Assembly (NCBI GenBank): GCA_904420445.1
Contig: CAJFVJ010000001.1
Span: 507,266-571,265, forward strand
From: Candidatus Adamsella avium
Lineage (GTDB): Bacteria; Cyanobacteriota; Vampirovibrionia; Gastranaerophilales; CAJFVJ01
Length of the DNA: 64,000 nt
Direction: 5' to 3'
In this document: positions 1 through 64,000 of the stretch, one piece after another
How the letters are laid out: the number at the start of each line of letters is the position of its first letter
How positions within the stretch are numbered: position 1 is the first letter of the stretch
The notes under the pieces: model-generated
Told to the model about the DNA's origin: nothing
Databases searched by the model: none
The model's input: the letters and a program-made list of their open reading frames with translations, nothing else
Made by a program: the position numbers and the translations under genes

Positions 1-2
1 AC

Positions 3-410
3 ATCATAGGTATACCTGTTGCAGCCGGTGTGTTATATCCTGCTTTTGGTCTGCTTTTGAGTCCTATGATTGCTGCTGCTGCCATGAGTTTGAGTTCTGT
101 GTGTGTGGTATCAAATGCATTGAGAATTCGTTTGTTTAGGGATAATATAGAAGAACAGCCGAAAGAAAAAGAGTTGTTTGCAGGAGATAAAAATATGAAA
201 AAAATAATGCTAATAGATGGTATGATGTGTGCTCATTGTCGGAAGAGAGTTCATGACGTGTTGTCTGCGCTTGATGGTGTTGTTGAAGTTGATGTCAATC
301 TCGAGAATAAGACAGCTGTTGTTGTTTGTTCAAAAGAAATTGATGACAAAATTTTGACCGATGCAGTGACAAATGCCGGATATGAAGTTCAGAGCGTCAA
401 GAAAGAATAG
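3..410 (+). CDS. copA: Copper-translocating P-type ATPase, C-terminal fragment with trailing HMA domain
   Basis: The gene runs in from the left edge, so only its last 135 codons are present. The first 45 or so residues form the last membrane segments of a P1B-type copper ATPase, including the SxxSVxxNALR-like stretch ([15 protein letters not shown]) typical of the final helix of CopA. A charged linker leads to a heavy-metal-associated domain of about 70 residues with the copper-binding motif GMMCAHC, a variant of GMTCxxC. By family knowledge, such pumps export Cu(I) across the inner membrane. A C-terminal rather than N-terminal HMA domain is less usual. An internal ATG at 195 with AGGAG at 182-186 could start the HMA domain alone as a free CopZ-like chaperone of 71 residues. 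The missing N-terminal part means the exact metal specificity is inferred. Confidence 0.85.
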
Positions 411-430
411 TTGTTATGAAATATTACAAA

Positions 431-470
431 CAGCTGAAAAACGGTCAAAAAATTTTTTCAGCTGCTTTAT
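431..470 (+). terminator. Probable intrinsic terminator after the copper ATPase gene
   Basis: An 11-bp inverted repeat (CAGCTGAAAAA at 431-441 paired with 454-464) lies just after the stop codon at 410. The T-run forms part of the descending arm and is followed by CTTTATACTT, so the terminator is plausible but not classical. Confidence 0.5.
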
Positions 471-503
471 ACTTATTATGTACAAGCATGAAGGAGTCTG
501 TAT

Positions 504-767
504 ATGAAGTTAACAAATATGCTTTCAAGAGGATTTGAAAAATGCAATACTGAATATCAAAAAGCGGTCAGAAACCTATCTGAGTCAGATGCGGTGCAAA
601 AGATACGCAACAAAGCCGGCGAATATACGGATAGATTTGTTGGTTCTGATGAAGAACTCCGTCATGTCCTTGATAAGGGTAAAGAGTCAGCTAAATCAAC
701 AGGTGAGTTTCTGAAATCGGTCGGGAGTTATACCTCTGATATGATTTCACGTTTATTCAAAAAATAA
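504..767 (+). CDS. Small hypothetical protein, 87 aa
   Basis: A short, highly charged protein with no signal peptide or clear membrane segment. The start is supported by AAGGAG at 491-496, seven bases before ATG. The composition (many Lys, Glu, Ser, and regularly spaced Val/Leu/Ile) suggests mostly helical structure, with a possible amphipathic helix in the last 25 residues (FLKSVGSYTSDMISRLFKK). I do not recognise a family. It stands alone between the copper ATPase terminator and the convergent helicase gene. Confidence 0.65.
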   Translation: MKLTNMLSRGFEKCNTEYQKAVRNLSESDAVQKIRNKAGEYTDRFVGSDEELRHVLDKGKESAKSTGEFLKSVGSYTSDMISRLFKK

Positions 768-786
768 GTTTTTTAGAACAAGGCTT

Positions 787-3720
787 TCAGAATAATGAGA
801 GCTGGTTTGAGCTGTCTTTTTCGTGGAAAGTTTTTTCGTATTTTGTAAGATTAAGAAGATTTTCTTCTATTTTGTTCAGAAACGGAGAAGGTGCGAGGTG
901 CCGCAGTTTGCCCCGCCAGAGTCGTTTTTCGGCTCTTGTGAGGAAGAGTTTTTGTTTTGCTCTTGTCATTCCTACGTATAACAAACGTTTTTCTTCTTCA
1001 ATGTCGTGCTGTGTGTCGACCAGATAAAAAGGAACAATCTCCTCTTCAAGTCCTGTTATAAACACACATTCAAACTCGAGCCCCTTTGATGCATGCAGTG
1101 TCATCAAGGCAATTCTGTCAGCTCTTTTATCGAGAAGGTCAATTTCAGAGAGAAGAGATAATTCATGGGTAAATTCATCTTTTGTGTCGTGTGCTGATGC
1201 TAACGAGGTGAGAAAGTCCCAGATATAGTCTTCGATTTTATCTGAGAATTGCTGTTTGAACAATTTCAGTTGTTCTGTTATTTCGATGTTTGATGTCAAT
1301 TTTTTGATGAGTGTTTGAATATGTTTGTTATCGCAGAGCAGGTTGTTTGAGAATTTTGCATAAGGCATTCCTGATCTTTTGAGCGCTTCTTCAACCGGTG
1401 CAATTTGCGATGAGGTTCTATAGAGGATTGCAAAATCAGAAAACGAGAGGTTTGAGCCTTCGCCTGATGCTCTGTTTGAATCGAGAGAGAAAAAGCTGTG
1501 TCCGCCTATCATATCTTCTGTTGTTTTGACGATGAATTCCGCTTCGGCTTTATCTGTTTGAGCGGTGTAGAGTGTGATTTTTTCGTTATTCATTCCGTAT
1601 TTTGAGATGATGTTGAAAGAGTTCAGCATCTGATTTGATGCTTCAACGATGTTTGCAGCGGAGCGGTAGTTGTTTTTGAGGTTGATTATTTTTGCTTTTG
1701 GATAATCCTGTGCAAAGCTGTTGAAAAATTTCGGGTTGCCTCCTCTGAAACCGTAGATTGCCTGATTTGGGTCACCTATTGCGCAGATATTTCCATCCTG
1801 AGGAACAAGGAGTTTAATCAGCTTATACTGGTTTTCGTCGATGTCCTGATATTCATCAACTGAAACAAACTGAAAGAGTTTTTGATAAGATTCTTTGCTG
1901 GAAGGATTTTCTTCGAAGAGTTTCAGGGTAAGAGAAATAAGGTCGTCGAATACGAGCATTTTGTCTTTTTTGTATTCTTTTTCGAGCAGTTTTTTTTCCT
2001 GCTCGCTTATAACCATGAAATCTTTGTCCAATCCTGCCTGTTGGTAGTTTTGTTTTAGAATTGAAAAACACAGAGAGTGGAATGTGTGGATATTTATTTT
2101 ATTAAAATCTTCCGGAAGAAGCTTTTTGAGCCGCTCTCTCATTTCTCCGGCTGCTTTTTTTGTGAAGGTTATAGCAAGACAGCTTTCCGGAGAAACATTT
2201 TTTTGAGATATGAGATATGCGATTCGTCTTGTCAGGACTGTTGTTTTTCCAGACCCCGGGCCTGCCGTGATAATAAGCTGGTTATTTTCATTTTTGATTG
2301 CGTGTTCCTGTGCTTCATCAAATGAGCTGGATGAATTTGTTTGCTCATGTTTCTTTTCCGTGTGTTGAACAGGTGTTGTGATATCTTTTTGTAAATCAGC
2401 TTTCTTTGAGGGTTGTGTTTCTGTTGTCTTTTGAGGAGGGAGGTTTATGTCCAGTTTGAGATTGATAAAGCTTTTTCTTGCAAGTTCATCAGGTTCAAAG
2501 AGCCTTATGACACCGTATTCACCGTCGTATCCAGGGTGTTTGATTACTTTGCCTGCTCTCAGCCTTGATATGCCCTCACCAAGCAAAGGGGAGTAAGCTT
2601 TTGATATGCCATCAATCGGAATTTCTCTCAGGATTGAAAGTTCCGAACCTAGTTTTTGAAGGAGATTTTCATATTCGTATGTGACTGATTTGCTTGATAC
2701 GCCGACCTGCATAATTTCAGAGAGAATTTCAGGGAGAGGAACAAGGCTGAATACTTTGCCTGCTGTTTCCGGGGGGATAAGAGTTTTATCCATCCTGTCA
2801 GTCAGTTCGTTAACTCTATGCATGACACCTATGGTCATCGGTTTGTGACACACGGGGCATATTCCGTTCAGCTTGATTGTTTCTTCAGGAGAAAGGCACA
2901 CGTTGCATTTTCTGTGTCCGTCTTCGTGGTATTTCCCTTCTTCCGGGAAAAATTCGACTGTGCCGACATAACCGTCGCCTGTTTTCAGTGCGTTCATAAT
3001 GCTCATATAGTCAGGTTCAGTGTCAAAAACAGTTGCTTCTCTTGCGAGTTTTGACGGTGAGTGGGCGTCTGAGTTTGATACAAGTCTGTATTTGTCAAGA
3101 GAAGACACCCGCCAGTTCATTTCAGGGTCTGATGATAGTCCTGTTTCAACGGCGAATATATGACTCGATAAATCGCCGTAGCAGTCTTCAATTGAGTCAA
3201 AGCCTGATTTAGAACCGAGGGCAGAAAACCATGGTGTCCAGATGTGGGCAGGTATCAGGAAAGAGTTTTCGCCTGAGTCAAGAGCAATTTCTAGCAAATC
3301 CCGGGAGTCAAGTCCGAGGATAGGACGTCCGTCAGACTTGATGTTGCCGATTGCCGAGAGTTTTTGTCTGAAGATTTCCGCTGTCTTCAAATCGGGCATA
3401 AAAACAACATGGTGGACTTTTCTTGTTTTATCCCATTTTTTGTATATTGTTGAAATTTCGACAGAGAGAAGAAATCTGACAGGCGTTGTGCTTTGAAAGA
3501 GGTGTTTTTCTATATCCGGTCTGAGTTTGAACACTCCTGTTCCTGCCGGGATAAGTTTTTCTTTTATTTCTTCAAACCATGCGGGGTGGGTGAAATCTCC
3601 TGTTGAGATGAGAGTCAGTCCTTTTTTCTGTGCCCACAACGCAAGTTCTTCGAGATTACAGCTTTTGCTTGTCGCCCGGGAGTATTTTGAGTGGATATGC
3701 AAATCAGAGTAGAAAAACAT
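787..3720 (-). CDS. Fusion protein: endonuclease-Q-like PHP domain plus UvrD/PcrA-family helicase
   Basis: This 977-residue protein joins two DNA-repair modules. Residues 1 to about 430 resemble the EndoQ/COG1379 PHP family: the metal-binding DLHIHSKYS motif (H8, H10), STGDFTHP, PAHIWTPWFS, a NSDAHSPSKL motif, and a four-Cys zinc ribbon (CNVC...CPVC) followed by IGVMHRVNEL. Residues from about 470 form a UvrD-type superfamily 1 helicase with Walker A AGPGSGKTT near residue 488, TFTKKAA, Walker B VDEYQD, GDPNQAIYGFRG, MTLHASKGLEF and LYVGMTRAK. Characterised EndoQ enzymes cut DNA 5' of deaminated bases such as uracil and hypoxanthine. A joined helicase could unwind from the nick; that coupling is inference. 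All principal motifs of both halves are intact. The gene is monocistronic and convergent with the small gene at 504-767. Confidence 0.88.
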   Translation of the reverse strand: MFFYSDLHIHSKYSRATSKSCNLEELALWAQKKGLTLISTGDFTHPAWFEEIKEKLIPAGTGVFKLRPDIEKHLFQSTTPVRFLLSVEISTIYKKWDKTRKVHHVVFMPDLKTAEIFRQKLSAIGNIKSDGRPILGLDSRDLLEIALDSGENSFLIPAHIWTPWFSALGSKSGFDSIEDCYGDLSSHIFAVETGLSSDPEMNWRVSSLDKYRLVSNSDAHSPSKLAREATVFDTEPDYMSIMNALKTGDGYVGTVEFFPEEGKYHEDGHRKCNVCLSPEETIKLNGICPVCHKPMTIGVMHRVNELTDRMDKTLIPPETAGKVFSLVPLPEILSEIMQVGVSSKSVTYEYENLLQKLGSELSILREIPIDGISKAYSPLLGEGISRLRAGKVIKHPGYDGEYGVIRLFEPDELARKSFINLKLDINLPPQKTTETQPSKKADLQKDITTPVQHTEKKHEQTNSSSSFDEAQEHAIKNENNQLIITAGPGSGKTTVLTRRIAYLISQKNVSPESCLAITFTKKAAGEMRERLKKLLPEDFNKINIHTFHSLCFSILKQNYQQAGLDKDFMVISEQEKKLLEKEYKKDKMLVFDDLISLTLKLFEENPSSKESYQKLFQFVSVDEYQDIDENQYKLIKLLVPQDGNICAIGDPNQAIYGFRGGNPKFFNSFAQDYPKAKIINLKNNYRSAANIVEASNQMLNSFNIISKYGMNNEKITLYTAQTDKAEAEFIVKTTEDMIGGHSFFSLDSNRASGEGSNLSFSDFAILYRTSSQIAPVEEALKRSGMPYAKFSNNLLCDNKHIQTLIKKLTSNIEITEQLKLFKQQFSDKIEDYIWDFLTSLASAHDTKDEFTHELSLLSEIDLLDKRADRIALMTLHASKGLEFECVFITGLEEEIVPFYLVDTQHDIEEEKRLLYVGMTRAKQKLFLTRAEKRLWRGKLRHLAPSPFLNKIEENLLNLTKYEKTFHEKDSSNQLSLF

Positions 3721-3810
3721 ATTGGAATGTCCTGCGTTTTTGTATCTAAATTGTAGTAGAAATATTCTTTCTCGGCAATTATAATATTAACAAGCTTAAG
3801 AGGACATGTT

Positions 3811-4290
3811 ATGAAGATATTAAACTTTTTAACCGCTGTGTTATGCGCTGTTGTGTTGTTCTCATCTTTTGCGTATGCAGGCATGGCGAAAGAAGATATT
3901 GATATTTTGAGAGAACAGCTTTCAGAACATTCGCTTGTTGTCATAAAAGAAGGAAAGACAGAAGTTTATAACGGCAGAGGGATAAAACCGCTGGTTGATT
4001 ATGTCAGAGATAAGAACTTTGAAGATGCTTATGCCGGCGATAAGGTTATAGGAAAAGCGGCTGCACTTTTGTTTGTTTACGGCGGGGCAAAATATGTTTA
4101 TACTCCTTTGATATCAAAGCCTGCAGTTGAGGTGTTCAAAAAGCACAGTGTCAAATACAGCGCAGATAGAGTTGTTGATAACATCAAAAATCGTAAAGGC
4201 GATGACTTGTGTCCGATGGAGAAGAAAGTCAGCAGCACAGACAGCCCTGAAGAGGCGTATAAATTATTTGATAACATTATTCCGCAATAA
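3811..4290 (+). CDS. Exported DUF1893-domain protein
   Basis: The first 23 residues form a classical signal peptide ending in FAYA before GMAKED. The remaining 135 residues match DUF1893 along their length: LxVIKEGKTEVYNGRGIKPLVDYV, GDKVIGKAAALLFVYGG, a VEVFKKHSVKYSADRVV stretch and the hallmark LCPMEKKV followed by SPEEAYK. From memory, the DUF1893 structure from Thermotoga has a cytidine-deaminase-like fold without an assigned reaction, and family members are normally cytoplasmic. The signal peptide is therefore the odd feature. AGAGGA lies just upstream of ATG 3811. The last 14 bases overlap the convergent gene ending at 4277. The biochemical function is unknown. Confidence 0.85.
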   Translation: MKILNFLTAVLCAVVLFSSFAYAGMAKEDIDILREQLSEHSLVVIKEGKTEVYNGRGIKPLVDYVRDKNFEDAYAGDKVIGKAAALLFVYGGAKYVYTPLISKPAVEVFKKHSVKYSADRVVDNIKNRKGDDLCPMEKKVSSTDSPEEAYKLFDNIIPQ

Positions 4291-5008
4291 GCTCTATAAC
4301 AACGGCATAAGTTTTCTTTGAAGCATAGTTTGATATGATGTATGATGCACTTTCGTATTGTGAGATGTCTGATGAGGTTGTTTTGATTATTATACCGTTT
4401 TGTTTGTTTGACTCGCCTTTGAGCATAGCTGATTCGCTCGGGTTCGATTGATTTTTTTTGTACATATAGAGTTCTGTAGAGATGTCGCCTTCTTCAAAAG
4501 GGTCAGTGACGTGGGTTATTTTCAAGGATTTTGTTTTTGGGGGAATGTAGAATTTTATTAAATCGAATTTCCTTTTGTCGATAGATGTATCGTATACAAG
4601 GATGTATTTTGAGTTCGGGCAGTAGTGTATTTCATTAAGACTGAGAGCTTTTTTCAGGTAGGGGTAATTTTTGTTTATTCTTTCATATATTTGAGCATTC
4701 GGGTTTTTATCAAGGCAAATAGGGCAGATTGGCTTTCTCGCTCCGATAATTGTTCCTGCTGCAAGATTTTTTTCTGCCTGTCTTCGCAGCAAGAAAGCTC
4801 CGAGTCCTAATAATCCAGCACCTCCTATAGAACCGAGAGTAATTGCCGTTACTGCACCTCCAGAGAGTCCGCTGTCTTTATTGTCTGTGTTTTGTGATGC
4901 GGGGTTTTCTGCAATTTCAAAATTGAATGATGGTGTTCCTACTCTTGCTGAAGCATAAGGAGCGTTCAAAGATAATATTATAAACAGTGCAAGAAGTTTC
5001 TTCAGCAT
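4277..5008 (-). CDS. Exported or membrane-anchored hypothetical protein, 243 aa
   Basis: Residues 1-21 look like a cleavable signal peptide (LLALFIILSLNAPYASA). A glycine-rich hydrophobic segment around residues 50-72 (AVTAITLGSIGGAGLLGLGAFLL) would place the rest in or on a membrane, followed by RRQAEK as a positive-inside flank. A CPICLDKNP motif and one further Cys in the next 60 residues could bind metal or form disulfides. The C-terminal half is soluble and beta-rich by eye. No family is recognised. It begins one base after the preceding gene ends (5010), so the two form an operon divergent from the chaperone-usher genes, which suggests but does not prove a role in the same surface structure. 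Confidence 0.7.
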   Translation of the reverse strand: MLKKLLALFIILSLNAPYASARVGTPSFNFEIAENPASQNTDNKDSGLSGGAVTAITLGSIGGAGLLGLGAFLLRRQAEKNLAAGTIIGARKPICPICLDKNPNAQIYERINKNYPYLKKALSLNEIHYCPNSKYILVYDTSIDKRKFDLIKFYIPPKTKSLKITHVTDPFEEGDISTELYMYKKNQSNPSESAMLKGESNKQNGIIIKTTSSDISQYESASYIISNYASKKTYAVVIELIAE

Positions 5009-5009
5009 A

Positions 5010-5495
5010 CTAGACCCTTCCTAAAGATATTACCAGTCTGGCATTGTATGTTGTACATACTGTATCCGGATGCGTTAACACCTGGGGGGTAAAGAAATCA
5101 GTTTCTATCATATTATACGGGTTGTTGATTGTATAGGATGACGGGCTGACACTCAGGTCTTCCGGCTTCATCGGATAACGTCCGCAGGCGCTGCAGCAGC
5201 TTTCAAACTTTGCACTTACCTGTATCGGGTCTGCTATGTTTGTATTAATCCTTACTGAAAACGGATTGAGACTGAGCCTGTAGCAATCTTCGCTAATTTG
5301 TTCAACTCCTCTGATTTCGACATTTTCGATTTGGTCATCTTTTTCATACTCAACACCGTCTACAATAATTTTTTCTATATGCAGCACTTCAGGCAGCGAG
5401 GCTTGGATGATTTGTGTTGAGTGTGTTTCTGCAAAACATGACTCAGGAGTTAATAATATTATGAGTGTTAGTATTGAAAGAATAAGTTTTTTCAT
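5010..5495 (-). CDS. Exported protein resembling the fibre subunits of the adjacent operon
   Basis: A signal peptide (residues 1-22, ending CFA) precedes a 139-residue secreted domain. Its mature N-terminus, STQIIQASLPEVLHI, is similar to DTQILRAKLPSYVDI in the subunit gene at 7369, and both then carry an E-x-C-aromatic element. It has a local CCSACG cluster absent from the others. I read it as a divergent member of the same subunit family, perhaps a minor or tip component; this is inference from short similarity. It is first in a two-gene minus-strand operon with the gene at 4277, and shares a 150-bp divergent intergenic region with the chaperone-usher operon. Confidence 0.65.
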   Translation of the reverse strand: MKKLILSILTLIILLTPESCFAETHSTQIIQASLPEVLHIEKIIVDGVEYEKDDQIENVEIRGVEQISEDCYRLSLNPFSVRINTNIADPIQVSAKFESCCSACGRYPMKPEDLSVSPSSYTINNPYNMIETDFFTPQVLTHPDTVCTTYNARLVISLGRV

Positions 5496-5645
5496 ATTTT
5501 ATCCTCAATCAAACTTTATTCTTCACAAAAATTTTTGAAATCCTCTTGACGAGCAAAAAATATATTGCCTGTTTTTCTATCCTACGAGGTATTTTTTTTC
5601 GATGTGTGAAAATTTATAAAAGTGGTGGTTGAGGACTTTAAGAAG

Positions 5646-6530
5646 ATGAAAATAATAATCACCGCTGTTTTGCTTTTTTTCTTAGGTTTGCAAGCGCAGG
5701 CAAATACTTATTTCCGTGCGGAACAAACAGGTATTCCGATTATTACTTCAAACTCGGTTGTTGCAAATCTGAATTTGTCTTATTTTCAATCGGGGCATTC
5801 AAAACTCTTTGTGCGTTCTGCTGATGGATTTATTGTTAATAATGAAAATCCATCCGTAAAAATTCCCGTGAGCAATCTTTATATACTATGTGATGGACAG
5901 TCTTATCAAATCAGTGATAAGGGCTGGCATATGTTTTTTTCAGACCCCGGGGAAGGGGCAGGAGTTTTGAATAAGAATGTAAACTTACGCCTCGAAAACA
6001 TCGGCGAGCTGCCATCAGGGGTGTACTCGGTGCTTTTGCAGTTTATGAACCGTGATGGGAATATGAGAGATTATGAAGGGGAATATGTGTTTTCTTTTTC
6101 TGTTGAAGAAAAACAGACAATAAGCTCTTTCAGCGGAGAACCGTTAATAAGGGTTGGTGATGATGATATTTTCAATTCATATTCGACAGTAAAGAACCAG
6201 AATGACATAAGACTTGACTTGAGTTCAAATACAAAATGGAAACTCTGTCTTGATACATCAAATATCGGACAGCTTGAAGGCGAGTATTATTTTTACATAA
6301 AGAACGTGACAGGGAGTGTTGTTGACTATGAACGAAACAGGACGAGAATTTTGCCAAATCGCAGATATTTCCTTGCAAGGGGAACAGGCACAATCGATGG
6401 AGTTGAAAGCGGGAATAGTATTCCTACAAATCTTGTTATCGAATATTCATTCAGAAATCCCGACTCAAAAAGCTATATAAAAGAAGGCATAAGACAAAAT
6501 CCGTTTACTTATATCATAGAGAAGGAATAA
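5646..6530 (+). CDS. Exported protein, first gene of the chaperone-usher-like operon
   Basis: I use ATG 5646 because it opens directly on a signal peptide (MKIIITAVLLFFLGLQAQA) and has GAGGA at 5631-5635; an upstream GTG at 5622 would add eight residues that spoil the signal. The mature part of about 275 residues is rich in alternating polar and hydrophobic residues, consistent with two beta-sandwich domains, and contains no catalytic motif I recognise. It stops one base before the chaperone gene start (6532), so the two are translationally close. By position and export it is a candidate adhesin, tip protein or accessory chaperone of the fibre; I cannot choose between these from sequence. Confidence 0.72.
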   Translation: MKIIITAVLLFFLGLQAQANTYFRAEQTGIPIITSNSVVANLNLSYFQSGHSKLFVRSADGFIVNNENPSVKIPVSNLYILCDGQSYQISDKGWHMFFSDPGEGAGVLNKNVNLRLENIGELPSGVYSVLLQFMNRDGNMRDYEGEYVFSFSVEEKQTISSFSGEPLIRVGDDDIFNSYSTVKNQNDIRLDLSSNTKWKLCLDTSNIGQLEGEYYFYIKNVTGSVVDYERNRTRILPNRRYFLARGTGTIDGVESGNSIPTNLVIEYSFRNPDSKSYIKEGIRQNPFTYIIEKE

Positions 6531-6531
6531 T

Positions 6532-7359
6532 ATGAAAAATTTTGCAATGACATTAATTATTACGGCGGTTCTTTTTTTTCAGGCAAACTTTGCCTTTGCT
6601 GCTGTCAGAGTGATGCCCACGCTGATAGAGCTTAATGCAAATAAAAGCAGAGGAAACTATTTGACAACGGCGTTCAGCGTGCAGGCAGACAAGGGGGAAA
6701 CAGTCAGGTTTAAGCTTTATCCCGAGTATTTTACAATAACTGACTCTGGCAAAATGAGTTCGACCCCGTCCTCAAACAACGCAGATAATTTGATACCACA
6801 TGCGAGATTTGTTCCGAACGAATTTACTCTGAAAGACGGTAAACCACAGCTTGTGAGGGTTACTTTTACCGATATAAAAAATCTGCCTGAGGGAGAATCA
6901 CGCATGGTTATGTTTATTGAAGATGTAAAAGCAAAAGAAGTCCTGCTTCCAAGCGGGAATAAGAATGTGAGTACAAAACTTATCGTAAAGACAAGGCTCG
7001 GTATCCCGATTTATGTTGATAGAGGGCGTTTTGTGAAGGTCGGAAGATTTGATAATTTGCAAATACAAAAAGAAAACCACAATCTTGTCTACAAAATGTC
7101 TTTGAGCGCAGGCGGAAACAGCAAGGTGAGATACCATGGGAAGGCTCAGATTATAAAAGATAAAAAACTGATTAAAGAGTTTGAAATGAACAGCAATACA
7201 ATTCGTGCAAACGGTGTCTTCGAAGAAAAGGGAATGCTTCCTCAGAATCTCGAAGACGGTGAATATACAATGAAAGTGATTTTGACTTATAAGAACGAAA
7301 AAGGAGAGAGCAAGAATTTGATAAAGGAAGCTCAATTCAACGTTACAAATTCAATTTAA
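6532..7359 (+). CDS. Periplasmic PapD-like fimbrial chaperone
   Basis: A signal peptide (residues 1-24, ending FAFA) is followed by a two-domain beta-rich protein of about 250 residues. The first domain starts VRVMPTLIELNANKSRG and continues with FSVQADKGETVRFKLYPEYF and an RFVPNEFTLKDGKPQLVRVTF stretch, the pattern of the N-terminal Ig-like domain of periplasmic pilus chaperones. The region around residue 155 (LIVKTRLGIPIYV) resembles the inter-domain strand. Such chaperones bind unfolded subunits in the periplasm and hand them to the usher. It sits between the first exported protein and two subunit genes, with gaps of 1 and 9 bases, and GGAGG precedes the next start. Confidence 0.78.
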   Translation: MKNFAMTLIITAVLFFQANFAFAAVRVMPTLIELNANKSRGNYLTTAFSVQADKGETVRFKLYPEYFTITDSGKMSSTPSSNNADNLIPHARFVPNEFTLKDGKPQLVRVTFTDIKNLPEGESRMVMFIEDVKAKEVLLPSGNKNVSTKLIVKTRLGIPIYVDRGRFVKVGRFDNLQIQKENHNLVYKMSLSAGGNSKVRYHGKAQIIKDKKLIKEFEMNSNTIRANGVFEEKGMLPQNLEDGEYTMKVILTYKNEKGESKNLIKEAQFNVTNSI

Positions 7360-7368
7360 GGAGGAAAA

Positions 7369-7977
7369 ATGAGAAAAACGAAACTTTTTGCAGCACTTCT
7401 TCTGCTTTCGGCAACAAGTATGTGTGCCTACGCAGAGAACTTTGACACCCAGATTTTGAGGGCAAAACTTCCGTCGTATGTTGATATCAGCGCAGAAACG
7501 GAAATACAGGAACAGAACATCAATCCTCAAACAGGTAATCTCGAGTCATGTTTTTCATCTGTTTTTACGGTGAAAGCGAATGACAAGCTTAATCTTTACC
7601 TACATGCGAAGACAAATACGAACTCGGGGTATGACAATGCATTCTTTCAGAAGGGTGAGAATGTTTATGTAATTCTCTCAAATATAGACCACAAACCAAA
7701 CTCTTCATCAATTGCCGATATCAAAACAGGGTCAGCAACACCTGAAAACAATCCGAATGCAATAGCATACCCTGTTATGGGGGTAATTTTGGGAGGGGCT
7801 ACAACTTCAGAAACAAAATACAACAGTGCCAAAAATCAGTACGAATTTAGTGTAAATCCGGGTATCACGACAGCGACAACAACGGTATCACCGTCTGTTG
7901 ACTCGTCAACATATTCATACAATGACAGAGCAGGCACTTATGAAGCTTATGTCACACTTACCGATACTACAACATAG
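7369..7977 (+). CDS. Fimbrial-type subunit, paralogue 1
   Basis: A 202-residue exported protein with a signal peptide ending AYA, and AAGGAGG before ATG. The mature N-terminus is TQILRAKLPSYVDI. It shares clear blocks with the next gene: an INPQTG/IDPQNG turn, LYLHAKT versus FVLSSAI, PENNPNAIAYPV versus PENNPNIIAYPV, and a terminal DRAGTYEAYVTLT versus DSAGMYEAVLTLN. The near-terminal alternating strand AGxYEAxxTL is typical in character of a polymerising beta-sandwich subunit. It is coded between the chaperone and the usher, the expected place for structural subunits. Assignment as a fibre subunit is by context and architecture; no named pilin family is recognised. Confidence 0.72.
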   Translation: MRKTKLFAALLLLSATSMCAYAENFDTQILRAKLPSYVDISAETEIQEQNINPQTGNLESCFSSVFTVKANDKLNLYLHAKTNTNSGYDNAFFQKGENVYVILSNIDHKPNSSSIADIKTGSATPENNPNAIAYPVMGVILGGATTSETKYNSAKNQYEFSVNPGITTATTTVSPSVDSSTYSYNDRAGTYEAYVTLTDTTT

Positions 7978-7988
7978 GAAAAAATCTG

Positions 7989-8594
7989 ATGAAACACAAT
8001 TTTGTCATTTTTTTGATATTGTTACTGACTGCACCGGCTTGCTCCGGTGCAGCGGTATTGGACAGCCGCCTTGTCACGATAGTTCCGTCCGCTGCCGTTG
8101 TCAAAAGTGTTCCTGGTATCAAAAATAACAGCGTAATAGATCCTCAAAACGGTTTTCACTCAGGTCTTGAGGCTGTTTTTGACATAAAAACGAACGGAGA
8201 TGACTCTGCTTATGACTTTGTTCTCTCGAGTGCAATAGAAACCTCTCATGGAGTAAAAAACGGTTATTTTTTGAAAGACGGGAAACTTTATCTTATGCTC
8301 TCAAACAAAGACAGACTTCCTTTATCATCTGCTGTTTTTGATATTGTTTCAGGCAGCCCTGAGAATAATCCGAACATAATCGCATATCCCGTTGTAAACC
8401 TGAGCGGAGGAGAGTTCAAAATTCAAAACTACAACGGAGAACTTTGCTGCAGGATTTTCAGCGGGGGGCAGCAGGAGATGACGGTTGCACAGTATATAGG
8501 GAGCACACCTTTGACCAGGACATATTCGATTGAACAGGATTCTGCCGGAATGTATGAAGCTGTGCTTACTTTGAATATTTATAGAAAACCCTGA
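7989..8594 (+). CDS. Fimbrial-type subunit, paralogue 2
   Basis: A 201-residue exported protein (signal peptide about 20 residues, ending CSG/AA). It is a paralogue of the previous gene, sharing an NGFHSGLEAVF/TGNLESCFSSVF block, YLMLSNKDRLP/YVILSNIDHKP, SPENNPNIIAYPV and the C-terminal AGMYEAVLTL strand. Its stop codon overlaps the usher ATG (TGATG, one base), so translation of subunit and usher is coupled. Two diverged subunit copies could be major and minor components of one fibre. Confidence in paralogy is high; the function is inferred from the neighbours. Confidence 0.72.
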   Translation: MKHNFVIFLILLLTAPACSGAAVLDSRLVTIVPSAAVVKSVPGIKNNSVIDPQNGFHSGLEAVFDIKTNGDDSAYDFVLSSAIETSHGVKNGYFLKDGKLYLMLSNKDRLPLSSAVFDIVSGSPENNPNIIAYPVVNLSGGEFKIQNYNGELCCRIFSGGQQEMTVAQYIGSTPLTRTYSIEQDSAGMYEAVLTLNIYRKP

Positions 8595-11350
8595 TGAAAA
8601 TTTTAATTTCTCTCTTTCTGCTGTTATGTTGTGTTTGTTGTGCTTATGCAGGGCAAACATCTGTGACAGTGAGCTCTCTTATTCTGAATGAGTCTGAATA
8701 TTATGATATAGAAGTTTTTATGGACTCATCAAACAGAGTATTGATTCCCGTAAAGCAAACTTCAAAACTTCTCGAAATCCCGCTGACAATCAACCATTCT
8801 TCAAAAGAAGTTGTTTTTTCGACTTACTCGGGGGCTGAGGTTCTGGTATCAAAGGCGGGTGTGTTTATGAACGGGGTCAAAATTTTGTCTTCGCCGATTT
8901 TTCAGAAAGAGGGTATTTTGGGGAGTGATGAGTATTTTGTTGATAAAACAACCGCATCAACAATATTCGAGTCAGAGGTTGATGTTGACCCGAATTCATT
9001 GAACGTAATGGTTGAAAATAAACATCTCATAACACTTACCGATAAGGAAGGGGAAAGTATTGAAGAACAGAAAGAAATTCTAAAACCAAAACCAAAGGGC
9101 AGAATATCATTTGATACATTCGAAGTTAACAACTCCATGATGAGCGATTCAACAAAGCAGGTGTATTTGAACACTACGCAGAATAATGTTATGTTCAACA
9201 ACAACACAAGAATGGGACTGAAAGGAAAAATCTGCGGCGGGGATTATGCGCTGAATTTCAATACAAACAACTATACTCAAGAGTTGTTTTCTTTTGGCGG
9301 GTTAAGTTTTTCTTATCGAAACAAAATCAAAGATTTTTTTTATGAACTAGGGCAGGTATCAGGGCTGAGAGATGATTATAATTCAATCGGTACAATGCTC
9401 ATAGGTGCTCAGCTTTCTGACTATGACGAATATGAAAAGAAAAAAGATAATCAAACGGAAGAAAAAATCTTTCTCGAAAAAGGTAAAGTTCAACACCGCA
9501 TTTTCGCCGGCGTATCAGGATATAACAACCGCCTCTTCAGCTCTAACGGCTATATTTATCAGATGAATTCAAAAAAACTTGTCGGCGGGATAAATCGCCG
9601 ATACGGCATCAGAAATGATATGACTCTGGATACGAAAATTGTGTTTGACAAAATTATCCGGAAGAATGATGATTCGATATTTATTACAAACCTCTATAAC
9701 GATTATTCGCTTCTTTCATCAGGTGTCTATAGAAATCCGAACACCATGGAAGGTTTGAGCATTATCAACACGCTTAATCTTTATAAAAATAAGAACTACC
9801 GTCTAAATTTACTCGGAGGGGTGTCAGCTGCAAGAGATTTTAATTATAACAACGGTGAGTATTCCTCCGGATATTCCGTGTCGCTTGAGAATATCTTTGA
9901 CTACAAAAACTACACTTTCAAACTCCGATTATACCAGCAGTCGCCAGATTATTATGTCGCAGGGTCAGATTCCGGGTTTATCAGCGATAGAATAGGCGCA
10001 GAGATAGGAGCGAATTATTCAAGGGAAAATTTGAATGCCAGTATGCGTTATACAAGATATTATTCCAATCTTGATAAACGTTATAACGGCGGGCTGACAT
10101 CTTTTGATGAGTTGTATTTCAACTCCGGTATGAAAATATTTAATCTTGCTCGTGCAAGACTCAATGGTAATTTGCGTTATGGAGAGAATGGCATTGGCGA
10201 TAACCTGAATTATTATTATAACTTCAACCTCTCAAAAAGTTTCAAACAGAGCCTGTCTTTGGAAGCAGGCTATATGAGCAACGCTTATAACACAAAATAT
10301 TCTGAAGGGAATTCTTTTAGCAGCGGGTTTAAGAGCTCTTATGATACTGCTTATATGAGTGCAAATTATAGACTTCCCAAAAATAAAGGCGTGCTGACAC
10401 TCGGGCATGATAACGTCAGCTATGAGTCAGGCGGGGCGTCAAACAATTATAATATGATAAAACTGAACTACCGTTTCCCTGAATTCAAAAGAATTTTGCT
10501 CGGGTTTGGTGTCGGATACAAGTATTCAGGGCTTGACGGGGGCTGCACTTACAGCGGGGCATTGGGGTATCGGACAAAATCAGGGATGATTATGAGCGTG
10601 AATTATCAGTATAATACCGCTATGGGATATATTTTCAACAACATGTACATCCCATCAAATGCAAGACATTCAATAAATTTCACCATGAACGATACTTTTG
10701 CTTTTTCTCAAAACGGTCTTCAATCAATAGGCTCGAGTTCTCCTAATCAGGGTTTTGTTGAAATTGTCGCTTATATTGATAAAAATAAAAACGGCAAATT
10801 TGACAAAGAAGACATAAAAGTCCCGAATGTTCCCGTTTCAGTAAGCTGGCAGAACGAGTCAATCAAAACAAAACGAAGCGGTTTTTGTCCGCTTCAGTGT
10901 GTGGAGAAAGGAATCTATGAGGTAAAACTGGACGGCGAGAATATGCATACAAATCTCTCTGCTGAAAAAAATGCTGAGGCGAGCATCTGTGTTGAACCGC
11001 AGAAAACAACACGTGTAGAATTTCCTCTCAGGAGTTCTGTCGGGAATATTTCGGGCGTCCTGAAAATTTCTGATGATTTTGATAGAAAGATGAATATTTC
11101 TGATTTCATTGTTACTCTGTGTGGTGAAGACGGGGCAGAGGTTGCTTATTCTACGGTTGATGCTGGCGGAAACTATTATTTTTCAGGGATATCCCCGGGG
11201 AAATATGTTGTTGCACTCGATAAGAATTTTATAAATGACTATAACCTCATTCCTGATGAAAAATACGGGAAAATAGAAGTCGATATTCCTTATGTTTATA
11301 AAGAATTTGTCGAGATGAACAATCAAAATCTTGTATATAAGAGTTATTGA
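8594..11350 (+). CDS. Outer-membrane usher-like protein
   Basis: A 918-residue exported protein (signal peptide ending AYA). Residues 25-150 form a beta-rich periplasmic region with a LIPVKQTSKLLEIPLTI stretch, similar in character to copper-amine-oxidase-N-type domains. Residues about 175-720 show the alternating, Tyr/Asn-rich strands with turn residues of a large outer-membrane barrel (for example GLKGKICGGDYALNFNTNNY). After the barrel comes YIDKNKNGKFDKEDIKVPNVPV, an EF-like calcium loop at the start of a C-terminal domain, and then a transthyretin-like unit (GGNYYFSGISPGKYVVAL). The same arrangement is known from ushers of archaic-type and non-proteobacterial chaperone-usher systems. It would secrete and assemble the subunits coded just upstream. 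The identification rests on architecture, length and context. Confidence 0.75.
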   Translation: MKILISLFLLLCCVCCAYAGQTSVTVSSLILNESEYYDIEVFMDSSNRVLIPVKQTSKLLEIPLTINHSSKEVVFSTYSGAEVLVSKAGVFMNGVKILSSPIFQKEGILGSDEYFVDKTTASTIFESEVDVDPNSLNVMVENKHLITLTDKEGESIEEQKEILKPKPKGRISFDTFEVNNSMMSDSTKQVYLNTTQNNVMFNNNTRMGLKGKICGGDYALNFNTNNYTQELFSFGGLSFSYRNKIKDFFYELGQVSGLRDDYNSIGTMLIGAQLSDYDEYEKKKDNQTEEKIFLEKGKVQHRIFAGVSGYNNRLFSSNGYIYQMNSKKLVGGINRRYGIRNDMTLDTKIVFDKIIRKNDDSIFITNLYNDYSLLSSGVYRNPNTMEGLSIINTLNLYKNKNYRLNLLGGVSAARDFNYNNGEYSSGYSVSLENIFDYKNYTFKLRLYQQSPDYYVAGSDSGFISDRIGAEIGANYSRENLNASMRYTRYYSNLDKRYNGGLTSFDELYFNSGMKIFNLARARLNGNLRYGENGIGDNLNYYYNFNLSKSFKQSLSLEAGYMSNAYNTKYSEGNSFSSGFKSSYDTAYMSANYRLPKNKGVLTLGHDNVSYESGGASNNYNMIKLNYRFPEFKRILLGFGVGYKYSGLDGGCTYSGALGYRTKSGMIMSVNYQYNTAMGYIFNNMYIPSNARHSINFTMNDTFAFSQNGLQSIGSSSPNQGFVEIVAYIDKNKNGKFDKEDIKVPNVPVSVSWQNESIKTKRSGFCPLQCVEKGIYEVKLDGENMHTNLSAEKNAEASICVEPQKTTRVEFPLRSSVGNISGVLKISDDFDRKMNISDFIVTLCGEDGAEVAYSTVDAGGNYYFSGISPGKYVVALDKNFINDYNLIPDEKYGKIEVDIPYVYKEFVEMNNQNLVYKSY

Positions 11351-11411
11351 TATGCTAACTCCGGCTGTTGTGATAAAATAATACGGGGATATAAAAACAG
11401 ATGGATATCAG

Positions 11412-12482
11412 ATGTCTGAAAAAGTTCGATATACAATAACTGCTTGCATTTCAGGCACAGCATGCAATTTTGATTGCAGCTACTGCTACAGGAAAAAACA
11501 GGGAGTTGAAGAGAAAAATCAGCCTTCAAATTTTCGTTATTCCGTTGAGTATATGCTGAAGGCTTTATCAAAACAGCGTTTGGGAGGAATTGCAGATATT
11601 GTTGTCATCGGAGGAGGAGAAACTCTGCTGCATCCTGATGTCGTTCCTTTTATCAAAGGACTTCTCGCAGAAGGGCATATTGTTGAAGTTGTTACAAATA
11701 TGACTCTCAATCATCGTATTGATGAGTTATTAGACAACACACCTTCTGAACATCTTGAAAGATTGCTTGTTAAGGGGTCATTTCATTATCTTGAACTGAA
11801 GCGGCTGAACAAACTTGATGATTTTTTCAATAATATGAAAAAAGTTGTTGATGCAGGGGCTTCATGCTTTCCGTTTCTGGTAATCTGCGAGGAATATATT
11901 CCGCTGCTTGATGAAATAAAACAGGCGTTCCTTGATAACCTCGGCGAACTTCCTCATTGTACGTCAGCTCTTGACTTTGCAGAAGCAAAGATGAAACCTT
12001 ACGGATTTTATAACAATGAATTCAAAAAAATTGTCAGCGAAAAATTCAACTCCAAAATAAACGACACATTTGACAGATTTTTATCTGTTGATGTGAAAAA
12101 CCACTTCTGCTACGCAGGTGAGTGGAGTTTTGTTCTGAACACATCAAACGGCAGCATATCAAGATGTTTTTATTCTCCATCCGAGCAGAATATATTCAGA
12201 GATATTTCTTCTGAAATAAAACTCGGTGCAATCGGCACAAACTGCTGTATCGGAAACTGTGCGCTTCATTATAATCTTGTATCACAGGGGATTATGCCTG
12301 ATTTTGATGATGTTATCCCATATGGAGATATGTTGTATAAACCGAAGCTGTTCAACAAAAAACTTGTAGAATTGTTGAATTTCAAATACGAAAATTATAT
12401 GCCTCTGTTCTCAAAAGAAGAAGAACAAAAGATTAATGATAAGACGAGAAAAACTTTTGAAGAACTCAAGACGAAAGTTTAA
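11412..12482 (+). CDS. Radical SAM protein, paralogue 1
   Basis: Cys18, Cys22 and Cys25 form the CxxxCxxC motif (CNFDCSYC) that binds the radical-generating 4Fe-4S cluster, followed by GGGETLLHPDVV, the usual SAM-contact region. The C-terminal part (about residues 225-300) has further Cys residues, including CFYSPSEQ and NCCIGNCALHYNL, which look like an auxiliary-cluster domain. The 356-residue length suits a radical SAM plus C-terminal Cys domain. The substrate is unknown. The next gene starts two bases later and is a paralogue, followed by a glycosyltransferase, so a role in making a modified surface sugar or peptide is plausible but unproven. The usher gene ends 61 bases upstream. Confidence 0.85.
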   Translation: MSEKVRYTITACISGTACNFDCSYCYRKKQGVEEKNQPSNFRYSVEYMLKALSKQRLGGIADIVVIGGGETLLHPDVVPFIKGLLAEGHIVEVVTNMTLNHRIDELLDNTPSEHLERLLVKGSFHYLELKRLNKLDDFFNNMKKVVDAGASCFPFLVICEEYIPLLDEIKQAFLDNLGELPHCTSALDFAEAKMKPYGFYNNEFKKIVSEKFNSKINDTFDRFLSVDVKNHFCYAGEWSFVLNTSNGSISRCFYSPSEQNIFRDISSEIKLGAIGTNCCIGNCALHYNLVSQGIMPDFDDVIPYGDMLYKPKLFNKKLVELLNFKYENYMPLFSKEEEQKINDKTRKTFEELKTKV

Positions 12483-12484
12483 AG

Positions 12485-13315
12485 ATGGTTAAAGAAGATA
12501 AGATAAAAAGAGTTATATTTTTTTGTGGGGGAAATTATTTCTGCAATTTGAAATGCGAGTATTGCTATCTTGATTCACCAAAGCCAGATAAAAAATTCTG
12601 CACCTCAAAAGAGCTGATGAAGACTTTTTCAAAAAAAGCATTAGGCGGGTGTGCTTTTTTCAACTTTGTTACTTTGGGCGAAACCCTTTTGTGTGACGAA
12701 AATATTGAAGCGATAAAGTTATTCCTTGAAGAAGGGCATGTTGTCAATGTCGTGACAAATTTGACATATTCAAAAAATTTGGAAAAACTTCTTTTACTGC
12801 CTGAGGAGTTAAAAAGCAGGCTGATTATTCATGCGAGTCTACACTATCTTGAATTGAAGAAAAGAAATCTCCTTGATGAATATTTCAACAACCTTCAAAG
12901 ATGCAAAGAGGCAGGAGTTTCATTTCATATGGATTTAACCGTATATGAAAAATACATGCCTGTTCTTGAAGAGATTAAAGAAGTATGTCTTTTGAAAACA
13001 GGGCTTTTGCCGAATATAACAATTGCACTCGACAAAGATAAAAACTGGATGCCGTTTGATTTTTATAATGAAGCAGTGCACAAAAAAATAGTTGATGTTT
13101 TTGATGCAAAAGAGCTTGATATTCAGCGCAATATATTTTTTGACAAAGAAGAAAATAAACCTTGTATGGCAGGCAGATGGTCGCTTGTTTATTATTGGTC
13201 GGGGAGAAGATGCACTGCCTGCAACGGGATAAAAGTGAATATTGATACGCCGTTTGTAAATTCGGATGGCGTAAAGTGGCTCGGGGGGGGGGGATACGGT
13301 TATATGCCCTTTTAA
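12485..13315 (+). CDS. Radical SAM protein, paralogue 2, truncated by a G-tract frameshift
   Basis: As read here the gene codes 276 residues, with CxxxCxxC at Cys20, Cys24 and Cys27 (CNLKCEYC). It parallels the previous gene along its length: VTLGETLL versus VIGGGETLL, EEGHVVNVVTNLT versus AEGHIVEVVTNMT, and ASLHYLELKKRNLLDEYFNNL versus GSFHYLELKRLNKLDDFFNNM (both shown only in part of the match). After KWL it enters a run of 11 G (13283-13293), reads GGGGYGYMPF and stops. With 10 G the frame would continue to 13472 through a Cys-rich tail that aligns with the C-terminus of paralogue 1. The displayed form lacks that presumed auxiliary-cluster region and is probably inactive. It is either a phase-variable off state or a homopolymer error. 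Confidence 0.8.
   Translation: MVKEDKIKRVIFFCGGNYFCNLKCEYCYLDSPKPDKKFCTSKELMKTFSKKALGGCAFFNFVTLGETLLCDENIEAIKLFLEEGHVVNVVTNLTYSKNLEKLLLLPEELKSRLIIHASLHYLELKKRNLLDEYFNNLQRCKEAGVSFHMDLTVYEKYMPVLEEIKEVCLLKTGLLPNITIALDKDKNWMPFDFYNEAVHKKIVDVFDAKELDIQRNIFFDKEENKPCMAGRWSLVYYWSGRRCTACNGIKVNIDTPFVNSDGVKWLGGGGYGYMPF
13283..13293 (+). repeat. Homopolymeric G tract (11 G), candidate contingency switch
   Basis: Eleven consecutive G residues lie in the coding strand of the second radical SAM gene in an otherwise AT-rich region. Tracts of this kind change length by slipped-strand mispairing and switch genes on and off in many host-associated bacteria. The current length puts the downstream coding region out of frame; one fewer G would restore it. 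Confidence 0.85.
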
Positions 13316-13472
13316 AAGATGTTTTTGCGGGGAGATTTTTTTGACCTGGGGGCTTCTGCCTGAGAGGAATGATATCCCTACATTTTTTGAATTTTATTTG
13401 AAAGAAAAAGGTTTTTATTCTGAAACCGTAAAAAAACTCACTGATGTAAAATTATCGGATAACAACAGGTAA
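13294..13472 (+). other. Out-of-frame 3' part of radical SAM paralogue 2
   Basis: Read one base out of phase from the current frame, this stretch is open for about 59 codons from the G tract to a TAA at 13470-13472, five bases before the next gene's ATG. It encodes DTVICPFKRCFCGE, then FLTWGLLPERND, aligning with TNCCIGNCAL and NLVSQGIMPDFDD of paralogue 1. With 10 G the distance from the Leu before the tract to the first tail Cys equals that in the paralogue. The full-length product would be 328 residues. Confidence 0.8.
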
Positions 13473-13477
13473 GTGCT

Positions 13478-14668
13478 ATGGCGAGAATTCTTGTATCATT
13501 TTGGCAGCCGTTGATAGGCAGCAGTTCAGATAATATTATCTGCTATTATGAAGCTTTTGCAAAAGAACTCAAAAAATTTGGAAATGAGGTGTTGATACTC
13601 AACAGAGTTTTGTTTACCGATGCTTATTTCAGGTCTTATGCAAAAGAGCATGAGGATTTTCTTGTTGAAGAGGTAAGAAAATTTAATCCCGATTTGATAA
13701 TAGCGTTTAATAATCAAATTTTTGAGTGTGTTCTTGAAAACACAAATTGTCCTGTCGGCTTGTTTGACGCTGATTCGAGCTATTTATTTTCATCAAAAGA
13801 TTGTATATCCAAATATATTGAAAGATATTTTATGGTGACTCACTATGAGAATTGGGAGAATGTATATGGTGAAATGGGATTTTCTCGGGAAAAAATTTGT
13901 ACCATCAAAATAGCAACCTCATGCAGGAGGGAAGAAAAAGAAAAAAACAAGAATATTTCTTTTATCGGAACGAAGTTTCTGCAAACAGTGAGTGAGAATA
14001 TCAGAAACTATCTTACTGAAAACAAGCCAAATATTTACAAAATGCTAAAAAAACACTGGAGCAGCGGGTCTTATGATTATGAAGAATTGTTGAAGGAGTT
14101 TTGTCCTGATTTGACATGTACAAAACATGATATAGCCCAGATATTTGACGGCAGAAACTATGTTCTTTCATCTCTTCTTGATCTCGGTCTGAATTTGTAC
14201 GGTGCCGGCTGGCATGATGGCGAAGATAATAATATTGCGCTGATGTCCGCTTATGACAGTACTCCGAAATTTTCACTGAAACACAATCAGGATATTTACA
14301 ATGAGTCGAAAATATGTTTGAGCATCTCACATCCCCAGACAAGAGGCTATGCGTTTCCATGGAGGGTATATGATATTATGGCAACAAGCGGTATGTTGAT
14401 TTCGTCTTATTCCTCACTGCTGAAATCGCAGACAAAAGATTTTGTTGATATTCCCATGTATAACTCTCCATATGATGCTCGTGATCTGTGCAAAAAATAT
14501 CTGAAAGAAGCAAATATGAGAGAAGATGTTGTTTGTGCCTGCAATGATTTTATAGAAAAACATGGTCGATGGGAGAACAATTTTCGTGAGCTTGAAACGT
14601 TTTTCAGACTTAAACTTATTAACAGAGGAGAAGGGAGTATAAAATTTTTGAGACCGCCTATACAATAG
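13478..14668 (+). CDS. Glycosyltransferase-like protein, CgeB/DUF3880 type
   Basis: A 396-residue cytoplasmic protein with a two-domain GT-B-like layout. The N-terminal half has a PDLIIAFN strand near residue 75 and a CPVGLFDADS stretch, as in DUF3880 domains. The C-terminal half has YNESKICLSISHP around residue 275, then YAFPWRVYDIMATSGMLIS, the donor-binding region seen in CgeB and YkvP-like family 1 transferases. By family it would transfer a sugar from an activated donor; acceptor and sugar are unknown. It follows the presumed full-length end of the second radical SAM gene by five bases, so the three genes look like one operon whose middle gene is switchable. Confidence 0.75.
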   Translation: MARILVSFWQPLIGSSSDNIICYYEAFAKELKKFGNEVLILNRVLFTDAYFRSYAKEHEDFLVEEVRKFNPDLIIAFNNQIFECVLENTNCPVGLFDADSSYLFSSKDCISKYIERYFMVTHYENWENVYGEMGFSREKICTIKIATSCRREEKEKNKNISFIGTKFLQTVSENIRNYLTENKPNIYKMLKKHWSSGSYDYEELLKEFCPDLTCTKHDIAQIFDGRNYVLSSLLDLGLNLYGAGWHDGEDNNIALMSAYDSTPKFSLKHNQDIYNESKICLSISHPQTRGYAFPWRVYDIMATSGMLISSYSSLLKSQTKDFVDIPMYNSPYDARDLCKKYLKEANMREDVVCACNDFIEKHGRWENNFRELETFFRLKLINRGEGSIKFLRPPIQ

Positions 14669-14716
14669 TTTTGTAGTATCATAATTATATTGATTTATTT
14701 AAAGAGGAATTTCGAT

Positions 14717-15097
14717 ATGAAAATAGCAGTAACTTATGATAACGGACAGGTTTTTCAGCATTTTGGGCACTGCGAGCAGTTCAAGGTTTATACCGTTCAG
14801 GATAAGAAAGTTACGGGAACGGAAATTGTCGGCTCAAACGGCAGCGGGCACAGTGCTCTTGCTGATTTGTTGAATAACATAAAAGTTGATGTTCTTATCT
14901 GCGGCGGAGTAGGCGGATGTGCTGTTGCTGCTCTTGCTGAATACGGTATAGAACTCTATGCCGGAGTGCAGGGTGATGCCGATGAAGCCGTAGCAAAATT
15001 TATACAGGGAACTCTTCCGAAGGTATCAGATGCAAATTGTTCGCACCATCATGACCACGGGCATGAAGAAGGTCACTCCTGCGGGCATTGCCACTAA
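14717..15097 (+). CDS. NifB/NifX-family iron-molybdenum-cofactor-binding-like protein with His-rich tail
   Basis: Start ATG 14717 is chosen because it has AGAGGA at 14702-14707 and begins with the family signature MKIAVTYDNGQVFQHFGHC; an upstream ATG at 14690 adds nine unrelated residues. The domain continues with LICGGVGGCAVAALAEYGIELYAG, matching the dinitrogenase cofactor-binding fold. No nitrogenase genes are nearby. Many such stand-alone proteins in anaerobes have no proven role and are thought to handle metal clusters. The last 20 residues are rich in His and Cys (HHHDHGHEEG then CGHCH), a likely metal-binding tail. It is monocistronic, closed by a strong terminator. Confidence 0.85.
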   Translation: MKIAVTYDNGQVFQHFGHCEQFKVYTVQDKKVTGTEIVGSNGSGHSALADLLNNIKVDVLICGGVGGCAVAALAEYGIELYAGVQGDADEAVAKFIQGTLPKVSDANCSHHHDHGHEEGHSCGHCH

Positions 15098-15117
15098 GTT
15101 TTTGATTTATGTTTCAG

Positions 15118-15150
15118 GCGGGCATTTTATATGCCCGCTTTGAGTTTTTT
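15118..15150 (+). terminator. Intrinsic terminator after the NifX-like gene
   Basis: An 8-bp GC-rich stem (GCGGGCAT at 15118-15125 with 15131-15138) with a 5-base loop is followed by TTTGAGTTTTTT. Confidence 0.85.
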
Positions 15151-15230
15151 GAAGAAATTATAATTTATGGGCAGGATTGCGAAAAAAGAATAAAATAAAT
15201 ATCAGAATAAGATAAGAGAAAGAGGTAACT

Positions 15231-16220
15231 ATGACCGTACTTGTTTTGGGCGGTGCCGGATATATAGGTTCCCACACTGTTTATGAGCTTATTGACTTGG
15301 GAGAGGATGTCGTTGTTGTTGATAATCTGATAACAGGTCATGAGGAAGCCGTTCATAAGAAAGCAAGATTTTACAAAGGAGATATCAGGAACAAAGACTT
15401 TTTAGATAATTTGTTCAAAAAAGAGAAAATTGATTCGCTTATTCACTTTGCTGCAAGCTCGCTTGTCGGAGAAAGCATGGTCAATCCTCTGAAATATTAT
15501 GATAACAATCTTTATGGAACAATGGTTTTGTTGAAATCGATGGTTGAGCATAATATAAACAAGATAGTTTTTTCTTCTACCGCAGCTGTCTACGGAGAGC
15601 CTGAGAATATTCCGATACTCGAAGATGATAGCACTTCACCGACAAACACCTATGGAGAAACAAAACTGTCAATGGAGAAGATGTTCAAATGGGTATCTGC
15701 TGCTCATAATCTTAGATTTGTTTCTCTTCGATATTTTAATGCATGCGGGGCGCATATAAGCGGGAAAATCGGAGAAGACCACAGCCCTGAGAGTCATCTT
15801 ATCCCTTTGATTTTGCAGGTGCCTAACGGAAAAAGAGAGGCAATAAACATATTCGGAGATGACTATGATACAAAAGACGGAACCTGCGTGAGAGATTATA
15901 TCCATGTTACCGACCTCGCTCAGGCTCATATTCTTGCGTTGAAGTACCTTGATAAAGGTGGCGGAAGCGACATCTTCAATCTCGGAAACGGAGTCGGCTT
16001 TAGTGTAAAAGAAGTTGTTGAGACTGCAAGGAAAGTGACCGCCCATAATATTCCCGCTGTTATATCTCCAAGGAGAGCCGGTGACCCGGCAAAACTTGTT
16101 GCCTCAAGTGATAAAGCAAGAAAAATTTTGGGGTGGGCTCCTGCGCATGCTGATTTGGCAGAGATTATCTCAACCGCATGGAAATGGCACAAAAAACATC
16201 CGGGTGGATTTTCAAAATAA
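15231..16220 (+). CDS. galE: UDP-glucose 4-epimerase
   Basis: A 329-residue short-chain dehydrogenase of normal GalE length. The NAD-binding motif GGAGYIGSH is at residues 7-15, the catalytic Tyr-Lys pair is in YGETKLSME, and the substrate-site segment RYFNACGAH follows. The enzyme interconverts UDP-glucose and UDP-galactose in the cytoplasm, feeding galactose use and surface polysaccharide synthesis. AGAGG precedes the ATG. It is followed by cstA after 19 bases. A related epimerase specificity, such as UDP-GlcNAc, cannot be excluded from sequence alone. Confidence 0.93.
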   Translation: MTVLVLGGAGYIGSHTVYELIDLGEDVVVVDNLITGHEEAVHKKARFYKGDIRNKDFLDNLFKKEKIDSLIHFAASSLVGESMVNPLKYYDNNLYGTMVLLKSMVEHNINKIVFSSTAAVYGEPENIPILEDDSTSPTNTYGETKLSMEKMFKWVSAAHNLRFVSLRYFNACGAHISGKIGEDHSPESHLIPLILQVPNGKREAINIFGDDYDTKDGTCVRDYIHVTDLAQAHILALKYLDKGGGSDIFNLGNGVGFSVKEVVETARKVTAHNIPAVISPRRAGDPAKLVASSDKARKILGWAPAHADLAEIISTAWKWHKKHPGGFSK

Positions 16221-16239
16221 TTATGCGGGGTAATTTTTT

Positions 16240-18126
16240 ATGATAAAGAAAGTTTTTTGGCTTATAGTCAGTTTTATAGGGGCTTATGCTCTCGGGGTTG
16301 TTGTCGGGGTATTTCATCCTCAGGAAAAAATCAGCGCTCTATGGCTGTTGATTGCTGCCGTGTGTATATATTCAATATCTTACCGTTATTATGCAGCTTT
16401 TCTTGCGGCAAAAGTTCTCGCACTCAAAAAAGAAAACCCGACGCCTGCTCTGACAATGGCTGATGGGAATGATTATGTCCCTACAAACAAGTGGGTTTTG
16501 TTCGGACATCACTTTGCCGCAATAGCAGGTGCTGGTCCTTTGATTGGTCCTATGCTTGCTGCACAGTTCGGTTATCTTCCGGGATTTTTGTGGATTCTTG
16601 TCGGTGCAACTTTGGGCGGAGCCGTGCATGATATGGTTGTGCTGACTGCTTCTGTCAGAAAAAACGGGAAATCCATCGCGCAGATTGCAAAAGATGAAAT
16701 AGGACCTGTCGGAGGGATAGCTGCTTCAATAGCCGTTTTGTTTATTATAGTGATTACTCTTGCAGGACTCGGGGTTGCTGTTGTGAATGCTCTGTTTAAA
16801 AATTCATGGGGATTTTTTACGATAGCGTCTACGGTGCCTGTTTCGATGATAATGGGTTTTTATATCTTCAAGACAAAAGACATAAGAGGCGCTACGATTT
16901 TTGGTGTGACGGCACTTCTTTGTGCGCTTATTTTCGGACATAATATCGCAGGAACTCCGTTTGAACGATTCTTTAGCTACAGTAAAGAAAGCCTTGTAAT
17001 TATAATGGCAATATACGGTTTCTTTGCCTCTGTTATCCCTGTATGGCTGCTTTTATCTCCGAGAGGTTATCTTTCGACTTATATGAAAGTCGGCACCATA
17101 GGTTTGTTGAGCATAGGCGTTTTGTTCCTTGCCCCAGAGCTGCACATGCCGGCTGTGACGAAGTTTGTTCACGGAGGAGGACCGATTATCCCGGGGGCTG
17201 TATTTCCGTTTATGTTCATAACGATTGCATGCGGAGCGATATCAGGTTTTCATGCGATTATTGCCTCAGGGACGACATCGAAGATGATTATCTCTGAGGA
17301 GGATATCCCTGCTATCAGTTATGGTGCTATGCTGACTGAAGGGTTTGTTTCTTTGATGGCGTTGATTGCTGCCACTGTTCTGATGCCCGGGGATTATTTT
17401 GCCATCAATACTACGCTTTCTTTTGAGAAATTGACAGAGATGGGGTTTGCACCTCAGCAGATACATCAGCTCTGTGAATTGGTGCAGGCTGATGTGATAG
17501 GCCGCCCGGGAGGAGCTGTGTCGCTTGCTGTCGGGATGTCTTATATTTTCGGGAAAATTCCCGGTTTACAGTCATTAATGCCTTACTGGTACAATTTTGC
17601 AATAACTTTTGAGGCGTTGTTTATTTTAACGACCGTTGATACGGGAACACGTGCCGCAAGGTTTCTTTTGCAGGAATTCTTTGGTGTTGTTTACAAACCG
17701 TTTTCTGCTCCAAACTGGCTTCCCGGGGTATTGATTACAAGCGGGCTTGTTGTTTTCTGCTGGGGATATTTGATTTATTCAGGAAACATATCAACCATCT
17801 GGCCCCTGTTTGGTGTGTCCAATCAGCTGTTGGCTGCGATTGCTTTCGGTATAGGAACAACAATGATAATTAAATCAGGCAAACTCAAGTACGCATGGAC
17901 GACATTTATTCCGATGGTGTTTATGTATGTTACGACATTTTGTGCTGCATATCAGTTGTTTTTTATCTTCAAAAACAGTGCGTCAGCTGCAGTAAGCGCT
18001 TTTGAGGAGATGAGTTACAGAGTTGATATGGTTCTTGTGTGTGTTGTTTTTCTTCTTGCATTGATAATTCTATTTAACACCATCAGAAGCTGGGTTGATT
18101 ATTTCAGGACAAAAGAAAGTGATTAA
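16240..18126 (+). CDS. cstA: Carbon starvation protein A family transporter
   Basis: A 628-residue membrane protein with about 15 to 17 hydrophobic segments. It has the conserved CstA features TMADGNDYVPTNKWVLFGHHFAAIAGAGPLIGP near residue 75, GGAVHDMVVL, FAFI-type segments and a TVDTGTRAARF motif near residue 465 (each seen in the translation). CstA proteins import peptides or pyruvate in Escherichia coli; the closest branch here cannot be told by eye. CstA often acts during nutrient limitation. The gene lies between galE and the TolC-like gene with almost no spacing downstream, which suggests co-transcription but not a shared task. Confidence 0.92.
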   Translation: MIKKVFWLIVSFIGAYALGVVVGVFHPQEKISALWLLIAAVCIYSISYRYYAAFLAAKVLALKKENPTPALTMADGNDYVPTNKWVLFGHHFAAIAGAGPLIGPMLAAQFGYLPGFLWILVGATLGGAVHDMVVLTASVRKNGKSIAQIAKDEIGPVGGIAASIAVLFIIVITLAGLGVAVVNALFKNSWGFFTIASTVPVSMIMGFYIFKTKDIRGATIFGVTALLCALIFGHNIAGTPFERFFSYSKESLVIIMAIYGFFASVIPVWLLLSPRGYLSTYMKVGTIGLLSIGVLFLAPELHMPAVTKFVHGGGPIIPGAVFPFMFITIACGAISGFHAIIASGTTSKMIISEEDIPAISYGAMLTEGFVSLMALIAATVLMPGDYFAINTTLSFEKLTEMGFAPQQIHQLCELVQADVIGRPGGAVSLAVGMSYIFGKIPGLQSLMPYWYNFAITFEALFILTTVDTGTRAARFLLQEFFGVVYKPFSAPNWLPGVLITSGLVVFCWGYLIYSGNISTIWPLFGVSNQLLAAIAFGIGTTMIIKSGKLKYAWTTFIPMVFMYVTTFCAAYQLFFIFKNSASAAVSAFEEMSYRVDMVLVCVVFLLALIILFNTIRSWVDYFRTKESD

Positions 18127-18127
18127 T

Positions 18128-19675
18128 ATGTTTTGTCGAAAAATAAGCGTAATAATTTTTGTATCACTATTTATGTTTTCTTTTTCTTATATGCAGGTAT
18201 GGGGTGCAGAAAAAGCGCAGATAAAGAAAAATCAAGTTCTCTCAATACAGGATTGTGTCGCATTTGCAATCAATAACAGCCCTGTTATCAAGAAATATGA
18301 GTATAACCTTGAGATAGCAAACAGCAATGTGGGGATAGCAAAGTCTGTTTATTTCCCGACACTGGGTGCAGGAGTCGGAATTTATCAGGATTACAACTCG
18401 AATAAAAATTATGACGGTTCTTCAAACAGAGAGCTGCCGTCGGCAGCTGTTACGTTTAACCAGCTTATATGGAATTTCGGGAAGGCAAGCTCTCTAATAA
18501 AGATGGAGCAGTTTTATCGTCTTGGTGCCGAGTATCAGTTTATGGACAGCATATGCAACACCATATATGACGTAAAATCAAAGTATTATGCCGTATTGAG
18601 GGCGCAGGGGCTTGTTGAGATAGCAAAAAATAATGTATTGATTAACGAAAAAAATTATGAACGTGCAAGGAAATATGCCGAGTCGGGTAAAAGAACAAAA
18701 ATTGATGTTGTGAATGCTGAGGTTTATTTGAGTGAGGCAAGGATAGCGCTTGTTGATGCTCAGAATGAGTATGATAATGCTCTTGCTGATTTGGGAAATT
18801 CGTTATTTGTTGCTTATGCTCCTGATTTCAAGATTAAAGAGGTTGATACGTTCAGATTTCGGGATGATTATCCTTCGTCAATTTTGCATTCCGCTTCATC
18901 AAAGATTGTAGATGTGGCGTTTAAAACCGGTGTTGAGAGAAATATTTTATCTTCTGAGTTGAAGAAGCTTCCGTTCAATCTCGAGCAGGCAATAGAACTT
19001 GCTTATAAGAGCAGTCCTGATTTATGGGTTTTGGAGTCTACGCTCAAGGCGATGCAGCAGTCAGTGTTGTATATCAAGAGGCAGTATTATCCTGATTTGA
19101 CAGGGAATATCGGATACGGGTACAACAATACAAAGGATTTATCAAACAATAATTTGAATATGTCCGTAAATTTGACATCGTCTTTGAACATCAAACAGCT
19201 AAAGCATGAGATAGATCGTGCGATGGCTGAGGTAAATCTTGCTTCGAATGACATAGACCATTTCAGGCAAAATTTGTATTTTAGCGTGAAGAAGGCATAT
19301 ATAAACGTCGATAAAAACGCCCGCCAGATACCTGCTGCACAGGAAAAAGTCAGACAGGCTCTTGAAAATTTCGAGCTTGCAGACAAGCTTTATGATGAAG
19401 GGAAGGGAGATTATATTCTCTGGCAGAATGCACGTGAGAATTATAATGAAGCGAAGATTGAGTATGTTGATACGCTTTATCACTACAACATGTCACTTGC
19501 CGATTTGGAGATAGCCATGCATTATCATCTTGATGACCTGCATTCTCAGGCTGAACATGCCATGCACTATCACCACAAGGAAATAATTGAAAAGCTTGAA
19601 GAGTCGCTGCACTGTCAAAGAGAACATCATGAACATCCCAATCATGAACATGGAGAGGATGACCTGCTTCACTAA
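18128..19675 (+). CDS. TolC-family outer-membrane efflux protein with His-rich tail
   Basis: I use ATG 18128, which directly opens a signal peptide (ending VWGAEK); the longer frame from 18095 would overlap cstA. The roughly 500-residue mature protein has two related halves typical of TolC: LSIQDCVAFAINNSPVIKKYEYN near the start and LEQAIELAYKSSPDLWVLES in the middle, each followed by long coiled helices. Trimers of this family form outer-membrane export channels. The last 60 residues contain repeated His (AMHYHLDD, AMHYHHKE, REHHEHPNHEHGED), unusual for the family, and may bind or sense metals such as Zn, Ni or Cu. No adjacent inner-membrane pump or adaptor is present, so its substrate is unknown. 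Confidence 0.85.
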   Translation: MFCRKISVIIFVSLFMFSFSYMQVWGAEKAQIKKNQVLSIQDCVAFAINNSPVIKKYEYNLEIANSNVGIAKSVYFPTLGAGVGIYQDYNSNKNYDGSSNRELPSAAVTFNQLIWNFGKASSLIKMEQFYRLGAEYQFMDSICNTIYDVKSKYYAVLRAQGLVEIAKNNVLINEKNYERARKYAESGKRTKIDVVNAEVYLSEARIALVDAQNEYDNALADLGNSLFVAYAPDFKIKEVDTFRFRDDYPSSILHSASSKIVDVAFKTGVERNILSSELKKLPFNLEQAIELAYKSSPDLWVLESTLKAMQQSVLYIKRQYYPDLTGNIGYGYNNTKDLSNNNLNMSVNLTSSLNIKQLKHEIDRAMAEVNLASNDIDHFRQNLYFSVKKAYINVDKNARQIPAAQEKVRQALENFELADKLYDEGKGDYILWQNARENYNEAKIEYVDTLYHYNMSLADLEIAMHYHLDDLHSQAEHAMHYHHKEIIEKLEESLHCQREHHEHPNHEHGEDDLLH

Positions 19676-19751
19676 AAGTTTGAGATTGTGTGTGTTTATA
19701 ATATTATCATGTGATAGTGAGGCAAAAATTTGACAGGTTGGGATAAAAGAG

Positions 19752-21395
19752 ATGATTTCTACCAATAAATTAACCGTACGATTTGGAACGGAACCGTTGT
19801 TTGAGAATGTCAGCGTAAAATTTTCCGAGGGAAACTGCTATGGTGTAATAGGTGCTAACGGAGCAGGGAAGAGTACTCTTTTGAGGGTTCTATCAGGAGA
19901 ACTCGAACCTACATCGGGAGAGGTGAATGTAACAAAGGGGCAGAGAATTGCTGTTTTGAAGCAGAATCATTTTGAATTTGACGAGTTCAGAGTAATTGAT
20001 ACCGTTATTATGGGATATAAGAAGCTTTATGACATAATGCAGGAGAGGGAAGCACTTTATGCGAAGCCTGATTTTGATGAAGCTGACGGGATGAGAGTTG
20101 CCGAGTTGGAAACAGCTTTTGCAGAGATGGACGGCTGGCAGGCTGAGTCGATGGCTGCTACGTTGTTGAGTGACTTAGGTATAGAAGATGAAAAACATTA
20201 TTTGTTGATGAATGAGTTATCAGGCAGCGAAAAAGTGAGAGTGCTGCTTGCGCAGGCATTGTTTGGCAATCCTGATATTCTTCTTCTTGATGAGCCTACA
20301 AACCACCTTGATGTGATGACAATTGCCTGGCTTGAAGAATTTTTGATTAACTTCCCGAATACTGTAATTGTTGTTTCTCACGACAGGAAGTTTCTTGATA
20401 GTGTGTGCACGCATATTGCCGATATTGATTATCATGATATCAGACTTTATGCGGGGAATTATACTTTCTGGTCGCAGGCGAGCCAGCTGATACAGAAGCA
20501 GAAGGCTGAGTTGAACAGAAAAACAGAAGAGAAGATGGAAGAGCTGAAGGCGTTTATTGCAAGGTTCAGCGCAAATGCGTCGAAAGCAAAGCAGGCAACA
20601 TCAAGAAAAAACATGCTTGATAAACTCTCTCTTGAAGAGATAAAACCTTCTTCAAGACAGTATCCGAGAATAAGGTTTAATTTTGTCAAAATTCCCGGGA
20701 AAGATATGCTTCAGATTGAAAATTTGAGCAAGTCAGCAGATGGAGAAGTGTTATTCAAGAATTTTAACCTTGAAGTGCAGACCGGTGAAAAAATAGCTTT
20801 TTTGAGCAAGAACCCTCTGACGATAACTACTTTATTTCAGATTCTGGCGGGAGAGATTGAGCCTGATGGGGGAACTTACCGTTGGGGAGTAACTTCAACG
20901 CAGTCTTATTTTCCGAAGGATAATAACAGATTTTTTGAAACTGATATGAATTTGATAGAGTGGTTGAGGCAGTTTTCACCGGATCAGAATATAAATTTCA
21001 TCAGGGGATATTTAGGGCGTATGTTGTTCTCCGGAGAGGATTCTGAGAAGAGTGCGAATGTTCTTTCAGGAGGAGAAAGAGTCCGTTGTATGTTAGCAAG
21101 AATGATGGTGAGTGATTCAAATGTTCTGATTTTTGATGAACCTACAAACCATCTCGATTTGGAGTCTATTACAGCGTTGAATAACTCTTTGATAGATTTT
21201 CAGGGAACAATTTTATTTACGTCGCAAGACCATCAGTTTATACAAACTGTTGCTGATCGCATTGTTGAGATAGCCCCCGGAGGTTATGTGAATGCACAGT
21301 GCAGATATGATGATTATCTTGTGAACCTGAACATACAAAAAAGACGGGAGATGATTTATTCTCCGAAAAATCAAAAAGCCTTGGCAAAAAAATAG
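19752..21395 (+). CDS. ABC-F family ATPase, YbiT-like, with degenerate second Walker A
   Basis: A 547-residue protein with two ABC domains and no membrane segments, the layout of ABC-F factors that act on ribosomes. Domain 1 has an intact Walker A (GANGAGKST, residues 34-42), an LSGSE signature and LLLDEPTNHLD. A charged linker follows (about residues 240-300). Domain 2 keeps LSGGERVR and IFDEPTNHLD, but where Walker A is expected it reads FLSKNPLTITTLF, lacking the Gly-Lys-Thr core. So only one site is expected to hydrolyse ATP. I recall similar degenerate sequences in YbiT-like proteins of other gut bacteria, so this may be a subfamily trait. Precise function, translation factor or resistance, is not decidable here. 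Confidence 0.88.
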   Translation: MISTNKLTVRFGTEPLFENVSVKFSEGNCYGVIGANGAGKSTLLRVLSGELEPTSGEVNVTKGQRIAVLKQNHFEFDEFRVIDTVIMGYKKLYDIMQEREALYAKPDFDEADGMRVAELETAFAEMDGWQAESMAATLLSDLGIEDEKHYLLMNELSGSEKVRVLLAQALFGNPDILLLDEPTNHLDVMTIAWLEEFLINFPNTVIVVSHDRKFLDSVCTHIADIDYHDIRLYAGNYTFWSQASQLIQKQKAELNRKTEEKMEELKAFIARFSANASKAKQATSRKNMLDKLSLEEIKPSSRQYPRIRFNFVKIPGKDMLQIENLSKSADGEVLFKNFNLEVQTGEKIAFLSKNPLTITTLFQILAGEIEPDGGTYRWGVTSTQSYFPKDNNRFFETDMNLIEWLRQFSPDQNINFIRGYLGRMLFSGEDSEKSANVLSGGERVRCMLARMMVSDSNVLIFDEPTNHLDLESITALNNSLIDFQGTILFTSQDHQFIQTVADRIVEIAPGGYVNAQCRYDDYLVNLNIQKRREMIYSPKNQKALAKK

Positions 21396-21518
21396 AAATT
21401 TAGACATATAAGTTGTGTGTTCTTTTTTGAGAAAAAATGAATAAGTATAATGCAGTATTTTCTGATTGCTGTGTTGTATGATATTATTTATTTGAGTAAT
21501 GAAAAAGGTTTTTCGCAT

Positions 21519-21911
21519 ATGAGATGCCCTGTTTGCAATAATATGATGATTGTAGTTGAACGTTATGATGTTGAACTTGATTATTGCATAGATTGTCATG
21601 GTATTTGGTTTGATTTTGAAGAGTTAAAATTCCTCTCTGATGCTATGGAGGATGTTGAGTTTGAAATTCCTAGCGAAGAGAACATCAAAGAAGTAAAAAA
21701 TTCAAAAGAAAAAATTCACAGATGCCCTCGATGTATGTCAAAGATGAAGAAGATTATGATAAACGGAAATCCTCCTGTGATTGATTGTTGTCCTAATCGT
21801 CATGGATTTTGGTTTGATAGCGGCGAACTCGGGGAATATATTCAAAGTAATTCAAAAATTGAGCCTAAGGGAATGATTAAGTTTTTAGGCGAAGTTATAA
21901 AGATGAAATAA
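21519..21911 (+). CDS. Zinc-ribbon protein, TFIIB-type repeat, 130 aa
   Basis: ATG 21519 gives MRCPVCNNMM immediately and has AAAAGG upstream; the frame is open further 5' without a better start. Two zf-TFIIB-like modules are visible: CPVC...YCIDCHGIWFDFEEL (residues 3-37) and CPRCMSKM...CCPNRHGFWFDSGEL (about residues 71-108). Each pair of Cys motifs would bind one zinc, and the GxWFDxxEL ending is the family hallmark. The function is unknown. It precedes lemA and the M48 peptidase gene by 23 bases on the same strand, suggesting a membrane proteostasis operon in which it may be a regulator or accessory protein. Confidence 0.8.
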   Translation: MRCPVCNNMMIVVERYDVELDYCIDCHGIWFDFEELKFLSDAMEDVEFEIPSEENIKEVKNSKEKIHRCPRCMSKMKKIMINGNPPVIDCCPNRHGFWFDSGELGEYIQSNSKIEPKGMIKFLGEVIKMK

Positions 21912-21934
21912 GATAACAAAAGGAGATTTTATTT

Positions 21935-22507
21935 ATGGTTTTATTAGCTCTTTTTATGATAATTTTACTGGTAGTTGTTTTCGTTGTCGGTGCTTGGTTT
22001 GTCGGAATATACAACAAACTGGTGTCAGAACGCAATGAAGTGAAAAATTCTTTTTCTCAAATTGATGTTCAGCTGAAAAGACGTTATGACCTTATACCGA
22101 ACTTGATAAACACCGTAAAAGGTTATATGACACATGAAAGAGAAACTCTTGAAAATATCACAAAACTAAGACAGCAGGCTATCAATATCTCTGATGATAA
22201 TGTTGCATCAAAGTCCAAGGTAGAGAGTTTGTTATCTCAATCTTTGAAATCAGTGTTTGCGCTTGCAGAAAACTATCCTGATTTGAAAGCCAGCCAGAAC
22301 TTTGTTCAGCTTCAGGAAGAACTCGCTTCTACAGAAAACAAAATCAGTTTTGCAAGACAGTATTATAATGATTCAGTAATGAAGTTCAATACAAGCGTAG
22401 AGTTGTTTCCAAACTCTATAGTCGCAGGTATGTGCGGTTTTTCAAAATCAGAATTTTTCGAAGTTGAAAATCCTGAAGAAAGACAGAATGTGAAGGTAAG
22501 TTTCTAA
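21935..22507 (+). CDS. lemA: LemA family protein
   Basis: A 190-residue protein with one N-terminal membrane helix (residues 1-25) and then the LemA core: YNKLVSERNEVKNSFSQIDVQLKRRYDLIPNLINTVKGYM (only partly needed for recognition), ENYPDLKASQNFVQLQEELASTENKI, and a closing region with FNTSVELFPNSIVA. The helical-bundle domain is thought to face outside the cytoplasm. LemA genes often sit next to HtpX/M48 or TPM-domain genes, as here, where an M48 peptidase follows after 4 bases. AAAGGAG precedes the start. The molecular role is not established for the family. Confidence 0.92.
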   Translation: MVLLALFMIILLVVVFVVGAWFVGIYNKLVSERNEVKNSFSQIDVQLKRRYDLIPNLINTVKGYMTHERETLENITKLRQQAINISDDNVASKSKVESLLSQSLKSVFALAENYPDLKASQNFVQLQEELASTENKISFARQYYNDSVMKFNTSVELFPNSIVAGMCGFSKSEFFEVENPEERQNVKVSF

Positions 22508-22511
22508 CTTT

Positions 22512-23885
22512 ATGTGGGAATTGATTGAAATAAACAAAAGAAAGTCTATGACCTTTCTGTTTTTGTTGGGAACATTGCTTTTTGCAGTAATCCTGCTCAC
22601 TGTTGAAGGTATTTTGCAGTATGTAATAACAGTGCCCGAAGACTTATATGATGAGTTGATGTTATTCGGACTTTTGCTGTCGGTTATTATATTTGTTCCT
22701 ACGGTTGCATTTCAGTTATTCAAAGTTTTCCGCTCAGGTTATCAGGATATACTGATGATGGCAGGAGCGCAACAGGTTTTCCCCTCTAAAAACAGTAAGA
22801 TGTTATGCAATGTTGTTGAAGAAATGGTCATTGCATCAGGATTCAAGGGCAAGCCGGATATTTATATCATCGAAGATAGCGTGCCAAATGCGTTTGCTGT
22901 TGGTATCAACGAAAAAAAATGCGCAATAGCTGTCACCTCTTCCCTTTTGAAAATTCTCAACAGAGAAGAGCTTCAGGCTGTTATAGCTCATGAGATGGCT
23001 CATCTTTATAACAGGGATTCTTTGTTTTTGACAATAGCCTCATTTTTTGTCGGGACTATTTTGACCATTGCTTCGTCGATATCATTCAACGGAGGCGGAC
23101 GTTCAAGCGGCCGGGGCGGGAATCTTGTTTCGTTGTTGATATTGATTGTTATTATGCTTATTGTCACTTTGGTTGCTCCGTTGATTGCGAGGATGTTGTT
23201 TTTCATGACATCTAGAAAAAGAGAGTATCTTGCTGACGCATGTGCTGTACAGTTTACGAGAAATCCCGGAGCGCTTGCTTCTGCTCTGACAAAAATAAGC
23301 TCGCAGGAGTTCAAACCTTTTGCAAAAGATTTTGCAAGAAAATCAGAAGCGCAGATGCCGCTTTATATAAACAACCCTTCACTGGCTGCCGATAAAGAGT
23401 CTTTGTTTGCGACACATCCGCCGATAAAAAAACGAATAGCAATCCTTTCAAGGTTAGCAAAGGGGTCTATTATTGATTATCAAAAGGTTTATGCTGAAGA
23501 ATGCGGCGAAAAACTGTTCTCAAAACAGATGCTTCAAGAATCAGTGAAGATGGGACATCCACTGCCGCCGACTCCTGCTGATTTCGCCGGAGGAGCTGTT
23601 GTTATGGGGCTGCAGGGTGCTTCCGGTGTCGCAGAAGGTGCCGGTTCCGGTGTATCCGGTGTGGAAACTCCTGTGTCCGCTTCTTCTCAAACGCAGAGCA
23701 TTTTCAATTCAAAAGAGAAGATTGCTCAGAAGCGTATGGCAAATAATATTATGTGGGAGTCAGTGAAGTATTCGATTGTAGAATGCGATTGCGGAACAAC
23801 TCTCAAAATACCGCCTTGTTATACGGGCAAGCCGATAAAGTGTCCTCATTGCGGTAAAGTCCATACCGTAGAGAAAGCTGCTTAG
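22512..23885 (+). CDS. M48 family membrane metallopeptidase (HtpX-like) with C-terminal zinc ribbon
   Basis: Two membrane helices at residues 13-38 and 48-70 precede the catalytic domain. The zinc motif HEMAH is at residues 160-164 and the third ligand Glu is in REYLADACAV near residue 238. Another hydrophobic hairpin lies between these. HtpX-type enzymes degrade misfolded membrane proteins. Beyond the usual end there is a Gly/Ala/Ser-rich linker (about residues 355-400) and a four-Cys ribbon (CDCGTTLKIPPC, then CPHCGK), a less usual addition that may guide substrates. It is coupled to lemA, a common pairing. Its stop overlaps the convergent YhcH-family gene by a few bases. Confidence 0.9.
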   Translation: MWELIEINKRKSMTFLFLLGTLLFAVILLTVEGILQYVITVPEDLYDELMLFGLLLSVIIFVPTVAFQLFKVFRSGYQDILMMAGAQQVFPSKNSKMLCNVVEEMVIASGFKGKPDIYIIEDSVPNAFAVGINEKKCAIAVTSSLLKILNREELQAVIAHEMAHLYNRDSLFLTIASFFVGTILTIASSISFNGGGRSSGRGGNLVSLLILIVIMLIVTLVAPLIARMLFFMTSRKREYLADACAVQFTRNPGALASALTKISSQEFKPFAKDFARKSEAQMPLYINNPSLAADKESLFATHPPIKKRIAILSRLAKGSIIDYQKVYAEECGEKLFSKQMLQESVKMGHPLPPTPADFAGGAVVMGLQGASGVAEGAGSGVSGVETPVSASSQTQSIFNSKEKIAQKRMANNIMWESVKYSIVECDCGTTLKIPPCYTGKPIKCPHCGKVHTVEKAA

Positions 23886-24331
23886 ATTTTAATTTTGACG
23901 ACGACTTTTTTCACATAAGACGTTTTTTCAGCGGTTAGTGATGGCATATGTGCATCATGAGGGAAAAATATGAGAAAATCTCCCTGTTCTGCTGTCAAAA
24001 AATCACAGTTCCCATCAAGAAACATGATATCTTTTTCTTCATCGTAGGGGATTGATATGCTTGTGTTGTCTATATGCGTGTAACCGAGCTGTTCTTTGCC
24101 TTTTATTATGAATTGAATGTCGATGTATTTTTTGTGGGCTTCGAGTTTGGCTGTTTCTTTTTGTTTTGTTTGATAGTCTTGAACTATTGCAAATATTTTG
24201 TCTTTTTCTATTTCATATTTTCCGTTTTGAGTGTTGGAAAGGTCATTTTGCTGAAGGAACAAGAGTGCTTGTTTGATATCGCTGCCAAGTGAAAAATAGC
24301 TTTGGGCCTGTTTTATAGAGTCTTTTATCAT
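23882..24331 (-). CDS. YhcH/YjgK/YiaL family protein (NanQ-like sugar anomerase family)
   Basis: A 149-residue cupin-like protein of normal family length. Diagnostic segments are LEAHKKYIDIQFIIKGKEQLGY near the middle, DGNCDFLTAEQGDFLIFFPHDAHMPSL, and a terminal VKKVVVKI strand. The conserved His and Glu residues around EAHKKYIDIQ and the DAHMP motif bind the active-site metal in characterised members. One member, NanQ, speeds anomer conversion of N-acetylneuraminate, and others are linked to sugar catabolism loci. No sialic acid genes are seen nearby, so the substrate is open. It is convergent with, and overlaps, the M48 gene. Confidence 0.87.
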   Translation of the reverse strand: MIKDSIKQAQSYFSLGSDIKQALLFLQQNDLSNTQNGKYEIEKDKIFAIVQDYQTKQKETAKLEAHKKYIDIQFIIKGKEQLGYTHIDNTSISIPYDEEKDIMFLDGNCDFLTAEQGDFLIFFPHDAHMPSLTAEKTSYVKKVVVKIKI

Positions 24332-24516
24332 TTTTTTTATCCATATATTACGTTATTTTACAAATTATAATATTTATATGATTTTTATGGCAATAAATTT
24401 TTTTTACATGTTTATTAATTATTATAATTTTGATTTTATATATTTTAACAAAGAGCTTAGTAATATATAATATTTTGGTAGAATTTGGTAGAAAGGTTAG
24501 GATAAAGGTAAAACAA

Positions 24517-25056
24517 ATGAACATACAGGCGGTTTCTTCTTATAACTATAATAATTACAATACTTCTATGACAAGGGCGCAAGCTCCGAAGCAGAACATA
24601 TCATTTTCGAGTTATCAGACTGATTATGGGGAACCTGTTGCTGAGCTTGATCCTGAACTATTTGATTTTATAGAAAAAAATAAGAAGGAATATGGTGTAT
24701 TTCGTTATTTCACATCACGAATTCATGATGTTGCTGATTCTGTCGGCGATGAAATTGAAAATCCTGAAAATCCTGATGGGCTGAAAATTCTTGGCAGAAA
24801 CGTTTGGCATGAAGTTAAGGACAGACTTGATACTGCTAGAGAACAAGGGCATGTAATGGGCAAAACAATCGGCGGACACGTCTGGAATTATGAAAAATTG
24901 CCTGAAAAAGAGCACATGTTGACTGATTGGATAACAGGACGGATGAGCAAAGAGAGATTTGACTATAAAGCTATGAATAAAATCATTGATTATATGTATA
25001 AAGATTTCAAGGGCGGTCAAAGCAGCTCAACAGGGAAGTATGACAGAACTGTTTAG
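24517..25056 (+). CDS. Lineage-type hypothetical protein, 179 aa
   Basis: ATG 24517 is preferred: it has AAAGG at 24504-24508 and gives the polar start MNIQAVSSYNYNNYN followed by QNISFSSYQ, a kind of N-terminus seen in several other unknown proteins of this window. The upstream 29 codons look non-coding. The body is hydrophilic and helical, with Glu/Asp and aromatic residues, and lacks a signal peptide, membrane segment or known motif. I do not recognise the family. It is followed by a strong bidirectional terminator and is probably monocistronic. Confidence 0.68.
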   Translation: MNIQAVSSYNYNNYNTSMTRAQAPKQNISFSSYQTDYGEPVAELDPELFDFIEKNKKEYGVFRYFTSRIHDVADSVGDEIENPENPDGLKILGRNVWHEVKDRLDTAREQGHVMGKTIGGHVWNYEKLPEKEHMLTDWITGRMSKERFDYKAMNKIIDYMYKDFKGGQSSSTGKYDRTV

Positions 25057-25080
25057 TTTTTCAGTTAAAAGAGATAATAA

Positions 25081-25113
25081 AAAGAAAAGACCTATTTGAG
25101 AGGTCTTTTCTTT
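25081..25113. terminator. Bidirectional intrinsic terminator
   Basis: A perfect 13-bp stem (25081-25093 with 25101-25113) and 7-base loop are flanked by A-runs on one side and T-runs on the other. It can end both the plus-strand gene at 24517 and the minus-strand gene whose stop is at 25115. Confidence 0.9.
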
Positions 25114-25114
25114 T

Positions 25115-26131
25115 TTATTTATTGTTTTTGTTCTCGAACAGTTTGTTATTTACGAATGTCCCGGCTTTTTCTCCAAAATAGTTGCCAATCCCTATTCCGA
25201 TGAGAGAGCCGATGGCTCCGAAACGGCGATCAAGAACTGCTCCGACTGCTGCCATTCCTGCTACCATAGAAGCGATGTTTATTCCTGATTTGAGAAGTTG
25301 TTTTCCTGCTGCCTGGATTTTTTTGTCTTTTTGTTCTTCGTTTTTGACTGCGCTTACGATATCTGGAATTTCAAGCAATGCAAACGCTGCTACACTCAGT
25401 ACGGGAATTCTCATCATTGAACGGCATATGAGCTTTGCAATTTTGCTTTTACCTTTGATTATATACACTTTGTTTTGTTTCAAGCCGTTTTTAATTATAT
25501 CCATACTTTCTCCCGGCTTGATTTCTCTTGTTACAGTCAGATTCATGGCGTTAACTATTTTCTGCCCAATCTTTGTATTGAATAAAGATTTATCAATTTT
25601 GTCATATACTGTATCAAATTTTTGGGTATCGAATTTCTTTCTTAGTTGTCTTAGAGGAAATTCGAGCAGGGTGTCCTGAGCAAAGGTGAATTCCATTTGT
25701 GTCGGATTGGGTGCTATTTTTTTGTTTTTGATTTGTTTCAGGACGGAGTTGATGTCAGAAAAGTCCATAGGCAGGTTGTTGAGTGCAAGAAGTGCAAGTC
25801 CTGCTGTTTTTACTCTTTTATTGCGTTCTGATGAGTCTTTGACTCCGAGAACTCTTCTGATAGGTGCAATTGGAGAGGCAGCCATTTTGAACAATTCTTC
25901 TTTGCTGATGGCTGCTTTATCATGTTTGTTGACTTCGTCTATGAACTTTGTTGTAAAGTTTGTTGTATCTTTATCAAGATTTCCCTGCATTTTTATGCCT
26001 GATGCATTGTGATGAGTTCTATCCTGTGGATTTTTAAGCACAGTTTTTTGTTCCCGGGTTTGGTTCCCATGGGAATTTGCTGTGCTGTTTATTCTATATG
26101 CTCTGTATATTTCCGCTATATTACCTTCCAC
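25115..26131 (-). CDS. Lineage-type hypothetical protein with hydrophobic Gly/Ala-rich C-terminus, 338 aa
   Basis: It starts at GTG 26131 with GGAAGG five bases upstream. The first 60 residues are polar and low in complexity (NSTANSHGNQTREQK and similar). The middle, about residues 65-200, is helical and charged. The last 100 residues contain hydrophobic stretches (PVLSVAAFALLEIPDIVSAV; INIASMVAGMAAVGAVL) and a Gly-rich region (GAIGSLIGIGIGNYFGEKAG) like membrane-inserting glycine-zipper segments. There is no N-terminal signal peptide. No family is recognised; by appearance it could be a membrane-interacting protein. It ends at the shared terminator. Confidence 0.68.
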   Translation of the reverse strand: MEGNIAEIYRAYRINSTANSHGNQTREQKTVLKNPQDRTHHNASGIKMQGNLDKDTTNFTTKFIDEVNKHDKAAISKEELFKMAASPIAPIRRVLGVKDSSERNKRVKTAGLALLALNNLPMDFSDINSVLKQIKNKKIAPNPTQMEFTFAQDTLLEFPLRQLRKKFDTQKFDTVYDKIDKSLFNTKIGQKIVNAMNLTVTREIKPGESMDIIKNGLKQNKVYIIKGKSKIAKLICRSMMRIPVLSVAAFALLEIPDIVSAVKNEEQKDKKIQAAGKQLLKSGINIASMVAGMAAVGAVLDRRFGAIGSLIGIGIGNYFGEKAGTFVNNKLFENKNNK

Positions 26132-26241
26132 AAATACCTTCCAAAAGTTTATATGAGAATATTCAATCCTACATATTTATAAAAAAAATTTTTATCCTTA
26201 AATTGCTTATACCGTTCAAAACTGTAACAAATTTAATAAAA

Positions 26242-26280
26242 AAATCCCTTTTGAATATTATTCAAAAGGGATTTTTTAAA
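26242..26280. terminator. Bidirectional intrinsic terminator downstream of the GH57 gene
   Basis: A perfect 14-bp stem (26242-26255 with 26261-26274), 5-base loop TATTA, with A-runs before and T-runs after, so it works in both directions. It ends the minus-strand GH57 gene; the plus strand has no gene just upstream. Confidence 0.9.
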
Positions 26281-26294
26281 GTCAGATTTTTATT

Positions 26295-28013
26295 TTATTG
26301 ATATAGCGGCTGCAATTTTGCTTCCTGCTGAGGGATTTTTCCTTCTTCTATTGACATATATGCTCTGTAGTCAATTACAGGGAAGCAGTTGTCAATTGAT
26401 TCTATTTCTTTGAGGTAATTATCATCTATGTTGTTGTTTTCAATCATAGTGGCAATTTTTTCGAATCTTTTGACATGTTCTCTAAATCTTTCAGTAGCAT
26501 AGTCTTTTGCCTGCCATGTTGTGATTAAGAACGGCCAGTCGCTGCTTTGCAACAGGAGGTTCTCTCTTGCAAGCTGGTTGAGTGCTCTGTGTTTCAGTTT
26601 ATCCTGAGGGATAGTCTGATTTGCGTCTGCTATATCCTGCATGCGTTTTTCGCAGGCATGGATAATCGGCCACATCCATTCCGTGAGATGGTTTTGCCAT
26701 ACCCAGAAGTGTCCCCCCTGACCCCATGAGCTTTCTGGAATTTGGATTGCTTCTGTCGGCGGATATTTATCAAGGTATTCCGCTGCTGTTTGTCTTTCGA
26801 TTTCAGGCAGGTAGTTGTTGAGTTTTTTGATAACCTGTTTGATGAACTCAACACCTTCGAACCACCAGTGACCAAACAATTCTGTGTCAAATGAAACCAT
26901 TACCAGACCATGTTTTCCTGTAGCTTTTTTGTAATCATTCAACATGTGATAGAGGATTGTTGTGTAGTGGTCAGAGTTTTCGTTTACTTTTGACATAGCA
27001 AGCACTGGGTCATAGAGCATTTTATCTCCGAGGTCTGTTGTCGGGCTTGTTATTCTCCAGTAGTGCATACCTGATTTGTCGTCTTTTTTGTGGAATTCTC
27101 TGAAACAACCGTCACCCGGGTAACCGTCGGCAGCTGACCATACCTGATAGCCCGCTCTGTCGTTTCTGCCCATTACGGCAACCTGAGCATCAGGCAGCCA
27201 GTAAGCTGAGTATGTATCGTAGCCTGTAGCTTCTCTTTCCGGGAGAGGAATATATTCGATGTTTCCATAAACACCGATTACACGTCTGTTTCCGATAGAG
27301 TTGCCGCCTTCGATAACATGAGACTCCGTGAAGAAATATTCAATGTCATTATTCGCAAGAGTTACTTCTATAGCGGGACGCCATTTTTTCTGACCGTCTT
27401 TGCCGATATATTCATAACCCTGTCTGTAAGCACATTCAGGCAGCCAGGTTCCTCTTGCTTTTTTCCCGAAGAGGCGTTTTGTTGTATCAGAACCGATTTT
27501 GAACTGAGCGTTCAGGTTTGAATCTGTCGCAAGCAGAGGAGAAAAACCATGAGTAGCCCCTGATGTTGTAATTTCAATACAGCCTAAGTCCTGGAATTTT
27601 TTGAATGCTGTTATTAGATTTTTGTTATATTTGTTGATGAAGTTGTCTTTGATGTTTGTGAACCAGTCATAATAATATTTTGCAAGATATTTCAAATGCT
27701 GAGAGTGTGCAACATTCGGATTAGGGTATCTTTCGAGGTCTTGAGATACCGCTTTGATTCTTGCGTCGAGATATTTTATGAAACCTTCCTGAAGATGTTC
27801 GTCATTCAGCTGTTCTGCGAGTATAGGAGTAATTCCTACGGTTAATTTAGCCTTTATTCCTTCGTCGTACAATTCTGATATTGCATTTAGCAGAGGAATA
27901 TAGGTTTCAGACATGCATTCATACAAATTTTCTTCTCCGAAGGGCCACATACCTGCTTTTCTGTAGTATGGCAGGTGGCTGTGAAGCATAAATACAAATG
28001 AACCTACTGACAT
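26295..28013 (-). CDS. Glycoside hydrolase family 57, 1,4-alpha-glucan branching enzyme type
   Basis: A 572-residue protein with GH57 signatures: HSHLPYYRKAG at residues 11-21 and ATHGFSPLL at 154-161. The catalytic nucleophile Glu193 lies in WLPECAY, and the acid/base Asp near residue 376 lies in SFDTELFGHWWFEG. The C-terminal helical part (DUF1957 type) ends with motifs such as LLLQSSDWPFLITTWQAKDYA. Family members of this length are glycogen branching enzymes that form alpha-1,6 branches in the cytoplasm. The alternative, a 4-alpha-glucanotransferase, is less likely given WLPECAY and the C-terminal region. The gene stands alone, which suggests glycogen storage genes lie elsewhere. Confidence 0.9.
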   Translation of the reverse strand: MSVGSFVFMLHSHLPYYRKAGMWPFGEENLYECMSETYIPLLNAISELYDEGIKAKLTVGITPILAEQLNDEHLQEGFIKYLDARIKAVSQDLERYPNPNVAHSQHLKYLAKYYYDWFTNIKDNFINKYNKNLITAFKKFQDLGCIEITTSGATHGFSPLLATDSNLNAQFKIGSDTTKRLFGKKARGTWLPECAYRQGYEYIGKDGQKKWRPAIEVTLANNDIEYFFTESHVIEGGNSIGNRRVIGVYGNIEYIPLPEREATGYDTYSAYWLPDAQVAVMGRNDRAGYQVWSAADGYPGDGCFREFHKKDDKSGMHYWRITSPTTDLGDKMLYDPVLAMSKVNENSDHYTTILYHMLNDYKKATGKHGLVMVSFDTELFGHWWFEGVEFIKQVIKKLNNYLPEIERQTAAEYLDKYPPTEAIQIPESSWGQGGHFWVWQNHLTEWMWPIIHACEKRMQDIADANQTIPQDKLKHRALNQLARENLLLQSSDWPFLITTWQAKDYATERFREHVKRFEKIATMIENNNIDDNYLKEIESIDNCFPVIDYRAYMSIEEGKIPQQEAKLQPLYQ

Positions 28014-28169
28014 GTTTTGTCCTCCAATTTTTTTGTAAGTATTTTATTATCGCTAATTCTAACATGAAATGAAATAAAATATAACCCTAGAGGATTAATT
28101 CTTGAGAATAATATCAAGCTATTCTTTAGAGTAGAGGTGTAAATTTTTATTAAGTATTTATTTATTTTC

Positions 28170-28183
28170 TTGACCTGTGTCAA
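28170..28183. promoter_or_regulatory. Palindrome TTGAC-N4-GTCAA, candidate CRP/FNR-family operator
   Basis: A perfect 5-4-5 inverted repeat lies in the 226-bp gap between the divergent GH57 gene and the metallopeptidase-like gene. Its form is close to the FNR consensus TTGAT-N4-ATCAA. The site is 57 bp before the plus-strand start at 28240. No matching regulator gene is in the window. Confidence 0.4.
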
Positions 28184-28239
28184 AAAAAATTTTTTAGAGT
28201 TTTCTAATCTTTTGAAGAGAATATTTATAAAGGTGATTT

Positions 28240-29250
28240 ATGAAAATAATTAATCAGGCTGTATCAAATTTTGTATATTATAATAGCCTAAACAAACATA
28301 GGTATAATATTTCAAGTAAGCTTGAGAGGGTTCCTGCTCATGATGAAGTTTATTTTACGGGAAAGCACAGAACACATGCAGCAAAAGAAAAACCTTTGCC
28401 TCAGAGTGTTCAGGGTGCCGCAGTTTTTTCAGACAGGGTATATGAGCTGGCAAAAGAAGGAAATATGAATCTTGAGAGCGTTGCTGAAGTTATTCATTCT
28501 TATGATCCTGAGATTGATGTGAAGTCAAAAGATGAGTTAGCAAAACTTATTCCCGATGCCCAAAATTATACAGCTTTTTATAGAGGAACAATGAGTGATG
28601 ATTTTTCCGCAACTGAAAAGCAGATGTTTTTGAATATCCCGCAAAAAAACGGCGAAGCCGAAATTGTTTCTTTTGTTATGAATTCCGCTCATGAATTTAC
28701 ACATGCACATCCTTCTCAAAATGAGAGAACATTTGAGTTTTTGAAGAGGGTCAGCAGGGGAAATTCTTATGATGCCAAAGTTTTTATGACAATAGGAGAG
28801 CAGTTGTTTAAATATTTTGATACTGAAGTTCAGGCGATGGCTTCTTTGGGGGTGTTCAACAATCCACTGGACATAAGCAGTCTGGTAGAACACAGAATGG
28901 TTCTCCCAAGAGCGGAAGAAGTGTCAAAGGGTGATATACTGAAATCGCTTCATGTCAAAGATGAGAAAGAGTTCAAATCACAGGTGCTTAATAAATTCAA
29001 TAAAGATTTTGATAATTTTATTGCCTACGCCTCTCAGGACAAGGAGTTTTATGAAATAATGCCTTATAAAAATAATTTGAATAAACTTGCATCAATAGTA
29101 AAAAGTTACTGCGGTTATAAAGCTCTTGATGAATATGAAGCTTATACAACAGAGAGTGTTGTCGGCAAAAAATTGCGCAATATAGAAGGCAGCGCAAATA
29201 TAGATGTGCTGCCTATGTATTATCAAATGTTGGGAAAAGCTTTTTCGTAG
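28240..29250 (+). CDS. Putative zinc metallopeptidase-like lineage protein with HEFTH motif
   Basis: A 336-residue protein without signal peptide. The N-terminal 45 residues are polar and include DEVYFTGKHR, one of the F-G type motifs shared with other unknown proteins here. In the middle, a hydrophobic helix leads into HEFTH (His151, Glu152, His155), the HExxH zincin signature. A later segment DEYEAYTTE (Glu298, Glu300, Glu305) could supply the third zinc ligand. The rest is helical. No named peptidase family is recognised, so protease activity is inferred from the motif alone. AAAGGTG precedes ATG 28240. The gene ends two bases before the stop of convergent serS. Confidence 0.7.
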   Translation: MKIINQAVSNFVYYNSLNKHRYNISSKLERVPAHDEVYFTGKHRTHAAKEKPLPQSVQGAAVFSDRVYELAKEGNMNLESVAEVIHSYDPEIDVKSKDELAKLIPDAQNYTAFYRGTMSDDFSATEKQMFLNIPQKNGEAEIVSFVMNSAHEFTHAHPSQNERTFEFLKRVSRGNSYDAKVFMTIGEQLFKYFDTEVQAMASLGVFNNPLDISSLVEHRMVLPRAEEVSKGDILKSLHVKDEKEFKSQVLNKFNKDFDNFIAYASQDKEFYEIMPYKNNLNKLASIVKSYCGYKALDEYEAYTTESVVGKKLRNIEGSANIDVLPMYYQMLGKAFS

Positions 29251-29252
29251 TT

Positions 29253-30539
<1,287 letters not shown>

Positions 30540-30615
30540 TTACTGTGGTTGTAGTTTTATTATATTATAATAGAAAGAAATTGATACAGTTTATTTTATT
30601 TAGAGAGGAATTATT

Positions 30616-30885
30616 ATGATTTCAGTTGGCAATGTTAATAGCCGTACTTTTGGCTCTTCTTTTATTTCGGTGACAACAACCAAGAATGTTTATGGCAATA
30701 CCTGCGATAGTAAAAAGTTAATTAATACGGATGTGATAGATTATATTAAACCTTCTGCTGTTGTTGGGAGCGATAGCGATGATGAAGATGATAGAAATGC
30801 TGTTATTGCTTATAAGAATGGAGGAAATGATACGTTGAAAGAAACTTATGGTGATATGAAGCAAAAACTTGATATAGTCGGATAG
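30616..30885 (+). CDS. Small lineage-type hypothetical protein, 89 aa
   Basis: A short soluble protein beginning MISVGNVNSRTFGSSF, another example of a polar start with an F-G motif. It has an acidic patch (GSDSDDEDDRN) and no signal peptide or membrane segment. AGAGGA precedes ATG 30616, and a clear terminator follows. No family is recognised. Codon use and the strong translation start support a real gene. Confidence 0.62.
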   Translation: MISVGNVNSRTFGSSFISVTTTKNVYGNTCDSKKLINTDVIDYIKPSAVVGSDSDDEDDRNAVIAYKNGGNDTLKETYGDMKQKLDIVG

Positions 30886-30910
30886 CATCTTCAAGATATA
30901 TTTATTTTTT

Positions 30911-30942
30911 AAGAGGCACTTTTCTGAAAGTGCCTCTTTTGT
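30911..30942 (+). terminator. Intrinsic terminator after the 89-aa gene
   Basis: A 12-bp stem (30911-30922 with 30927-30938), 4-base loop TCTG, and a T-run at the end of the stem. Confidence 0.88.
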
Positions 30943-31036
30943 GTAAAAGAATGTAAAAAAAACAGATATCATGTAGCAATAAATATTTTCAGGAGGCTTT
31001 AGTAATGTAAGTTTAAATAAACAACAGGTAGATGGT

Positions 31037-31414
31037 ATGATGAATGTAACAGGAAGCGGATATCCAAAACAAAACTTTTCTTTTGGCAGAAGCGGAGAAC
31101 GTTTTGTTGAGGCACTTGGCAGAACAACAAAAGGGATGATTGAGTATACCGTACAAGACTTGGCTCCCAGAGACAGAAGCCTTGTGAGAGAAACGATTGT
31201 TAACAGTGTAGAGAAACGTAATATTTTGAACATTTTCTGGAACGCTCTTCATCGTACAAACAATCCGAGAATAGATGATGATATTAAGGTAATAAGACGC
31301 CATGCATCTTATGATGGTGTGAACGGAGCGAAGATGCGTAAGGCGATTGCTGATGAATTAGGATTGAGAGATCCATCAGGCAAGAGTGCAGAGTTTTTTA
31401 ACATGCTTGTATAA
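31037..31414 (+). CDS. Lineage-type hypothetical protein, 125 aa
   Basis: The start may be ATG 31037 or the next codon, ATG 31040. The N-terminus reads MNVTGSGYPKQNFSFGRSG, with the F-G motif seen in neighbouring unknown proteins. The remainder is basic and helical (RDRSLVRETIVNSVEKRN; IKVIRRHASYDG) and might bind nucleic acid or a partner protein, but no family is recognised. No signal peptide or membrane segment is present. A perfect palindromic terminator follows. Confidence 0.65.
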   Translation: MMNVTGSGYPKQNFSFGRSGERFVEALGRTTKGMIEYTVQDLAPRDRSLVRETIVNSVEKRNILNIFWNALHRTNNPRIDDDIKVIRRHASYDGVNGAKMRKAIADELGLRDPSGKSAEFFNMLV

Positions 31415-31437
31415 GGCTGATATAAACAACAGACATT

Positions 31438-31470
31438 AAATCCGCATTTTAAAATGCGGATTTTTTATTT
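31438..31470 (+). terminator. Intrinsic terminator after the 125-aa gene
   Basis: A perfect 13-bp inverted repeat without spacer (31438-31450 with 31451-31463) is followed by TTTATTTTT. Confidence 0.88.
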
Positions 31471-31545
31471 TTAATACTTATTCATTATTTTCAAATAATT
31501 TTTTTTAGATATAATTTTTTTGGAAGACATGAGGAGAATTTTTTT

Positions 31546-31794
31546 ATGTTGAAGATTATGAGTGCTACACCTGCTTTCAGGGGAAGCAAAATGGTTCAGG
31601 TGTCTGATGACAAACAGGGTGAGTCAAAAGTTTTTGTTAACCCGAAACAGGTTCTTGCTATCAAAAAAGATGCAAAAGACGAGTCAAAGACAAATATTTT
31701 TCTTGCAGCGCCTATGGATGATTTCAACGGTAATGTAATATCAGTCAAAGAAACTCCCGCTGTTGTTGCAGGCAAGTTTAATGCGGAAGCTTAG
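31546..31794 (+). CDS. Small lineage-type hypothetical protein, 82 aa
   Basis: The protein starts MLKIMSATPAFRGSK, with the F-x-G form of the shared N-terminal motif, and continues as a small beta-rich domain (KVFVNPKQVLAIKKD, TNIFLAAPMDDF). There is no export signal. The sequence TATAAT at 31510-31515 and ATGAGGAG before the ATG support expression. No family is recognised. The Xer recombinase gene starts 55 bases downstream. Confidence 0.65.
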   Translation: MLKIMSATPAFRGSKMVQVSDDKQGESKVFVNPKQVLAIKKDAKDESKTNIFLAAPMDDFNGNVISVKETPAVVAGKFNAEA

Positions 31795-31849
31795 TTAAAT
31801 AAAAACAACAAATTTTGCAAAGCATAGTAAAATGAACTAAAATTTTACT

Positions 31850-32719
31850 ATGCTTTTTCAATATATTTCAGAGTACATAGATTATTTATCAGTAGAAAGA
31901 GGGCTATCAGAGAATACTCTGCTTGCTTATCGCAATGATCTGGTAGATTTTTCAGAGTTTTTGAGCAGTCTTGGAATAGAAGAACTTCCTGATATATCGC
32001 GTACAAATGTGAACCGGTATATAAGAAATCTTCGTCAGGAGGACTTTTCCCCTGGGAGTATCACAAGAAAAATAGCCTCTTTGAGAGGTTTTTTCAAATG
32101 GCTTATATCATCAGAATATCTTTCTCATGACCCGACAGCGAGTCTTGAACAGCCAAAGCTTAGCAGGCATTTGCCGAAGGTTTTAACGCTGTCTGAGATA
32201 AATATAATACTTCAGGAAAATCTTTCTCCATGGCAGCGTGCGGTTGTTGAACTTCTATATGCAGCAGGGCTTCGTGTTTCTGAGCTTGCTAATTTGAAGG
32301 TGTCTGATGTGAATTTGGAGCAGGCTTATGTAAGATGCCTAGGAAAAGGTTCTAAAGAGCGTCTTGTTCCAATCGGGAAATATGCTGTGGCTGCTGTTAA
32401 AGATTATCTTGAAAAAAGAAAAATGTTTGTACTCAATATGGAGTCTGATTCAAAACACTTATTCTTGGATGAGAAAGGACATGATGTTTCGAGGCAGAAG
32501 ATTTATTTGCTGATACATGAATTGGGGAAAAAAGTGGGGAAAAACATATCCCCCCACACGCTGCGTCACAGCTTTGCAACGCATCTTCTTGAAAACGGTG
32601 CTGATTTGAGGGTTGTACAGGAGTTATTGGGACACAGTGATGTTTCAACCACTCAGCTTTATACACATGTAAGCAAAAAGCGACTGAAAGAGGTTTATTT
32701 TTTAATTAACAAAAATTAA
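31850..32719 (+). CDS. xerC: Tyrosine recombinase XerC/XerD family
   Basis: A 289-residue site-specific recombinase. The N-terminal SAM-like core-binding domain spans residues 1-90 (YLSVERGLSENTLLAYRNDL). The catalytic domain carries Arg142 (AGLRVSEL), His236 and Arg239 (HTLRHSFATHLLENGADLR in part), His262 (LLGHSDVS) and the nucleophile Tyr271 (QLYTHVS). This length and full active site match chromosome-dimer resolution recombinases acting at dif. XerC, XerD and single-Xer forms cannot be separated by eye. No dif-like site or integron array is seen nearby, so there is no sign of a mobile element. Confidence 0.88.
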   Translation: MLFQYISEYIDYLSVERGLSENTLLAYRNDLVDFSEFLSSLGIEELPDISRTNVNRYIRNLRQEDFSPGSITRKIASLRGFFKWLISSEYLSHDPTASLEQPKLSRHLPKVLTLSEINIILQENLSPWQRAVVELLYAAGLRVSELANLKVSDVNLEQAYVRCLGKGSKERLVPIGKYAVAAVKDYLEKRKMFVLNMESDSKHLFLDEKGHDVSRQKIYLLIHELGKKVGKNISPHTLRHSFATHLLENGADLRVVQELLGHSDVSTTQLYTHVSKKRLKEVYFLINKN

Positions 32720-32802
32720 TGAATAGGAAGTATTTTTTTAGAATATAATGAAAAATCATTCAAAATGAGTTATACTATATTTGTAATAATAGGCTTTGGT
32801 TT

Positions 32803-33042
32803 ATGATTTTGAAACAAATAAAACTGATAATGATTGTTGGCGTGTGTGCATTTTTGCTGTGCGGATGCCAGATTAGAAGTTCTACAATTGTTTTGAAAGA
32901 TAAGACTAAAGAAAAACCCAAAACAGAAAGTGCCGTAAGAGTCGAAAACGGTGTTATTATATATAAAGATACAAAGAAATATGATACTTCCAAAATTCCC
33001 AAAGAAGGGGATAAAGAGGAGGATTATATTTTCGGGAAATAA
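32803..33042 (+). CDS. Small putative lipoprotein, 79 aa
   Basis: A type II signal peptide with lipobox LCGC places Cys22 or so as the lipidated residue. The mature part of about 57 residues is hydrophilic, rich in Lys and Glu, with IVLKDKTKEKPKTE and YIFGK at the end. There is no known domain. It is probably anchored in the inner or outer membrane facing the periplasm. The gene is alone, 60 bases before a BlaI-type regulator gene. Confidence 0.7.
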   Translation: MILKQIKLIMIVGVCAFLLCGCQIRSSTIVLKDKTKEKPKTESAVRVENGVIIYKDTKKYDTSKIPKEGDKEEDYIFGK

Positions 33043-33103
33043 CCTGATAAATTTGTAATTTTTATGTTAGTTTATTTATAAGTATAATTTGGAGAATTAA
33101 CCA

Positions 33104-33457
33104 ATGGATTATAGATGCGGTGATTTGGAAAATATTGTTATGAATGCTGTATGGTCTATGGAAGTGCCTGAGCAGGAATATATTTGTGTTTGCGATGTAC
33201 AGGAGAGGATTAATTTTCTCGAATCGAAAAACTGGGCTTATACAACAGTCAAAACAGTAATGGACAGACTTGTTGAAAAGGCAATGATTATTCGTTTCAA
33301 GAAAGGTAAAAAGTATTTCTACAAATCGGTTTTATCAAGAGAAGAGATGGCTGAAGAAGCTATGAAAAAACTTGCAAAACAGTATTTTCATAATGATATG
33401 ACAGAGCTGAAGAAGATGGCTGATGCCCTGTGTGAAAAGGAATTGTCAAAAATTTAG
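33104..33457 (+). CDS. BlaI/MecI/CopY family transcriptional repressor
   Basis: A 117-residue winged-helix protein. The recognition region is W-A-Y-T-T-V-K-T-V-M-D-R-L (residues 45-57), followed by a wing with KGKKYFYKSVLSREE, the hallmark of BlaI/MecI/CopY regulators. These dimers repress beta-lactam resistance or copper genes and are released by BlaR-type protease cleavage or by metal. No BlaR1/MecR1 sensor protease or beta-lactamase gene is present next to it, so its signal is unknown. The following unknown gene starts directly after its stop and is probably co-transcribed. Confidence 0.85.
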   Translation: MDYRCGDLENIVMNAVWSMEVPEQEYICVCDVQERINFLESKNWAYTTVKTVMDRLVEKAMIIRFKKGKKYFYKSVLSREEMAEEAMKKLAKQYFHNDMTELKKMADALCEKELSKI

Positions 33458-33829
33458 ATGACGCCTGAAGCAGAAAAAAAACTCGTTTCATCTTTAATTC
33501 TCGGTGTTTTATCAGGTCGGATAAATGTCTTGGAAGCTTTGAAGAGATTTCCGAAAGACAGGTATAATCCGACAATAAAATGCTGCTGGTATGCTCTTGT
33601 TCACTACGAAGCAGATGAAGACCTGAGATGTAAAGACGCTGATTACAAACGTGAGCAGGATGATTATCTGCTTATGCTCTCTGAGATGCTTGATAGAGGA
33701 GAGGATGTTCCTCAAAATATTGTTGATGAATATGAGAAGTACCATGGCGATACCATGATGCCTTATGGCGAAAGCTTTGGAGAGAAATTTTTGAGCTTAT
33801 TTAAGTTCCTGAATATTTCAAAATTTTGA
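33458..33829 (+). CDS. Hypothetical protein in operon with the BlaI-type regulator, 123 aa
   Basis: ATG begins on the base after the stop of the regulator gene, so translation is likely coupled. The soluble, acidic, helical product (DYLLMLSEMLDRGEDVPQNIVDEYEKY in part) has a CCWYALVHYEAD segment but no motif I recognise. There is no export signal. Because of the coupling it may be a partner, co-sensor or modulator of the repressor; that is inference from position only. Confidence 0.7.
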   Translation: MTPEAEKKLVSSLILGVLSGRINVLEALKRFPKDRYNPTIKCCWYALVHYEADEDLRCKDADYKREQDDYLLMLSEMLDRGEDVPQNIVDEYEKYHGDTMMPYGESFGEKFLSLFKFLNISKF

Positions 33830-33866
33830 TTAATGTAAACAACAAGTGCCAACAATTGTATGTTGA

Positions 33867-33875
33867 TGGTATAAT
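33867..33875 (+). promoter_or_regulatory. Extended -10 promoter element before gyrB
   Basis: TGGTATAAT fits an extended -10 box (TG-N-TATAAT) 46 bases before the gyrB start. No good -35 hexamer is at the usual distance, which is typical of extended -10 promoters. Confidence 0.45.
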
Positions 33876-33917
33876 ATTATTAATTACTAGACTACTGTTA
33901 GAGTTGAGGCTAAATAG

Positions 33918-36374
<2,457 letters not shown>

Positions 36375-36393
36375 AATGCGACGAATTTTCATA

Positions 36394-36429
36394 TTAAACA
36401 GTTGGTTAAAATTTTAATCAACTGTTTAA
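36394..36429 (+). terminator. Long inverted repeat after gyrB, possible terminator
   Basis: An 18-bp inverted repeat with one G-T pair (36394-36411 with 36412-36429) lies 19 bases after the gyrB stop. There is only a short T content after it, so termination is likely but not certain. Confidence 0.5.
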
Positions 36430-36497
36430 TTATGTATAAAAATTTATTCCTGATAAAATAAATATATTAGTAAAATAATGATTTACGGGGACAGGTT

Positions 36498-37826
36498 ATG
36501 AATCAAAAGAAGTTTATGTTACTGGCGATTATACTTCTTACAATAGGCAGTATAATTACTATTTTGAAAGTACCTACCAAATTCGGACTTGATTTGATAG
36601 GCGGAGCCCGCCTTGTGCTGGAAGCTCAGACAACGGACAATATTGTAAAAATTACTCCTGAAGTAATGGATAGTTTGCAATTTGCCATCGAAAAGAGAGT
36701 TAATGCTCTCGGTGTTTCTGAAACAATAGTCCAGAAAGCCGGAGATAAAAGACTTATCGTCGAAATTCCAAACGTAAAAGACTTGAAGCAGGCAAAACAG
36801 TTTTTGGGTGATACGGCAGAGTTGGAATTCAAGGAACTCAAGAAAGACGACAAAGGACAGCCTGTTATTGGTGCAAACGGTGAAGAATGGATTTCGACAG
36901 GTTTGTCAGGTAAAGATTTGAGAAAAGCAGAGATAGGCAATGACCAGACAGGTCACTGGGTTGTATCTTTGGAATTCAATGATGAAGGTGCAAAAAAATT
37001 CGCAACGCTGACAACAAGATTGGTAGGTCAGCCGATGGCGATTTTCTTCAACGGTGAGATACAATCGGCTCCTGTCATCAATGAACCTATCAGAGGCGGT
37101 ATGGCTCAGATTTCAGGCGGTAGAGACGGCTTTGATATCGAAGAAGCAAGAGATATGGTTAATCTCCTCAATGCAGGTGCTCTGCCTGTGCCGGCTGAAA
37201 TAATCGAGGAAAACACCGTCGGACCGACTCTCGGTCTTGACTCGCTCAAAAAGAGCAAGACGGCAGGGTTTATCGGTTTAGGTCTTGTTATTTTGTTTAT
37301 GATTGCATATTATCGTCTGCCCGGTGTTATTGCGAGTGTTGCTCTTGTAATATACGGTTTGATGTCATTGGCTATATTCAAGATAGTCCCCGTTACGCTT
37401 ACTTTGGCAGGTATAGCGGGCTTTATTCTCAGTATCGGTATGGCTGTTGATGCAAACATACTTATATTTGAGAGAACAAAAGAAGAGCTCAAGATGGGTA
37501 AAACTTTCTATGCCGCAATCAATGCAGGATTTGAAAGAGCCTTCACGAGTATTTTTGACAGCAATATGACAACTCTCATAACATGTGCCATTTTATATAT
37601 GTTAGGTTCAAGTATCGTAAGAGGCTTCGCTCTGACTCTTGCAATAGGTGTTCTTTTGAGCATGTTCAGTGCGATTACCATCACACGTAACTTTATGCAC
37701 GTTTTCTTTGACCATTTCAACCTCGAACATCCCGGGTTGTTCGGTTTGAAAGAAAGCGAGATACAGACAGCTTTCAAGGCTGAGGATACAACTGCCAACA
37801 AAGCTAAATACGGTGTTTTGGACTAA
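36498..37826 (+). CDS. secD: Protein translocase subunit SecD
   Basis: A 442-residue membrane protein with one N-terminal helix, then the signature FGLDLIGGARLVLEA near residue 30, a large periplasmic region (about residues 50-250), and five C-terminal helices with the conserved segments LNAGALPVPAEIIEENTVGPTLG and GMAVDANILIFERTKEE. SecD with SecF uses the proton gradient to pull exported proteins through SecYEG. The gene is followed by secF after 18 bases with AAGGAG upstream of secF, the usual operon order. Confidence 0.96.
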   Translation: MNQKKFMLLAIILLTIGSIITILKVPTKFGLDLIGGARLVLEAQTTDNIVKITPEVMDSLQFAIEKRVNALGVSETIVQKAGDKRLIVEIPNVKDLKQAKQFLGDTAELEFKELKKDDKGQPVIGANGEEWISTGLSGKDLRKAEIGNDQTGHWVVSLEFNDEGAKKFATLTTRLVGQPMAIFFNGEIQSAPVINEPIRGGMAQISGGRDGFDIEEARDMVNLLNAGALPVPAEIIEENTVGPTLGLDSLKKSKTAGFIGLGLVILFMIAYYRLPGVIASVALVIYGLMSLAIFKIVPVTLTLAGIAGFILSIGMAVDANILIFERTKEELKMGKTFYAAINAGFERAFTSIFDSNMTTLITCAILYMLGSSIVRGFALTLAIGVLLSMFSAITITRNFMHVFFDHFNLEHPGLFGLKESEIQTAFKAEDTTANKAKYGVLD

Positions 37827-37844
37827 TTTTTAAGGAGATTTTCA

Positions 37845-38855
37845 ATGTTTGTAGAAACAAAACATATTTTGGATATATACAAATACAGATGGGTTTATTT
37901 GGCTCTGTCTGCATTACTCATTATTCCAGGTATTATTGCTATGATTTATTCTTGCATAATATATCCGACGCATGCGCCTTTCAACCTTGGTATTGATTTT
38001 ACCGGAGGTACAATTTCTCAATACAGTATTGTGAAGGCGAATGAAGATACAACTATTCCCAAGTTGAGAGAAGACCTGGAAAAAAACGGCTTTGAACATG
38101 CCACAATTCAGGTAATCAACACCCAGTCGCTTGCCGAAAAACACACTGCGGATAAAAGTAAACAGGAGAAATCTGATGAGGGGGCAATTACCGATATAAT
38201 TTCAATAAAGACAAAATTCCTGAACGAAGAGGGAAGTAACAAACTTGATGCCGTAGTGAAAGCTGTAGAACCTGATGCAGAGTTAATACAGATAAGCTCG
38301 GTAGGTCCTACTCTTGGAAAAGAGTTATTCAACAATTCTATGGTGGCTCTTTGTCTTGCATTTGCAGGTATTGTGCTTTATCTTGCGATGAGATTTCATC
38401 TTGATTATTCACTGATTGCGCTTGCCTCACTTGCACATGATGCGTTGTTTGTCTGCGGGACGTTCTCAATTCTCGGTTTGGTTTTCGGGACTCAGATTGA
38501 TACGTTGTTTATTACCGCTGTTCTGACAGTTGTCGGATTTAGCGTGCATGATACGATAGTTGTTTATGACCGTATCAGAGAAAATACAAAATATCTCTCG
38601 AAAAAGATGTCTTTTGTTGAGATAGTGAACTCAAGCGTAAACCAGACTCTGGCTAGAAGTATCAACACATCTTTGACCTGTGTAATTACCCTGCTTGCTC
38701 TTTATCTCTTCGGCGGGGTGACAACACGTGATTTTGTCCTTGTTATGCTTTTAGGTATAATTATCGGTACTTATTCAAGCATTTTCTTTGCCAGCGTGCT
38801 TCTTGCTATGCATAGAGAACACCTCAAAAAAACAGGCAAAAAGGCAGCTAACTGA
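37845..38855 (+). CDS. secF: Protein translocase subunit SecF
   Basis: A 336-residue partner of SecD. After the first helix it has LGIDFTGGT near residue 48, a periplasmic domain with a charged Lys/Glu segment (about residues 95-125), then SSVGPTLGKELFNNS and a five-helix domain containing FSVHDTIVVYDRIREN. These are the standard family motifs. It sits directly downstream of secD; a response regulator gene follows 29 bases later and may be read from the same transcript. Confidence 0.96.
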   Translation: MFVETKHILDIYKYRWVYLALSALLIIPGIIAMIYSCIIYPTHAPFNLGIDFTGGTISQYSIVKANEDTTIPKLREDLEKNGFEHATIQVINTQSLAEKHTADKSKQEKSDEGAITDIISIKTKFLNEEGSNKLDAVVKAVEPDAELIQISSVGPTLGKELFNNSMVALCLAFAGIVLYLAMRFHLDYSLIALASLAHDALFVCGTFSILGLVFGTQIDTLFITAVLTVVGFSVHDTIVVYDRIRENTKYLSKKMSFVEIVNSSVNQTLARSINTSLTCVITLLALYLFGGVTTRDFVLVMLLGIIIGTYSSIFFASVLLAMHREHLKKTGKKAAN

Positions 38856-38884
38856 TAATTCATTTTGTGTCAGGGTAGAATAAT

Positions 38885-39589
38885 ATGAGCAAAATACTGA
38901 TAATCGATGATGATACGGCTATACTGGAATTGATAAAAGTAAACCTTGAACTCCTTGGTCATGAGGCGATAACCGCCTCTGACGGAGTGAAGGGGTTTGC
39001 TCTTGCAAGACAGGAGCTTCCAGATTTGATTATACTTGATGTTATGATGCCTGATGTTGATGGTTTTACCGTTGCAAACAGAATCAGAAACAACCCTTCG
39101 ACAAAAGATATCCCTATACTTATGCTTACGGCTTTGTCGATGATACAGGATAAGACAAAGGGGTTTGATGCAGGGGTTGATGATTATCTTGTCAAGCCTT
39201 TTGACCTTGATGAGCTCAAGTTGAGGGTACGTGCTTTATTGCGCAGGGTGAATGCAATCCCTGAGTCGTTAGGCAAGGGAGAAATTTTGACTGTCGGTGA
39301 TATGACGCTTTTGCCTGAGAATTTATCTGTAAAAATCAAGGATAAGACAGCAAAGCTTACGCCTATCGAATATGAGATATTGAGCATGCTTATGCAAAAT
39401 CATGGGAATGCAGTTACTGCGTCAGTTTTGTTGAAGGATATATGGGGATATTCGCCTGATGATGATATAGAAACCATACGTGTTCATATAAGACATCTTC
39501 GTACAAAATTGCAAAAAATCAGTCCTGATAAGAAATATATCGAAACAATCTACGGAGGTGGATACCGTTTGGTTACCGATGAAGACTAG
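38885..39589 (+). CDS. OmpR/PhoB-type response regulator
   Basis: A 234-residue protein with an N-terminal receiver (acidic pair at residues 8-10, phosphoacceptor Asp52 in ILDVMMPDVDGF, conserved Lys in DYLVKPFDLDEL) and a C-terminal winged helix ending in IRVHIRHLRTKLQKI and ETIYGGGYRLV. Phosphorylation would control DNA binding. No histidine kinase gene is adjacent, so the sensor is unknown. Cyanobacterial RpaA/RpaB proteins are of this class, but I cannot assign orthology. It lies between secF and the processing-protease gene on the same strand. Confidence 0.92.
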   Translation: MSKILIIDDDTAILELIKVNLELLGHEAITASDGVKGFALARQELPDLIILDVMMPDVDGFTVANRIRNNPSTKDIPILMLTALSMIQDKTKGFDAGVDDYLVKPFDLDELKLRVRALLRRVNAIPESLGKGEILTVGDMTLLPENLSVKIKDKTAKLTPIEYEILSMLMQNHGNAVTASVLLKDIWGYSPDDDIETIRVHIRHLRTKLQKISPDKKYIETIYGGGYRLVTDED

Positions 39590-39678
39590 GATATTTGGTA
39601 TATTGAAATAAAAATAAAATAAGGCTAAACTTGAAAATCATAGGCAGTTTTTAACTAAGTAAGGAACAATCTTCTGGT

Positions 39679-40953
39679 ATGTTTAATAATAAAAGAATTT
39701 ATATTCTCTCAGGTTTAATGATATTTGTATTTATGATTTGTCTTGTGTTTGTTTTCAGGACAAATATTGAAGATGCGTATTATATCCATATGGCAAAGAA
39801 TGACGGGCAAAAGCTTTTTTTGAGAGCCTGGGCTCTGACAAAAGAAGAATATTATGACAAAACGCTTAATCACCAGGAGTGGTCATATTGGAGAAAACGT
39901 TATGTTCCGAACATCAAGACCATGGATGATTCTTATATCGCCATAGACTCAATGCTCGAGAGTCTTGATGACCCTTATACAAGATTTATGAATCCTTATG
40001 ATTTTGAAGACCAAAACATCAACATTGATGCAAAAGTTTACGGAATAGGCATCAACATCTCTGATATCGGAGGACGTACGGTTATTGTAAATGTTATAGA
40101 AGACACACCTGCTTCGAAAGCCAAGCTCGAAAAAGGCGATATTATTCTGAAGATTAATGATAAGGACGTAAAAGGCTTCAAACTGAGAGATGTTGCCCAG
40201 CTTGTCAGAGGACCAGTCGGAACAACGGTAAAACTTGAGCTGCAGCGTGATGAAGACAAACTTACAAAGACGATTGTCAGAAATGAAATAAAAATCAAAA
40301 CGGTATCGCATGACATTATTGAAAAAGAAAACATCGCACACATTACAATAACAAGTTTTCTGAGTGAAGAGCTTCCTGAAGAGTTTATTCAGGCGCTTTA
40401 TGCAACCGAGGATACAAAAGGCTTGATACTTGATTTGCGTGGGAATACAGGAGGGCTTTTGCCGAATGCCGTTGTTCTTGCGAATATGTTTCTTGATAAC
40501 GGAACTATTGTCAGTATTGTTGATAGGAACGGCAAAAAGAGCGATATCAAGGCTGTAGAGAATAATTTTTATATATCAAAACCCACTGTTATTTTGATAA
40601 ACGAAGGGTCTGCAAGTGCCTCAGAAATTTTCTCCGGAGCTATGAAGGATTATCATAAAGCCGAGCTGATAGGAGAGAAAACTTTTGGCAAAGGGCTTGT
40701 TCAGAAGGTTGAAAAACTTCCTTATAAAGCAGGCATGAATATAACGATAGCTAAATATTTGACACCATCAGGTACTGATATCAACAAAATCGGCATCACT
40801 CCTGACTTTGAAGTTGAATATACAAAAGAGGACTATATCAAAAACAGAGATCCCCAGCTTGATAAAGCGATTGCCGTGATAAACAACAAGGTACGTCTTG
40901 CAACCATATACAAAAAAATGTTCAGCGAAGATATGGAGCCTATTCACCCATAA
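39679..40953 (+). CDS. ctpA: C-terminal processing peptidase, S41 family
   Basis: A 424-residue protein with an N-terminal membrane anchor or signal (residues 9-30), a PDZ domain near residues 110-195 ([17 protein letters not shown]...[14 protein letters not shown]), and the protease domain with [11 protein letters not shown]. The catalytic Ser lies in [15 protein letters not shown] (about residue 313), and the catalytic Lys lies in [11 protein letters not shown] (about residue 337). Such enzymes trim C-termini of periplasmic proteins and are the bacterial relatives of the photosystem II D1 processing protease. The 3' end overlaps the convergent YjbQ gene by 14 bases. Confidence 0.93.
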
Positions 40954-41353
40954 CTTTTATTATGACTCTTTTTCTTCTTTGACCGTCAAATTCGGCATAA
41001 TAAATTTGCTGCCAGGTGCCAAAGTCAAGTTTTCCGTTTGTTACAGGAACAATAATCTCATGCCCGATTAGCAGGCTTTTGAGGTGGCTGTCGCCGTTTG
41101 TTTCCCCTGTCATGTGGTGTTTGTAGTTAATATTAAATGGCGCAAGCTCTTCTAACCATTTATCTATGTCTGAAATAAGTCCGTTTTCTGCATCGTTGAC
41201 ATAAACGCCTGCTGTTATATGCATAGCGGATACAAGAACCATACCTTCTTTTATTCCGCTTTCATCAACAGCGTCCTGAACTTCGTCAGTTATGTTTATA
41301 TAATCTCTATGTTTTGTTGTATTGAACCACAAATATTTTGTATGAAATTTCAT
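40940..41353 (-). CDS. YjbQ/UPF0047 family protein
   Basis: A 137-residue protein matching the YjbQ family over its length: a start with [11 protein letters not shown]-like residues, [24 protein letters not shown] (only part needed), [29 protein letters not shown] and [21 protein letters not shown]. Conserved His and Asp residues suggest a metal or phosphate site. Some members can replace thiamine-phosphate synthase weakly in E. coli, hence the common name secondary thiamine-phosphate synthase; the true role is unsettled. It is convergent with ctpA. Confidence 0.9.
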
Positions 41354-41474
41354 GTTATTCTCCTTTTTTTCTATTGTAACAGTTTCTTAATCTATCGGTC
41401 AAAATACTAAAGTTTTTTGTTGATGTATCCGAAAAGAATATTATGAGGGATATTTTATTTTTTTAAGGAAATAC

Positions 41475-41621
41475 ATGATGGATAAGAATTTTTATAATGA
41501 TGATTCATACAAGGAAGAAATGAAGCATCTTATTCGGGACATAAATCAATATGAAGAAGGCAGCGATTTGTTGATAGAAACTTTCAAATCTATGTTTTTG
41601 AGTCTTTCTACCAATAACTGA
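41475..41621 (+). CDS. Very small ORF, 48 aa, possible protein
   Basis: ATGATG at 41475 follows AAGGA at 41465-41469. The product is hydrophilic (MMDKNFYNDD...EEGSDLLIETFKSMFLSLSTNN) with an amphipathic C-terminal helix and no known motif. Good ribosome-binding site, sensible composition and position in an otherwise empty gap support a real small gene, but evidence is limited to that. Confidence 0.5.
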   Translation: MMDKNFYNDDSYKEEMKHLIRDINQYEEGSDLLIETFKSMFLSLSTNN

Positions 41622-41683
41622 CACGCAGCCTTTTCCAAAATCAATTCTTTTGTATTTTTTTGTTTATAAGAGGACAGATAACT

Positions 41684-41761
41684 ATGCCTGATTTATATAT
41701 ATTTTTTGTGTCTGTATTTTTTAAGCTGCAGCCGATGCCTGTTGTTGTGACTTCTTTTTAA
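41684..41761 (+). CDS. Very small hydrophobic ORF, 25 aa, tentative
   Basis: AAGAGGA at 41668-41674 is placed nine bases before ATG. The 25-residue product (MPDLYIFFVSVFFKL start) is strongly hydrophobic and could be a single membrane-inserted peptide of the type seen in small toxins or regulatory membrane peptides. A terminator follows at 41775. This may be a chance ORF. Confidence 0.3.
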   Translation: MPDLYIFFVSVFFKLQPMPVVVTSF

Positions 41762-41773
41762 TAATTTTGCTCA

Positions 41774-41805
41774 CAAAAAAACACTCTTTATAGAGTGTCT
41801 TTTTG
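41774..41805. terminator. Intrinsic terminator downstream of gyrA
   Basis: ACACTCT (41781-41787) pairs with AGAGTGT (41792-41798) over a 4-base loop, with an A-run before and T-run after, so it can act on both strands. It sits 19 bases after the gyrA stop on the minus strand. Confidence 0.8.
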
Positions 41806-41823
41806 CGGTTTTTTTTATTTAAA

Positions 41824-44298
41824 TTATTCTTCGCTGTCTTCGTCTATCAGCGGAATTTTGTTTACTGCAACGATTGTATCATCATCCATCATTGCCTGAA
41901 CTTTTACACCTGTTGCAGGTCTTCCCTGTCTTGAGATGTTGCCGGCTTTTTGTCTGTTGACAACTCCGTTAGCTGAAACAATCATTATTTCATCATTTTC
42001 ATCTACGATAGCAAGAGTTGTCAGTCTGCTTGATGATTTTTTGAACTTCGTTGCAATAAGCCCCATACCGCCTCTGTTTTGAGTTCTGAATTCTGAAAGC
42101 GGAGTTCTCTTTCCGTAGCCGTCAGTTGTTACAACAAGCAGGTCAGCGTCATAGTTCTTCGGAACGATGTCACAGCCGACAATTGTGTCATCAGCACGGA
42201 GTTTCATTGATATTACCCCTCTTGCTGTACGACCGAGCGGTCTTAAGTCTGAGATGGCAAATCTGATAGCCATACCATGGCTTGTTCCGATGATGATTTC
42301 ATCGTTATTGTTTGCCTGTTTGACCCAGCAGAGAGTGTCATCTTCATTGAGGTCTATTGCGATAATTCCGTTCTTTCTAATTGATTCGAAGTTGTTCAAT
42401 CCGATTCGTTTTATGAAACCTTTTTTGGTTAACATAATCAGATTTTTGCTTTCTTCAAATTTGCTTACGGGAACTATAGCTGTGATTGACTCACCCTGAT
42501 TGAGCGGAAGCAGGTTGATTATAGGCAAACCTTTTGCTGCTCTTCCACCTTCTGGGAAGTCATAAACATTCAGGCTGTAAACTGTTCCCTTCGAGCTGAA
42601 GAAGAGAACTTTGTCATGCATCATAGCTGTAAAGAACTGGTCGACATCATCGTTATCTTTTGTTTTTATACCGCCTTTACCTTTTGTTGCACGATTTTGT
42701 CTTTCGAATGTATCGAGAGATATTCTCTTTATGTATCCCTGACGTGTCATGAATACAGCCATCGGAATATTCGGAGTTAAATCTTCGATGCTCAGTTCGT
42801 CATGGTGAGGAATAATTTTGGTTCTTCTTTCATCACCGTATTTTTCTTTATCTTCGAGAAGTTCTTTTTTGATGATTGCAAGAACTTTGTTTCTGTCTGC
42901 GAGAATTTCTTCATATTCTGCAATTTTGATTTTCAGGTCTTGATATTCGGCATTGATTTTTTCTTGTTCAAGTCCTGTCAGTCTTCTCAATTGCATTTCG
43001 AGAATAGCGTTTGCCTGATCGGTATCAAGACCGAAGCGTGTAATCAATCCCTGGCGTGCTTCATCTGTTGTTTTTGATGTTTTAATGAGTTCGATTACTT
43101 CATCAAGGCTGCCTAGAGCAATAATCAAACCTGCTAAGATGTGAGCTCTTGCTTTTGCTTTTTTGAGTTCGAAGATTGTTCTTTTGGTGATGATGTCGAC
43201 TCTGTGTTCGATAAACTCGCTCAATACCTGTTTTATGTTTAGAAGCCTTGGCTGGTTGCCGACAAGAGCGAGCATATTCACCCCAAATGTTGTCTGCATT
43301 TGTGTTTGTTTAAACAGATTATTTTTGACAACTTCCGGTTTTGCATCACGCTTGAGCTCGATGACCACTCTCATTCCGTCACGGTCTGATTCATCACGGA
43401 TATCTGAGATGCCGTCGATTTTTTTATCTCTTACGAGTTCTGCTATTTTTTCTATCAAACTTGCCTTGTTTACCTGATAAGGAAGTTCTGTTATTACAAT
43501 AGCCATACGGGATTGACGTCCTGCACCGCCTGCTATTTCTTCGAATTCTGAAACAGCTTTCATAAGTATGCTGCCTCGTCCTGTTTCGTAGGCTTGTTTT
43601 ATTCCGTCCAGTCCTGATATTGTGGCTGCAGTCGGGAAGTCAGGCCCTTTGATATATTGCATAATTTCAGGAATAGTCAACTCAGGGTTGTCTATCAATG
43701 CGATAGTACCGTCTACAACTTCTGATAAGTTATGAGGAGGTATATTTGTTGCCATACCGACGGCGATACCGCTTACACCATTCAGCAACAGCATAGGAAG
43801 TCTTACAGGTAATACTGACGGTTCTTCGAGGCTGCCGTCAAAGTTTGGAATGAATGTAACTGTTTCTGAATCAATATCAGCGAGCATTGTTGTTGTAATC
43901 GGAGCCATTTTTGCTTCCGTATAACGCATAGCTGCTGCGCTGTCACCATCTACGCTTCCGAAGTTTCCATGTCCGTCGATTGTCTGATAACGTGTAGAGA
44001 AGTCCTGTGCCATTCTGACAAGAGCTTCATACACTGCTGAATCACCGTGAGGGTGATATTTACCGAGTACTTCACCGACGATACGTGCACATTTCTTGAA
44101 CGGTTTATCAGGGGTCATTCCTAATTCGTTCATTGCAAATAAAATACGTCTGTGAACAGGTTTCAAACCGTCACGTACATCAGGGAGTGCACGTCCTACT
44201 ATTACTGACATTGCATAATCTATATAACAACGCTTCATCTCATCGCGTATGTTTACGGGGATAATTTTTCCGTCTCCGAAAATACTTTGTTGGCTCAT
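41824..44298 (-). CDS. gyrA: DNA gyrase subunit A
   Basis: I use ATG 44298 ([10 protein letters not shown]), which has GGGAAG closely upstream; a further ATG at 44322 would add eight residues. The 824-residue protein has [26 protein letters not shown] at the N-terminus, the quinolone-determining segment [17 protein letters not shown] with Ser and Glu at the positions equivalent to E. coli 83 and 87, the catalytic Tyr in MRYTEAKM, and the C-terminal beta-propeller blades including the GyrA box region ([14 protein letters not shown]). Together with GyrB it forms gyrase. Ser at the first position is the quinolone-sensitive form. Confidence 0.96.
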
Positions 44299-44373
44299 TT
44301 CTTCCCTTTCAAAAATCCTCAATCATAATACAATCATAGCATAAACAGGGTTTTTGGGCTAAAATTTAAAGAT

Positions 44374-45744
44374 TTATTTACCGATACAGAAGTTATCGAA
44401 GATGTTGTTCAAAATTTCGTCGGTGATTACCTCTCCTGTTATTTCATCGAGGGCGAGGAGAGCTGATTTTATGTCTATTGAGATTAAATCTTGCAGTTCT
44501 TCTTTTTTGGTCGCCTCAAGAGCAATTTCCAGACTGTTTTTTGCTGATTTAAGGCATTCATATTGACGGATGTTTATTGAAAAATCGCAGTTATCAGAGT
44601 CGTTCTTGTTGAGTATTTTTTCTTCGATTTTTTTCTTAAGCTCGTCAATTCCTTGTTTTGTTATTGAGGAGAATATCACGGTATTTTCAAGTTCAGGTTT
44701 TTTATTTGTTAAATCAGATTTTGAGGCAGCGATGATGTGAGTTTTGGTTTTTATATCCTGATATATTTTTTTATCATCATCTTTCATCCCTTGCGTCAGG
44801 TCATAGACAAAGATGATGATATCAGAGTCTTCGATGTATTTTTTTGAGATATCTATGCCTATTGATTCGACGTAGGTTTCATTTGAGATGTTATCGAGTT
44901 CTCTTATGCCTGCTGTATCTATAAGTGTTGTCGGAACGCCTGCTATGTCAATTGTTTCTTCTATTGCATCTCTTGTTGTTCCTGCGATGTTTGTGACTAT
45001 TGCACGGTTTATATCAAGCAGGCTGTTGAAGAGTGATGATTTCCCGGCATTAGGTTTTCCTGCGATTGTGACTTTGATACCCTGACGCATCATATTCGAG
45101 TTTGAAAATGTGGCAATAGCTCTGTTGAGTTTTGCGATAATTTTTTCGAGTTCTGTTTCTATAAATTCATAAGGCGGTTCTGTAACGTCTTCAGGAAAAT
45201 CTATTGCTGCGGTAATTTTTGAGAGGAGGTCAAAAGTTTCCTGTTTTATCTCAGCTATGTACTGTGAGAGGCGGCCTGATAGGTTGTTTGCTGAGAGCCC
45301 CGAGAATATATCCGTTTTTGAGTGAATAAGGTCGAGAACGGCTTCTGCCTGGCTGAGGTCAAGTTTCTGGTTGAGAAATGCACGTTTCGTAAATTCTCCT
45401 CTTTCTGCGAGTCTTGCGCCTTTTGCTATTGTGAGGTTAAGGATTTTTCGGACGACATTCAATCCGCCGTGGCAGTGGATTTCGGCAATATCCTCGCCTG
45501 TATAGCTGTTTGGTGACTTGAAATAGAGTACAATAACCTCATCAACAGGATGCCCTGCTTCTACAATCCACCCGTGGTGCATTCTCATGGGATGGAGGGT
45601 TATCGGAGTTTTTTCTTTCGGATTTTTTGAGAATATTTCTCCGATAATTCTGGTGCAGTCGCTGCCGCTTAGTCTAATAATACCAACACCGCCTGTACCA
45701 AGCGGTGTTGAGATTGCTGTTATAGTATCGTAGAGATTTGTCAT
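44374..45744 (-). CDS. mnmE: tRNA modification GTPase MnmE
   Basis: ATG 45744 (MTNLYDTI) is preferred over an upstream TTG that overlaps yidC. The 456-residue protein has the N-terminal folate-binding domain (TAISTPLGTGGVGIIRLSG; YTGEDIAEIHCHGG), a helical domain, the G domain with GKPNAGKSSLFN and DTAGIRE, and the terminal CIGK with its conserved Cys. With MnmG it makes 5-carboxymethylaminomethyluridine at the tRNA wobble base. It is the last gene of the rpmH-rnpA-yidD-yidC-mnmE cluster, a highly conserved order. Confidence 0.95.
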   Translation of the reverse strand: MTNLYDTITAISTPLGTGGVGIIRLSGSDCTRIIGEIFSKNPKEKTPITLHPMRMHHGWIVEAGHPVDEVIVLYFKSPNSYTGEDIAEIHCHGGLNVVRKILNLTIAKGARLAERGEFTKRAFLNQKLDLSQAEAVLDLIHSKTDIFSGLSANNLSGRLSQYIAEIKQETFDLLSKITAAIDFPEDVTEPPYEFIETELEKIIAKLNRAIATFSNSNMMRQGIKVTIAGKPNAGKSSLFNSLLDINRAIVTNIAGTTRDAIEETIDIAGVPTTLIDTAGIRELDNISNETYVESIGIDISKKYIEDSDIIIFVYDLTQGMKDDDKKIYQDIKTKTHIIAASKSDLTNKKPELENTVIFSSITKQGIDELKKKIEEKILNKNDSDNCDFSINIRQYECLKSAKNSLEIALEATKKEELQDLISIDIKSALLALDEITGEVITDEILNNIFDNFCIGK

Positions 45745-45745
45745 T

Positions 45746-46810
45746 TTATTTTTTATCCACAACTTCAGCGTCTATGACTCCGTTTGATGGAGTTTGAGGC
45801 ATTTCTTTTTCAAGCTGTTTATTAATTACCATTGTTTGCAGGAGCTGGATTATGTTGCTTGTGACAAGATAGAGCATAACACCTGCGGGGATGGGAATGA
45901 ATACGAACATCCCCGTTACCATAATCGGCATAATTTTACCGAGAGATTTTTGCATTGCAGCCTGAGCTTCATCCATTGGTGCTGATTGTGATTTCATCAT
46001 TACTTTTTGAGAGATATACATTGTCACACCAAATAGAAGGATAAGCAGAAGGACGTCCATATTTGTCTTTTTCTCTGATTTGACAGTGTTGGCTGATGAT
46101 GTAAGGATAGTTCCGTTTCTGTCAAATTTCAGTTTTTCGACTTCTTTTGTTGAGTTGTTGATAACGTTAACTTCTGCTGATTTGATTTTATCGAGTTCGC
46201 TGAATTTGAGTTTGAGGTTATCGAGGGATATTTTCAAATCGACAGAGTCGCCCGGGGTTAGCTCGCCTTGTATTTCGATAGCTTTTCTAGGGTTTGTGAC
46301 TTTGACAGTTGCTGTTTCCCCATCCTTATAGGTTGCTGTGACTGTTTTATCAGAGGAGAAAGTGTCAAATTTTGACACCCCGAATGTTCCGTCGTTTGGA
46401 GTGCTTGCCTGACTTTGCAGGGTAGCATCGAGTCTTTTTATGAAAAGGAATGATGAATCTCCTGCAACCTGAACAAATTGAGGGCTCATCAGCGCTGTAT
46501 ATAACAGGATAAATATCGGCATCTGAAGCAGAAGAGGAAGACATCCGCCCATCGGGTTAAATTTGTTTTCCTTGTAGAATTCCATCATTTTTGTCTGCAT
46601 CATCTGCGGATTATTTTTGTATTTTGTTTGAATATCTTTGATTTTTGGAGTAAGCGCCTGCATTTTTTTCATTGAACGCTGTTGAGATATATTCAGCGGG
46701 TGCATGGCAAGTTTGACGATTATGGTCAACAGGATAATCCCGAGTCCGAAACCTCCCGAAAAATTGCTCAAAGTTTTTAGTGCGCTTATTGTTAATGCTG
46801 TAAAATCCAC
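45746..46810 (-). CDS. yidC: Membrane protein insertase YidC
   Basis: A 354-residue Oxa1-type insertase. A first core helix leads to VKLAMHPLNISQQRSMKKMQALTPKIKDIQ, the conserved cytoplasmic hairpin, then NPMGGCLPLLLQMPIFILLYTAL. Between the second and third core helices there is a beta-rich external domain of about 130 residues (roughly 120-245), larger than the short loop of Gram-positive homologues. The last helices contain PAGVMLYLVTSNIIQLLQ. It inserts and folds membrane proteins with or without SecYEG. The stop lies a base before the mnmE start region. Confidence 0.94.
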   Translation of the reverse strand: MDFTALTISALKTLSNFSGGFGLGIILLTIIVKLAMHPLNISQQRSMKKMQALTPKIKDIQTKYKNNPQMMQTKMMEFYKENKFNPMGGCLPLLLQMPIFILLYTALMSPQFVQVAGDSSFLFIKRLDATLQSQASTPNDGTFGVSKFDTFSSDKTVTATYKDGETATVKVTNPRKAIEIQGELTPGDSVDLKISLDNLKLKFSELDKIKSAEVNVINNSTKEVEKLKFDRNGTILTSSANTVKSEKKTNMDVLLLILLFGVTMYISQKVMMKSQSAPMDEAQAAMQKSLGKIMPIMVTGMFVFIPIPAGVMLYLVTSNIIQLLQTMVINKQLEKEMPQTPSNGVIDAEVVDKK

Positions 46811-46884
46811 TCTTTTTTCCTCTTGGTAGTTCTCTTACTTTTTATTTTTTAATTTTAACTTAAACATAGGTATTTGAAAAATTT

Positions 46885-47094
46885 TTACTTCAACGGGTCA
46901 AAACCGCCTTCATGAAACGGATGGCATTTTGATATTCTTTTTATTCCGAGCCATATCCCCTTGATTATGCCGTATTTTTCGATTGCCTGCTTTGTATATT
47001 CTGAGCAGGTAGGAACAAACCGGCATGTTTTCGGGGTAAATTTTGAGAAAAATTGATATATTTTTATCAGTGTTATAAAAAATTTTTTAAGCAT
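46885..47094 (-). CDS. yidD: Membrane protein insertion efficiency factor YidD
   Basis: I use ATG 47094, just after the rnpA stop; the longer frame would overlap rnpA by 26 bases. The 69-residue protein carries all hallmarks: a membrane-associated N-terminal helix, [30 protein letters not shown] and [16 protein letters not shown]. YidD helps YidC-dependent insertion and is almost always located between rnpA and yidC, as here. Confidence 0.94.
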
Positions 47095-47095
47095 A

Positions 47096-47446
47096 TCAGA
47101 ATTTTTTTTCTGCCTTTTCAATCAGCTGTTCAATACTATTGTAAACTTCATGAAAGTTTGAATCCAGTGCTTTTGCTCTTGCTTGAAAGATAAGCGAGGT
47201 CCATTTCAGGTCTTTATTTTTCAGCATAAGTCTTGAGGCTTCCCTTGCAAGTCTTTTGATTTTGTTTCTTTTGACCGCACGTTTGTGAATTTTTTTACTT
47301 ACGACAAAGCCTATTTTTGTTTTTTCATTTTCTGTTTTTTCTTTGCCCGCATACAAAACAAAAAGTGCATCTGCAACCGTGTGTTTGAGGTGATATGTTG
47401 CTTTGAATGCACTGTATTTGTTAAGTCTGTTTTCTTTAGGTAACAA
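47096..47446 (-). CDS. rnpA: Ribonuclease P protein component
   Basis: A basic 116-residue protein with the family signature [17 protein letters not shown] near residues 60-76, and F/Y-containing N-terminal strands ([17 protein letters not shown]). It assists the RNase P RNA in 5' processing of tRNA precursors. It lies between rpmH (21 bases upstream in transcription direction) and yidD. Confidence 0.93.
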
Positions 47447-47467
47447 AATTATACCCTGATGAAGAGT

Positions 47468-47620
47468 CTAAGCTCTTTTCTTTGCTGTGATAGCTACTTT
47501 GTGACGGCCTTTAGCTCTTCTGCGGTTGATAACCTCCTGTCCGCCCGGAGTAGCCATTCTTGCTCTGAAACCGCTGACTTTTTGTCTTTTTCTTTTTGTT
47601 CCTTCGAGTGTGCGTTTCAT
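47468..47620 (-). CDS. rpmH: Ribosomal protein L34 (bL34)
   Basis: A 50-residue, strongly basic protein: [19 protein letters not shown], then [20 protein letters not shown] and HKVA with a basic tail. This is the standard bL34 sequence pattern. AGGAG is well placed upstream of ATG 47620. It leads the conserved cluster toward mnmE. dnaA, often adjacent to rpmH, is absent; proC is divergent instead. Confidence 0.95.
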
Positions 47621-47709
47621 TATATTAATCTCCTATTATTAGTTATTTAGCATGTTCATCCATATTAAAAAAGAAATAGTTCAGAGTCAAGATATAAGAC
47701 ATTTTGAAT

Positions 47710-47737
47710 TTGATATACCTTAATAAAGTGATATAAT
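47710..47737 (+). promoter_or_regulatory. Sigma-70-type promoter of proC
   Basis: TTGATA (47710-47715), a 16-base spacer, and TATAAT (47732-47737) with TG one base before it. The start codon of proC is 34 bases downstream of the -10 box. Confidence 0.7.
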
Positions 47738-47771
47738 CATTGAATATAAATCAGATAAAGAGGGAAAATCG

Positions 47772-48569
47772 ATGAGTATAAATAAAATAGGTTTTGTCGG
47801 TGCAGGCAAGATGGGCGGGGCTATTTTGAAGGCGATTATTGATAAGGGAGTTGTTGCTCCGGAAAATGTCCTTGTTTATGAACCAAATGAGTCTGTATGT
47901 TCGGAATTAGTGAAGGATTATGGGGTTAAAGCTGTCAGCAGCAACCCAGAGCTTGCGTCATCTGTTGATATGCTTGTTCTTGCAACAAAACCTTATTTGA
48001 TAGATAAAGTGTTGAAAGAGTTACGCCCTGCATTGAGGTCAGAAACTCTTATTTTATCAATTGCAGCAGGGGTAACAATTTCGCATATAGAGAGTATTGT
48101 TGACTCAGAAAATCCTGTAGTGCGGGCTATTCCGAATACTCCTCTTCTTGTCGGCGAAGGCATGACCGCAATTTCCAGAGGTAAAGCCGTGTCTGATGAG
48201 CAGATGGAGTTTGTAAAGAGTATGTTTTCTGCAACAGGAAAGTGTATTGTAGCAGATGAAAGTCTTATTAACATAATAACAGCTGTATCAAGCAGCGGAC
48301 CAGCTTTCATGTATTCGATTATTGATGCTTTTGCAGAGGGCGGTGTCAAATACGGTCTTACCAAACAGATGGCGTTAGAACTTGCTGCTCAGACAGCTAT
48401 CGGTTCAGCAAAGATGATTTTGGAAAGCGGAAAACATCCGATGCAGCTGAGAGATGAGGTTACTACCCCCGGTGGATGTACCATTGAGGGTAATGTAACT
48501 CTTGAGAAGCATGGTGTTCAGTATGCTTTGGTTGAGACGATAGAGAACACTTATAAAAAGCTGCTTTGA
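47772..48569 (+). CDS. proC: Pyrroline-5-carboxylate reductase
   Basis: A 265-residue enzyme of normal length. The Rossmann motif GFVGAGKMGGAILKA is at residues 7-21. The conserved C-terminal dimerisation motif is visible as SGPAFMYSIIDAFAEGGVKYGL and LRDEVTTPGGCTIEG. It reduces pyrroline-5-carboxylate to proline with NAD(P)H, the last step of proline synthesis. It has its own promoter and terminator. Confidence 0.95.
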   Translation: MSINKIGFVGAGKMGGAILKAIIDKGVVAPENVLVYEPNESVCSELVKDYGVKAVSSNPELASSVDMLVLATKPYLIDKVLKELRPALRSETLILSIAAGVTISHIESIVDSENPVVRAIPNTPLLVGEGMTAISRGKAVSDEQMEFVKSMFSATGKCIVADESLINIITAVSSSGPAFMYSIIDAFAEGGVKYGLTKQMALELAAQTAIGSAKMILESGKHPMQLRDEVTTPGGCTIEGNVTLEKHGVQYALVETIENTYKKLL

Positions 48570-48607
48570 TTTTTATGTTCTGCAGAGAAAAAGTATGTTA
48601 ATGAAGG

Positions 48608-48640
48608 CACTTTGTTGTAAACAGAGTGGTGTTTTCTTGT
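48608..48640 (+). terminator. Probable terminator after proC
   Basis: CACTTTGTT (48608-48616) pairs with AACAGAGTG (48620-48628), including one G-T pair, over a 3-base loop, followed by GTGTTTTCTTGT. Confidence 0.6.
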
Positions 48641-48681
48641 ATTCATTTTGATTATTGGAGATTTTTGCAGGCAATAAACAA

Positions 48682-48706
48682 AGAAAAACCGGCTTTTTGA
48701 GCCGGT
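48682..48706 (-). terminator. Terminator of small-RNA-like unit 1
   Basis: Stem 48688-48694 with 48700-48706, 5-base loop, and A-run on the plus strand at 48684-48688, which is a T-run on the minus strand. Confidence 0.75.
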
Positions 48707-48851
48707 GTAATGTGTTGTAAAATTTCTCTGTTAGGTTAAGTATGTGGTGTGTGGTAGTTCCTCTCTATTCGTTTGTTTCTCTCTTGTGTAGACTTTAGAT
48801 GTGGTGTTCTCTCTTTTGTGGTTTTGTTTTCCTCTCTATGTATATATAAAA
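48684..48851 (-). ncRNA. Candidate small RNA gene, unit 1
   Basis: On the minus strand a possible promoter (TTGAAT at 48882-48887, 17-base spacer, TATGTC at 48859-48864) is followed by about 165 bases without any start codon near a ribosome-binding site, ending in a strong terminator (7-bp stem ACCGGCT/AGCCGGT at 48688-48706, then T-run). The body is rich in A and C and holds four AGAGAG(G)AA-type elements and CCACATAC. A second unit at 50485-50671 has the same organisation. The exact start is uncertain: a TATATA stretch nearer the body could be the -10 box. Confidence 0.5.
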
Positions 48852-48933
48852 ACAGCCGGACATAAAAAAGTGCTAAAAAATATTCAAGAAATATATATTA
48901 TTGAAATATTTCTTAATAATTATGTTTAAGAAT
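48828..48933. repeat. 106-bp direct repeat, copy 1
   Basis: This block recurs at 50648-50753 with 103 of 106 bases identical; the three differences cluster at 48856-48859. It lies on the upstream side of small-RNA-like unit 1 and holds its possible promoter and two palindromes (AAGAAATAT/ATATTTCTT at 48886-48914 and TTCTTAA/TTAAGAA at 48910-48932). Confidence 0.9.
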
Positions 48934-48955
48934 ATTATTTTGTGGCAGAGGCTGT

Positions 48956-50083
48956 TTATTCAGGCTTTTCAAAATTTTTGAATATATCCAAAAATTCTTG
49001 AGGTGCTGCTTCTGCAAAGATTTTCAAGGCTTCGAAGTTGTAATTCTTGACTGCTTTTATAACCGGATTATCATGCGGTTTTTTAGGATATCCCAAACTC
49101 TCATATTGTTTGAGCAGAGTTTGTTTGAATTCTTCAGGCGCTGTTTTTGCCATTATTTCAAGAGCCCGGGTATTGTTTTCTTTGACAGCTATATGAACAG
49201 GGGTCACTCCATATCCGTATCCATCCTGCATTGTAAGCGCTTTTGCAAATTCTTGAGGTGTTTTTTCTGCCAGAAATTTGAGAGCATTTTTTCTCAAGGT
49301 TGAGTCTGCTGTGATGTGGACAAGTGTTCTGTCATATTCATATTTATCCGTTACGGCTTCAGAAAATATCTCGGGTTCTGCATCTTTTATTATTTGGAGA
49401 GCCTCGGTGTTGTCTCTGTCAGCTGCATAAAAAATCGGAGAAGTTGATTTTGCTTTGTTTTTTATAAGAAGCTCTTTGAATTCATCAGGGTTTGACTCGA
49501 CGATAAATTTGAGAGCTTTATTGTTTTTGTCATCTATAGCTTTATGCACAAGAGTAGAACCGTAGGCATCAAGTCCTTCGGTGAAAATTTCTTTTGAAAA
49601 TATCTCAGGTGCGGTATCTCTTATTATTCGGAGGGATTCAGGGTTATCTCTTGATACAGCAAGGTAAATAGGAGATAAGGTGTTTCTTGCCTTCATATCC
49701 AGAGTTTTTTTAAACTCATCGGGGGCTGTTTCCGCTATGAACTTGAGCGCTTCGGTATTGTTCATTGAAACGGCAGTGTGTACCGGAGTGTAACCTGTTT
49801 GAGGGTCTTCAGGAGTTGAAATCAGTTTTGCAAAGGCTTTCGGATTTTTATTTTCGAGTTGTTTGAGATATTCCATGTCGTATTCTCTTATGGCAGAGAA
49901 GATTGCTTCTTTTTGTTCTTTTTTGCCAAAAGAAAGATTAACAAACTGATGCATCTGCTCAAGAGAAGGAGTTAAGGCAGGCTGAGTTTGAGTCTGCACA
50001 GGCTGATAGCTGTGTTTTTTAGGTGCAGAAGACAGTTGAGTGTTATATTTAAATCCGATAGAGTTTATACGTGAGATGTTCAT
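48956..50083 (-). CDS. Ankyrin-repeat protein, lineage type, 375 aa
   Basis: After a polar 60-residue N-terminus (MNISRINSIGFKYN, later NLSFGKKEQ) the protein consists of eight or so ankyrin-like repeats of 33-42 residues, each with a TPVHxAVxxNNxEALxxIAxxAPEEF pattern (for example near residues 97, 137, 180, 255, 300). Repeats end in a P-x-EF-x-x-x-L motif that is unusual and uniform, suggesting expansion within this gene. Ankyrin arrays bind other proteins. There is no signal peptide or membrane segment. The N-terminal F-G motifs match those of other unknown proteins here. The partner is unknown. Confidence 0.82.
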   Translation of the reverse strand: MNISRINSIGFKYNTQLSSAPKKHSYQPVQTQTQPALTPSLEQMHQFVNLSFGKKEQKEAIFSAIREYDMEYLKQLENKNPKAFAKLISTPEDPQTGYTPVHTAVSMNNTEALKFIAETAPDEFKKTLDMKARNTLSPIYLAVSRDNPESLRIIRDTAPEIFSKEIFTEGLDAYGSTLVHKAIDDKNNKALKFIVESNPDEFKELLIKNKAKSTSPIFYAADRDNTEALQIIKDAEPEIFSEAVTDKYEYDRTLVHITADSTLRKNALKFLAEKTPQEFAKALTMQDGYGYGVTPVHIAVKENNTRALEIMAKTAPEEFKQTLLKQYESLGYPKKPHDNPVIKAVKNYNFEALKIFAEAAPQEFLDIFKNFEKPE

Positions 50084-50280
50084 ATTTGCCCCCTTATTTT
50101 TGCATATAGTGCTTAAAGTTCGAGAAGCTTTAAATATGACAGATTGAGAAATGAGGGGTAATAAAATTTAACAAATAGCTTATTCTAGAGGGAGAGATGT
50201 GTTTGCTAATTGCGGTTTCGTACTTTTATCTGTATGGAAATAGACTCTCCTCTTTGGAAAGATGCTGAAACGAGAAAAGG
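50084..50280. other. Intergenic, nothing recognised
   Basis: AT-rich DNA upstream of the ankyrin gene. It should contain that gene's promoter on the minus strand, but I see no convincing boxes, ORF or structure. Confidence 0.5.
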
Positions 50281-50289
50281 AAATAAAAT

Positions 50290-50465
50290 ATAACAGACTC
50301 TTCGCTTGCGCTCAGAGTGACTGTTCCAGTCATCCTGCAAACTGTTTGGCGTTGAGGCAAAGCTGAAACGGAACAAACAGAGTCCTCGAAGAGGAAGGGA
50401 GCGCAGCGACCGCACCCTTAGGGTGTCCTCATATGTACGGCTAACGCCTACATCTGAGGCAAGAA
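50290..50465. repeat. GC-richer block with a series of short hairpins, candidate dispersed repeat
   Basis: Within 175 bases there are consecutive short inverted repeats: ACTCT/AGAGT (50297-50318), GACTG/CAGTC (50319-50331), TCCTC/GAGGA (50383-50395), CACCC/GGGTG (50413-50425) and CCTCA..TGTA/TACA..TGAGG (50427-50459). The block is richer in G and C than its surroundings and contains CTTCGCTTGCGCTCAGAGTG, reminiscent of dispersed intergenic elements in other genomes. It is not protein coding in my judgement. Confidence 0.5.
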
Positions 50466-50483
50466 TCTCAAACAATGCCTCAA

Positions 50484-50513
50484 AATAAAAAAAACCGACC
50501 TTTTGGGGTCGGT
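50484..50513 (-). terminator. Terminator of small-RNA-like unit 2
   Basis: 7-bp stem with 6-base loop (50494-50513) followed on the minus strand by T8ATTTT (plus strand AAAATAAAAAAAA). Confidence 0.8.
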
Positions 50514-50671
50514 GTGAAGTCTTTTATAACTCCTCTAAAGCGGTAGTGAAAGGTATGTGGTATGTATGTGTATGAAGAAAAAATTGAATATCTTTAGCGG
50601 TAGGTTCTAATATAGACTGTATGTGGCTTTTAGCTCTCTCTTTATTGTTTCCTCTCTATGTATATATAAAA
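50485..50671 (-). ncRNA. Candidate small RNA gene, unit 2
   Basis: This has the same layout as unit 1: possible promoter TTGAAT (50702-50707), 17-base spacer, TATGTT (50679-50684), then about 185 bases ending in a terminator (ACCGACC at 50494-50500 with GGTCGGT at 50507-50513, then a long minus-strand T-run). The 5' part begins with the same CATAGAGAGGAAA; the body has diverged but keeps AGAGAG-type elements (three) and CCACATAC. No ORF with a ribosome-binding site fits. Confidence 0.5.
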
Positions 50672-50753
50672 ACAGTCAAACATAAAAAAGTGCTAAAAAA
50701 TATTCAAGAAATATATATTATTGAAATATTTCTTAATAATTATGTTTAAGAAT
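50648..50753. repeat. 106-bp direct repeat, copy 2
   Basis: 103 of 106 bases match copy 1 (48828-48933) at an offset of exactly 1820 bases. Identity stops sharply at both ends, on the RNA-body side and after TTTAAGAAT on the other. Conservation of this AT-rich non-coding block, while the adjacent bodies diverge, suggests it is the regulatory part. Confidence 0.9.
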
Positions 50754-50776
50754 TCGGTTGAGGGGGAAGTTGTTTG

Positions 50777-50815
50777 CATCAAAAAAGCAGGCAATCAATG
50801 CCCGCTTTTTTGATG
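50777..50815 (-). terminator. Intrinsic terminator of the 172-aa exported protein gene
   Basis: A long stem (50777-50788 with 50804-50815, plus GGC/GCC after one mismatch) and 7-base loop; the minus strand reads a T-run at the stem end. It lies seven bases after the stop at 50823. Confidence 0.85.
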
Positions 50816-50822
50816 ATTTGTG

Positions 50823-51341
50823 TTATTTCTTTTTCTTCTTTTTGTCTTTAAGACCCCAGTCATATTCTTCCATTTTTCCGTCTTTATTGCTTATGAAAAC
50901 TTTGCAGGCTTTTGGAAACATATTGTTTGTCAATACCATAGAATCTTGAATAGGTGCATTTTGCAATTCAGTCATATTTTTTGCAAGGTCTCTTCTTGCG
51001 TAGTCATCTAGAATGCATTTCATTGACATATTTGCATATGGAACACTTTTGGGTATTCTTCTTCCTACAGCTTGACGTTGAATTGTTACGTTGCATTCAT
51101 GTGCAGGGGGGAGAAATCCGCTTACCTCTACGGAAATTTTTTGTTTGATATATTTTTTATCGTCATAGAAGACTTTTACTATTCTGTTATCAGAATAAGG
51201 CGTGCAGAAATCGACATTGTTTATCATTTTGTATGTAAATACTGTTGTCTGGTCGAATTCTTCGCCTTTTGTAATGACAACATACAGTATTGCTATACTT
51301 CCTGCAAGTATAAGGAAGTTTGTAAAATTTGACATTTTCAT
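50823..51341 (-). CDS. Exported or anchored hypothetical protein, four-Cys family, copy A
   Basis: A 172-residue protein with an N-terminal hydrophobic helix (residues 8-24, ending YVVITKG) that may be an uncleaved anchor. It is a diverged paralogue of the gene at 51444: both have KMINNVDFCTP or KFINNLTKCTP near residue 40, a CNVTIQR or CMFFTIKR strand, an MKCILDD or IECLLTPEE segment and ACKVFIxNKDGK or LCKVYVFLDNK near the end. The four conserved Cys could form two disulfides outside the cytoplasm. The tail is poly-Lys. No known family is recognised. It has its own terminator. Confidence 0.7.
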   Translation of the reverse strand: MKMSNFTNFLILAGSIAILYVVITKGEEFDQTTVFTYKMINNVDFCTPYSDNRIVKVFYDDKKYIKQKISVEVSGFLPPAHECNVTIQRQAVGRRIPKSVPYANMSMKCILDDYARRDLAKNMTELQNAPIQDSMVLTNNMFPKACKVFISNKDGKMEEYDWGLKDKKKKKK

Positions 51342-51443
51342 ATTTTCAGATTCTCATTTTATGGTTGTACTTTTTAATTATAGTATATTTTCAAAAAATA
51401 ATGTTTTTTTTTAGCAGTAATAATTCATTTTGATGAGAAATCT

Positions 51444-51962
51444 TTAGTTGTCGATTTTTTGGGGGTCAATTTTTTCGAAGTCTACCCATTTGTTATCGAG
51501 AAAAACGTAAACTTTGCACAGCGTCGGGTCTGTGCTTATTTGTGTTCTATCTGATAATTGATTGTATTGACGTAGTTTTTCTGCCATTGATTTCTGTTCT
51601 TCAGGGGTAAGTAAGCACTCAATGCGTGCAGTTGATGTAAGCCTGAGCATTTTATATTCATCGCCTTGGGGAACGGGGGTTGTTCGTTTTATTGTGAAGA
51701 ACATACATTTGCCTTCTTTTTTCCCCTGAATCCAAAAGTTGATATATGTATTAAGGTAGCCTTTTAATTCTTTTTGACCGTTAACGGTTGTATAATAAGG
51801 AGTTTTTACCGTTGATGATTCTGATATCGGAGTACATTTTGTCAGATTATTTATGAATTTTTCCGAGTAAGTTATCTGATTTGTATCTGCTTGTGCGATT
51901 AAGAAATAAGAGAGCAGCCCTATTGCTGTTGTTGCTGTGAGAAAAGTAAGGATTTTTTTCAT
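51444..51962 (-). CDS. Exported hypothetical protein, four-Cys family, copy B
   Basis: A 172-residue protein with a cleavable signal peptide ending AQADT. It shares the four-Cys pattern and strand motifs with the gene at 50823 (see CTP, CMFFTIKR, CLLTPEE, LCKVYVF). GAGGTG lies just upstream of ATG 51962, and the preceding small gene ends 12 bases before it, so it likely belongs to the glmS transcript. Its function is unknown; the pattern suggests a small secreted domain stabilised by disulfides. Confidence 0.7.
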   Translation of the reverse strand: MKKILTFLTATTAIGLLSYFLIAQADTNQITYSEKFINNLTKCTPISESSTVKTPYYTTVNGQKELKGYLNTYINFWIQGKKEGKCMFFTIKRTTPVPQGDEYKMLRLTSTARIECLLTPEEQKSMAEKLRQYNQLSDRTQISTDPTLCKVYVFLDNKWVDFEKIDPQKIDN

Positions 51963-51974
51963 ATGACACCTCTT

Positions 51975-52139
51975 TTAATTTTTGATTGTTGCGCAGTCGA
52001 TGATGAACGCATCATCTTCAACTTTGGTTATAGCCCATCTAATCGGAATTAGCCCAAGATTTGCTATTTGTTCTTCTATGCAGCTTGTTGTTATTTTTTC
52101 TGTTTTTTTAATTTTGAGTATTTTGTGTTCAATAAACAT
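51975..52139 (-). CDS. Small hypothetical protein coupled to glmS, 54 aa
   Basis: The ATG overlaps the glmS stop codon by one base (TAATG), so translation is probably coupled. The product reads MFIEHKILKIKKTEKITTSC, then EEQIANLGLIPIRWAI and ends DDAFIIDCATIKN. PIRWAI and the flanking pattern look like a compact folded domain, not random coding. No signal peptide, membrane segment or known family is recognised. It sits between glmS and an exported protein gene in a likely three-gene operon. Confidence 0.65.
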   Translation of the reverse strand: MFIEHKILKIKKTEKITTSCIEEQIANLGLIPIRWAITKVEDDAFIIDCATIKN

Positions 52140-53980
52140 TATTCCACCGTAACTGATTTTGCAAGATTTCTCGGCTGGTCGACATCTTTTCCGAGGAATG
52201 CAGCCATATAATATGCAATGAGCTGGAGTGGAACGGATGTCAGGAGCGGAGAGAGAATTTCATCAGTTTGCGGTATTTTGATGATGTTTTCGAAAAGGTC
52301 TCCGAAGTTTTCATCTGATGAGGTGAGAGCTATCATTCTTGCATCACGTGCTTTAGCCTCCTGAGAGTTTGAGAGTATTTTGTCATAGACTACTCCCGGC
52401 ATGAGAATTGACAGGACGGGCATTGTGTTATCTAACATAGCGATAGGTCCGTGTTTAAGTTCACCCGCCGGGTAGCCTGTTGCATTTATATAACTTATTT
52501 CTTTAAGTTTCAGTGCTCCTTCGAGTGCTGCTGCGAAGTTTATGCCTCTTGCAATATAGATGAAGTCTTTTGAGTTGTGGAATTTTTTTGCACATTCCTG
52601 AATGTCGTGAGTATTGCTCAGAATCATTTCTATTTTTTGCGGTATTTGGATGAGTTCGTGTTTAATCTGAGCAATTCTTGAGTCTGGAACGACTTTTTTG
52701 ATTTCAGCGAGATAAAGTGCAAACAGATAGAACGACAGCAGCTGTGCGGTATAAGATTTTGTTGCCGCCACGCTGACTTCGATGCCTGCGTTGATTGGTA
52801 TCAGGCTGTCTGCGTCACGAGCCATTGTTGAGTCCGCTCTGTTTGTGATTATCAGAATATGAGAGCCTTTTGCTTTTGCCTGTCTAATTGCAGTGATTGT
52901 ATCAGCTGTTTCTCCTGATTGAGAAACACCTATTACCAGAGAGTTTTTGTCGGTAATATTTTTCTTGTAGATATATTCACTTGAGGCTTCTACTTCTGTT
53001 GGGATTTCTGTGAGTTCTTCTATGAGGTATTTCCCGACCATAGCGGCATGCAGAGAGGTTCCGCAGGCAATAATCTGAATTCTGTTCAAATTTTTCAGAT
53101 TTTCAGGGGTGATTTTTACCTCGGGAAGAAGGACTGGTTTGTTGATATCTCTGAGTTTATCCCAGAGCATTTGTCTGATGATGTCAGGTTGTTCATGTAT
53201 TTCTTTTAGCATGAAGTGTTTGTAGCCCATTTTGCTCAGGGCGATTGGTTCCCAGGGGAGAATTTCCGCTTTTTTGTTGACGGGTTGACCGTCGATGTTG
53301 ATTATTTGCAGTGAGTCCGTTTTGATGATTGCTACTTCATCATCATCGAGGTAGATAGCTTTATTTGTATATTCGATGATTGCCGGGACATCGCTTGCGA
53401 CGTAGTGTTCGTGTTCTCCTATACCGATGAGGAGAGGGGCATTTTTTCTTGCTGCGATAATTGTATCAGGTGCTTCTGTTGAGATTACTACAAGAGCATA
53501 GGCTCCTTTGATTTTTTTCAGGGCAGAAAGAACAGCATCAGGAAGAGATTTTGTTGTTTTGTATTCATCTGTAATCAAATGTACTACTGTTTCAGTGTCT
53601 GTTTCTGATTTGAAGGTATAGCCTTTTTTTTGCAGTTCTTCTTTCAGTTCCTTAAAATTCTCGATGATACCGTTGTGGATGATTGCAAATTTTCCGCAGT
53701 TGCTGACATGCGGGTGGGCGTTTACTGTTGTAGGCGCACCATGGGTAGCCCAGCGAGTATGCCCTATGCCTATAGTTGCATTTTGTTCGTCGGCTTTTTC
53801 ATTTTTAAGGAGGTTTTTGAGGTTTTGGAGTTTTCCTTCCGCTTTATAAGTTTTTATCATATTATTTTGGAATACGGCGATTCCGGCAGAGTCGTAGCCT
53901 CTGTATTCAAGTTTTGTCAGACCTTCGAGCAATATTGAAATGACGGATTTTTTCCCTATATAACCTACTATCCCGCACAT
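52139..53980 (-). CDS. glmS: Glutamine--fructose-6-phosphate aminotransferase (isomerizing)
   Basis: ATG 53980 is chosen because the active enzyme needs Cys2 at the N-terminus (MCGIVGYIG) and AGGAGAG is just upstream. The 613-residue protein has the glutaminase domain (GHTRWATHGAPT; HNGIIENF) and two SIS sugar-isomerase domains (SQSGETADT; ESGAEVSVAATKS-like IEVSVAATKSYT; LKHGPIAML; terminal RNLAKSVTVE). It makes glucosamine-6-phosphate, the entry point to peptidoglycan and lipopolysaccharide precursors. The 100-base upstream gap is too short for a glmS ribozyme. Confidence 0.96.
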   Translation of the reverse strand: MCGIVGYIGKKSVISILLEGLTKLEYRGYDSAGIAVFQNNMIKTYKAEGKLQNLKNLLKNEKADEQNATIGIGHTRWATHGAPTTVNAHPHVSNCGKFAIIHNGIIENFKELKEELQKKGYTFKSETDTETVVHLITDEYKTTKSLPDAVLSALKKIKGAYALVVISTEAPDTIIAARKNAPLLIGIGEHEHYVASDVPAIIEYTNKAIYLDDDEVAIIKTDSLQIINIDGQPVNKKAEILPWEPIALSKMGYKHFMLKEIHEQPDIIRQMLWDKLRDINKPVLLPEVKITPENLKNLNRIQIIACGTSLHAAMVGKYLIEELTEIPTEVEASSEYIYKKNITDKNSLVIGVSQSGETADTITAIRQAKAKGSHILIITNRADSTMARDADSLIPINAGIEVSVAATKSYTAQLLSFYLFALYLAEIKKVVPDSRIAQIKHELIQIPQKIEMILSNTHDIQECAKKFHNSKDFIYIARGINFAAALEGALKLKEISYINATGYPAGELKHGPIAMLDNTMPVLSILMPGVVYDKILSNSQEAKARDARMIALTSSDENFGDLFENIIKIPQTDEILSPLLTSVPLQLIAYYMAAFLGKDVDQPRNLAKSVTVE

Positions 53981-54023
53981 AAAATTCTCTCCTAATAGCA
54001 TTTTGTCATATTTTAATTCTTTA

Positions 54024-54032
54024 ATTATAACA
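54024..54032 (-). promoter_or_regulatory. Extended -10 promoter element before glmS
   Basis: On the minus strand TGTTATAAT gives an extended -10 box 43 bases before the glmS start. No strong -35 box is seen. Confidence 0.4.
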
Positions 54033-54083
54033 AAATACTTGTATAAACCTATTATATTTTAAGTTTTACAAATAAAGATTATA

Positions 54084-54758
54084 TTAAGACCCGCAGATGC
54101 TTAGATACGGGCAGTTTTGACATTCTTTCCCTTTATTTGCGGCAAAATTTGTGCAGGTGTTTATTTTTTCGATTGTCTCAATGAACAAGCTTTCTGCGTT
54201 ATCGAGGAGTTGTTTGGTGCAGTTGATGAGTTCTGAGCCTTCTTTTTCATTTGTGCTTATGAACTGAAATTCGATATCTTCAGGTTGGAAGTCAAGAGCC
54301 AGGTCATGTCTTGCTTTGTAGAAGCAGTACATATACATCAGTGCCTGAAAATTTTTATCCGGTGATTTTGGAAGCTGTTGTGCGGTTTTCCAGTCCGCTA
54401 TGATGTATTTGTTTCTGTTTTCGTCAAAGAAGATGGCGTCTATTCTTCCTATCAGCCAGTATTTATTTTTCAAAGGGATGTTGAAGCCCCATTCCGCTAA
54501 GATATTTTTATTTGCGAATATTTGATGATTTTTAATATAGTTCCAGTGGCAGAGAGTTTTTTCATCAAGAGAGCTTTCTATTTTTGAAATATCGAAGCCT
54601 TTGATTTTGTAAAAAATGAGTGAGTGTATGTTTCTTCCGAGGTCATATTTTTCTTTTGAGTCAAAGAAGGCGAGTTTTTTGACGTATTTGAACCAGTACT
54701 GTTTTTGACAGCGCTGCCATACTTCAAAGTTATTTGACTGATAGATGTTTTCTAGCAT
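54084..54758 (-). CDS. PD-(D/E)XK nuclease with C-terminal Cys cluster, RecB/AddB nuclease-like
   Basis: A 224-residue stand-alone nuclease domain. The start has SNNFEVWQRCQKQYWFKYVKKL, the typical first helix with a cluster Cys. The catalytic core is GRIDAIFFDEN...IIADWKTAQQ (Asp, Asp and Lys of the PD-(D/E)xK motif) followed by QALMYMYCF. The end, ECQNCPYLSICGS, supplies three more Cys, so a 4Fe-4S cluster as in AddB and Cas4-type nucleases is likely. Its start overlaps the stop of the preceding helicase gene by seven bases. Together they look like a split helicase-nuclease for end resection. Confidence 0.85.
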   Translation of the reverse strand: MLENIYQSNNFEVWQRCQKQYWFKYVKKLAFFDSKEKYDLGRNIHSLIFYKIKGFDISKIESSLDEKTLCHWNYIKNHQIFANKNILAEWGFNIPLKNKYWLIGRIDAIFFDENRNKYIIADWKTAQQLPKSPDKNFQALMYMYCFYKARHDLALDFQPEDIEFQFISTNEKEGSELINCTKQLLDNAESLFIETIEKINTCTNFAANKGKECQNCPYLSICGS

Positions 54759-57700
54759 ATAGGCACCTCTTTTTCGAGTAATGAGTCAAGGATTATCAGT
54801 GCTGATGAAGGTTTATTCGGTTTTGAAAAGTTTTTTTGTTTTTCTGATGCGCTCAGGCAGAGTTTGCGTTTTGCCCTTGTAAGCCCTACATAAATCAGTC
54901 TGAGGGTTTCTTTTGCCTGCTCAAGCTTGAGTTCCTCTTCGGTTTTCGGTTTCTTGCCTGCTATATGTTCGAGTTTTTGCACTATGGTTGTTTGTTTGTT
55001 AAGTTTGATTTCTTCAGGGGCTATGTTGTAGTTGAATTCCGTCATATCAGGCATGAAGACTATATCAAATTCATCGCCTTTTGATTTATGGACGGTCATG
55101 AGTTCTACGCCGTTTTTGAGGGTGATTTTTTCGTCTTCGAGGTCATTGAAATATTTTATGCCTGAGAGTTTTTGTTTTATGCCTATGTTTGTCAGATGTG
55201 AGAGAATGTCTTTTTGAGAAGGTTCTTCCTGAGTGTAGTTTCTATAGCTTCTTTTAAAGTTTCTAATGATAGAGCAGATGAGGTTGACGTTTGAGAGGTC
55301 ATCGCTTTTTGAAAAATAGTGATTGCCTGCTTTGATGATAAATTCTTCTTCGTTGTCGAAGGGCAGCTCCATCCAGTAATAGAGCTCCCACCAGAGTTGA
55401 ATAAGCTCTGGATTCTGAGGTTCTTCGGACATAAAAGGTTCAGAGAGATTTTTGATTTGTGTTATATCTGATTTTTTGATTGTGATAATGTTGTTTTCTT
55501 TGAGGATTAGAGCTAAATCCTGAACAGTGTTATTTTTTAGGGGGGAATATACAAATTCGAGGAGTTTTGATAATAGTTTGAAAACCTTTTTATTCTTGAG
55601 GGTTTCGGTTCTTGAAAAAGTGTTTATACCGTTGTTTTCAAGATAAGCCATCCAGTTTGAAATCTGGTTGTTTGTTCTCAAGAGGATTGCGCAGGTTCTA
55701 TCAGGTGTTGTTTGCTGGAGTTTTTTGATTTCTTCGCAGATGTGAGTCATTTCCTGAACGTTTGTGTCAAGGGTTTGTATGCTGATAGCTTGAGGCTCTG
55801 TTTGAGGGTTTTGTCCTTCGACGGGTTTCATTTCGAGTTGATAGAAGGCGTCGTGAAATTCTTTTGTTTTGCAGGTTTCTTTGATAAATGAATTTGCAAG
55901 GGTATAAATCGCCTTGCAGCAGCGTTGAGAGCTTTGCATTTCGATTTTTTTATTTTCGTTGATAAATTTTTTGAAACCTTCTATATCAGCGTTTGTAAAA
56001 GTTGACATGATTGCCTGATTGAGGTCGCCGCATCTTACGACATTTGAGTGTTTTTCGGATATTGCATTAATCAGCTGCTGCTGAATTGGCGATGAGTCCT
56101 GTGCTTCGTCTTCGATTATGAATTTGAATTTGTTTTGATAGTATTTTCTGATATCAGAGTGATTTGCGATGAGTTCGTTTGCGAATATCAGCATATCATC
56201 ATAGTCAAGAGTGTTGTTGCTCTTAAGTGTTTTTGAATATTCTTTGTAGACAGCATGAAACTCTTTGATTTGAGTATCTTTTTTGAAAAATTCGGAGTTT
56301 TCGATATCCTGCGGAGAGAGAAGAAGTGATTTTGCTTTTGAGATATTTTTGAGGCAGTAGTCCATCCAGTCTTGAAGCTGTTCTCCAGGAGGAAGCTTTG
56401 AGGCGCATATTTGGCGGAGAATCATATTTTTTTTGAGGTCGTCGCATATTTCGAAATTATCGCTGAGCCCTATTCTTGAGCAGTTGTCTTCATCCTGAAT
56501 GATTTTGTAAGCAAGACCGTGAATTGTGCTGATTTGAGGAAGTTCTTTCAGGTTTGTCATGTTTTTTATTCTGTTCAGGAAATTTGAGGCAGCTGACTCC
56601 ATATATGTTAGTACGAGTATTTCTGAAGGGTTTGCACCACGTTCTATGAGTTTGATTATCAGGGCAAGCATTATTGTTGTTTTTCCTGCTCCGGGGACAG
56701 CCGGAACAGCCATTTTCCCTCCTGTGTATTCAAGAATGGGTTTCTGGTCTTCTCTCGGGGTTATTTTGTGATTATTTGTTGTTATTTGTGATTTTTCAGG
56801 GAGGAGGAAGTTGAGAAGTTCTCCTCTGTTTTCGTTTCCGAGGGTATCAAATCTGCTTGAGAGGAGAATAATTTTTTCTTCGCAGCAGAGCATGAGTTTT
56901 CGAAGAACTGCTGCTGTTTTTTTCAATGTCAGCTCTTTATGCAGGTCAATTGAGTATTCTTTGTGTTCGAAGTTGTGCTGGAAGACCCAGGAATTGTAGA
57001 GGGTGCCTGTATCTTCTTTTATCCAGCTGCGGGATGTTGTATCGAACCAGATTTGGTATTTTGATTTGAGTTCATTGTCGATTATTTTTTGAGGGGATGA
57101 GATGATGAGTTCGTCGTCTTCAAAGTTTTCTTCGATGGAGGGGTTGTCTGAAACGATGTTTATTCTCATCTGGGCAAGCCAGTCATTGAAAGTGAGTTTG
57201 AAGTCGTTTTGTGCACGGGTTTTCAGGGTATGAAATTCTTCGAGCGATTTTATGAGCATATTAAATTTATCGAAGTTGTCATGTTCTTTCAGGTGAGGAA
57301 GAATTGCCTGTTTGAAAATCATAAGCAGCTTGTCGATTTGAGAGATTTCTTTTTCTTTGAGGTTGGATATGGTTGTGAGAATTTTTTTGTAGTCTTCCTG
57401 TGTTTTGTTGTCTGCGTCTATGTTCTCAGGGAGTTGTTTTTGTTTGGCGAAAGTTTCTGATATTTGTGAGCAGAGAGTATTCGGGAGATTCAGGAGGTCT
57501 GCGAAGAGTTTTTTGATTTCGTTTTTTGACGGTCTTGCGGTTTGTTCGCATAACATCAGGAGAATAAGCGAGCAGAAGCAGGCTTTGTCTTCGTAGATTC
57601 TTTTTGTTCCTGAGAGGAAGCGTGTTTTGATATTTTTTTCGTCGAGGTATTTTTTGATGAAATAGTTTGTTATGTCATCGTCTTCGGTCATGATGATTTT

Positions 57701-58684
57701 TATGTCTTTAGGAGAGGAGGTTTTGAGAAGTTCATCGATTTTTTTGAGCAGGTCTTCTACCATTTCCTGTTTGTAGGTATATGAGCATGCCTCAAGATTG
57801 TTGAGAGGAGAAACTTGTTGTCCTGTCAGGTTGTTGAAGAGTATTTCGGCATTTTTTGCCGATTGGTCGTGTCTTTCGATTTTTTTAACTTCATATTTTA
57901 GGCATAGTTTTTTGACTCCCTCAGGGTATGCGCACAGATAGCCTCTGCGGGAGCTTCCTTCTGAGTCGAAAGTGATGAGGTGTGAATTTGTTTTTTCGAG
58001 AAGGGATTCAACAAATTTGAAGCCTATATATGTGAATTCATCGAGATTGTTGACAAGCAGGTGTTTAATATTATTAAAGTCATGTATTTTACCGCTTTTG
58101 TACATGCTGTAGAAGGCGTCTGTCTGGCGGAGGTAGTCAAACATTCTGTATTTCAGAGTGTATTTTTTGAAGGTTTCGATAGCTGTATTTGCATCTTCGA
58201 AGAAAGTTTCTCCAAGCAGTTGTGATTTTTGTTTAATTTCTTCTTTTGAGAGATTGTTGTTTACGATGAGGGTGTATCTTCTCATAAGCTGATGCATAAG
58301 GTTTAAACCTGATCTGTAGTCAGAAAAGTTTGCTCTTTCGCAGCATTTGTTCATAAGAAACAGTGAGTTGCCCATGCCTCCCATTTCAGGAGATATTTCA
58401 GGGTGTCCGAAGTTTTGCGGGATGAGATTTTCGAATATGACCCAGTTGTTTGTAATGGCGTTTCTGACGAGACCGTTGAAGGTATAAACACGCAAATCAG
58501 CGCCGCCTTCAAAGTTTTGTTCAGCGAGGCGGGTTCTTATTTTTTCGAGCAATTTTGTTCTATTTGGCTGGTTATTGCACAGGACAATTATTTCAGAAGT
58601 TTTTGCGCCTGAAGATATCAGTTCAGAGTATTTTTTTGCTATTAGGTCTGTTTTTCCAGAACCAAGCGGTGCGTCTATAAACAT
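54752..58684 (-). CDS. Large UvrD/AddAB-type helicase with two nucleotide-binding regions
   Basis: A 1310-residue protein. The N-terminus starts at once with a Walker A motif (APLGSGKTD, residues 5-13) followed by about 600 residues with weak helicase-like character and no clear nuclease, resembling the inactive helicase half of AddB. From about residue 655 a full UvrD-type helicase follows: Walker A VPGAGKTTIM near 668, LTYMESAA, Walker B IEDEAQD, GDLNQAIMS, a RCC-containing motif IV region, MTVHKSKGDEFDIV and LIYVGLTRAKRKL. The nuclease is a separate gene directly downstream with a seven-base overlap. By family, such complexes process double-strand breaks for RecA. The fusion order is inferred from motifs only. 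Confidence 0.82.
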   Translation of the reverse strand: MFIDAPLGSGKTDLIAKKYSELISSGAKTSEIIVLCNNQPNRTKLLEKIRTRLAEQNFEGGADLRVYTFNGLVRNAITNNWVIFENLIPQNFGHPEISPEMGGMGNSLFLMNKCCERANFSDYRSGLNLMHQLMRRYTLIVNNNLSKEEIKQKSQLLGETFFEDANTAIETFKKYTLKYRMFDYLRQTDAFYSMYKSGKIHDFNNIKHLLVNNLDEFTYIGFKFVESLLEKTNSHLITFDSEGSSRRGYLCAYPEGVKKLCLKYEVKKIERHDQSAKNAEILFNNLTGQQVSPLNNLEACSYTYKQEMVEDLLKKIDELLKTSSPKDIKIIMTEDDDITNYFIKKYLDEKNIKTRFLSGTKRIYEDKACFCSLILLMLCEQTARPSKNEIKKLFADLLNLPNTLCSQISETFAKQKQLPENIDADNKTQEDYKKILTTISNLKEKEISQIDKLLMIFKQAILPHLKEHDNFDKFNMLIKSLEEFHTLKTRAQNDFKLTFNDWLAQMRINIVSDNPSIEENFEDDELIISSPQKIIDNELKSKYQIWFDTTSRSWIKEDTGTLYNSWVFQHNFEHKEYSIDLHKELTLKKTAAVLRKLMLCCEEKIILLSSRFDTLGNENRGELLNFLLPEKSQITTNNHKITPREDQKPILEYTGGKMAVPAVPGAGKTTIMLALIIKLIERGANPSEILVLTYMESAASNFLNRIKNMTNLKELPQISTIHGLAYKIIQDEDNCSRIGLSDNFEICDDLKKNMILRQICASKLPPGEQLQDWMDYCLKNISKAKSLLLSPQDIENSEFFKKDTQIKEFHAVYKEYSKTLKSNNTLDYDDMLIFANELIANHSDIRKYYQNKFKFIIEDEAQDSSPIQQQLINAISEKHSNVVRCGDLNQAIMSTFTNADIEGFKKFINENKKIEMQSSQRCCKAIYTLANSFIKETCKTKEFHDAFYQLEMKPVEGQNPQTEPQAISIQTLDTNVQEMTHICEEIKKLQQTTPDRTCAILLRTNNQISNWMAYLENNGINTFSRTETLKNKKVFKLLSKLLEFVYSPLKNNTVQDLALILKENNIITIKKSDITQIKNLSEPFMSEEPQNPELIQLWWELYYWMELPFDNEEEFIIKAGNHYFSKSDDLSNVNLICSIIRNFKRSYRNYTQEEPSQKDILSHLTNIGIKQKLSGIKYFNDLEDEKITLKNGVELMTVHKSKGDEFDIVFMPDMTEFNYNIAPEEIKLNKQTTIVQKLEHIAGKKPKTEEELKLEQAKETLRLIYVGLTRAKRKLCLSASEKQKNFSKPNKPSSALIILDSLLEKEVPIC

Positions 58685-58844
58685 TCCTGCTCCATATTTT
58701 AGAAGACATAAAAATTTTAAGAAAAATATGCAACAAAATAAAGAGTATATTATTGTATGTAAATTGAAAAGTATACAGATGAGAAATTTGTCTTGTGAGC
58801 ATTCTATGTTAATATAGACTTATTTTTTGAAGAGGTAAGATATT

Positions 58845-59732
58845 TTGGACAAAAAAGAATCGACGGGGCATATACTTGCATTGGTTACCATTTTTATATG
58901 GGGAACGACTTTTATTTCGACCAAAATTCTATTGAATAATTTTTCTCCTATTGAAATTTTGTTTACCCGTTTTTTATTAGGTTTTTTGGCTTTATGGGCA
59001 ATATATCCTCATGCTTTGAAATTTTGCGGCAGGTATCAGGAGATTTATTTTGCTTTAGCCGGTTTGAGCGGGGTAACTCTTTATTTCCTTTTTGAAAATA
59101 TTGCCCTTTGTTTTTCATATGCATCAAATGTAGGAATAATTATGTCCACATCTCCTTTTTTTACGGCTGTTCTTGCTTCTTTTGTATTAAAGGAAAGATT
59201 AAAGAAGCGATTTATGTTTGGTTTTTTACTTGCAATGATTGGTATAGGATTAATAAATTTTAATGGTATTTCTATTTTAAAATTAAATCCGATAGGTGAC
59301 TTTCTTGCCCTATCCGCTTCTTTTTTGTGGGCGGTGTATTCTATTTTGATGAAGAAAATAGGAAGCTTTGGAATTCCAACTGTTCAGGTGACAAGAAGGA
59401 CTTTTCTTTATGGGCTGCTGTTTATGCTTCCTGTTATGCTGATAGATTTTCATCCGAAGGATTATAAGCTTTTAGGGGCTATTGATATATTTAATTTTGT
59501 ATATCTTGGGTTTGGAGCTTCTGCCATTTGTTTTTCAAGCTGGAATAAAGCATTGAAAATTCTCGGCGCTGTCAAAGTCAACGGGTATATTTATGCTATT
59601 CCCGTCATTACTGTCATCACTTCATCTTTGATTTTAAGGGAGAATATAACTTATCTCGCATGGGCGGGCATGGCGTTTGCAATCTTAGGTTTGTTTATTT
59701 CAGAACATGATTTTTCAACAAAGAAAATTTGA
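58845..59732 (+). CDS. EamA/DMT-family membrane transporter
   Basis: The start is TTG 58845, supported by AGAGG at 58831-58835; no ATG is suitably placed. The 295-residue product has ten hydrophobic helices in two homologous halves, with family segments ILALVTIFIWGTTFISTKILL at the start, TRFLLGFLALW, and LILRENITYLAWAGMAFAILGLFIS at the end. These transporters move metabolites such as amino acids or nucleosides across the inner membrane; the substrate cannot be told. Expressed alone, it ends at a bidirectional terminator shared with fusA. Confidence 0.9.
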   Translation: MDKKESTGHILALVTIFIWGTTFISTKILLNNFSPIEILFTRFLLGFLALWAIYPHALKFCGRYQEIYFALAGLSGVTLYFLFENIALCFSYASNVGIIMSTSPFFTAVLASFVLKERLKKRFMFGFLLAMIGIGLINFNGISILKLNPIGDFLALSASFLWAVYSILMKKIGSFGIPTVQVTRRTFLYGLLFMLPVMLIDFHPKDYKLLGAIDIFNFVYLGFGASAICFSSWNKALKILGAVKVNGYIYAIPVITVITSSLILRENITYLAWAGMAFAILGLFISEHDFSTKKI

Positions 59733-59736
59733 GAAC

Positions 59737-59770
59737 AAAAAAGGTTCCTTCTTTCAAAGGAACCTTTTTT
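59737..59770. terminator. Bidirectional terminator between the EamA gene and fusA
   Basis: A perfect 14-bp stem (59737-59750 with 59757-59770) and 6-base loop, starting with six A and ending with six T. It can end the transporter gene on the plus strand and the str operon on the minus strand. Confidence 0.92.
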
Positions 59771-59789
59771 AAGTTGTTTATCAAATAGC

Positions 59790-61877
59790 TTAGGCTTTTG
59801 CACCGTTTGCTTTTTCGATGATTTCTGCTGCGATGTTTGTCGGAACTTGCTCGTAGTTTTTGAATTCCATAGAGAAAGTACCGCGGCCTTGAGTGTTGCT
59901 TCTGATATCTGTTGCATAACCAAACATCTCAGCGAGCGGAACGATGGCATTAACTTTTTGCATGCCTGTTCCTTCAATCATTTCCATACCTTCAATACGT
60001 CCGCGTCTTGAAGATATATCACCGATGATGTCGCCTGTGTATTCTTCAGGGACTTCGATTTCGACTTTCATCATAGGTTCGAGAAGGACAGGTTTAGCTT
60101 TTTTGATACCGTCTTTCATTGCCATAGAACCTGCGATTTTGAATGCCATTTCTGAAGAGTCGACATCGTGGTAAGAACCGTCGAAGAGAGTGACTTTAAC
60201 GTCAATAACTTCGTATCCTGCGAGGACACCGCCGAGGAGCGCTTCTTCCATACCTTTTCTTGCTGGTTCGATGTATTCTTTCGGGATGGCACCACCGACG
60301 ATTTTGTTTTCGAATACAAAGCCCTGATTTGGTTCAGCAGGTTCGATTTTAACTTTAACGTGACCGTATTGACCACGACCGCCTGATTGTCTGATGAATT
60401 TAGAATCTTGTTCAGCGCTGCCTGTAATAGTTTCACGGTAAGCAACCTGTGGTTTACCTACGTTAGCTTGAACTTTGAATTCTCTCAGCAATCTGTCAAC
60501 GATAATTTCGAGGTGAAGTTCGCCCATACCTGAGATAATTGTCTGACCTGTTTCCTGGTCTGTTTTAACTCTGAATGAGGGGTCTTCTTCTGCAAGTTTG
60601 CCGAGGGCGATAGACATTTTTTCCTGGTCAGCTTTTGTTTTCGGTTCGATAGCAACCGAGATAACCGGTTCAGGGAAAGACATTCTTTCGAGAATAATCG
60701 GTTTATTTTCATCGCAGAGAGTGTCACCTGTTGTTGTACTCTTAAGACCGACTACCGCACAGATATCGCCTGCGTAGATTTCAGAGATTTCTGTTCTGTC
60801 ATCAGCATTCATCTGTACTATACGGCTGATACGTTCTTTATTTCCTGTTGTTGCGTTGAGAACATAGCTTCCTGATTTGAGAACGCCGCTGTAAACTCTT
60901 ATGAATGTAAGTCTTCCGACGTAAGGGTCAGTCATGATTTTGAAAGCGAGAGCTGCAAACGGTTCGTTATCATCGTTCTTTCTTTCTGCTTGCGTTCCGT
61001 CAGGCAGTTCGCCTTTGATAGCTTCTACATCGGTTGGAGATGGGAGGTAGTTTACGACAGCGTCCAAAAGGAGCTGTATACCTTTGTTTTTGAAAGCTGT
61101 ACCGCAGAGAACAGGGATAACTTTGTTCTGGCATGTAGCTGTTCTCAAGGCTTTTCTGATTTCATCAGGAGTAATTTCTTCTCCTTCGAGATATTTCATC
61201 ATAAGTTCATCGTCGCATTCAGCAACTGCTTCGATAAGTTCTTCTCTTTTTTGAGCGACAATTTCTTTCAAATCTTCAGGAACTTCTTCTTCTTTGATGT
61301 CTGTTCCCATATCGTTTGTATAGATTTCTGCTTTTTGTTCGATGATATCGACAAGACCTCTGAAGCTGTCTTCAGAACCTATAGGCACTTGAATCGGGAA
61401 TGCGTTCCCTTGCAGTCTGTCTCTGATTTGGTCAACTACTCTGAAGAAGTTTGCACCGGTTCTGTCCATTTTGTTGACGAAAACCATTCTTGGAACTTTG
61501 TATCTGTTAGCTTGTCTCCAGACTGTTTCTGATTGTGATTGAACACCGCCTACAGCGCAGAAAACAGCAACAACGCCGTCGAGAACTCTCATGGAACGTT
61601 CAACTTCGATAGTGAAGTCGACGTGTCCAGGGGTGTCGATGATGTTGATCTGGTGACCTTTCCAGAAGCTTGTGACAGCTGCTGAAGTGATTGTGATACC
61701 ACGTTCTCTTTCTTGTTCCATCCAGTCGGTAACGGCTGTTCCTTCGTGAACTTCACCTACTTTGTGGATTTTACCGGTAAAGAACAGGATACGTTCTGTA
61801 GTTGTAGTTTTACCGGCGTCGATGTGAGCTGCAATACCTATATTTCTGATATTTTGCAATTTTGTCGTTCTAGCCAC
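59790..61877 (-). CDS. fusA: Translation elongation factor G
   Basis: A 695-residue GTPase with P-loop [13 protein letters not shown] near residue 17, the switch region [19 protein letters not shown] and NKMDRTGAN, then domains II-V ending with [17 protein letters not shown]-like sequence ([11 protein letters not shown]). EF-G moves tRNAs and mRNA through the ribosome after peptide bond formation. It is the last gene of a rpsL-rpsG-fusA operon; no tuf gene follows, unlike the classical str operon. Confidence 0.97.
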
Positions 61878-61930
61878 TTTTGTAATCCTCTTTACTTATA
61901 CTAAATTTACGTACTTCTTTTTTAAAATTA

Positions 61931-61982
61931 TGCCATACTCTCTTTCTTTATCCGAATAAGACAAAGGTCTGAGGGTATGGCA
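61931..61982 (-). promoter_or_regulatory. Long-range hairpin between rpsG and fusA
   Basis: A 12-bp stem with one G-T pair joins 61931-61942 and 61971-61982 in the 125-base spacer upstream of fusA. The loop contains a small internal hairpin around TTATTCGGATAA. It could be an attenuator, a processing site or a ribosomal-protein binding site that tunes fusA relative to rpsG; the sequence alone does not say which. Confidence 0.4.
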
Positions 61983-62002
61983 TAGTCTGATTTTTAAAAA
62001 GA

Positions 62003-62473
62003 TTAATATCTGTAATGAGCGAAAGCTTTGTTAGCTTCAGCCATTTTGTGAGTATCTTCTTTTTTCTTAACCGAAGAACCTGTTCCGTTAGCTGCGTCGA
62101 GAATTTCAGCAACGAGTTTATCAACCATAGACTTTCCGCCTCTTGCCTTTGCATATTGGATAATCCAAGTTGTTCCGAGTGCTGCGCCTCTATCGGGTTT
62201 AACTTCGATAGGAACCTGATATGTAGAACCACCGATTCTTCTTGCTTTAACTTCAATTAACGGAGTAACGTTTTTGATAGCTTTCTGGAATACTTCGATT
62301 GATTCTTCTTTTGTTTTTTCATGTATTCTGTCCATAGCTGTATAAAAAATCTTTTCAGCCAGGCTTTTTTTACCGCGTCTCATCAATCTGTTTATAAATC
62401 TTGATATATCAACACTGTTATAAACCGGATCAGGAAGCGGAACTCTTTTTTGATGTCTTGGTTTTCTTGGCAT
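62003..62473 (-). CDS. rpsG: Ribosomal protein S7 (uS7)
   Basis: A 156-residue basic protein with the standard pattern MPRKPRHQKR, NRLMRRGKKSLAEKIFY, VEVKARRIGGSTYQVPIEV and a C-terminal AEANKAFAHYRY. It nucleates the head of the 30S subunit and in E. coli can regulate its own operon. It follows rpsL by 21 bases. Confidence 0.97.
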   Translation of the reverse strand: MPRKPRHQKRVPLPDPVYNSVDISRFINRLMRRGKKSLAEKIFYTAMDRIHEKTKEESIEVFQKAIKNVTPLIEVKARRIGGSTYQVPIEVKPDRGAALGTTWIIQYAKARGGKSMVDKLVAEILDAANGTGSSVKKKEDTHKMAEANKAFAHYRY

Positions 62474-62494
62474 TTTTTACTTCCTTTTAGTTAA

Positions 62495-62869
62495 TTATTT
62501 TTTAGCTCTTTTTGCACCGTATTTGCTTCTGCCCTGTGCTCTGTTTGCAACGCCTGCAGTATCAAGGGTGCCTCTTATGATGTGATATCTTACACCAGGG
62601 AGGTCTTTTACCCTTCCACCTCTAATCAGCACTACAGAGTGTTCTTGAAGGTTATGTCCGATTCCCGGGATGTAAGCTGATACTTCAAAACCGTTTGTCA
62701 ATCTGACCCTTGCCACTTTTCTCAAAGCTGAATTCGGTTTTTTTGGAGTTGTTGTATAAACTCTTGTGCAAACCCCTCTTCTTTGAGGGCAGTTCATCAT
62801 GGCAGGTGATTTTGTTTTCTTTGCCATTTTTTTACGTTCGTTGGATATCAACTGATTAATTGTAGGCAT
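62495..62869 (-). CDS. rpsL: Ribosomal protein S12 (uS12)
   Basis: A 124-residue protein with conserved [25 protein letters not shown] and [14 protein letters not shown]. The Lys in TPKKPNS that is changed in streptomycin-resistant mutants of other species is in its usual sensitive form. AAAGGAG precedes ATG 62869. It opens the str operon and has a promoter about 80 bases upstream. Confidence 0.97.
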
Positions 62870-62946
62870 TTTGTCTCCTTTATCCTTTTATTTTGTTGTT
62901 TATTTTTTCTCAAATTAATCCAGTACTTCCGATAAGAAGTATATCT

Positions 62947-62975
62947 ATCAAACTACAACCAAAATTTACTGTCAA
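62947..62975 (-). promoter_or_regulatory. Probable promoter of the rpsL operon
   Basis: On the minus strand TTGACA (62970-62975) is followed after 17 bases by TTTGAT (62947-62952), a weaker -10 box. A small hairpin (TACTTC/GAAGTA) lies in the leader near 62925-62942. Confidence 0.5.
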
Positions 62976-63080
62976 CGGTTTTTGTTTTTTGACGTTGATT
63001 TTTGGGGATTTTTTTTAGAAAAATATACACTTCTTTACAAATATTATCTGCCTGTATTCTTCCCGTGCGAGATTGTGTAT

Positions 63081-63758
63081 TTAGTTGAATTCGATGTATT
63101 CTTTTTCTTTTTTGCTCTTTTTTTGAGGGAGTATAAATCTGGTTTCCTCTTCGGCGTCGTTCAAATTTATTTTGTTGTTTTCAAAAATTTGTTTTGCACA
63201 GGCATGGTCTTGAAGTTTATATCTTGAGGGAATATACGGAAGTGCACCGTAGTCTAGGATAATTATGAGAAATCTGTCGTTTAGTTTTTTGACTTTTCCT
63301 TTTTTGATTATGCTGTGAGCGTTTGGAGCTTTATCGCCGTTTAAATCAACTTCGATTATGCAGTAGCATTTTGTTGAGCATGTTTGTTTGCTGTTGGCTA
63401 GAGAGAAAAATTTTATTCCGTTTTTGAGGTATATATCTCCTGTTTTTTTGTTGATGTATTTTATTTCTATTTTTTCTCCGTCTTTTGTTATCAGGTTGTT
63501 TTCAAAAAACTCGCCCCAGTTTGAGTATATGTCTGTAAAATTTTCCATAGACATGAGATGTTTTTCGTTGTCGAAGTTTGTATTTTTGATGATGTAGTTG
63601 TTGATTGAATAGTTAAGACTCTGCAGTGTTGTTTGATACAGTTTTGATTTTTGATTATTTTGTACATTTATAACAATTATATTTATCAGCTTAATAAATA
63701 TGAGTATTGTTACTATAAAAAGCATGCATCCGAGGCGTGCTTTATCTCTTTTTTTCAT
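63081..63758 (-). CDS. Pilin-like membrane-anchored protein
   Basis: I start at ATG 63758 (MKKRDKARLGCMLF), which puts a single hydrophobic helix at residues 8-34 directly after a basic cap; the open frame upstream to 63920 is AT-rich and unlikely to be coding. The 225-residue product then resembles type IV pilin or pseudopilin globular domains: a helix (QTTLQSLNYSINNYI), a SNWGEFFEN element, CSTKCYCIIEVDLNGDKAPN, where the VDxNGxKxPN turn is common in such proteins. No prepilin cleavage site of the GFTLIE type is visible, so it may be an anchored non-processed relative. Its role is unknown. Confidence 0.65.
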   Translation of the reverse strand: MKKRDKARLGCMLFIVTILIFIKLINIIVINVQNNQKSKLYQTTLQSLNYSINNYIIKNTNFDNEKHLMSMENFTDIYSNWGEFFENNLITKDGEKIEIKYINKKTGDIYLKNGIKFFSLANSKQTCSTKCYCIIEVDLNGDKAPNAHSIIKKGKVKKLNDRFLIIILDYGALPYIPSRYKLQDHACAKQIFENNKINLNDAEEETRFILPQKKSKKEKEYIEFN

Positions 63759-63841
63759 AAGATATTCCCGTATATAAATTAAAATTAATTTATTAATTTT
63801 ATCATTTTTGATTTTAATGCAAAATTTATTCATAAAGATTA

Positions 63842-63869
63842 TTGACAGAAAAATTTTTCCCGATAAAAT
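63842..63869 (+). promoter_or_regulatory. Strong sigma-70-type promoter
   Basis: TTGACA (63842-63847), 16-base spacer, TAAAAT (63864-63869). It points rightward into a region that meets a terminator 92 bases later. Confidence 0.65.
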
Positions 63870-63875
63870 AAAAGT

Positions 63876-63990
63876 GTAGAATAAACACTTGTTATTTAAA
63901 TAAATTTTTATAAACAGCAATAAAAAACAGGAAGAAGAGATTATAGAAAAGCAGAAATTTACACCATTATCAGTAATGGTGTTTTTTATT
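63876..63990 (+). ncRNA. Candidate short transcript (small RNA or leader)
   Basis: The strong promoter at 63842 would start a transcript near 63876 that reaches an intrinsic terminator at 63961-63990. The roughly 115 bases between have no ATG-started ORF with a ribosome-binding site, though a purine-rich AGGAAGAAGAG is present at about 63929. It is either a small RNA or the attenuated leader of a gene beyond the window. Confidence 0.35.
63961..63990 (+). terminator. Intrinsic terminator at the right edge
   Basis: ACACCATTA (63961-63969) pairs perfectly with 63974-63982 over a 4-base loop, followed by TTTTTATTTT. Confidence 0.8.
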
Positions 63991-64000
63991 TTGTTAAAAA

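Follow-up and report, generated by a model that had tools for sequence, protein, structure and literature searches.

A likely chaperone-usher fibre system in Candidatus Gastranaerophilales whose usher lacks the plug domain

Does a seven-gene cluster in a Candidatus Gastranaerophilales genome (Cyanobacteriota) encode a chaperone-usher (CU) fibre system, and what has become of the plug domain of its usher? The cluster lies at positions 4277-11350 of the window, by which we mean the whole stretch of 64,000 nucleotides that was analysed. It comprises two pilin paralogues, a PapD-type chaperone, an usher, an exported protein with two regions and a divergent pair of genes, one pilin-like and one for a membrane protein. 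We regard it as likely that this is a CU fibre system, with the assembly of a fibre being inferred. The following features make up the cluster:

4277-5008, minus strand: P0007, 243 aa, exported or membrane protein, a conserved cluster member
5010-5495, minus strand: P0006, 161 aa, exported, pilin-like, with an N-terminal region similar to P0003 and P0004
5496-5645, no strand: divergent intergenic region of 150 bases, presumed regulatory
5646-6530, plus strand: P0001, 294 aa, exported, with two beta-rich regions, the first gene of the operon
6532-7359, plus strand: P0002, 275 aa, PapD-type periplasmic chaperone, homologous to cyanobacterial chaperones
7369-7977, plus strand: P0003, 202 aa, predicted pilin subunit (AF2 model and Foldseek)
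7989-8594, plus strand: P0004, 201 aa, pilin subunit by homology, a paralogue of P0003
8594-11350, plus strand: P0005, 918 aa, outer-membrane usher without a plug domain (profile alignment and Foldseek)

The intergenic gaps from P0001 to P0005 are 1, 9, 11 and -1 bases, and an alternative GTG start for P0001 is found upstream at 5622. P0003 and P0004 are both exported, about 200 aa long and approximately 34% alike. The first-pass annotation had described packed genes for an exported protein, a PapD-like chaperone, two exported paralogues and a 918-residue protein, and these open reading frames held as described. Its range of 5010-11350 held only in part since it leaves out P0007 (4277-5008), itself part of the conserved unit. 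The order P0001-P0002-P0003-P0004-P0005 was preserved in 21 of 21 related loci when these were read from the genome contigs, and the divergent pair was also retained (P0006 in 20/21 and P0007 in 19/21, the missing cases being contig ends). Chaperone, usher and subunits were likewise found together in all nine loci with a sister type of the usher (L052-L060), together with P0001 in 9/9 and P0007 in 7/9. All seven genes gave a dN/dS of 0.02-0.14 when locus L001, which is 93% identical, served as the reference, and purifying selection thus acts on each of them. The conserved order and the low dN/dS together show that the cluster is not a chance arrangement. Seven flanking genes were tested and all seven were present in L001, but no close relatives of them were seen outside it; the other 20 loci gave only a single weak galE match, in L004. 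The edges of the cluster are therefore sharp; several of the 20 loci stop shortly past the cluster.

The first objection to an usher at this locus is that neither Pfam nor NCBIfam reported an usher or chaperone above the cut-off among the window proteins. PF00577 matched none of 32 usher family members at E 0.01, and as a positive control it matched 5/5 scanned cyanobacterial ushers (the scan covered 5 of the 15 PF00577 ushers used here). A PDB profile search with the usher family returned SdrD and NOMO domains and no usher, and PDB searches by phmmer or profile gave weak or uninformative results for the P0002, P0003 and P0005 families. Profile-profile alignment answers the objection. In hhalign, the Gastranaerophilales usher family (19 rows) matched the 15 PF00577 ushers at 98.1% (E 1.2e-13) over 750 co-linear columns that run from the N-terminal domain through the C-terminal domains, and global mode gave 99.5%. 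The controls for the same family were 0.2% for the reversed profile, 0.9% for TonB receptors (18/20 loci had a frame >500 aa) and 0.3% for Omp85 (20/20). The profile of the 918-residue type alone matched PF00577 ushers only weakly (35.1% over 279 columns), so its link to them runs through the sister type, which is 40-46% identical to it. Foldseek with the AF2 model of P0005 placed FimD or PapC at all of ranks 1-11 (E 1.4e-14 to 3.5e-10), and ushers outranked LptD by many orders of magnitude. The model was to be checked for a 24-strand usher barrel, the absence of which would have refuted the first-pass annotation, and it is poor (mean pLDDT 54.9, pTM 0.31), with a TM of 0.10-0.14 and an rmsd near 30 Å against the top ushers. 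The Foldseek ranking therefore reflects the order of local structure and not a folded barrel. VIA-align on this model gave generic barrels over residues 445-702 and no usher, which does not exclude one.

Homology to ushers is thus shown at the level of the family. Chaperone-linked relatives occur in photosynthetic cyanobacteria, which makes this an usher branch overlooked by the family libraries; the P0005 family likely represents a branch missed by Pfam and NCBIfam that is seen across Cyanobacteriota. P0005 was divided as follows:

8657-9019, plus strand: N-terminal domain, residues ~22-142, modelled better than the rest of the N-terminal half
9101-10693, plus strand: beta-barrel region, residues ~170-700, predicted strands near 24-27, unresolved and largely of low confidence
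9452-9457, plus strand: site of the absent plug, between residues 287 and 288 and following predicted barrel strand six
10748-11035, plus strand: C-terminal domain 1, residues ~719-814, with a calcium-loop-like motif at 729-741 (10778-10816)
11036-11347, plus strand: C-terminal domain 2, residues ~815-918, SdrD_B/CarboxypepD_reg-like

Approximately 27 strand segments were predicted between residues 170 and 700 of the low-confidence model, and Pfam SdrD_B matched the C-terminus (E 3.7e-10). A calcium loop had been claimed in the C-terminal domain of the 918-residue protein, and a calcium-loop-like stretch, DKNKNGKFDKEDI, was indeed found there. The claim of a chaperone-usher fibre operon that forms a distinct branch outside Proteobacteria was supported by the controlled profile-profile alignments, the Foldseek ranks and the conserved synteny. 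The claim that the N-terminal region was what made this usher unusual needed correction, as its most unusual feature is the absent plug, which had been missed.

Known ushers have five domains that include a pore-closing plug (PMC8410936, PMC11459180). At the plug site of our alignment, all 24 rows of the 918-residue type were without it, whereas each of the 12 sister-type rows carried 62-66 residues. This gap was the sole systematic indel of >5 residues between the two types, and no insertion of >1 residue was specific to the 918-residue type. Locus L022, which is the window over again, was kept out of the alignment, as were four loci (L023, L024, L025 and L027) whose tblastn matches duplicate those of L015, L002, L019 and L018. 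L029 and other partial frames were also left out, together with L038 and L060, whose frames are broken. The plug domain is absent from P0005 and from its subfamily. We rejected the possibility that a plug is encoded elsewhere, because no open reading frame of ≥60 aa in the window matched the plug profile (best E 0.71) and the window's own genome gave no match when positive controls did. Of 383 genomes of the order, 21 hold a complete usher of the 918-residue type; the plug profile matched two of these, and both also hold a sister-type usher. It matched none of seven genomes with only plugless ushers compared to 11/11 genomes with the sister type. The profile also gave a single weak, partial match (E 0.011) in genome G250, where a full plug is present as well.

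A first tree placed the plug-bearing sister type in a clade of its own with a support of 94, which was not starred. This grouping was dropped when more sequences made the sister type paraphyletic (branches 97* and 96* in the larger tree), and which sister-type group is nearest to the 918-residue type remains uncertain (support 83). Both trees left out near-duplicate rows of the 918-residue type, and the larger one also dropped the long or partial sequences L065, L101, L122 and L118. The tree requires two changes of plug state without f4, another Vampirovibrionia family, and three with it. The plug has thus probably been lost two or three times. That f4 also lost it is likely, with the reservation that the first half of the barrel aligned weakly.

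The partner of the usher raises a similar objection, since P0002 itself gave no PapD_N match over the Pfam cut-off, 1/23 members of the chaperone family matched, and PF00345 had no match in the window's own genome. In hhalign, the P0002 family matched cyanobacterial chaperones at 99.8% and the chaperones adjoining PF00577 ushers at 96.1%. All five of the latter that were scanned (5/12 rows) passed the PapD_N cut-off, as did L065, a cyanobacterial chaperone homologue of P0002 (24.4 vs 23 bits). A PDB search with a wide chaperone profile returned three rows, among them the pili chaperone 4ncd (E 0.019) and EcpB (0.58). P0002 is therefore identified as a PapD-type chaperone from its homology to PapD_N proteins, without a model of paired Ig domains.

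The AF2 model of P0003 (pLDDT 87.3) predicts a pilin fold, that is, an incomplete Ig fold with a free N-terminal extension:

7438-7479, plus strand: residues 24-37 of P0003, free N-terminal extension and candidate donor strand; the model has no strand before residue 38, and the donor role is inferred

The top eight Foldseek rows were all CU pilins, and the pilin matches in Foldseek and VIA-align spanned approximately residues 35-202. These matches were modest, with a best VIA Z of 7.0, integrins interleaved and other Ig-like folds close behind. The SCPU family PF05229 in Pfam matched none of P0003, P0004 and P0006. Among pilins beside the usual cyanobacterial ushers it was found in three of the five scanned, one under the cut-off (5/12 rows scanned). 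P0006 is likely also a pilin, as it matched the P0003/P0004 family in hhalign (89.3%) over 41 columns, which cover the signal peptide and the N-terminal stretch only. P0001 and P0007 did not align with the pilins in hhalign past the signal peptide. A known adhesin was considered for P0001 and rejected, with no Pfam or PDB relative found; we infer that it is a candidate tip or minor subunit or adhesin. P0007 has one hydrophobic segment and no Pfam family above the cut-off.

We consider a CU reading of the whole cluster, with the plug lost in the subfamily, to be likely. The pilins would be P0003, P0004 and probably P0006, each with a free N-terminal extension on an incomplete Ig-like fold, and P0002 would hold them in the periplasm. 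The N- and C-terminal periplasmic domains of P0005 would receive them, and the fibre would be threaded through the barrel via donor-strand exchange, with P0001 as the likely tip or minor subunit. An usher without a plug must close its pore, or keep it narrow, in another way, and we propose that the N- or C-terminal domains or a resident tip complex would most likely do so. Donor-strand exchange, a fibre on the cell surface, the role of P0001 and the sealing mechanism are inferred only, and there are no expression or microscopy data.

The strongest rival, which is a variant of this explanation, holds that a non-homologous substitute plug is supplied by P0001, P0007 or a part of P0005 (the linker at 143-170, the N-terminal domain or the C-terminal domains). 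A 24-strand pore left open would come at a cost, and deletion of the PapC plug leads to openings of ~3 nS (PMC10418385). No role has been assigned to P0007 or P0001, and residues 147-209 of P0005 are modelled at very low confidence. Against it, P0001 and P0007 are also retained beside the plug-bearing sister-type ushers, and the 918-residue type has no specific insertion of more than one residue. We hold this variant to be slightly less likely than not. A second rival, which we find unlikely, is that this usher no longer builds long fibres and instead shows a single adhesin or acts as a pore. The loss of a gate may fit relaxed control of secretion, which is an inference only, and beyond two pilin genes the operon offers just one candidate minor subunit. 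However, the gene set is the same as in the plug-bearing sister-type clusters, and purifying selection acts on the chaperone, the pilins and the usher alike. That P0005 merely resembles ushers and is a large outer-membrane barrel unrelated to them is very unlikely: the missing Pfam/NCBIfam usher match, the poor model and the generic barrels in VIA-align speak for it, but the co-linear full-length profile match is absent for TonB receptors and Omp85, Foldseek places ushers first and far above LptD, and P0005 sits beside genes for a PapD-type chaperone and a pilin.

The pore that the plug shuts in the outer membrane is very wide, and the plug is also thought to aid the recruitment of subunits. 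The loss of this domain alone, with the remaining machine under selection, amounts to a natural experiment on pore gating. The literature still treats usher activation and the exit of the plug from the pore as open questions (PMC3960871, PMC8410936), and a plugless family makes them testable from the opposite side. On balance, and by a narrow margin, we favour the bolder view that plugless ushers exist in nature, evolved on more than one occasion among non-photosynthetic Cyanobacteriota and continue to build fibres; if so, the plug is dispensable for chaperone-usher secretion and there is another seal. PF00577 matched 18/292 genomes and the chaperone of the P0002 branch 46/292, of which at least one match (G078) adjoins a PF00577 usher. 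Since the usher branch, which many cyanobacteria carry, is missed by standard family models, CU systems are undercounted in Cyanobacteriota. The cluster is a candidate surface organelle for uncultured gut Gastranaerophilales, in which no report of this kind of organelle was found in the literature searched. No evidence bears directly on the role in gut attachment that the first-pass annotation had suggested.

The archaic (sigma) CU systems of cyanobacteria combine SCPU pilins (PF05229), a PapD_N chaperone (PF00345) and a PF00577 usher (CccS/CccP/Slr0019 type; PMC4390875). The window cluster resembles them in its three component types, its operon style and its homologous chaperone, and some PF00577-type ushers (L115, L119 and L123) share a weak C-terminal CarboxypepD_reg match. 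In contrast to them, its usher family is unseen by PF00577, its pilins have no SCPU match and its usher has no plug. P0005 shares with E. coli FimD and PapC, its top Foldseek rows, the order of N-terminal domain, barrel and two C-terminal domains, and differs in being without a plug. P0003 had its best Foldseek row among CFA/I-type (alternative) pilins such as CfaB (4y2l, E 2.1e-4), but it is only 11% identical to CfaB and ~50 residues longer. The sister-type ushers of 1000 aa in other Gastranaerophilales (L052-L059) are up to 46% identical and stand in a similar gene cluster, and they differ from the 918-residue type in carrying the plug domain.

All open reading frames of the chaperone-usher-like fibre operon that the first-pass annotation had proposed, five tightly packed genes with two divergent ones, were found as described. 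They form one conserved unit:

4277-11350, conserved unit of seven genes; minus strand, P0007 (exported or membrane protein, 243 residues) and P0006 (pilin-like, 161 residues); plus strand, P0001 (exported protein, 294 residues), P0002 (chaperone, 275 residues), P0003 and P0004 (pilins) and P0005 (usher, 918 residues)

The genome containing the window is 2.10 Mb. The usher of the nearest named record, a Candidatus Gastranaerophilales MAG, is 93% identical to P0005, and this record indicates a non-photosynthetic gut lineage of Cyanobacteriota as the source; the Gastranaerophilales sequences compared were MAGs, as far as the records are named. The intergenic gaps from P0001 to P0005 are 1, 9, 11 and -1 bases, and a search of genome_contigs showed this gene order to be kept in 21 of 21 loci, with P0006 or P0007 absent only where the contig stops. 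When compared to L001, a locus 93% identical to the window, all seven cluster genes had a dN/dS of 0.02-0.14. The seven flanking genes tested were all found in L001, but the other 20 loci, several of which are short on one side, held no close relatives of them (the single match was a weak one to galE, in L004). Because the tested flanking genes are without close relatives beyond L001, the cluster is a self-contained cassette. Immediately downstream of the usher are two radical SAM genes together with a possible glycosyltransferase (11412-13315 and 13478-14668), which were present, among the 21 close loci, only in L001. A DUF1893/TM1506 protein with a signal-like N-terminus (3811-4290; Pfam E 1.4e-36) also adjoins the cluster.

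No usher model in Pfam or NCBIfam matched P0005, and 0 of 32 members of its family matched the Pfam usher model PF00577, which as a positive control matched all five of the usual cyanobacterial ushers that were scanned. The Gastranaerophilales usher profile, aligned by hhalign to 15 PF00577 ushers, reached 98.1% (E 1.2e-13, 750 columns) and in global mode 99.5%, compared to 0.2% for reversed profiles, 0.9% for 18 TonB receptors and 0.3% for 20 Omp85 proteins. The subfamily of P0005 alone (the 918-type) reached only 35.1%, and its link to PF00577 thus depends on the sister type, a usher of about 1000 residues in a similar gene cluster of other Gastranaerophilales. The AF2 model of P0005 was poor (pLDDT 54.9). 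Foldseek rows 1-11 were all FimD or PapC (E 1.4e-14 to 3.5e-10), supporting only the order of elements, since TM-scores were 0.10-0.14 and the model contained no assembled barrel.

P0002 had no match in Pfam and a sub-threshold hint of the fimbrial chaperone StbB in NCBIfam (E 0.0039). Its profile homologues occur in photosynthetic cyanobacteria, in sister-type clusters and in f4, a further family of Vampirovibrionia; one of them, at L065, passed the PapD_N cut-off (24.4 against 23 bits). With hhalign, the P0002 family reached 99.8% against 13 cyanobacterial homologues and 96.1% against 12 chaperones adjoining PF00577 ushers, which carried PapD_N in 5 of 5 scanned; reversed controls gave 0.3-0.4%. 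The best PDB row for a 23-sequence chaperone profile was weak (4ncd, a Gram-negative pili chaperone, E 0.019). The P0003 model, built from 44 sequences, was good (pLDDT 87.3, pTM 0.78) and showed a beta-sandwich starting at residue 38, with no strand in residues 19-37. Its top eight Foldseek rows were chaperone-usher pilins only (CfaB, PapG pilin domain, CFA/I, SafA and the FimC-FimI-FimA complex), just two of them with E <0.001. The pilin fold match is good and not exclusive, as the best VIA-align Z-scores belonged to the PapG pilin domain (7.0) and CssB (6.9) and integrins scored nearly as high. P0004 is a paralogue of P0003, and the likeness of P0006 to both is limited to an N-terminal stretch.

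Relatives of the P0005 usher branch were also present in photosynthetic cyanobacteria (hhalign 98.6%), where they adjoin P0002-type chaperone homologues and exported subunits; these subunits reached 97.8% against SCPU-type pilins. Archaic chaperone-usher systems, defined by PF05229, PF00345 and PF00577 (PMC4390875), were already known from cyanobacteria (PMC4390875, PMC6755745, PMC4654587). In many photosynthetic Cyanobacteriota (L090-L099, L101 and L065), the chaperone adjoins a protein of 870-1250 residues with a CarboxypepD_reg C-terminus and no matching usher model; these proteins resemble undetected ushers of the P0005 branch. At L095 (3947-10353), two divergent P0002-family chaperones flank one subunit and one usher-like gene, and the same genome (G091) has a separate PF00577 usher.

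An alignment of 24 918-type ushers (the window and 23 others) with 12 of the sister type showed an insert of 62-66 residues at the junction of P0005 residues 287 and 288 in 12 of 12 sister-type rows and 0 of 24 918-type rows. No other systematic difference between the types exceeded 5 residues. The full-length alignment sets this insert against the plug of PF00577 ushers; taken alone, the insert was placed best at the same site of the usher profile (columns 293-353), but weakly (28.8%). Three of five usual cyanobacterial ushers had a Pfam E-set domain (TcfC) marked at this site, two matches being well below the cut-off and the third just below. The plug was defined from alignment, not structure; in the P0005 model its site follows the sixth barrel strand. 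The PapC plug, inserted in a loop between two strands, has 76 residues (PMC10418385, PMC4356140), compared to 62-66 in the sister type.

Usher matches were patchily distributed, in 83 of the 383 genomes of the order, with 22 complete 918-type frames (908-943 residues) in 21 genomes. A plug-segment profile matched in 11 of 11 genomes with a sister usher and 0 of 7 with the 918-type only. Forty genomes had a plug match, all among the 83; 35 of the 40 matches lay in frames of 977-1057 residues, and the frames of the other 5 were shorter (354-696). Of the 21 genomes with a complete 918-type usher, only G465 and G536 had a plug, and in both it belonged to another usher, one of the sister type. A plug-length segment is present at the site in relatives that branch deeply, from families f41, f42 and f43 (L128-L131). 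Two loci in one genus of f42 (L126 and L127; genomes G293 and G306) have only a short linker, probably reflecting a separate loss, and the f4 ushers at L061-L064 appear to be plugless too. On an usher tree built without the plug columns and rooted on PF00577 ushers, at least 2 changes of plug state are required, or 3 if the f4 ushers are counted. Loss is the simpler direction because cyanobacterial and PF00577 ushers carry the plug. The usher-like proteins at L061-L064, from the same class, have three to five exported paralogues of about 200 residues nearby, and the N-terminal domain at L061 matched Cu_amine_oxidN1 just below the cut-off. Some usher genes were interrupted by stops (L038 and L060, in G020) or cut down to short C-terminal fragments (G043, G098, G182, G399 and G511), which suggests repeated decay of the cluster in the order.

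Known ushers have five domains, and the plug shuts the barrel at rest and shifts to the periplasm upon activation (PMC8410936, PMC11459180, PMC3960871). PapC without its plug shows conductances of ~3 nS (PMC10418385). Pilus assembly is reportedly impaired as well when PapC has no plug. We infer that P0005 would probably still assemble fibres by donor-strand exchange and that leakage through it is likely to be limited some other way. Leakage might be held down by the periplasmic domains, by P0001 in a resident tip complex, or by a pore that is narrower, and the sequence cannot decide among these. Neither the usher branch of P0005 nor a natural plugless usher was reported in the open-access literature searched, subscription papers being outside its scope. 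A paper on termite Melainabacteria treats flagella and type IV pili, and the sections searched do not mention ushers or fimbriae (PMC5877343). Compared to the cluster of its plugged sister, the P0005 cluster is otherwise alike, but its usher is naturally without a plug and under purifying selection.

Follow-up and report, generated by a model that had tools for sequence, protein, structure and literature searches.

A run of eleven guanines near the 3' end of a radical SAM gene (rSAM2) likely makes this gene a translational phase-variation (contingency) locus for a surface-glycan enzyme in a member of the Gastranaerophilales, the little-cultured, gut-dwelling and non-photosynthetic relatives of the cyanobacteria. 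The gene lies in a stretch of 64,000 nucleotides, referred to as the window, and is preceded by an intact paralogue (rSAM1) and followed by a glycosyltransferase-like gene (Table 1).

Direct reading confirmed the original prediction that the frame of rSAM2 ends just behind a G11 tract (stop at 13315). The 276-aa frame, starting with the ATG at 12485, has the C-terminal end LGGGGYGYMPF: tract lengths of n = 2 mod 3, to which the assembled 11 G belong, leave a 7-codon tail (GYGYMPF). Lengths of n = 0 mod 3 result in a 16-codon tail (IRLYALLKDVFAGRFF), and those of n = 1 mod 3 (10, 13) give the full frame with a 59-codon tail and the TAA at 13470-13472. In the assembled sequence the first codon of this displaced tail (GAT) takes the last G of the tract (13293). 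Frame reading also bore out that the 10-G frame stays open for 59 codons to a TAA five bases before the next gene (ATG at 13478). The tract is situated late in the gene, at codon 267 of 328.

Long G tracts had been expected to be rare in this DNA, and this was the case. A G11 tract occurred in none of 100 dinucleotide-preserving shuffles of the window, and the 2.10-Mb genome contains 13 runs of at least 7 G, four of at least 9 G and two of at least 10 G, namely the G11 tract and a G12 tract (all genome-wide statements on G runs rest on pattern searches). Considered as a simple sequence repeat, the rSAM2 tract is in frame and improbable by chance, and one of its length classes gives the full protein and the others truncated ones.

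Table 1. Features around rSAM2 in the window, and further long G runs in the same genome (G000; contigs C1 to C3).
Feature	Position	Strand	Remarks
275-aa protein, weak likeness to fimbrial biogenesis chaperone StbB	6532..7359	+	E 0.004, far below cut-off
918-aa predicted surface protein, SdrD_B-like C-terminal domain	8594..11350	+	61 bases upstream of rSAM1
rSAM1, intact 356-aa paralogue	11412..12482	+	stop 2 bases before rSAM2 start
rSAM2 as assembled, truncated radical SAM protein (putative OFF form), 276 aa	12485..13315	+	CxxxCxxC (C20/C24/C27)
G11 homopolymer tract, proposed slip site	13283..13293	+	direct reading, frame analysis, G10 in sister species, shuffles
Displaced rSAM2 tail, 59 codons, TAA end	13294..13472	+	Cys equivalent to C274 and C279
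Glycosyltransferase-like gene (Glyco_trans_1_2)	13478..14668	+	5 bases past putative ON-frame stop of rSAM2
G12 tract	G000:C1:181932-181943 (L139 5933-5944)		gene out of frame; full frame at 10 or 13 G
G9 run	G000:C2:183041		in frame, DAHP synthase-like gene
G9 run	G000:C3:833464-833472 (L140 5001-5009)		directly after short leader MSNKADINLSNISA, prophage-like region

A sister species, represented by a metagenome-assembled genome of the same genus (G001, CALUSR010000001.1), shows an operon order identical to that of the window. Its rSAM2 orthologue carries G10 at the same codon within an uninterrupted ORF of exactly 328 aa, the length which had been predicted for the restored protein, and the difference between 10 and 11 G is the sole indel in rSAM2 between the two species (two genomes). 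An orthologue with another tract length and an intact tail, as looked for by the original prediction, is therefore present. Approximately 62 kb of the window could be aligned to this genome at a divergence of roughly 8%, and within this alignment no clear conserved gene other than rSAM2 is disrupted by an isolated frame-breaking indel. All further frame-breakers over the 64 kb compared either compensate each other in pairs or fall into doubtful ORFs, and generic assembly noise was rejected as an explanation on these grounds.

The displaced tail appears to be real coding sequence. The claimed similarity to the C-terminus of rSAM1 was confirmed by alignment (WGLLPE versus QGIMPD, cysteines in register), and the tail shows no decay: it retains two of the seven cysteines which are invariant in the family, and differs from the sister species in 2 of 177 nt (1 aa), compared to 40 of 798 nt in the body of the gene. 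A simple pseudogene, in which all relatives would have 11 G followed by a decaying tail, is excluded by the G10 tract and the retained tail of the sister species. The G10 orthologue and the conserved tail together support the G tract as the candidate switch and the site at which the frame is lost.

Between approximately 12500 and 14250 of the window the divergence from the sister species amounts to 2-5%, and in the flanks to 6-13%. This suggests a local, recent exchange or recombination at about 12.5-14.2 kb. As this whole stretch is less diverged than its flanks, the 2 of 177 substitutions provide weak evidence of selection, and the divergence of the tail would point to a frame that was lost recently or reverts, not being on its own a proof of selection on the tail. 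Further copies of rSAM2 from the same species were not detected among the viral contigs searched, and a search of a phage collection yielded one unannotated 5-kb record with an identity of 29%.

Across 71 aligned homologues of many phyla, C20, C24, C27, C227, C246, C274, C279 and G269 are invariant. The CxxxCxxC motif present in all 71 sequences and a match to PF04055 assign the protein to the radical SAM superfamily; the full-length form of the sister species passes the cut-off of this model (E 2e-7) and the truncated form lies just under it (4e-6). None of the NCBIfam models passes its cut-off for the tested members of the rSAM2 family. The AlphaFold2 model of the 328-aa form has a mean pLDDT of 89 and a pTM of 0.91, with values above 90 for residues 281-328 and less certain blocks of 51-78 near the tract, between residues 251 and 280. 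The closest solved folds are those of SkfB, SuiB, BlsE, PqqE and anSME, radical SAM enzymes of which most have C-terminal auxiliary domains. Furthermore, the family profile aligns to SkfB through its C-terminal cysteines, C227, C246, C274 and C279 included. Based on these similarities the full-length form is a radical SAM protein with a putative SkfB/twitch-like auxiliary [4Fe-4S] site.

The tract itself encodes residues G267-269. As C274 and C279 are located beyond it, the 11-G form lacks half (two of four) of the probable ligands of the auxiliary cluster and, missing the predicted cluster site, the 276-aa product should be inactive. The order was covered with 383 genomes, and of the family members found in them the copy in the window alone stops at model position 257. 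Intact relatives in the same genome are rSAM1 and a gene at G000:C2:271891.

The original prediction described the varied product as being of unknown nature. The neighbourhoods of homologues narrow this to a probable surface polysaccharide. The nearest neighbours of 118 homologues, assigned by Pfam, comprise 32 polysaccharide pyruvyl transferases, 15 Polysacc_synt flippases and about 10 GT2 glycosyltransferases, and other types include ABC exporters (Wzt) and epimerases. In the window, a galE-like epimerase is encoded at 15231, further downstream of the glycosyltransferase. Taken together, the neighbours of the homologues, the glycosyltransferase and the epimerase indicate a likely role in the modification of surface polysaccharides, and rSAM2 probably modifies one of their sugars, its substrate being deduced from gene context.

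The rSAM2 family as a whole (homologue loci L059-L138) spans many phyla, with seven invariant cysteines and frequently adjoining polysaccharide pyruvyl transferases or flippases. This association of an invariant-cysteine radical SAM family with polysaccharide genes, recurring across phyla, points to a chemistry of glycan modification still without assignment.

The glycosyltransferase starts five bases past the stop of the ON frame and approximately 160 bases past that of the OFF frame, and its translation could therefore also be coupled to the tract length. Upstream of rSAM1, the gene of the 918-aa protein is the last of a cluster which might encode chaperone-assembled fibres. An assignment of this protein as an usher was rejected because SdrD_B was its sole library match.

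According to the proposed model, the poly-G tract would gain or lose guanines by slipped-strand mispairing during replication, its hypermutability being presumed. With 10 or 13 G the complete 328-aa radical SAM enzyme with its auxiliary [4Fe-4S] site would be formed, presumably acting on a sugar of the surface polysaccharide together with the rSAM1 paralogue and the glycosyltransferase. With 11 G translation would stop seven codons past the tract, two of the four cysteines of the auxiliary cluster would be missing and the product would be inactive. Daughter cells would thus alternate between the complete and the truncated enzyme, and the population would vary its surface glycan.

The comparison of lengths behind this model covers one genome per species, a G10 metagenome-assembled genome and the G11 assembly, and the difference could represent one fixed mutation. 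The position of the tract also argues against a switch, as the tracts of translational phase variation mostly lie in the 5' part of the gene and that of rSAM2 lies late.

It seems unlikely that the eleventh G is a sequencing or assembly error and that the gene, with a true tract of 10 G, is intact. Long G runs are prone to such errors and the sister assembly has 10 G. However, although the aligned 62 kb or so include many runs of seven to eight A or T, no further clear conserved gene in them has an isolated homopolymer frameshift, and two independent errors would be required since the G12 tract is also out of frame. Moreover, the tract as such is conserved in both species, whatever its exact length. 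Somewhat less probable still is a young pseudogene, in which the G run was the mutational hot spot of a recent, simple loss of function and switching plays no role. Such a loss is compatible with the sampling of one genome per species, and the intact rSAM1 and G000:C2:271891 could make rSAM2 dispensable. Against it speak the lack of a second lesion, the 59-codon tail which is still open with both cysteines, and the retention of 10-11 G in both species although synonymous changes in the glycine codons could interrupt the run. Furthermore, more than two changes in 177 nt would be expected in a tail that had evolved neutrally after the two species separated (dS of the body 0.15), a deficit which local recombination could also explain.

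Programmed recoding, by which the 11-G form would be fully translated via transcriptional slippage or ribosomal frameshifting and both products would arise from one DNA, appears very improbable. Long homopolymers can cause RNA polymerase to slip. Recoding would, however, be needless in the sister species with its in-frame length, and the stability of the RNA around the tract does not exceed that of shuffled sequences (z 0.08); as no stimulatory structure was seen there, a programmed frameshift was rejected. A phase-variable rSAM2 remains the preferred reading.

The G12 tract of the same genome divides its gene in two, and both parts match, in register, one homologue of 265 aa. This homologue resembles O-acetyltransferases of the WbbJ type, and the gene is a second candidate for phase variation in this genome. 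No close orthologue was found in the sister species (best identity 35%), and the comparison of tract lengths is thus confined to rSAM2. Both tracts of at least 10 G are thus located in probable glycan-modifying genes which, judged from their frames, would both be OFF as assembled. Behind the G9 run on contig C3, a domain that is out of frame resembles the end of the neighbouring upstream 146-aa gene. The affected gene has the appearance of a switchable gene for a prophage tail protein or an adhesin, and its G run might constitute a third tract of this kind.

In the family f2 of the same order, most genomes have G/C runs of at least 9 in the tens, the highest count being 176. The stretches examined were L142-L161 (G042, G030) and L178-L197 (G024, G035, G040, G041, G043, G046, G048, G014), and in nearly all of them the tracts lie on the G-rich strand. 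Each genome shows a preferred tract length, which is 10 in most g3 genomes and at least 13 in g12, and the tracts are often found near codon 10 or so of prepilin-like genes (AFTLAEVL...). All 34 g3 tracts examined are flanked as C-G10-C-R. In two g3 genomes all 26 scorable tracts are out of frame with the same offset, and most tracts in other f2 genomes are also out of frame. In two f2 stretches Ns adjoin the tracts and make the lengths there uncertain. In G046, one copy with 12 G seemed to be ON among copies with 13 G that are OFF, but this case was set aside because of two Ns next to its tract.

Poly-G contingency loci might thus occur throughout the Gastranaerophilales, a generalisation we hold only tentatively. 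The radical SAM and the G12 acetyltransferase genes would then form a small set within one genus, and f2 would possess a repertoire of switchable surface genes that are OFF by default, with tract lengths possibly set by a process other than plain slippage.

Homologues in other phyla also contain in-frame G tracts, namely G15 in L123, G9 in L129 and G8 in L079. An enrichment of G tracts inside these homologues relative to their flanks was considered and abandoned, the cases being suggestive and the difference not significant (p = 0.18). In L123, from a metagenome-assembled genome of the Spirochaetaceae, the tract is located at codon 208 of the radical SAM homologue, and a second G15 tract is present in the preceding gene (4736-4750 / 5535-5549 pair).

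If the model holds true, the switching of a glycan enzyme would provide surface variation in the Gastranaerophilales, with a bearing on phage attack, immune recognition and adhesion. It would also concern genome annotation, in which genes that are only switched off are entered as truncated or absent.

Phase variation by G tracts is classical, and homopolymer-tract phase variation is known mainly in host-associated Proteobacteria, Campylobacterota and a few others. In the literature collection searched, no report linked phase variation to the Gastranaerophilales, and the 20 best matches of a broader query included none on Melainabacteria. While G-tract phase variation, late tracts and G-tract radical SAM genes have already been published, the occurrence in the Gastranaerophilales seems to be new.

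Among structurally characterised enzymes, rSAM2 resembles SkfB and the twitch/SPASM maturases (PDB 6efn) in combining a radical SAM core with a C-terminal cysteine motif, which in rSAM2 would hold a putative auxiliary cluster. In contrast to SkfB, to which the identity is about 18%, no RiPP precursor gene was noticed, and the homologues of rSAM2 neighbour polysaccharide genes rather than peptides.

In Campylobacter, translational phase variation by poly-G/C tracts affects, for example, maf, cj1295 and the sugar transferase cj1421c (PMC6321876). The in-frame homopolymeric G tracts of 7-13 and the frequent targeting of surface or glycan modifiers are shared features. The systems differ in phylum, in the late position of the rSAM2 tract, in the number of tracts of at least 10 G, which is only two in this genome, and in that the length difference of the rSAM2 tract was observed between two species. 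A PhasomeIt analysis of Campylobacter fetus assigned CFT03427_1545 (G 9-10) and CFT03427_1558 (G 9), annotated as 'MoaA/NifB/PqqE/SkfB family', to the core phasome (PMC6321876). These are likewise radical SAM genes with a G tract, likened to rSAM2 by annotation, and the annotated family includes SkfB, the nearest fold to rSAM2.

Tracts late in genes have been described in Helicobacter canadensis as C-terminal phase variation (PMC2823697), in which, as proposed for rSAM2, a change in the length of a homopolymer tract toward the 3' end swaps or removes the C-terminus. Most of the changes in H. canadensis, however, involve few residues, whereas rSAM2 loses 59 residues and two cluster ligands, so that the effect should be one of on and off. 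The loss of two invariant cysteines thus suggests an inactivation of rSAM2 rather than a changed product.
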